20,036 bases of DNA from positions 1 through 20,036 of IMG/VR virus record IMGVR_UViG_3300042891_001526; one strand, written 5' to 3'. The notes under the pieces were generated by a model. The model saw only the letters and a program-made list of their open reading frames with translations. It did no database searches and was not told where the DNA came from. Below, in pieces: positions 1 through 20,036 of this stretch. Position 1 is the stretch's first letter, and each line of letters begins with the position of its first letter. This DNA comes from a virus. A program made the position numbers and the translations under genes.

Positions 1-242
1 TTGATTTAGTTCTTTTGAAAAAAGAATATTGGGAACATAGATTTATAGATGATGTTGCATTAGGTCTTCTACTAAGAAATTTAAGAATCAATCCAACCCT
101 TGCACCAAGATATGACGTTGAAACCGTAAATGAGAAAACTCCTATGAACTACTATCATTATAGAATTAAAACATTCAATAGAGATAACGATTGTCAATTT
201 ATGAAATCAATATTTGAGCTAAAAAAATTATCCTACAAATAA
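1..242 (+). CDS. Glycosyltransferase, GT31-like, C-terminal fragment (5' end outside window)
   Basis: The reading frame is open from the first bases of the window (DLVLL precedes the first possible TTG start at 15), so this is the last 80 or so residues of a longer protein ending at TAA 240-242. The segment EHRFIDDVALGLLLRNL resembles the conserved (E/D)DV-x-x-G-x-x-L-R region near the C-terminus of beta-1,3-galactosyltransferase-like (GT31) enzymes, where the acidic residues contribute to the active site. The rest (PRYDVETVNEKTP, YHYRIKTFNRDND) has no motif I can name. It heads a plus-strand run of sugar-modifying genes, which fits a glycosyltransferase. The family call rests on one short motif and is tentative; that it is a real partial gene is much surer. 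Confidence 0.5.
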   Translation, partial: DLVLLKKEYWEHRFIDDVALGLLLRNLRINPTLAPRYDVETVNEKTPMNYYHYRIKTFNRDNDCQFMKSIFELKKLSYK

Positions 243-278
243 TTTTAAATTATCCTATTATTAGATTAATTTAAAATT

Positions 279-875
279 ATGGAAAAAATTTTAGAAAAAT
301 ACAACGAACACAAAAACACTCCTTCAGATATTAACGAACATTTAGAAACCTTATATAATTTAGGTAAAGAATGTTCTCACATCACAGAAATGGGGGTTAG
401 ATGGGTTTCATCAACTTGGCCCTTAGTTTATTCTAATCCAAAGAAAATAATTAGTTATGATATTGTAACTAACCAGAACATCATCGAAGTTATAAATCTA
501 TGTAATGAATATTCTATAGATTATTCTTTCCAAGAAAAAGATGTTCTTCAATTAGAAATAGAACTAACAGAATTACTTTTTATCGACACTTTACACACTT
601 ATAATCAATTAATCAAAGAGTTAGAAATACATTCGAATAAAGTTTCGAAATACATCGTTCTTCACGACACAGAGTTTTTTGGTAGGGTTGATGAGGTTGT
701 CTACGAACATGCTAGTAATTTTGTAAAAAATAATCCAATTACAAAACAAGGACTCATGACAGCTGTTGAAGATTTTTTGTCAACAGAACTTGGTCAATCT
801 TGGGAGATATTCAAAATATACAAAAACAATAATGGGTTAACCATATTAAAAAACAAATCTTACATAAAAGAATAG
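279..875 (+). CDS. Class I SAM-dependent methyltransferase-like protein
   Basis: 198 residues. ITEMGVRWVSSTW at 35-47 fits the glycine-containing SAM-binding motif I that follows beta-1 of class I methyltransferases. ISYDIV at 58-63 resembles the acidic end of beta-2, FIDTLHTYNQL at 101-111 is the 'D-x-x-H-x-Y' block, and YIVLHDT at 125-131 follows. This combination is typical of the cephalosporin hydroxylase (CmcI)/rhamnosyl O-methyltransferase-like and Methyltransf_24 groups, which act on sugars or small molecules. Motif I has only one glycine, so activity is not certain. The next gene, an epimerase, begins 1 nt after the stop codon, and glycosyltransferase genes surround both. A role in O-methylating a phage-made sugar is inferred. 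No Shine-Dalgarno sequence precedes the ATG, only A/T-rich DNA. Confidence 0.6.
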   Translation: MEKILEKYNEHKNTPSDINEHLETLYNLGKECSHITEMGVRWVSSTWPLVYSNPKKIISYDIVTNQNIIEVINLCNEYSIDYSFQEKDVLQLEIELTELLFIDTLHTYNQLIKELEIHSNKVSKYIVLHDTEFFGRVDEVVYEHASNFVKNNPITKQGLMTAVEDFLSTELGQSWEIFKIYKNNNGLTILKNKSYIKE

Positions 876-876
876 T

Positions 877-1968
877 ATGAAAAAAGTAGTCGTTTTAGGT
901 GGAGGTGGTTTTATTGGAGGTCACCTCGCAAAAAAATTAAAAGAAGAAGGTAATCATGTTAGAATCTGTGATTTGAAAAAACATGAATATTTTTTTCAAG
1001 ATGAAATCTGTAATGAATTCATTGTCGGAGATTTAACAGACCCCAAAGTTGTCGAATTAGTAATTGAAGAAGGTATTGATGAAGTTTATCAACTTGCTGC
1101 AGACATGGGTGGTGCGATGTATATCTTTACCGGTCAACACGATGCTGATGTAATGTATAACTCAGCTACGATAAACCTTAATGTCGTTCGTGAATGTGTT
1201 AAGAAAAAAGTTGGTAAAGTATTCTACTCTTCATCTGCATGTATGTATCCCGAACACAATCAGTTGGACCCTGAAAATCCAAACTGTGAAGAAAGTTCTG
1301 CATACCCCGCAAATCCGGATTCAGAATATGGATGGGAAAAACTATTTTCTGAAAGATTATTTTTGGCACACCAAAAAAACTATGGCCTTGACGTTAAAAT
1401 TGCAAGATTCCACAACATCTACGGACCTCAAGGAACATGGAATGGTGGAAGAGAAAAGGCTCCTGCAGCAATGTGTAGAAAAGTTGTAGAAGCAAAAGAT
1501 GGTGATGAGATTGAAGTTTGGGGTGATGGTAATCAGACCCGTTCTTTTTTATACGTTGATGAATGTGTTAGAGCGGTTTTAGAACTTATGGATAGTGAAT
1601 TCTCAGGTCCTGTTAATATTGGTAGTGAAGAAATGGTTAGTATAAATAGACTAGCTGAAATTGCCATTTCAGTATCAGGTAAAGACTTAACCATCAAAAA
1701 TTTAGATGGTGAAGAATTCAAGAAAAAATATGGATTCAACTGTCCGTTAGGTGTCAAAGGTAGAAACTCAGATAATAAATTATACAGAGAAAGCCTTGGG
1801 TCAGATGTTTTTTATCCGTTGGACTTAGGTATAAAATTAACTTATAATTGGATTAAGTCCGAGTCAGACGACCTTGAAAAAAACACCAAGTGGATATACG
1901 AAAGCCCTGATGGAAAAACAGTATACAAAAGAAAGCCGAGTGAGCTCGAAAGAATAAAAATAAAATAA
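877..1968 (+). CDS. gme: GDP-mannose 3,5-epimerase-like NAD-dependent epimerase
   Basis: 363-residue extended short-chain dehydrogenase (SDR), close in length to plant GDP-D-mannose 3',5'-epimerase (about 377). The Rossmann motif GGGGFIG is at 8-14. SSSACMYP holds the catalytic cysteine C122. The YGWEK motif gives Y151 and K155, and GREKAPAA gives K194. The spacings C122-Y151-K155-K194 equal those of the Arabidopsis enzyme (C145, Y174, K178, K217, from memory). Whole blocks also agree: AADMGG, RFHNIYGP-GTW-GGREKAPAA, WGDG-QTRSF, PVNIGSEEMVS and VKGRNSDN. The known enzyme converts GDP-D-mannose to GDP-L-galactose and GDP-L-gulose. A C-terminal tail (337-363, WIYESPDGKTVYKRK) lies beyond the epimerase fold. 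Flanking methyltransferase and glycosyltransferase genes imply the product is used in a glycan. Other GDP-sugar epimerases are possible but fit less well. Confidence 0.87.
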   Translation: MKKVVVLGGGGFIGGHLAKKLKEEGNHVRICDLKKHEYFFQDEICNEFIVGDLTDPKVVELVIEEGIDEVYQLAADMGGAMYIFTGQHDADVMYNSATINLNVVRECVKKKVGKVFYSSSACMYPEHNQLDPENPNCEESSAYPANPDSEYGWEKLFSERLFLAHQKNYGLDVKIARFHNIYGPQGTWNGGREKAPAAMCRKVVEAKDGDEIEVWGDGNQTRSFLYVDECVRAVLELMDSEFSGPVNIGSEEMVSINRLAEIAISVSGKDLTIKNLDGEEFKKKYGFNCPLGVKGRNSDNKLYRESLGSDVFYPLDLGIKLTYNWIKSESDDLEKNTKWIYESPDGKTVYKRKPSELERIKIK

Positions 1969-1974
1969 AAATTA

Positions 1975-2709
1975 ATGGCTAAATTATCAAGAAGAACACC
2001 ACATCCAACCCCTACAGTAAGTGAGGGGAATTTCAAAAGTAAAAAAGATTTAATTTGTTCAATTGTTAAAAAGAAAACTAAACAAAAATTTCTATCTGAA
2101 AGTCAAAAGTATTATTACGATATTTTAACCAACAATCAAATAACTATCTGTTCAGGTCCTGCCGGTGTCGGAAAGAGTTATATAGCAATGAAATGTGCTG
2201 TGGATTTATTAGTAGACCCAGAAACACCTTACGAAAAAATAATAATCGTAAGACCAGCAGTTGAAGCAGAAGAAAAATTGGGTAGTCTTCCAGGTAACGT
2301 TGAAGAAAAATTAGACCCATACATTTTCCCATCGTATTATCTTCTGAATAAGATTATCGGTAAAGATGTGAGAGAAAAATTAAAAGATATTGAAGCAATT
2401 GAAGTTTTTGCTTTGGCATACATGAGAGGTATGAATATTGACAATTCAATTTTAATCTTTGAGGAAGCACAAAATTCTACTCCAAGTCAAATGAAACTTC
2501 TCTTAACAAGAATTGGATTCAACTCTAAATTCTTTATTTCAGGAGACTTGGAACAATTTGATAGGCACAAGGATAAAACACACACAGGTCTTTGGGATGC
2601 ATTACAAAAGTTTCAGGATATGAATGATATCGGAACTTTTGAATTTGGGGGACAAGACATTGTAAGAAATCCTTTGATTACAGGAATTTTAAAAAGATAT
2701 GAAGAATGA
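1975..2709 (+). CDS. phoH: PhoH-like P-loop ATPase
   Basis: 244 residues. Walker A GPAGVGKS is at 61-68, IIIVRP at 89-94, GSLPG at 103-107, the Walker B-like ILIFEEAQN at 159-167 (the family usually has DEAQN, here EEAQN), followed by STPSQMKLLLTRIG and the sensor-like block FISGDLEQFD at 187-196. These are the signature blocks of the PhoH/PhoL family, ATPases linked to RNA metabolism and very common in marine and T4-like phages, where their role is unknown. The N-terminal 40 residues are basic. The last codons overlap the next gene in an ATGA junction (2706-2709), suggesting translational coupling. The D-to-E change in Walker B is conservative and probably tolerated. Confidence 0.93.
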   Translation: MAKLSRRTPHPTPTVSEGNFKSKKDLICSIVKKKTKQKFLSESQKYYYDILTNNQITICSGPAGVGKSYIAMKCAVDLLVDPETPYEKIIIVRPAVEAEEKLGSLPGNVEEKLDPYIFPSYYLLNKIIGKDVREKLKDIEAIEVFALAYMRGMNIDNSILIFEEAQNSTPSQMKLLLTRIGFNSKFFISGDLEQFDRHKDKTHTGLWDALQKFQDMNDIGTFEFGGQDIVRNPLITGILKRYEE

Positions 2710-3296
2710 AAATAGGAGTTGAACTTAATGGTGTTTTAAGAGACACCTTAAACAAAATACAACAAGAATACGAAAAATGGTATATTGAAAATCCCTTCAA
2801 AGAGGAAAGTGAATTTAATTACAAAGTGATTTCAGATTTAACTACTTTGAAAATTATTGAACACTTGTCATTTAAAGATGAAGATGAACTTTACAATTTT
2901 CTTTATAAAGAACACACCATGGAAATTTTTGGTCATGCGGGTTCAGTAGAAAATTCATCAATGATGGACTTCAATGATTTTTATTTAAACATGAGAGATG
3001 AACACGACATACTAATTGTTTCGGATGAGATGGGAAAATCAAAACCGGCTTCATTATTTTTCATTTCAAAGTTCGGATGTTTAGTAGAAACAGTAAAATT
3101 TTATAGTGAAACAACAATAAATTCGATGTGGGACTCCGTAGACGTTTTACTTACAGCAAATCCACAATTATTATTAAACCATCCTGAAGGGAAAATTGTG
3201 ATTAAATTCAACACAAGTTACAACTCAGATATTAACACAGAACATTCGATATCAAAATTGAAAGAGTTCGAAGATAAAATTAAAGAATTAAAATGA
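2706..3296 (+). CDS. Degenerate HAD-like (5'-nucleotidase-type) protein, probably catalytically dead
   Basis: 196 residues, starting inside the phoH stop codon. The N-terminus IGVELNGVLRDTL (3-15) has the shape of HAD motif I (DxDGVLxDT), but the nucleophile and acid/base aspartates are E6 and N8. ILIVSDE (102-108) resembles motif II with S106, and KSKPASLFFISKFG (111-124) looks like the segment after it. VDVLLTANP (145-153) sits where motif IV of NT5C-like 5'-nucleotidases reads DVLIDDxP, again without the acidic pair. IVIKFNTSYN (164-173) matches the strand after motif IV. The fold assignment is by pattern only. If correct, the protein has kept the scaffold but lost phosphatase chemistry, so a binding or structural role is more likely. 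Confidence 0.55.
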   Translation: MKIGVELNGVLRDTLNKIQQEYEKWYIENPFKEESEFNYKVISDLTTLKIIEHLSFKDEDELYNFLYKEHTMEIFGHAGSVENSSMMDFNDFYLNMRDEHDILIVSDEMGKSKPASLFFISKFGCLVETVKFYSETTINSMWDSVDVLLTANPQLLLNHPEGKIVIKFNTSYNSDINTEHSISKLKEFEDKIKELK

Positions 3297-3574
3297 TTAG
3301 TGTTTTTAACGAAAATTACTTTGTCGATTTAGATGAAGTTGAAAAATATATTGATATGTCTGATTCACCTTCAATGGAACCATTAACAGGTAATACAGAA
3401 ATGAGAATTAATATTGTAAAATTTGAATTAGTAAAATTGTTACTTGAGGTCGTTCTTAGTGAGAACGAAGACATCGATGAAAAATTAGGACTAAAATCAT
3501 CTTCTCAGGTATCAATTCCATTCAGATTAGCATTCAATTCACTATTAAATAAAAAACTTATCAATCACTACTAA
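3293..3574 (+). CDS. Hypothetical phage protein (93 aa)
   Basis: I do not recognise this protein. It is acidic at the N-terminus (DLDEVEKYIDMSDS) and then predicted mostly helical (EMRINIVKFELVKLLLEVVL at 41-60). It has no signal peptide and no membrane span. Its ATG overlaps the stop of the preceding gene (ATGA at 3293-3296), and the next start follows after 1 nt, so it is embedded in a tightly coupled operon and is almost certainly translated. Confidence 0.75.
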   Translation: MISVFNENYFVDLDEVEKYIDMSDSPSMEPLTGNTEMRINIVKFELVKLLLEVVLSENEDIDEKLGLKSSSQVSIPFRLAFNSLLNKKLINHY

Positions 3575-3575
3575 T

Positions 3576-4628
3576 ATGGGAAACTTAGCAACAGAAAAGG
3601 TATTACTCTCAATTAAAAACCTAAGAGAGAAAACAGCAAGAATTTACTTTTTTGTCCAAGACACAAAAGGTAATGCCAAAGCATCTATACGATTAATTTA
3701 TCAAATGGCGGATGCTCTTAAAAAAGATGGATACAATCCGATAATGCTTCACGAAAAGAAAGACTATGTAGGTGTGTCCTCATGGTTAGGTGAAGAATAC
3801 ATGAATTTACCACATAAATCTATTGAAGGTCAAAACTTAGAAATTTCTCCTGAAGATTTTTTAATCATTCCTGAAATTTTTGCGTTCGTCATGGAACAAG
3901 TTTCAAAACTACCATGTGCTAAAGTTGTATTAACACAACAATACGCTAACATGTTAGAGACCCTTCAACCAGGTCAAGGTTGGGCACAATTTGGTTTCTA
4001 CAAATGTATTACAACAACAAATCGTCAGAAGGATTACATCGAAAAAGTAATGAGACAATCATCATTCGATATTATCACTCCATACATTACCGAACACTTT
4101 ACACCTAAACCAACTCCTCCAATGCCAATAATTGCGGTTCACACAAAAGAACAAAGCGATGCGGTTAATTTTATTAAAACATTTTATTTGAAGTTTCCAC
4201 AATATAGATGGTTTACCTTCAGAGACCTAAGAGGTTTGTCAGAAAAAGATTTTGCCAAGTCTTTGAAAGAATGTTTTTTAAGTGTTTGGATTGACGACAA
4301 GAGTGGTTTCGGAACATTTCCATTAGAATCAATGGCTTGTGGAGTTCCGACAATAGGGAAGATTCCTGACTTACAACCAGAGTGGATGACTGAAGATAAT
4401 GGAATTTGGATTACAGATGTAACACTCATGGCTGATTTCGTTGCAGACTTTATCCAAAATTGGTTAGAAGATAACATCAAACCAGAATTAGCTAACCACA
4501 TGAAAGAAACAGTAGAAAAATATCAGAATAAACAAGAATTTGAAACTAACGTTATTAACTTATTCGAATCATTCTTAACGATAAGAGCAAATTCATTCGA
4601 AGAACAAATCAACAAAACTGAATTATAA
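3576..4628 (+). CDS. GT-B fold glycosyltransferase (GT4-like)
   Basis: 350 residues. The C-terminal half carries the donor-site pattern of GT4/GT1-type glycosyltransferases: GFGTFPLESMACGVPTIG at 244-261, with E251 and the E-x(5)-G-x-P spacing. TEDNGIWI follows (272-279), like the usual 'ENG-x-LV' block. The N-terminal domain (ARIYFFVQDTKGN, then RLIYQMADALKKDGY) looks like the acceptor-binding Rossmann domain. IIAVHTKEQ at 185-193 would begin the second domain. It lies 1 nt downstream of a small gene and 1 nt upstream of a GT2 gene, so the two transferases are probably co-expressed. Donor and acceptor cannot be read from sequence; a GDP-sugar donor would fit the epimerase nearby. Confidence 0.75.
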   Translation: MGNLATEKVLLSIKNLREKTARIYFFVQDTKGNAKASIRLIYQMADALKKDGYNPIMLHEKKDYVGVSSWLGEEYMNLPHKSIEGQNLEISPEDFLIIPEIFAFVMEQVSKLPCAKVVLTQQYANMLETLQPGQGWAQFGFYKCITTTNRQKDYIEKVMRQSSFDIITPYITEHFTPKPTPPMPIIAVHTKEQSDAVNFIKTFYLKFPQYRWFTFRDLRGLSEKDFAKSLKECFLSVWIDDKSGFGTFPLESMACGVPTIGKIPDLQPEWMTEDNGIWITDVTLMADFVADFIQNWLEDNIKPELANHMKETVEKYQNKQEFETNVINLFESFLTIRANSFEEQINKTEL

Positions 4629-4629
4629 T

Positions 4630-5436
4630 ATGGACAACAAACTATCACTTTCGGTAATTTTACCAATCAAATCGGCATTAGCTAAAGATTTTAACGAGTA
4701 TTTTGAAAAAGCTATAAAATCACTTCAATCTCAACAGGTTGAATTTGAAGAACTTGTTATTGTTCATACACAAGAAGAAACCTTAGTCAGTTTATTAAAT
4801 GATTATGATTTTGGAAACCTAAACGTAACAAAGTTACTTTGGGATAAAGAACCTAACTATTGTTCTCAAATGAACTTTGGTATTAAAAATGCTAAAGGAA
4901 AGTGGGTATCTTTATTTGAGTTTGACGATGAGTATTCTGCAATATGGTTCAAAAATTTTAAAACATATTCTGAAGCATATCCTGAAGTTCAAATGTTCCT
5001 TCCAGTTGTTGTAGACACTGATGAAAAAGATGCATTTGCAGGATTCACTAACGAAGCAACGTTTGCAGCTAACTTCTCACAAGAAATAGGATATCTAACA
5101 AATGAGACATTACAAGAATATCAAAACTTCCAAACATCAGGTTCTATAGTCAAAAAAGAAGCCTTCAATGATTTCGGAGGATTTAAACCATCAATTAAAC
5201 TGACATTCGTTTATGAACTATTGTTAAGATTAACTTACAATTCAGTTTCAATCATGACTATCCCACGTCTTGGATACAGACACTCAAATTTAAGAGAAGG
5301 TTCTATATTTTGGGGTTACAGATATGGTGACGAAAAGATTTTAGAAGATGAGGTTAAGTTTTGGATTGCATCTGCTAAAAAAGAATATTTCTTTACTGAC
5401 GACAGAGTCATAAAATATCAACCAGAGAATGAATAA
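4630..5436 (+). CDS. Glycosyltransferase family 2 (GT-A fold)
   Basis: 268 residues. LSVILPIKS at 6-14 is the standard first strand of GT2 enzymes, followed by a helix with FEKAIKSLQSQ and ELVIVHT at 41-47. NFGIKNAKGKWVSLFEFDDE at 82-101 is the classic approach to the metal-binding 'DxD' site, here DDE at 99-101. QTSGSIVKKEAFNDFGGFKP resembles the acceptor-side 'GG-F' region. The protein is shorter than bacterial GT2 enzymes with extra domains and has no membrane segment, so it is probably cytosolic. The stop codon shares one base with the ATG of the sigma-factor gene (TAATG). Likely acceptors are virion proteins, modified DNA or a surface glycan; this is inference. Confidence 0.82.
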   Translation: MDNKLSLSVILPIKSALAKDFNEYFEKAIKSLQSQQVEFEELVIVHTQEETLVSLLNDYDFGNLNVTKLLWDKEPNYCSQMNFGIKNAKGKWVSLFEFDDEYSAIWFKNFKTYSEAYPEVQMFLPVVVDTDEKDAFAGFTNEATFAANFSQEIGYLTNETLQEYQNFQTSGSIVKKEAFNDFGGFKPSIKLTFVYELLLRLTYNSVSIMTIPRLGYRHSNLREGSIFWGYRYGDEKILEDEVKFWIASAKKEYFFTDDRVIKYQPENE

Positions 5437-6185
5437 TGTCAGAAACTCTTACTGCAACAACAGAAGATGTTTCATCAAAAAAAAGGGGTAGAAAAGCGGT
5501 TAAAGAAAATTACTTTGATGTTAGAGAAGAAAACGCTGTTAGAAAATTTTTAATAACAGAAGATTATACAGAAAGGAATAAGATTTACAACGAATTTCTA
5601 AAAGCACCTTTGGACAAGATGATTTCGTCAATCATAAGACGATATAAATTATATCGTAAGGACATGGATTTTGAAGAAATTCATTGCGACACTCATTCAT
5701 TTTTAATGACTAAGGTTGACAAATTCAAACCTTCAAAAAATAAAAAGGCGTATTCGTATTTCGGCACGATTTGCAAAAATTACTTAATGGGTCAAATCAT
5801 TAAGGACCAAAAAGAAACAAACAGAAAAATATCCTATGAGGACATTTCTTCACACATTGAAGAAAGACCTGATATGATTTACCGAATAGATGATGATGTA
5901 ATTGATACCAATTTAATTTTGACACAGTATGTTAATGAATTGAAAGAATTTATTGATGGTGAAAATTTAAATGAAAACGAGAAAAAATTAGGATATGCTT
6001 TAGTTGACTTATTCCATAACTATGAAACAATTTTTAGTGGTAACGAGAATAATAAATTCAACAAAAATATAATCCTTCTTTCTTTGAGAGAAATGACAAA
6101 TTTGAGCACAAAAGAAATTCGAGGTTCAATTAAAAAATTCAAAAAACTTTACATCGTAATTCAGACTAGGTTTAAAAATCAATAA
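5436..6185 (+). CDS. gp55: Late-transcription sigma factor, T4 gp55-like
   Basis: 249 residues. After a basic N-terminus (KKRGRKAV), residues 56-130 resemble sigma-70 region 2: the helix LDKMISSIIRRYKLY, then THSFLMTKVDKFKPSKNKKAYSYF and the helix TICKNYLMGQIIKDQKETNRK, like regions 2.1-2.4 that bind the core polymerase clamp and melt the -10 element. T4 gp55 is shorter (about 185 aa). The extra C-terminal part ends in a helix-turn-helix-like block, LREMTNLSTKEIRGSIKKF (217-235), which I cannot match to gp55. In T4, gp55 directs core polymerase to late promoters lacking a -35 box. The repeated TATTTATA octamer upstream of structural genes here is the obvious candidate target. The gene directly precedes the tail module. 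Confidence 0.72.
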   Translation: MSETLTATTEDVSSKKRGRKAVKENYFDVREENAVRKFLITEDYTERNKIYNEFLKAPLDKMISSIIRRYKLYRKDMDFEEIHCDTHSFLMTKVDKFKPSKNKKAYSYFGTICKNYLMGQIIKDQKETNRKISYEDISSHIEERPDMIYRIDDDVIDTNLILTQYVNELKEFIDGENLNENEKKLGYALVDLFHNYETIFSGNENNKFNKNIILLSLREMTNLSTKEIRGSIKKFKKLYIVIQTRFKNQ

Positions 6186-6189
6186 AAAA

Positions 6190-6198
6190 CTATTTATA
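6190..6198 (+). promoter_or_regulatory. Candidate late promoter (CTATTTATA)
   Basis: TATTTATA at 6191-6198 is one of five exact copies in the window that all lie just upstream of a start codon in the sense orientation. Here only 3 nt separate it from ATG 6202, so with T4-like spacing transcription would begin at or just inside the start codon. It marks the start of the tail/baseplate block. Confidence 0.55.
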
Positions 6199-6201
6199 GA
6201 C

Positions 6202-6567
6202 ATGCCTAGACCACAAAGAAAAGAAATTAATTTTAGTAAAGAATCAATTCTTGGACTAATGCAAGAGATTTACAATGAATTAGTCGAGCAGAGAAACACT
6301 GCAATTAGAATACAAAATAAAATGTTGTCAATGCTCAAAGACGCTGAAGACATGACAACAATTGGACCTGTGATTGAAAAACAACAAAAAATCGTGAATG
6401 ATTGTGTTGAAAAGAAAATCAGTCTGTCCAAATTACAATCAAGTATTTGGGAAAAATCTAATGCAAATACAGAATCTTTTACACTTTCCGATTTGGATGA
6501 TGATATAATTCAAAACTTGATTGAAAAAGACGTTTCCTCAGATGAGGAAACATATAAATTGAGGTAA
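6202..6567 (+). CDS. Hypothetical helical protein of tail module (121 aa)
   Basis: I do not recognise it. It is predicted almost entirely helical with coiled-coil character (residues 10-80: LMQEIYNELVEQRN, IQNKMLSMLKDAED, VIEKQQKIVNDCVEK), with an acidic C-terminal tail (DLDDDIIQNL, SSDEETY). It begins right after a TATTTATA element and is followed after 1 nt by the large structural gene, so an assembly or chaperone role for the tail block is plausible but unproven. If transcription really starts at or after 6202, a downstream ATG at 6259 (residue 20) would be the alternative start. Confidence 0.75.
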   Translation: MPRPQRKEINFSKESILGLMQEIYNELVEQRNTAIRIQNKMLSMLKDAEDMTTIGPVIEKQQKIVNDCVEKKISLSKLQSSIWEKSNANTESFTLSDLDDDIIQNLIEKDVSSDEETYKLR

Positions 6568-6568
6568 T

Positions 6569-8695
6569 ATGCAACAAACTCAATCTGTTGATGTATCAAG
6601 CGCTGCGAAACAAGCTAACGCTAACTTAGCTGCAATCAACACTTATGCACAAACCTCAAAGGACCAAAAAAAATTAAGAAGACAAGCTGGAAATTCCAAA
6701 CAACCTTCATCTGAAAAAGTATCAAATCAACTTGATAAAATTTCAAAACAACAAAAAAGGTTCCAAAGAAACGTTCCAACTTCGATGGGTCAGATGTTAG
6801 ATTTGATTGGTCTCACAAGTGGGAGTAGTGGAAATACAAACAATTACGTAAGAAGATTAATATTACAAACTGCGGTTAAATCTGAACCTGAAATAAAAAA
6901 CATTATCAAGGAAGCCGCACTGAAAGGATTGGGTTGCACATCTGAACAAAAATATCAGGGTGTTCCAGCATCAACCTTCAGTCTAACACCTTTAGACTTA
7001 TTACCAGCAGGTAGCACAATATCAATCCCGGTTCAAAATTTAGATTTAGTTAGTTTAGCGAGTGGAATGTTAAAACAAAATTTTGACCAACCAGTTGGTT
7101 CGATTTTCTACGAACAAGATACTCCGAATGTTAATGACGGTGTCTATAAGCCATATGCGGGAAAAGACCCATTTCCAATGAATAAGGAACTGAATATGTT
7201 GATTTCAACACCTAATCAGTCTTTCCACCAAACTTTTGGAAAGTTCTATCAAGGAACTAGTGGTCAATACTTGATGGATATACAATACCAAAGAACAAAT
7301 GAATTTGGTGTGTTCGGTGATTTTTTCAAAGTAGCTCTAATTGATAGAAGTGGTGCACAAACACCAAATCAATTATCAACAACAGGAAACACTGTTGGTG
7401 AATTTTTAAGTGATTACTTTGATACAATTAAACTTTTTGACACTCAAAATTTAACCACACAGATTATGCAATTTTTGTTTCGGTTTGTTAGTAAACAAGC
7501 TGGATTAGGGTCAGGTGAGATTGCACAAAGTTCTAAATTTTACTTAATTGCTCAAAGAATTTTGGGTCTGTGTTTTGATTCGAGAAGAGAGATTGACGTT
7601 AGTGGTGTTTCTAAAGTTGCGGAACTTGACGGTATTGATGATAGTTTTTTCGAATTAACAGACGTTGATTTGAGAAATCTTGATTTAGAAATTTCTAACG
7701 TCCAAAATGGTGTAATTGAGTTAGTAGATTGTAATAATGTAAAATTACCAATCAACTCAGCAAATATAACAGCTCAACTTGTTGACTTGGGTGCAAAACT
7801 AAGTGGACTAACTACTGACCAACAGGTAACTGCAATTGAAAATATTCTTGACAGTGTAACTCAAAACCCAAATTGGAAATTATACACAAACAGTAATTTC
7901 AACGCATCTGGTGCTATAGGTAGAAATTTAATTCAAAATATTGCTTTAGCCGTCGCAAGCGCAGCCCTTAGTCCTAAAGTTTTATTACCGATTATGGTCA
8001 TGTCAAATGTTGTGGAAAAAACAGCAATTAACAACTATAACACCGCAGTCGGAAGTGCAAATACTCAAATTCAGTCAGCAACAACAACTAACAGTCAGGT
8101 GAATAACATTGTTACAGATGCCACATCTTTTTTAAAAAAATTCAAAAAATTTAGTATTGAAGTTATTTCCAAAATTGGGGCAATTTTCTTACGAACGTTG
8201 TTCGAACTTCTTAAGAAAGATATCTTAGGTTTGTTAGGTGCAATTATTGAAGATATTTCCAACTCAGAACGAAAGAAGAAATATAAGAAGATATTAAGAT
8301 TAGTTGGTATTGCAACCCAACTTGCCGGTGAAATTATTAGAGGTTTAGATGATTATAGAAAGTGTAAATCACTTTTGGATGAGATTAATAATATCATAGA
8401 CATTATAAACGGATTACCAAGAAAAAGGTCAAAAATACCTGTAGTTTTAGCAATTTTATCGGATTTCTTACCAGGTGAATCACCTGAAAGAGCAACAATA
8501 AATGGTATAAAATACATGCAGGAATTGGGTATACCAACGGGACCTTTGCCTGACGGTTCTCCGAATATATCAATTCAAGCTTTATTAGCCAGTCAAAAGG
8601 GTGATAAAGATGAACAAGCAGAAAATGGAGTTTCTGATAGTTTTATTGTGCCGAGTAAACAGGGGACACCAAGAATTGTAACATTACCAAGATAA
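6569..8695 (+). CDS. Large putative baseplate/tail structural protein (708 aa)
   Basis: I cannot assign it to a named family. The N-terminal 80 residues are Gln/Lys/Ser-rich and polar, as in flexible assembly tails. The middle (about 90-430) looks mixed alpha/beta. Residues about 440-500 contain a hydrophobic, Ala-rich helix (NIALAVASAALSPKVLLPIM), and about 525-610 another hydrophobic helical region (IGAIFLRTLFELLKK, LLGAIIEDI). Such internal hydrophobic helices are seen in tape-measure or hub proteins. The gene sits between a coiled-coil protein and the gp5-like OB-fold protein, so a baseplate or hub role is inferred from position. GAGGTAAT just before its ATG is one of the few Shine-Dalgarno-like stretches in the window, although it lies within the previous gene's last codons. 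Confidence 0.7.
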   Translation: MQQTQSVDVSSAAKQANANLAAINTYAQTSKDQKKLRRQAGNSKQPSSEKVSNQLDKISKQQKRFQRNVPTSMGQMLDLIGLTSGSSGNTNNYVRRLILQTAVKSEPEIKNIIKEAALKGLGCTSEQKYQGVPASTFSLTPLDLLPAGSTISIPVQNLDLVSLASGMLKQNFDQPVGSIFYEQDTPNVNDGVYKPYAGKDPFPMNKELNMLISTPNQSFHQTFGKFYQGTSGQYLMDIQYQRTNEFGVFGDFFKVALIDRSGAQTPNQLSTTGNTVGEFLSDYFDTIKLFDTQNLTTQIMQFLFRFVSKQAGLGSGEIAQSSKFYLIAQRILGLCFDSRREIDVSGVSKVAELDGIDDSFFELTDVDLRNLDLEISNVQNGVIELVDCNNVKLPINSANITAQLVDLGAKLSGLTTDQQVTAIENILDSVTQNPNWKLYTNSNFNASGAIGRNLIQNIALAVASAALSPKVLLPIMVMSNVVEKTAINNYNTAVGSANTQIQSATTTNSQVNNIVTDATSFLKKFKKFSIEVISKIGAIFLRTLFELLKKDILGLLGAIIEDISNSERKKKYKKILRLVGIATQLAGEIIRGLDDYRKCKSLLDEINNIIDIINGLPRKRSKIPVVLAILSDFLPGESPERATINGIKYMQELGIPTGPLPDGSPNISIQALLASQKGDKDEQAENGVSDSFIVPSKQGTPRIVTLPR

Positions 8696-8698
8696 ATT

Positions 8699-8902
8699 AT
8701 GGAAAGAAAAGAATTTGAAAATATCATCCAAACTTTAGGTGAATTGAAAAATTTACCGAACGCCAAATTAATCGAAATGATGGATAAGTTGAGCATAGAA
8801 TTTGAAGTAACAAAATCAAATATCATCAACACAACATATCATTTAGATAAAGTGGAAGACACTTATAATAGAATTTTAAAAGAATTTGATTCACGTAACT
8901 AA
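8699..8902 (+). CDS. Small helical protein of tail module (67 aa)
   Basis: 67 residues, unrecognised, predicted to be two or three amphipathic helices (EFENIIQTLGELKNL, NAKLIEMMDKLSIEFEV, YHLDKVEDTYNRILKEF). Its stop codon shares one base with the ATG of the gp5-like gene (TAATG at 8900-8904), and it begins 3 nt after the preceding structural gene, so it is co-translated with baseplate genes. It may be a small assembly factor or a minor hub component; nothing in the sequence decides this. Confidence 0.7.
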   Translation: MERKEFENIIQTLGELKNLPNAKLIEMMDKLSIEFEVTKSNIINTTYHLDKVEDTYNRILKEFDSRN

Positions 8903-10449
8903 TGAGTAGACCAATATTTTTTCAATGCGTAGTTATCGATAACCAAGACCCTTTGATGCTTGGAAGAGTTCGTGCTAGATTAAAAATTGATAATTACGAA
9001 GACATTATCAAATCGGTTGAAAATTGGGACCCTTTGAAAGACCCTTGGACTGCCAGAGACCCTTTCATATTTAATCCATTATTACCTTATTTCATATACC
9101 AAGTTCCTGAACTCAATGAAATCATTCAGATAATTTATGTCAATCGTGACTTCAAGTATCAGAACCAATATTATGTTCAAAATAATTTTTACTCTCCAAA
9201 CGCCGTATTCGACCAATACAACGTAGGAGGTGATAAATTTACGGGAACGGGAATGCAACTCAAGTCCCCACGTAATATCAAGAATTCAGATGGAACTTAC
9301 CCTAACAATTCTGAAGTCGGATTATATCCCGAGCCAGGTGATAACGCTATCTTAGGAAGAGGAAACGCCGATTTAATTATAAAGAAAACTGATGTTTTAT
9401 TACGTGCGGGAAAATATAAATCAATCCCACAATCAAACATTAATTTTACTGGAAATAATAAAAGAGCCTTTTTACAATTATCACAATTTGATAGAGTTAA
9501 AAAAAGTGCACCAAACAAGTCAGTAACAAAAACTTTTGAGGTTGTTGTTCAAGTCAAATACTTGGTTGAATGGGTTATCACAAATCCTGAAAACAATGCC
9601 GAGAAATTCTGTGGTGCGGTCTATCTTTATCAGTTGAAACCTGACACTCAAACAAATTCAAAACAACTTACTGTATCATCAGTGTTACCTGAAAATTTGA
9701 AGAATTTGGTTGCGTCTGAGTCATTTAACTCCAAGTCAAAATTAGATACAATACAATTTATAAATGACTTTATAAGGGCTTGTAACGATGGAACAACTAC
9801 AAGAACAGGAACAAGACTTTTCAGTGAAAATAATAACAAGTTTCCAATTTATTTCAGACCAAGTAACATAAGTTATGAGCAGTTAAATCCAGCTTTTGAC
9901 TTATCAAACTTCCAATCTGTATCATCTGCAGTATGTCCTCCAGGTCAAACTGAATCCATACAAAAAAATCTTTCTGAGATTTATGCGGGAATCAGATTAA
10001 ATCCAAATGACGAACCAGGTTTTGGTTTAATATGGAAAAAAAATACAGTAGGTGTGCCAACCAAAACTGAGATTGAAGAAATAGAACAACAAACATATGA
10101 AGCTGGTCCAACAACATTCGGAGCGTTAGGTTCAGATAAGTTATTTTTACTATCACATCTTTCTTCAATACCAGGGAAAAAAGTAATCAATTTTGATGGA
10201 ACTCTTTATGGTATTTCGGGTGAAACATTCTATAATGAAATCATTCCAAACACATCAAGTATGGTGAGAGGAGAAGAACTTTTAGAACTAATAAACCTAA
10301 TAGTTAGATTCCTTGTAACACATACCCACGCATATCCTGGATTACCACCAGTTCCCGTAACACAAGACGGAACATCCGTAAGTGATATCCTCACAGAACT
10401 ACAATTATCACTTAAAAAAATTCTAAATCAAAATATTCGTTTGAATTGA
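8902..10449 (+). CDS. Baseplate hub OB-fold protein, T4 gp5-like, without lysozyme domain
   Basis: 515 residues. The N-terminus FFQCVVIDNQDPLMLGRVRARL (about 6-27) matches the start of the gp5/VgrG OB-fold, where T4 gp5 reads GVVEDRMDPLKLGRVRVRV. DPWTARDPF, then a strand pair ending in IIQIIYVN (about 75-82), completes a probable OB barrel. T4 gp5 continues with a lysozyme domain; no lysozyme E-x(8)-D-x(5)-T pattern is seen here. Instead a long middle region of unknown fold is followed by a conserved-looking C-terminal block (GEELLELINLIVRFLVTHTH, then PGLPPVP). The gp5 trimer plugs the tail tube and carries the membrane-piercing needle in T4. The needle beta-helix repeats are not evident here, so the spike tip may be a separate gene. 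Confidence 0.78.
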   Translation: MSRPIFFQCVVIDNQDPLMLGRVRARLKIDNYEDIIKSVENWDPLKDPWTARDPFIFNPLLPYFIYQVPELNEIIQIIYVNRDFKYQNQYYVQNNFYSPNAVFDQYNVGGDKFTGTGMQLKSPRNIKNSDGTYPNNSEVGLYPEPGDNAILGRGNADLIIKKTDVLLRAGKYKSIPQSNINFTGNNKRAFLQLSQFDRVKKSAPNKSVTKTFEVVVQVKYLVEWVITNPENNAEKFCGAVYLYQLKPDTQTNSKQLTVSSVLPENLKNLVASESFNSKSKLDTIQFINDFIRACNDGTTTRTGTRLFSENNNKFPIYFRPSNISYEQLNPAFDLSNFQSVSSAVCPPGQTESIQKNLSEIYAGIRLNPNDEPGFGLIWKKNTVGVPTKTEIEEIEQQTYEAGPTTFGALGSDKLFLLSHLSSIPGKKVINFDGTLYGISGETFYNEIIPNTSSMVRGEELLELINLIVRFLVTHTHAYPGLPPVPVTQDGTSVSDILTELQLSLKKILNQNIRLN

Positions 10450-10457
10450 TATTTATA
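10450..10457 (+). promoter_or_regulatory. Candidate late promoter (TATTTATA)
   Basis: Exact octamer immediately after the TGA of the gp5-like gene, 10 nt before ATG 10468. The context ATATTTATAGATAAAATAG closely resembles the copy upstream of the minus-strand gene at 13540. Confidence 0.55.
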
Positions 10458-10467
10458 GATAAAATAG

Positions 10468-11970
10468 ATGTCAATTTTAAGGTCATATATCGACAAGAAC
10501 AATACGATTACTTCAAATACGTATGTTAACACCGCCAGAAATCCTGTAATGCAATTAAATTTCGGTGCATCAGACTTTGTTGTTCCGAACTTTGGTTTTA
10601 CAAGATATCTTTTTGATTTAGATTTAGCTCTTCTCAGAGATGATATCCAACAAGGAATTATCTCAACAGGTTGCACAAGTGCAATGACCCACACACTCAA
10701 GATGACAAATACATCATCTTTTGATACCGAACTGTTAAACACATTTATGTCTGATGAAAGAAGAAGAGCAACATCATTCGACTTAATCTTATTCAGAATC
10801 CCCAAAACTTCAGGAGATACAGGAAACCCACAATTTTGGGACGAAGGAGTTGGATATGATTATAATGACTTCAATATAAACAAAACATCTGCCACAGGAG
10901 GAATCGCCCCTCTCACATACGTCGATAGTAGGGCATATTCGACCCGTCCTTCCAATTGGTATCAAACTACCACAATAGATAATTGGTCTCAACCAGGGGT
11001 CTATAATAACCGAAATAACGGAGTGGTTAACTATTCAGGATTAACAATCATTACAAGACAACATTTTGACTTAGGTAATGAAGATATCAACATGGATATG
11101 ACCAATGAAATTAACGGTGTATTAAGTGGAAGTATTACAGGTGTCACAGGTTGGGGAATCGCATATGTTCCTGCTGTTGAAAACATTACAGGATTAACAG
11201 ACAGTTACAGTGTTGCGTTTTTCTCAAAATACACTCAGACATTCTATCAACCATATCTACTAACCACATACGACGATTTAATCCAAGATGATAGAAATCA
11301 ATTCCTTAAAAGCCAAGTAAATAAATTATACTTGTATGTTTATCAAAACGGTGATTTGGTTAATTTAGATTCATTACCTTATGTTACAATTGAAGATAGG
11401 GATGGTGTTGCAATAAATGGATTAACAGGTTTGACAACATGTTTAAGAACCAAAGGTGTTTATGAAGTTGTAATACCTAATTCTTTTACAAATTATCCAA
11501 CACCTTGTCTTTTTTATGATATTTGGTATGGATTGGAAATAAACGGACAACCATTACCAAATGTTCAAAATCAATTCGTTCTTCAACAATATACCGCAGG
11601 TATTCAAATTGGTTCTACATCTAAAGAACCTCAGAAATACGGATTTGATTTTTATGGTATATTACAAAATGAAAATATTCTTTCTTCAGATATTAGAAAA
11701 GTCGGTGTGACAATTAAAAAAGCATATACCGCACAACAAGTTCTATTAGATGTTTCGGCTTTTTATAGAGTATATGTTAAAGAAGGAACTACTGAGGTTC
11801 AAGTTCAAGATTGGACTCCAATCAATAGAACACCAAATGAATATTATTTTATGTTTAGTATGAGAGACAAAATACCAAATCAATATTATGTTGATATTCA
11901 AGTGAATACTAGTGGTGAGAAAGATACTTATAAAAAACAATTAACATTCCAAATCGTAAATAAAAAATGA
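10468..11970 (+). CDS. Putative virion structural protein, beta-rich (500 aa)
   Basis: Unrecognised as a family. The composition is rich in Thr, Asn, Tyr and Gly with few Lys, typical of phage tail, baseplate or fibre proteins. The segment about 97-180 (SFDLILFRIPK, WDEGVGYDYND, RPSNWYQTTTIDNW) resembles carbohydrate-binding or jelly-roll-type extracellular modules. The block IQDDRNQFLKSQVNKLYLY (about 272-290) divides it from a C-terminal half of probable beta-sandwich domains (VGVTIKKAYTAQQ, FYRVYVKEGTTEVQVQDW, PNQYYVDIQVNTSGEK). It follows its own TATTTATA element and overlaps the next gene by an ATGA junction (11967-11970). A wedge or fibre-attachment role is inferred from position after the baseplate hub. 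Confidence 0.72.
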   Translation: MSILRSYIDKNNTITSNTYVNTARNPVMQLNFGASDFVVPNFGFTRYLFDLDLALLRDDIQQGIISTGCTSAMTHTLKMTNTSSFDTELLNTFMSDERRRATSFDLILFRIPKTSGDTGNPQFWDEGVGYDYNDFNINKTSATGGIAPLTYVDSRAYSTRPSNWYQTTTIDNWSQPGVYNNRNNGVVNYSGLTIITRQHFDLGNEDINMDMTNEINGVLSGSITGVTGWGIAYVPAVENITGLTDSYSVAFFSKYTQTFYQPYLLTTYDDLIQDDRNQFLKSQVNKLYLYVYQNGDLVNLDSLPYVTIEDRDGVAINGLTGLTTCLRTKGVYEVVIPNSFTNYPTPCLFYDIWYGLEINGQPLPNVQNQFVLQQYTAGIQIGSTSKEPQKYGFDFYGILQNENILSSDIRKVGVTIKKAYTAQQVLLDVSAFYRVYVKEGTTEVQVQDWTPINRTPNEYYFMFSMRDKIPNQYYVDIQVNTSGEKDTYKKQLTFQIVNKK

Positions 11971-12431
11971 GTAAGGTAATTAGACTAACTGAAAAAGATA
12001 TTTCAAACTTAGTAAAAAAAGTATTGAATGAAGAACAAACGACAAACTACATGTTCTTTAGTAACTTAGAACAAATTAAAAGACAATGTGAGATGTTGTT
12101 AAAATTAGACCCTAATGTAGTTGATGGTATAATTCAAGACGGTCACGATTGGGCTGACGACCATGTTAGTGAAGCTAAAACTAGTATGGACCAAGTTTTT
12201 GATTTCATGATGAATGAAACAAAAAAACAAGATTCTTATGTTGATTTCGAAGATATTCAAGAAGGTAGAAAGAAAACAGGAACAAAGTTATGTGCAAGAG
12301 GAAAAACCGCAGCAAAATCTAAGTTTAAAGTTTACCCAAGTGCTTACGCAAATGGATATGCTGTTCAAGTTTGTAAAGGTAGAATGCCAGGATTAGACGG
12401 TAAAAAACATTGCTCAGGTTCCTATTGTTAA
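11967..12431 (+). CDS. Small basic Cys-containing head-associated protein with N-terminal tag
   Basis: 154 residues in two parts. The N-terminal tag VIRLTEKDISNLVKKVLNEE (4-23) is an amphipathic helix ending in L-N-E, a gp21-type cleavage site. The same pattern is found in the scaffold and in the minus-strand protein at 12848. A helical acidic middle follows. The C-terminal 50 residues are basic and Cys-containing: KLCARGKTAAKSKFKVYPSA at 107-126, then YANGYAVQVCKG, ending GKKHCSGSYC. From memory this C-terminal 'KLCARGKAAAK-x-KFKVYPSAYAN' block recurs in marine phages and viruses without known function. Four Cys and one His in it could bind metal or form disulfides. An internal, DNA-binding head protein delivered through its tag is my inference. 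Confidence 0.8.
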   Translation: MSKVIRLTEKDISNLVKKVLNEEQTTNYMFFSNLEQIKRQCEMLLKLDPNVVDGIIQDGHDWADDHVSEAKTSMDQVFDFMMNETKKQDSYVDFEDIQEGRKKTGTKLCARGKTAAKSKFKVYPSAYANGYAVQVCKGRMPGLDGKKHCSGSYC

Positions 12432-12455
12432 TTTGTTAATTTGCTATTATCTTTG
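12425..12455 (+). promoter_or_regulatory. Candidate Bacteroidota housekeeping-type promoter
   Basis: TATCTTTG at 12448-12455 matches the Bacteroidota -7 element TAnnTTTG. A TTG at 12425-12427 is 20 nt upstream, near the expected -33 position. The region also holds a tandem 8-bp repeat (TTGTTAAT twice, 12425-12440). ATG 12460 follows only 4 nt after the -7 box, so the transcript would be nearly leaderless. This gene has no TATTTATA element, so it may be expressed early by host sigma factor. Confidence 0.4.
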
Positions 12456-12459
12456 AAAA

Positions 12460-12870
12460 ATGGAAAACAAAGTTGTGGGTTATATCCCTCGTTTATTGTT
12501 TAAAGTATATCTAAATCTAAAAGAAAGATTTGACCCTACAATCCCCATACCAGAGGAGGAAAAAATTACTGTAGAGATATGTAAAAAGTTGATTGTTGAC
12601 CCCGAGTCTAAATTAACATTTGCACCAATATCAGGGAAAAGATTCATCAAAAACGAGAATAAAAACATGTTTGTTGTGATAGAAAGTCACACAATCAATT
12701 TAATAAATCACGTTTATAGTTATTCCGTATATCTCTCAAGTCAAAGTGACTACAAAGACATTACACAAAGTTTTGATGGAGTTTTAGAGAACAAAAGGCA
12801 ATTATTAGAAGATGAAATTAGAAGTAACATTCAACATTCTTTACAAACTATTTTGAAGAAACTTGATTAA
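12460..12870 (+). CDS. Hypothetical phage protein (136 aa)
   Basis: Not recognised. 136 residues, mixed alpha/beta, soluble: an N-terminal segment VVGYIPRLLFKVYLNLKERF, a proline-rich linker (DPTIPIPEEEK), a probable beta region (LTFAPISGKRF, MFVVIESHTINL) and a C-terminal helix (ENKRQLLEDEIRSNIQHSLQ). It is preceded by a host-like promoter rather than the phage octamer. Its last 23 bases overlap the end of the convergent gene on the minus strand, with no terminator between them, so the two transcripts would be antisense to each other at their 3' ends. Confidence 0.72.
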   Translation: MENKVVGYIPRLLFKVYLNLKERFDPTIPIPEEEKITVEICKKLIVDPESKLTFAPISGKRFIKNENKNMFVVIESHTINLINHVYSYSVYLSSQSDYKDITQSFDGVLENKRQLLEDEIRSNIQHSLQTILKKLD

Positions 12871-13540
12871 AATTTTCTCTAATAACTCTTCTTATAACAT
12901 CAGATAATTGTTCGTTCTTAGGTTTGTAATGGGTCATCTTTGGTTTATTTCCAGTTCCCACTTTTGGATTTGTTTTTTCCGCATTTCTTTTCTGTTGACA
13001 TGCAGACCTTTTTTCAGACGATGTCATCTTAGCTGCAACACCAACAGCTCTACATTTTGGATATCCCTTATCTTTTGCTTCAGGTCTTCCACAGGGAGGG
13101 TGTTTACCATTTTCTTTTCTACAAATATTAACCCATGGACCTTTAGGTTGGCTACTTCCTTTTGGTTTTTTCTTTGTTCCAAACCAAACGGCTAAGTCTT
13201 CTTTAAACAATTCTTCTTTTAAAGGTGACCCATCCATTGTTGGATTAAGCGCCGAACCCTCTTCATCATTTTGATTTGTATATGATTTTTTCTTTTCCAT
13301 GTTTTTTTTACTTATTTGTCTTGTTCTCTGTTCTATTTTTTTTCTTACTGAAGGAGGTTCCAAAAAATCTCCGTCAGCCTCTTGATATGCAAGTTGTGCG
13401 TTTGTATATTTGTAAAGTTGGTCTGTAAAAGGACCTAATTGGTCATCATTCCAAATTTGTGGAGATAATACTATCGGTCCGTTGAAAACTCCAGCATTAC
13501 TTGAACCAGTACCTTCTTTTATTCGTTTTTTATTCATCAT
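12848..13540 (-). CDS. Basic Cys-containing protein with C-terminal prohead-type tag
   Basis: 230 residues from ATG 13540. The frame extends 15 codons upstream to 13585, but that would cross the TATTTATA element at 13552-13559, so the shorter start (MMNKKRIKEG) is preferred. A Lys/Glu-rich middle is followed by the block WVNICRKENGKHPPCGRPEA, then YPKCRAVGVAAKMTSSEKR and SACQQKRNAEK. This is a basic Cys-containing module that I associate, from memory, with small viral proteins such as the DUF5872-type domain; the assignment is tentative. The C-terminus NEQLSDVIRRVIRENFNQ repeats the tag pattern ending in I-R-E. With the 154-residue protein at 11967 it forms a pair sharing both a Cys-basic domain style and the tag, but with the tag at opposite ends. 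Confidence 0.75.
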   Translation of the reverse strand: MMNKKRIKEGTGSSNAGVFNGPIVLSPQIWNDDQLGPFTDQLYKYTNAQLAYQEADGDFLEPPSVRKKIEQRTRQISKKNMEKKKSYTNQNDEEGSALNPTMDGSPLKEELFKEDLAVWFGTKKKPKGSSQPKGPWVNICRKENGKHPPCGRPEAKDKGYPKCRAVGVAAKMTSSEKRSACQQKRNAEKTNPKVGTGNKPKMTHYKPKNEQLSDVIRRVIRENFNQVSSK

Positions 13541-13551
13541 TATTATCTTAG

Positions 13552-13559
13552 TATAAATA
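13552..13559 (-). promoter_or_regulatory. Candidate late promoter in divergent gap (TATTTATA on minus strand)
   Basis: The octamer lies 11 nt upstream of ATG 13540 on the minus strand. Read on the plus strand it is TATAAATA, the exact T4 late consensus, 15 nt upstream of ATG 13575. The single 34-bp gap may therefore drive both divergent genes, though the other four copies argue that the TATTTATA orientation is the active one. Confidence 0.5.
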
Positions 13560-13574
13560 TCATCACATTTTATT

Positions 13575-13799
13575 ATGGAAAACAAAAAACAACCAATCGG
13601 AGAATTATTTGAGACAATTTCTTATTTCTCACCTAGTGACATATCAAATCTTATTGACGGTCTTAATGAAGAACAATCAGTTTATATGATTGGATTGGCA
13701 ATTAATATGTGTTATCAAAAAAATTTATTCACTCTAGAGGAGTCTGAAATAATCTCTAAGTCATTACGTGTTTTGAACGAAAGTCGATTATCTAAATAA
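13575..13799 (+). CDS. Small hypothetical phage protein (74 aa)
   Basis: Unrecognised, 74 residues, helical: PIGELFETISYFSPSDISNL, MIGLAINMCYQKN, EESEIISKSLRVLNESR. Residues 21-34 (SDISNLIDGLNEEQ) look very like the tag of the 154-residue protein at 11967 (DISNLVKKVLNEEQ) with one residue fewer, and the C-terminus also has V-L-N-E. The gene diverges from the Cys-basic gene and ends in the 5' arm of a strong bidirectional terminator, so it is a self-contained unit between the two blocks. Confidence 0.7.
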   Translation: MENKKQPIGELFETISYFSPSDISNLIDGLNEEQSVYMIGLAINMCYQKNLFTLEESEIISKSLRVLNESRLSK

Positions 13800-13827
13800 A
13801 AAAAGGTCCCCATAAGGGACCTTTTTT
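13799..13827. terminator. Bidirectional rho-independent terminator
   Basis: Arms A(6)GGTCCC (13799-13810) and GGGACCT(6) (13816-13827) form a 12-bp stem, six G/C-rich plus six A-T pairs, around the 5-nt loop CATAA. A U-tract follows the stem on both strands. It ends the plus-strand 74-residue gene and the minus-strand capsid operon, which converge here. Confidence 0.9.
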
Positions 13828-13845
13828 GTATCGTCAAAGAATAGA

Positions 13846-15663
13846 TTATCTCAATTCTTTTAAGTCGAATGTTCTTACGCCATCAACTGTGATTCTACCG
13901 TAGAATCTGTTGTTCACCATCTTCTTAGCGTATCTAGTCATGATACCTTTGATTGGAGTGAAGTTAAACGGATTATACATTGTAGGAGTAAGTTGTAATG
14001 GAACATATGGTGCGTAGATGTAACCTGTGTCAAGTAAAGACGTTCCTTTGTGTCCCAATAACACTTGGTTTGGTGGGAAGTAAGGGTCTCTATACACTTG
14101 GTAACGACCAGCTAAAGTTCCAACTCTCTCAATACCCATGTTGTATTGGTCTTGTTCAGGAGCTGCGTTTGATACGTGGAAATATTCCAAATCATCGAAG
14201 ATTGCACTGATTTCAGAAGAAACCACAATCCAGTTAGCACCACCTCTTAAAGTAGACTTGTGGATTTGTGCAGAAACTTGGTTGATTGCTGTAATAAGCG
14301 TTTGGTTCCAGTCTTTTTGAGTATAAGGAACTGCGTTAGTACCTAATCTCTTCCAACCGTTGTAATCCCATCTCAAATTCCAAGCTGCACCTTTTCTAAG
14401 GTCTCTCAAGATTTCTCTATCAATTTCAGCTGCAACTTGCTCAGATAATAAAGCTGTTAATTCAGCTTCAGCATCGATGTTGTGGAACGCCGCAACGTCT
14501 TGTGCCATTTCTGGAGACCATTGTGCTCTTAATTTTCTTTCAGTAACAGAAACTGTTACAGATTGTAAATCGAAAGAAACTTCACCAATTCTATCTTCGA
14601 ATTCTAAGTTCTTGTAAATTCTGTAAACAGGGATAAACGCATTGTTTATAGCTGTTGTAGAAGAGAATGTTGAACCTGTGTAACCGTCAATTGTACCGCC
14701 GCAAGAGATACATGCAGGAACCTGAAGGTCTACCTCAAGATAGATTTGACCATAGACATCACAAATGTCATCGTATTGACCACCACCTGTTTTTGAGGTA
14801 GGGAAATCTAATTGTGCGTTGTTGTTACCATACTGAACGATACCTTTACCATATCTTTGAGTTACAACTCTAAATAACAATGGACCAGTTGGGTTACCCA
14901 CAAGGTTAGCAGATGTTGCAACCGTAGGGTAGATAGTTAAATCAGACAAGAATGATTCGTTGTCGATTGGGTTACCATCAGGACCAATTAATTTACCAGC
15001 TCCAGCCTGTGCAAAACCTGACATAATGATTAATACTTTTCTATAGTCATTTGTTGCGTAAGCTGTTGGGTCAAGGTTTAACGTAACGTTATTCCAAGCT
15101 GCAGTTACTGCAGAACCTGTTACAGCGGAGAATGTACCTTTAGAATAGTCATATAAACCTGGTGGGTCTAATGCTGGTTCTTCACCCTCGTAGAACTTGT
15201 CATACAATGTTCTACCTGTGTTATAGTTATAACCACTGTTAGGTGTTTGACCTGCTGTTTGGTTTGGTGAACCATAAGGTGCATAATGTTCTCCAAAATC
15301 TGAAGTTGGGTTACCACCTACTTCATAGTTTTGGATGTTAGGTACGAAGTAGAACAATTTACCGATTGGTAAGTTCATAGCTTGTACTGATACGATATCG
15401 TTTGCTAATAATTTAGAGAAAACTCTTCTAACGATAGGGAAAACCACAGTTTCGAAAGCACCTGTATCTGAAGTTGTTGAAGCTTCGTTGATAAGGTATG
15501 ATGCTTGGTTTTCATAAAGTTGTGCTACGTTCTCTCTCATGTGACCTTTAAGACCCTCTAAGAATCCTAATTTGTCCCATTTGCCGATTGTGTCTTCTTT
15601 GATAACTTTAAGGTGCTTAAGACCGATGTTACCAACAAGACCTGATTCTAATAATGCTCCCAT
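13846..15663 (-). CDS. gp23: Major capsid protein, T4 gp23-like (HK97 fold)
   Basis: 605 residues (T4 gp23 has 521). The N-terminal 60 residues form a probable propeptide ending ENQASYLINE, followed by ASTTSDTGAFETVVFPIVRR and VFSKLLANDIVSVQAM, which match the gp23 region around its maturation site (E65 in T4). The expected cleavage here is after E60 (I-N-E|A). Farther on, QWSPEMAQDVAAFHNIDAEA then ELTALLSEQVAAEIDREILR match the gp23 core, and the C-terminus (YARKMVNNRFYGRITVDGVR region) fits too. The extra length lies mainly in the middle (about 120-340), including a Cys pair in ACISCGG, possibly an insertion domain. It is the last gene of the scaffold-capsid unit, 29 nt downstream of the scaffold gene, without its own TATTTATA element. 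Confidence 0.95.
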   Translation of the reverse strand: MGALLESGLVGNIGLKHLKVIKEDTIGKWDKLGFLEGLKGHMRENVAQLYENQASYLINEASTTSDTGAFETVVFPIVRRVFSKLLANDIVSVQAMNLPIGKLFYFVPNIQNYEVGGNPTSDFGEHYAPYGSPNQTAGQTPNSGYNYNTGRTLYDKFYEGEEPALDPPGLYDYSKGTFSAVTGSAVTAAWNNVTLNLDPTAYATNDYRKVLIIMSGFAQAGAGKLIGPDGNPIDNESFLSDLTIYPTVATSANLVGNPTGPLLFRVVTQRYGKGIVQYGNNNAQLDFPTSKTGGGQYDDICDVYGQIYLEVDLQVPACISCGGTIDGYTGSTFSSTTAINNAFIPVYRIYKNLEFEDRIGEVSFDLQSVTVSVTERKLRAQWSPEMAQDVAAFHNIDAEAELTALLSEQVAAEIDREILRDLRKGAAWNLRWDYNGWKRLGTNAVPYTQKDWNQTLITAINQVSAQIHKSTLRGGANWIVVSSEISAIFDDLEYFHVSNAAPEQDQYNMGIERVGTLAGRYQVYRDPYFPPNQVLLGHKGTSLLDTGYIYAPYVPLQLTPTMYNPFNFTPIKGIMTRYAKKMVNNRFYGRITVDGVRTFDLKELR

Positions 15664-15692
15664 TTTAAAATATTTGTTTTGTTTTATTTTGT

Positions 15693-17327
15693 TTATTTAA
15701 TTTTACTCATTAAATCCTTCATTCTTAAGAATTGTGGATTCTCGTAAGTTTTTGATTCAATCAATGTTGTTGATGAACCTGTTGAAACTGTGTTGTTTAT
15801 TTTATTTCCAACTGATTCGTTAATTGATTTTGTATCAACCTGACCTAATTCGTCTTTGATAGACTTATAAAGATTTTTTGATTCTTTAAGAGTTTCTACT
15901 CCGTCAAATCTTCTCAGGATATTTATTTTTTCTTTCTTAGTCGTTGAATGTTCAGTAAAAAGTCTAGTCGCATATGCTAAATTAGAGTTGAAGATTGCTA
16001 CTTCAGTTAATTTTTCTCTAAATACATTTAATGCTTTTCTATACTCTTCATTCTTTTCTCTCAACATACTAACTTCTGATTCAAGAGATTCAACTTTAAC
16101 ACCACCTTTTCCATAAACATAGTTTCTGTTGTTAGTAATGCCCTTCCTAAGACCTCTTCCCTCTTTAGAACCCATTCCATAAGTTCTTGCAGCTTCTTTA
16201 GTTTCAGCCTTTTCATAATCTTTTCCACTATGAGTTTTAGACTTATCACCTTTGTTACCACCAAACTTTTGTTCGTAGTCTCTTTTAGAACGAGAATCGT
16301 CTCCTTTGTTGCCTCCGAATTTACCTTCTTTAGTTTCTGCTTTAACAACTTTAGACTTTCCTTCCATGTTTGCGCCTTTTTTGTAATCAAACTTAGCTTT
16401 ACCAGTACCAATAGATTTAGGTCCTTCTTTCTTGTCTTCTTTGAATCCACCTTTAGCAGATTTATTGTAAGAGAATTTAGGTCCACTACCCTTAACACCA
16501 GGAGCTTTCTTGTGACTGTAAGCCTCATCTAAGCTTTCTTCCCAATTTTGCTCGTCCATTTCCATTTCTTCTTCGTCCATTTCCATTTCCTCTTCGTCCA
16601 TTTCAATTTCTTCAGAATCCATTTCAAAGTCTTCCATGTCATCATCGTCTTGTTCGTCAAATTCGATTTCATACATAACCTCTTCATCATCTTCAACATC
16701 GAAATCCATTTCTTCGCTGTCGTCTGAATCAGATGAGAATAACTTCTCAATAACTGCATCTACATCTTCATCTTCTTCCATGTAGTCTTTACGAGATTTA
16801 GAAATGTCACCTTTGTTACCACCATATGATGATTCGTCCATTTCTATTTCTTCATCGTCCATGTCATCTTCTTCATCCATTTCTTCAGTCGATTCTCCAA
16901 GTTTTACTAAGTATTCGTTGTCAGAATTGTTATCTGTAAGGTGAATGTCTTCGCCATCCTTCTTTACAATGATACCGTCTTCTTCACCCATAGCTTTGAA
17001 AACTTTAAGAATTTCTTCGTCAGAAGCGTTTGTTAAATCAATAGGAGATTCTGAATCCATGTCAGTTAAATCTAAGTCCATATCCATTCCGACTTCGTCT
17101 TCGTTATCAGTATCCATGTCCATATCCACTTCTTCAGTGTCATCGTCCATGTCTACATCTAATTCAACCTCGTCTTCATCTTGTTCAGATAGAGATTCTT
17201 TTACTAATTGATTGATTTCTTCCTTCATAGTTGAAGCAAGTATTCCTTTTGCATTCTCGGCAATTACATCTTCGACTTGTTTCATTCGAATGAGTGCCTC
17301 TTGTACTACATCTTTATTTTCTTGCAT
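15693..17327 (-). CDS. Prohead core/scaffold protein (gp22-like position), acidic-basic, tagged
   Basis: 544 residues with clear segments. Residues 1-33 are helical. The tag MKEEINQLVKESLSEQ (34-49) ends in L-S-E. Residues 50-268 are extremely acidic (DMDD, EMDEEEM repeats). Residues 273-410 are Lys/Gly-rich. A coiled coil spans about 412-445, followed by the block VAIFNSNLAYATRLF (443-457) and a helical end (ENPQFLRMKDLMSKIK). The segment GGNKGD-x-S-x-x-x-x-DY occurs three times (169-182, 338-351, 356-371). Its position between the protease and capsid genes is that of T4 gp22, the major scaffold protein that gp21 digests; sequence identity to gp22 is not apparent. L-D-E|A at 266-268, at the acidic/basic boundary, is another possible cleavage site. 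Confidence 0.82.
   Translation of the reverse strand: MQENKDVVQEALIRMKQVEDVIAENAKGILASTMKEEINQLVKESLSEQDEDEVELDVDMDDDTEEVDMDMDTDNEDEVGMDMDLDLTDMDSESPIDLTNASDEEILKVFKAMGEEDGIIVKKDGEDIHLTDNNSDNEYLVKLGESTEEMDEEDDMDDEEIEMDESSYGGNKGDISKSRKDYMEEDEDVDAVIEKLFSSDSDDSEEMDFDVEDDEEVMYEIEFDEQDDDDMEDFEMDSEEIEMDEEEMEMDEEEMEMDEQNWEESLDEAYSHKKAPGVKGSGPKFSYNKSAKGGFKEDKKEGPKSIGTGKAKFDYKKGANMEGKSKVVKAETKEGKFGGNKGDDSRSKRDYEQKFGGNKGDKSKTHSGKDYEKAETKEAARTYGMGSKEGRGLRKGITNNRNYVYGKGGVKVESLESEVSMLREKNEEYRKALNVFREKLTEVAIFNSNLAYATRLFTEHSTTKKEKINILRRFDGVETLKESKNLYKSIKDELGQVDTKSINESVGNKINNTVSTGSSTTLIESKTYENPQFLRMKDLMSKIK
16215..16829 (-). repeat. Coding repeats in scaffold gene: three GGNKGD units and a 21-bp tandem repeat
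   Basis: The 14-18-residue unit GGNKGD-x-S(K/R)-...-DY is encoded at 16782-16829, 16272-16319 and 16215-16268; the last two are adjacent, and the first is separated by the acidic region. A 21-bp tandem repeat (cgtccatttccatttcttctt and variants) occurs three times at 16553-16615 and encodes EMDEEEM heptads. These are in-frame protein repeats, not a DNA element, and are prone to expansion and contraction. Confidence 0.85.
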
Positions 17328-17349
17328 AGAAAAATTGTTTAATTTAACA

Positions 17350-17357
17350 TATAAATA
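17350..17357 (-). promoter_or_regulatory. Candidate late promoter of scaffold-capsid operon
   Basis: On the minus strand it reads ACACTATTTATATGTT, 22 nt upstream of the scaffold ATG at 17327. It is the largest spacing of the five copies. Because the capsid gene has no copy of its own, this element would drive both scaffold and capsid, the most abundant products of the phage. Confidence 0.6.
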
Positions 17358-17386
17358 GTGTCAAATAAGAAAAAGTATTATTTCTC

Positions 17387-17707
17387 TTATAATGAAACGT
17401 AATTTCTTTGTTGATTGTGTAACTGTGTCACCTCTGTGTTTGTTTGTAATTCAACCCAACTATTTAAAGATTGAAAATCTTCTTCAAAAACAAAATAGTT
17501 TGTAGATGCTCCTGTTGTATTGTTTTTCAGAGTTAATTGATAAAAATTGTTGGATAGAGGAGAATTCAAAACCAACGTTGCATAGTTGGGTTGATTGATA
17601 AATGAAATATCTTTACCTGTTCCTTCTGCATATGCAGATGCTTCTGACCATGTTGCAGCACTTAATAAAGTTGAGCTTTGGTCTGTGTAATTTATAATAA
17701 AAATCAT
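17387..17707 (-). CDS. Hypothetical head-module protein (106 aa)
   Basis: Unrecognised. The composition is Asn/Thr/Ser/Tyr-rich with strand-forming segments (MIFIINYTDQSSTLLS, YATLVLNSPLSNNFYQLTLK, GASTNYFVFEED) and a short polar C-terminus. Nothing suggests membrane insertion. It has its own TATTTATA element 15 nt upstream and a terminator just before that, so it forms a separate late unit. Strong individual late expression in the head module would fit a minor capsid or decoration protein, but this is inference from context only. Confidence 0.7.
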   Translation of the reverse strand: MIFIINYTDQSSTLLSAATWSEASAYAEGTGKDISFINQPNYATLVLNSPLSNNFYQLTLKNNTTGASTNYFVFEEDFQSLNSWVELQTNTEVTQLHNQQRNYVSL

Positions 17708-17722
17708 TTTTTAAAGGTTTAT

Positions 17723-17730
17723 TATAAATA
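17723..17730 (-). promoter_or_regulatory. Candidate late promoter (CTATTTATA on minus strand)
   Basis: On the minus strand it reads GGAACTATTTATAATAAACC, 15 nt upstream of ATG 17707 and 16 nt downstream of the terminator hairpin at 17747-17769. The terminator-promoter-gene arrangement supports a real transcription start. Confidence 0.6.
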
Positions 17731-17746
17731 GTTCCATAAAATAAAA

Positions 17747-17769
17747 AAAGTGGTCTTTAAGACCACTTT
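17747..17769 (-). terminator. Rho-independent terminator (minus strand)
   Basis: Arms AAAGTGGTC (17747-17755) and GACCACTTT (17761-17769) form a 9-bp stem with a 5-nt loop. On the minus strand the stem runs into a T-tract (TTTTTTTAT). It lies just after the stop of the DUF4494-like gene at 17776 and would end the transcript from the protease operon. Confidence 0.82.
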
Positions 17770-17775
17770 AGATTT

Positions 17776-17985
17776 TTAATCAATTACTTCATCGATTTTA
17801 CTCTCTGAAACTGAGGTTATTCTCCAATCGTGGGAGAACCCTTCATATTTTTTTGTAACTTTAGATTCAACATCAGTTACTGAAAAACCTTTTACTAATT
17901 TTTCTTCTCTAATTTTTTTAATTTTTCCAGAGTTTTCATCAGGAAGGTCATAGGTGATTTTTGCAACAAAATACTTTTCGTCCAT
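17776..17985 (-). CDS. DUF4494-like small protein (69 aa)
   Basis: 69 residues: KYFVAKITYDLPDENSGKIK, REEKLVKGFSVTDVESKV, then WRITSVSESKIDEVI. The layout matches what I recall of the DUF4494 family, small proteins common in Bacteroidota genomes: a strand 'F-x-x-K-V-x-Y', a charged turn 'E-x-G-K-x-K-K', then 'E-x-Y-L-V-x-A-x-S-F-T-E-A-E' and a final strand. Function is unknown. The gene lies 11 nt downstream of the protease gene and is probably co-transcribed with it, with a terminator following. A Bacteroidota-type domain in the head operon supports the host assignment. The family call is by pattern only. Confidence 0.65.
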   Translation of the reverse strand: MDEKYFVAKITYDLPDENSGKIKKIREEKLVKGFSVTDVESKVTKKYEGFSHDWRITSVSESKIDEVID

Positions 17986-17996
17986 AATTTAATTTT

Positions 17997-18713
17997 TTAT
18001 TTTTCTAAAAAATCGGTAAGTTTTTTCATCAAATCAATAGACTTATCTAAATTCTTTTCAGGTTGTTGAATTTTCTTTTCTTCTTCAAGATTTTCTTCAT
18101 AATTACCCCTCTCATTAACATCTGAAAAAAGATAAGCCCCTGGTGTAGATGGTGAAGATACTAAGTCAAAACAGATTAATTCGAAATCATCTTGAACTTC
18201 ATTTCTTTCCCCAACCTTTTTCAAGGAACCAACACCTCTTGATGAAACTCCCATTGTAACGCCTTGTCTCATTAAATTCGCCGCTTGGTCTCCCTTAGTT
18301 GAAACAATGCCTCTCTCATGAAATCCTGGTGATGTTAATAACTTCAGTTTACCCATCAAAATATTTTTATCCCACCATACATCCGTGATTATGTGGGATA
18401 CCCTATCTAAGTCAATTAGAGACGATTCTGGGTGATTTAACTCTGAAGTTGACAATCCCTTAGCAATCATCTTTTTATATCTCTCAGCCTCTCTTTTAAG
18501 GATTCTTTCAGGGTAAAATCTACCATTCCTATTTGGGGTATCATATTTCTGTAAAACCGCATAAAACTCAAAAGGGTTTTTGTAGTCTAATTTAACTGAT
18601 TCTTTAAGGAACGATGGGTTAATTTCATCGCGAGGTGAAACATAACCAGCATCCATCTCAATTAGTATTCCATGACCTGATTCATTAGCCTCAAGAATTC
18701 TTAATTTCTTCAT
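17997..18713 (-). CDS. gp21: Prohead maturation protease, T4 gp21-like (peptidase S77)
   Basis: 238 residues. Recognisable blocks in order are YAVLQKYDTPNRNGRFYPER (51-70), STSELNHPES (88-97) with the likely catalytic His94, VSHIITDVWWD (105-115), LMGKLKLLTSPG (119-130), GVTMGVSSRGVGSL (151-164) with the likely catalytic serine at 157 or 158, and FDLVSSPSTPGA (182-193) with Asp183 as the probable third residue. These match T4 gp21-type head proteases, which digest the scaffold and trim the capsid protein after (L/I)-x-E inside the prohead. The C-terminal 40 residues are charged and probably removed by self-cleavage. It is upstream of the scaffold and capsid genes, as in T4. A TATTTATT variant of the late octamer is 12 nt upstream. 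Confidence 0.93.
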   Translation of the reverse strand: MKKLRILEANESGHGILIEMDAGYVSPRDEINPSFLKESVKLDYKNPFEFYAVLQKYDTPNRNGRFYPERILKREAERYKKMIAKGLSTSELNHPESSLIDLDRVSHIITDVWWDKNILMGKLKLLTSPGFHERGIVSTKGDQAANLMRQGVTMGVSSRGVGSLKKVGERNEVQDDFELICFDLVSSPSTPGAYLFSDVNERGNYEENLEEEKKIQQPEKNLDKSIDLMKKLTDFLEK

Positions 18714-18725
18714 AACTCTTTTAGA

Positions 18726-18733
18726 AATAAATA
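18726..18733 (-). promoter_or_regulatory. Weak candidate late promoter (TATTTATT)
   Basis: On the minus strand it reads AGTATATTTATTTCT, 12 nt upstream of the protease ATG. It differs from the octamer in its last base; a TATTTATT also occurs inside the scaffold gene, so this alone is weak evidence. Confidence 0.3.
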
Positions 18734-18761
18734 TACTGATTGAGTAAGTTTAATAGTTATT

Positions 18762-19190
18762 TTACTTTTTGGTTTTGTAAAAATCAAAATAGTTATTGTT
18801 TGAAAGATTATTTGTGAAGATATTTTTTACGATTCTTTTAACAGAATCTTTTAATTCTTGAGATTTAAAGTCCAACTCTTCATTAGTGTAAAGGTTTACT
18901 TCTAAATTAAAAAATGATTTTTTTCCTGTAGAAATTCCACTTGTTCTTAAATCTAAGTCAACAATACTTCGGTCCATAAAGACTGTTTGTGATATTGAAT
19001 TAAACACGGAATGTTTTATTTCACGATTAAGATTACAGACCACTCTATTCCAATTATCGTGTTCTTTTTTAGGGCAAACCCAAGATTGAATGTTAATGTA
19101 AATTGATTTTAAATTTTTCGAATCGACTGTCCCATACATAGATTTAATTGGACTATACAGATTCAACTTTACACTTTTCCCTTTTTTCAT
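18762..19190 (-). CDS. Hypothetical head-module protein (142 aa)
   Basis: Not recognised. 142 residues, basic, probable alpha/beta: a strand-rich middle (SIYINIQSWVCPKKEHDNWN, SIVDLDLRTSG, FFNLEVNLYTNEELDF) and a C-terminal amphipathic helix (ELKDSVKRIVKNIF, roughly 113-126) followed by an Asn-rich tail. That helix resembles the start of the head tag pattern but lacks the (L/I)-x-E end, so I do not count it as a tag. It lies between the partial gene at the right edge and the protease, where T4 has small head-core genes (67, 68), but no similarity to those is visible. Confidence 0.7.
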   Translation of the reverse strand: MKKGKSVKLNLYSPIKSMYGTVDSKNLKSIYINIQSWVCPKKEHDNWNRVVCNLNREIKHSVFNSISQTVFMDRSIVDLDLRTSGISTGKKSFFNLEVNLYTNEELDFKSQELKDSVKRIVKNIFTNNLSNNNYFDFYKTKK

Positions 19191-19270
19191 TAAGTTTCAT
19201 ATTATGAATGTTTATTTTAATAAAAATAACACTAATAAAACTCAATGTCAAAAATTATAAAAATAAATAA

Positions 19271-19278
19271 TATTTATT
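19271..19278 (+). promoter_or_regulatory. Weak candidate promoter of rpsU-like gene (TATTTATT)
   Basis: ATATTTATTTTCA lies 6 nt upstream of the bS21 ATG, in the 94-bp, strongly AT-rich divergent gap 19191-19284. It is the same last-base variant as upstream of the protease. The gap offers no Shine-Dalgarno sequence and no other clear element. Confidence 0.3.
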
Positions 19279-19284
19279 TTCAAT

Positions 19285-19473
19285 ATGTTAATAATCGAAA
19301 TAAAAAATAATGAAAATATTGAAAAGGCTTTAAAGACTTTAAAATCTAAAGTAATTAAAACTAAGCAGAATCAACAATTAATGGGTAGAAAAGAATTTAC
19401 TAAACAATCTGTTGAGAAAAGAGCTCAGAAATTAAAAGCAATTTACAAACAAAGGAAACTTAACGAATTATAA
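19285..19473 (+). CDS. rpsU: Ribosomal protein bS21
   Basis: 62 residues, the usual bS21 size. The start MLIIEIKNNENIEKALKTLK matches the family N-terminus (MLIIPVK-x-GE-x-I-x-x-ALK-x-x-K), followed by the central block LMGRKEFTKQSVEKRAQKLK, equivalent to LR-x-R-x-x-(F/Y)-x-KPS-x-x-R, and a basic C-terminal helix (AIYKQRKLNEL). bS21 sits on the 30S platform near the 3' end of 16S rRNA. Phage copies are known in some T4-like and huge phages. It is the only plus-strand gene in this part of the head block, has its own AT-rich upstream gap, and converges with the next minus gene with a 6-bp overlap, as expected for an acquired accessory gene. No Shine-Dalgarno sequence precedes it. Confidence 0.88.
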   Translation: MLIIEIKNNENIEKALKTLKSKVIKTKQNQQLMGRKEFTKQSVEKRAQKLKAIYKQRKLNEL

Positions 19474-20036
19474 GTTTTTTTCCAAATTAACTAATTTGAA
19501 ATAGTTAATTTGATTAAACTCCTCTGCTTTCAACTTGTCAATTGTTTCTGATATTTTTTCAATAACATCACTTTCTTTTTGCTCACCAAGAATTGAGTTT
19601 AATTTTTCTATAGTTTTCTCTTTAAGAACTGAGAAATCTTCCTTAAGGCTATCTCCATCAGATTTCAAGATTTCAATAAATGTCTTTTTTGATTGCTCAT
19701 CCATAGTATCAACATAATTCTCTAATGTTTGGTTTGCAATTCTAACCATAGTGCTTATAGGAATTTGTATAGATTCTTTTACAATTTTGTTTTCAGACAT
19801 CAAAACTTTAATTAGATTCTTTCTTGATTGTAATCTTTCGTGAATATTAAGTTTGTTAATATAAACTAAAGTGTCAATATCCGAATATAAATTTTCATTA
19901 ATTTCAGAAACACTTTTTGGCATTTTAATATTTGGTAATAACTTTTGAATTAATCCAATTCCTTCATTCAAAAATTCATTGGCATCAGAACTACTTAAAC
20001 CTTGAGAACTTGATAATTGGTCATACAGGTTATAAA
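19468..20036 (-). CDS. Hypothetical helical protein, C-terminal part (5' end outside window)
   Basis: The minus-strand frame stays open to the right edge (residues NLYDQLSSSQGLSSSDANEF precede the first TTG at 19971), so this is the last 189 or so residues of a longer protein. It is almost wholly helical with coiled-coil stretches (DEQSKKTFIEILKSDGDSL, VLKEKTIEKLNSILGEQ, DVIEKISETIDKLKAEEF). The visible N-terminal part is Ser/Gln-rich and disordered. I do not recognise it. It ends in a 6-bp convergent overlap with the bS21 gene. In T4 the genes next on this side would be head-core genes and the portal; helical character fits a core or neck component, but no motif proves it. Confidence 0.72.
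   Translation of the reverse strand, partial: YNLYDQLSSSQGLSSSDANEFLNEGIGLIQKLLPNIKMPKSVSEINENLYSDIDTLVYINKLNIHERLQSRKNLIKVLMSENKIVKESIQIPISTMVRIANQTLENYVDTMDEQSKKTFIEILKSDGDSLKEDFSVLKEKTIEKLNSILGEQKESDVIEKISETIDKLKAEEFNQINYFKLVNLEKNL

Follow-up and report, generated by a model that had tools for sequence, protein, structure and literature searches.

Of the ribosomal proteins that Mizuno et al. (2019; PMC6375957) detected in viral metagenomes, 88% were bS21, but the reason why phages carry it is unsettled. The bS21 of Pelagibacter phage HTVC008M enters Escherichia coli ribosomes, where it was detected in ribosome fractions, and it left these ribosomes about 5% active, i.e. nearly inactive (Mizuno et al., 2019). 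In 47 Bacteroidetes phage genomes the bS21 gene lies on the reverse strand, in a conserved stretch for head formation and packaging that also holds the terminase, portal, protease and capsid genes; Tyr54 or another aromatic residue is kept and the gene is transcribed along with the structural genes (Chen et al., 2022; PMC9723584). On the host side, rpsU of Flavobacterium johnsoniae is autoregulated through an extended Shine–Dalgarno (SD) sequence. When bS21 is missing, initiation by ribosomes of this organism is faster on rpsU and slower on mRNAs that have no SD (McNutt et al., 2023; PMC9976891), and Tyr54 of its bS21 stacks on A1534 (McNutt et al., 2023; Chen et al., 2022).

We analysed a virus record of 20,036 bases (hereafter the window), probably a fragment. 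The nearest relatives of its head protein are in uncultured phages and in phages of Microcystis and Flavobacterium, and there are matches in many T4-like phages; the window probably derives from a T4-like phage with a host among the Bacteroidota. Its bS21 gene is antisense to protease and capsid genes and lies between two conserved uncharacterised genes. In this arrangement, as in the aromatic residue 54, the divergent N-terminal signature, the predicted Bacteroidetes host and the proposed late takeover of the ribosome, it resembles the phages of Chen et al. (2022), who have already reported such genes with the same takeover idea. Given this precedent and that of Mizuno et al. (2019), the window bS21 belongs to a kind that has already been published. 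Terminase, the marker of clades a–e of Chen et al. (2022), is absent from the 20 kb of the window. The HTVC008M protein is likewise phage-encoded but differs in its alphaproteobacterial host and bS21 type. While the window phage and those of Chen et al. (2022) are the same in kind, the leaders and the missing SD were examined here; the searched text of that paper does not contain the words ‘promoter’ or ‘leader’. What is new is the SD contrast between host and phage and the promoter-like box before bS21, and in the passages of open PubMed Central papers that we searched, we found no report that phage bS21 genes lack an SD, nor any of the TATTTAT box.

On balance we think it rather probable, if far from certain, that the phage makes its own bS21, late and from a phage promoter, and that this protein would enter the 30S subunit, keep the anti-SD tail occluded and hold host rpsU repressed.

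The encoded protein

The original prediction, made from the letters alone, took the product for a bS21 matching from its first residue, pointed to a central R-K-x-F-x-K block and named a search with Pfam PF01165 (Ribosomal_S21) as the check. That search gives a significant match (E = 2.9e-11, 43.4 bits against a cut-off of 27), with residues 4–57 of the 62-residue product aligned to profile positions 2–55 of 55, and the top PDB sequences, 7jil_z (E = 1.3e-9), which is the F. johnsoniae bS21 (Chen et al., 2022), and 9i5v_9 (E = 2.1e-8), both align from residue 1. PHROG 21469, ‘ribosomal protein S21’, also matches (E = 1.5e-4), and the NCBIfam equivalog TIGR00030 does so with E = 3.1e-6 and 26.9 bits, about 2 bits under its cut-off of 28.95. 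The central block is present as R35-K-E-F-T-K-Q-S-V-E-K-R46. Its K-Q-S had been thought worth noting; the triplet is real but ordinary in these phages, residue 41 being Lys in 23, Pro in 17, Gln in six, Asp in one and Asn in one of 48 distinct phage proteins, as against Pro in 76 and Lys in three of 79 distinct host proteins. Residue 54, Tyr in the window protein, is Tyr in 45 of the 48, Phe in two and His in one. Judged by these features the window protein is a genuine Bacteroidota-type bS21, in which Tyr54 is predicted to stack on A1534.

The median dN/dS of phage bS21 is 0.154, from the 60 of 325 representative pairs with usable dS, a value in line with purifying selection. A single origin of phage bS21 was considered and set aside. 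A tree built on only 64 columns gathers the 48 phage rows on a single side (support 100/99), but this one-sidedness is partly an artefact of selection, because the rows were chosen for their closeness to the window, and long branches also meet there.

Residues 20–28 read KSKVIKTKQ in 45 of the 48 distinct phage proteins, unlike the host copies; the F. johnsoniae chain has KRKFDKTGT. Arg21, Phe23, Asp25 and Thr28 are listed as divergent by Chen et al. (2022), in whose explanation the divergent N-terminal part, not occlusion of the SD-binding tail, makes ribosomes prefer phage transcripts. We regard this as unlikely, though it merits weighing. An mRNA feature for such a protein to read was not found here, poverty in SD sequences is common to phage genes and hosts (McNutt et al., 2023) and the divergence could be drift or a fit to a particular host.

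Shine–Dalgarno pairing in phage and host leaders

Leaders (positions −25 to −1) were paired with the 14-nt tail of 16S rRNA, in the letters that we take it to have, and pairing of −7 kcal/mol or below was called strong. The host sample consisted of the best 80 of at least 530 confirmed loci in bacterial genome records; it includes L090, of uncertain phylum, and two loci labelled Proteobacteria (L150 and L152), which encode proteins resembling Flavobacterium and Crocinitomicaceae copies and are probably binning errors. Host rpsU has a strong SD in 54 of the 80 leaders, and 46 reach −13 kcal/mol; mock regions reach −7 kcal/mol four times (3/79 with full-length leaders only). None of 80 phage bS21 leaders, those of the window and of 79 further loci, does so (0/52 distinct leaders; one locus with an incomplete leader was left out), and the strongest pairing among them is −4.9 kcal/mol. 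The absence of an SD, predicted for the window gene, thus extends to all of these phage leaders.

Like F. johnsoniae rpsU, the window gene encodes a Bacteroidia-type bS21 with Tyr54; unlike it, the gene has no SD and carries a phage-type box at its start. The exceptionally strong SD that is the hallmark of an autoregulated rpsU is missing from phage bS21, which should therefore be exempt from the SD-based autoregulation described for F. johnsoniae. A strong SD is also absent from 26 of the 80 host leaders, Chryseobacterium and Saprospiria relatives among them, so the gene may derive from a donor without an SD, in which case no loss has to be assumed. A second scan, with host bS21 queries, gave 37 loci, 34 of which were examined; L235, L238 and L241, in which the match begins inside the protein, were left out. 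The protein of L205 is identical to a Chryseobacterium copy and this locus looks like host DNA. Among 15 loci judged by eye to lie outside the window clade, none reaches −13 kcal/mol and one reaches −7 kcal/mol (L206, at −9.7 kcal/mol). In L237 and L240, more distant viral contigs, bS21 appears by eye to start closely after an apparent tRNA 3′ end that lies just before position 2501.

Eight phage records, the window and seven that were fetched, were used for the other phage genes, with gene starts from a simple longest-ORF caller. The statement that nearly all of the phage genes lack an SD is borne out with this caller, one of 25 window genes reaching −7 kcal/mol against 3/25 mock regions. The median pairing in the SD region is −1.4 kcal/mol in the window (mock −2.3 kcal/mol) and −1.7 to −2.0 kcal/mol in seven of the eight records, where the mock regions pair more strongly (−2.5 to −3.4 kcal/mol). 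In a 317-kb record 15 of 395 starts are at −9 kcal/mol or below, compared with 29/395 mock regions. A phage gene with an SD like that of host rpsU was sought and rejected: the sole case at −9 kcal/mol or below in the two closest long records (−17.8 kcal/mol in each) falls within the last part of the gene before it.

In the explanation offered with the original prediction, 30S subunits are saturated with phage bS21 so that the phage leader types win. The phage genes are indeed without SDs, with medians weaker than mock in the window and in seven of the eight records, but Flavobacteriales host mRNAs are likewise SD-poor (McNutt et al., 2023) and, except for rpsU, phage and host cannot be told apart by leader class. 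As most host mRNAs also have no SD, saturation with bS21 alone cannot favour phage leaders; the mRNA that it would clearly disfavour is host rpsU itself (McNutt et al., 2023). The explanation is improbable, more bS21 giving phage leaders no obvious advantage by their class.

Gene order around bS21

Relatives were taken from a scan of IMG/VR (the best 80 of at least 563 confirmed), and the window proteins were sought in them by tblastn. As had been described, bS21 stands alone on the plus strand beside a minus-strand head module, opposite to both of its neighbours and to the head genes (Table 1). It had also been likened to an acquired accessory gene, and here the fetched relatives lend the description no support, orientation and both neighbours being kept wherever room allowed. 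Both neighbours are present in every locus that offers at least 600 nt of room, and all matches in the 80 loci, to the divergent and convergent neighbours, the protease, a 544-aa window protein with no family match (58/80 loci) and the major head protein (43/80), are antisense to bS21. Many loci are short, which partly explains the lower counts; a 245-aa window protein (12848–13585) was found by tblastn in none of the 80. Since orientation and neighbours are kept in the relatives, bS21 has the character of a stable component of the module.

Table 1. Features of the window discussed in the text, with their positions.
Feature	Position	Strand	Details
bS21 gene	19285–19473	+	62 aa; ATG start; Tyr54; Pfam and PDB matches
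Divergent neighbour	18762–19190	−	142 aa; no assigned function; in 78/80 loci, all antisense to bS21; pLDDT 91.4
Convergent neighbour	19468–19971	−	167 aa; no assigned function; in 79/80 loci, all antisense to bS21
Head maturation protease	17997–18713	−	phrog_207, E = 1e-42; in 73/80 loci, all antisense to bS21
Major head protein	13846–15663	−	phrog_138, E = 4.6e-65
Possible gp55-like late sigma factor	5436–6185	+	Candidate reader of the box; weak matches
TATTTAT promoter-like box	19271–19277	+	Starts 14 nt upstream of the bS21 ATG
GTCAAAA conserved element near −38 of bS21	19247–19253	+	RTCAAA kept in relatives
GTTTATTTT..AAAAATAA conserved block near −75 of bS21	19210–19229		Alignment of 26 representatives

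The bS21 stop codon overlaps that of the convergent gene by 6 nt (19468–19473, TTATAA). An overlap of 4, 6 or 9 nt is found in 78 of 79 measured loci, the window included, and the mRNAs of bS21 and this neighbour may therefore be antisense at their 3′ ends. The length given for the convergent gene assumes that it starts with TTG; an alternative ATG start lies at 19923. The divergent intergenic region is 82–104 nt in 75 measured loci. The divergent neighbour itself is strongly conserved, with a confident predicted fold that has no clear solved relative. Its assignment as a known bS21-exchange factor or protease found no support, the PDB matches being weak (best Foldseek E = 0.016); a VIA search with the model gave a best Z of 7.2 with many unrelated ties, a tblastn search against the phage collection gave no match, and one uncharacterised myovirus protein shares the fold (TM 0.81).

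The place beside the head genes, kept in the fetched relatives, and the packaging raised as a possibility by Chen et al. (2022) might point to a bS21 carried in the virion or used in head assembly, but the protein keeps its ribosomal features, Tyr54 included, and we consider such a role most improbable.

A promoter-like box before bS21 and other phage genes

In a box model built without bS21, the TATTTAT at 19271 scores 9.5 and is the top plus-strand intergenic site, the next scoring 1.9. Of 52 distinct phage leaders, 39 have TATTT[AG]T starting at −18 to −10, where 0.8 would be expected; the starts in these 39 are 12–16 nt before the ATG, with a mode of −12 in the relatives. A looser form is found in 50 (3.8 expected); for either form the count in host leaders is 1/79. 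TATTTGT, which fits the box model less well, predominates in the relatives. Given the spacing between box and ATG, a late mRNA with no leader or hardly any is predicted. By the criterion of Zheng et al. (2011; PMC3160421) a leaderless gene has a −10-like box about 12 nt before its start, with consensus TANNNT; the position of the bS21 box fits (−14), but TATTTAT and TATTTGT differ from that consensus. In F. johnsoniae leaders of more than 10 nt are found on 87% of predicted transcripts (PMC6847099).

Further upstream, RTCAAA lies at −50 to −28 in 51 of the 52 distinct phage leaders and in none of 79 host leaders. The combination GTCAAAA-N{14,24}-ATATTT was rejected as a general late promoter: it occurs one to three times per record in 12 long records (0 or 1 in the reversed control), one match being the bS21 leader in eight of them, whereas it is absent from that leader in the four largest. 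The block GTTTATTTT..AAAAATAA is possibly a second promoter, in either direction; as an upstream promoter with a long leader it would weaken the leaderless reading. An upstream ORF at 19245 was discarded, as it is not conserved and several relatives have no ATG there.

TATTTAT is enriched upstream of genes on the coding strand of the eight phage records. With bS21 set aside, a box is found at 144 of 342 gene starts, against 11 after shuffling. In six records (all but the window and G002, a close relative of it) genes with a gap of at least 25 nt have TATTTAT at −16 to −9 in 59/348 cases and at −24 to −17 in 54/348; the corresponding counts are 28/420 and 12/420 for genes with smaller gaps, and 10/348 and 3/348 for the reverse complement before the gapped genes. 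Where a box at −26 to −17 is followed by a run of A, the run starts 9–12 nt past the box in 41 of 45 cases, and its position is closer to fixed relative to the box (s.d. 1.53) than to the ATG (s.d. 2.27). With a box at −16 to −9 the ATG itself stands about where the A-run would begin and the leader is not A-rich, the A fraction in −9 to −1 being 0.31, compared with 0.53 in the other box class and 0.43 in other genes. From these two spacings the transcript would begin about there, and the close-spaced class would be leaderless or nearly so. The simplest reading of the sequences is that TATTTAT is a promoter with a transcript start some 9–12 nt downstream.

There are ten copies of TATTTAT in the window, on both strands, seven of them 11–30 nt before a gene start and in the right orientation. 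None lies just upstream of the major head protein gene, and the same holds for the major capsid protein of the cultured Flavobacterium phage immuto. In immuto (58 starts, part of the deposited annotation) the 60-nt leaders contain 16 copies of TATTTAT and seven of its reverse complement; the box precedes terminase (−25), a gp20-type protein (−24) and tail sheath (−33), and just two sites are close-spaced (−10 and −12). The box was found in none of ten tRNA upstream gaps (gaps of at least 40 nt, last 80 nt), nor in the leader of the tRNA-Ser of L193, and one copy starts 38 nt upstream of the tmRNA. By eye, some tRNA leaders look like the host-type TAnnTTTG, which has a lesser peak at −15 to −11 of coding genes (17/379 with gaps, 12/465 without). 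The tRNA check therefore lends no support to the box as a general promoter and is compatible with late-only use.

In favour of late-made phage bS21 acting in the ribosome we count the bS21 family and Tyr54, the SD contrast, the enrichment and placement of the box, the immuto boxes, the kept arrangement and the dN/dS, together with the published behaviour of F. johnsoniae ribosomes that lack bS21, the transcription of phage bS21 with structural genes and the entry of a phage bS21 into E. coli ribosomes. Against it we count the 26/80 hosts that themselves have no strong SD, TATTTGT in the relatives, the lack of a box at the head protein, the −75 block and the near-inactivity of E. coli ribosomes with HTVC008M bS21 (Mizuno et al., 2019). 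Made late, under a phage promoter next to the head genes, the protein would join the 30S subunit, replacing or supplementing host bS21, and its Tyr54 would keep the anti-SD tail occluded, so that ribosomes would remain suited to mRNAs without an SD, whether from host or phage. It would supply bS21 when host synthesis fails, leaving 30S subunits complete late in infection, and would keep host rpsU repressed. As the phage bS21 mRNA is SD-less and probably leaderless or nearly so, bS21-replete ribosomes should not shut off its synthesis; host rpsU, by contrast, would be shut off by them.

More tentatively, we entertain the possibility that the gene is built to be immune to host autoregulation, with no SD and with a late promoter abutting the start codon that would yield a leaderless mRNA. 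If so, phage bS21 would be translated regardless of the bS21 state of the ribosome, bS21 would be replenished and host rpsU would be locked in repression. About one in six gapped gene starts in these phages (59/348) would then yield leaderless or nearly leaderless mRNAs, in contrast to the host group, the transcripts of which are mostly leadered. The SD contrast and the start-codon box turn the notion that a phage hijacks ribosomes into predictions that are testable in a laboratory strain; F. johnsoniae offers a defined readout, namely the gain in translation of SD-bearing rpsU by ribosomes that lack bS21.

Late transcription in T4 uses gp55 and the box TATAAATA. The window phage may resemble this system, with a short −10-like box before putative late genes and a weakly gp55-like ORF, and differs in the box itself, which is TATTTAT, TATAAATA not being enriched. 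The ORF matches phrog_234 (E = 0.005) and Pfam Sigma70_r2 (E = 0.054) weakly, gp55 is its sole PDB match (E = 0.089) and its identity across five aligned long records is 81–94%. The left end of the window holds a weak sugar-methyltransferase match (279–875), a nucleotide-sugar epimerase (877–1968) and a PhoH-like protein (1975–2709). A related bS21 phage has a rich set of translation genes: in L192, which is part of the 317-kb record behind L079, there are a tmRNA gene and 23 tRNA genes (at 1730–2123 and 11277–17260 of L192), and L193 has one further tRNA.
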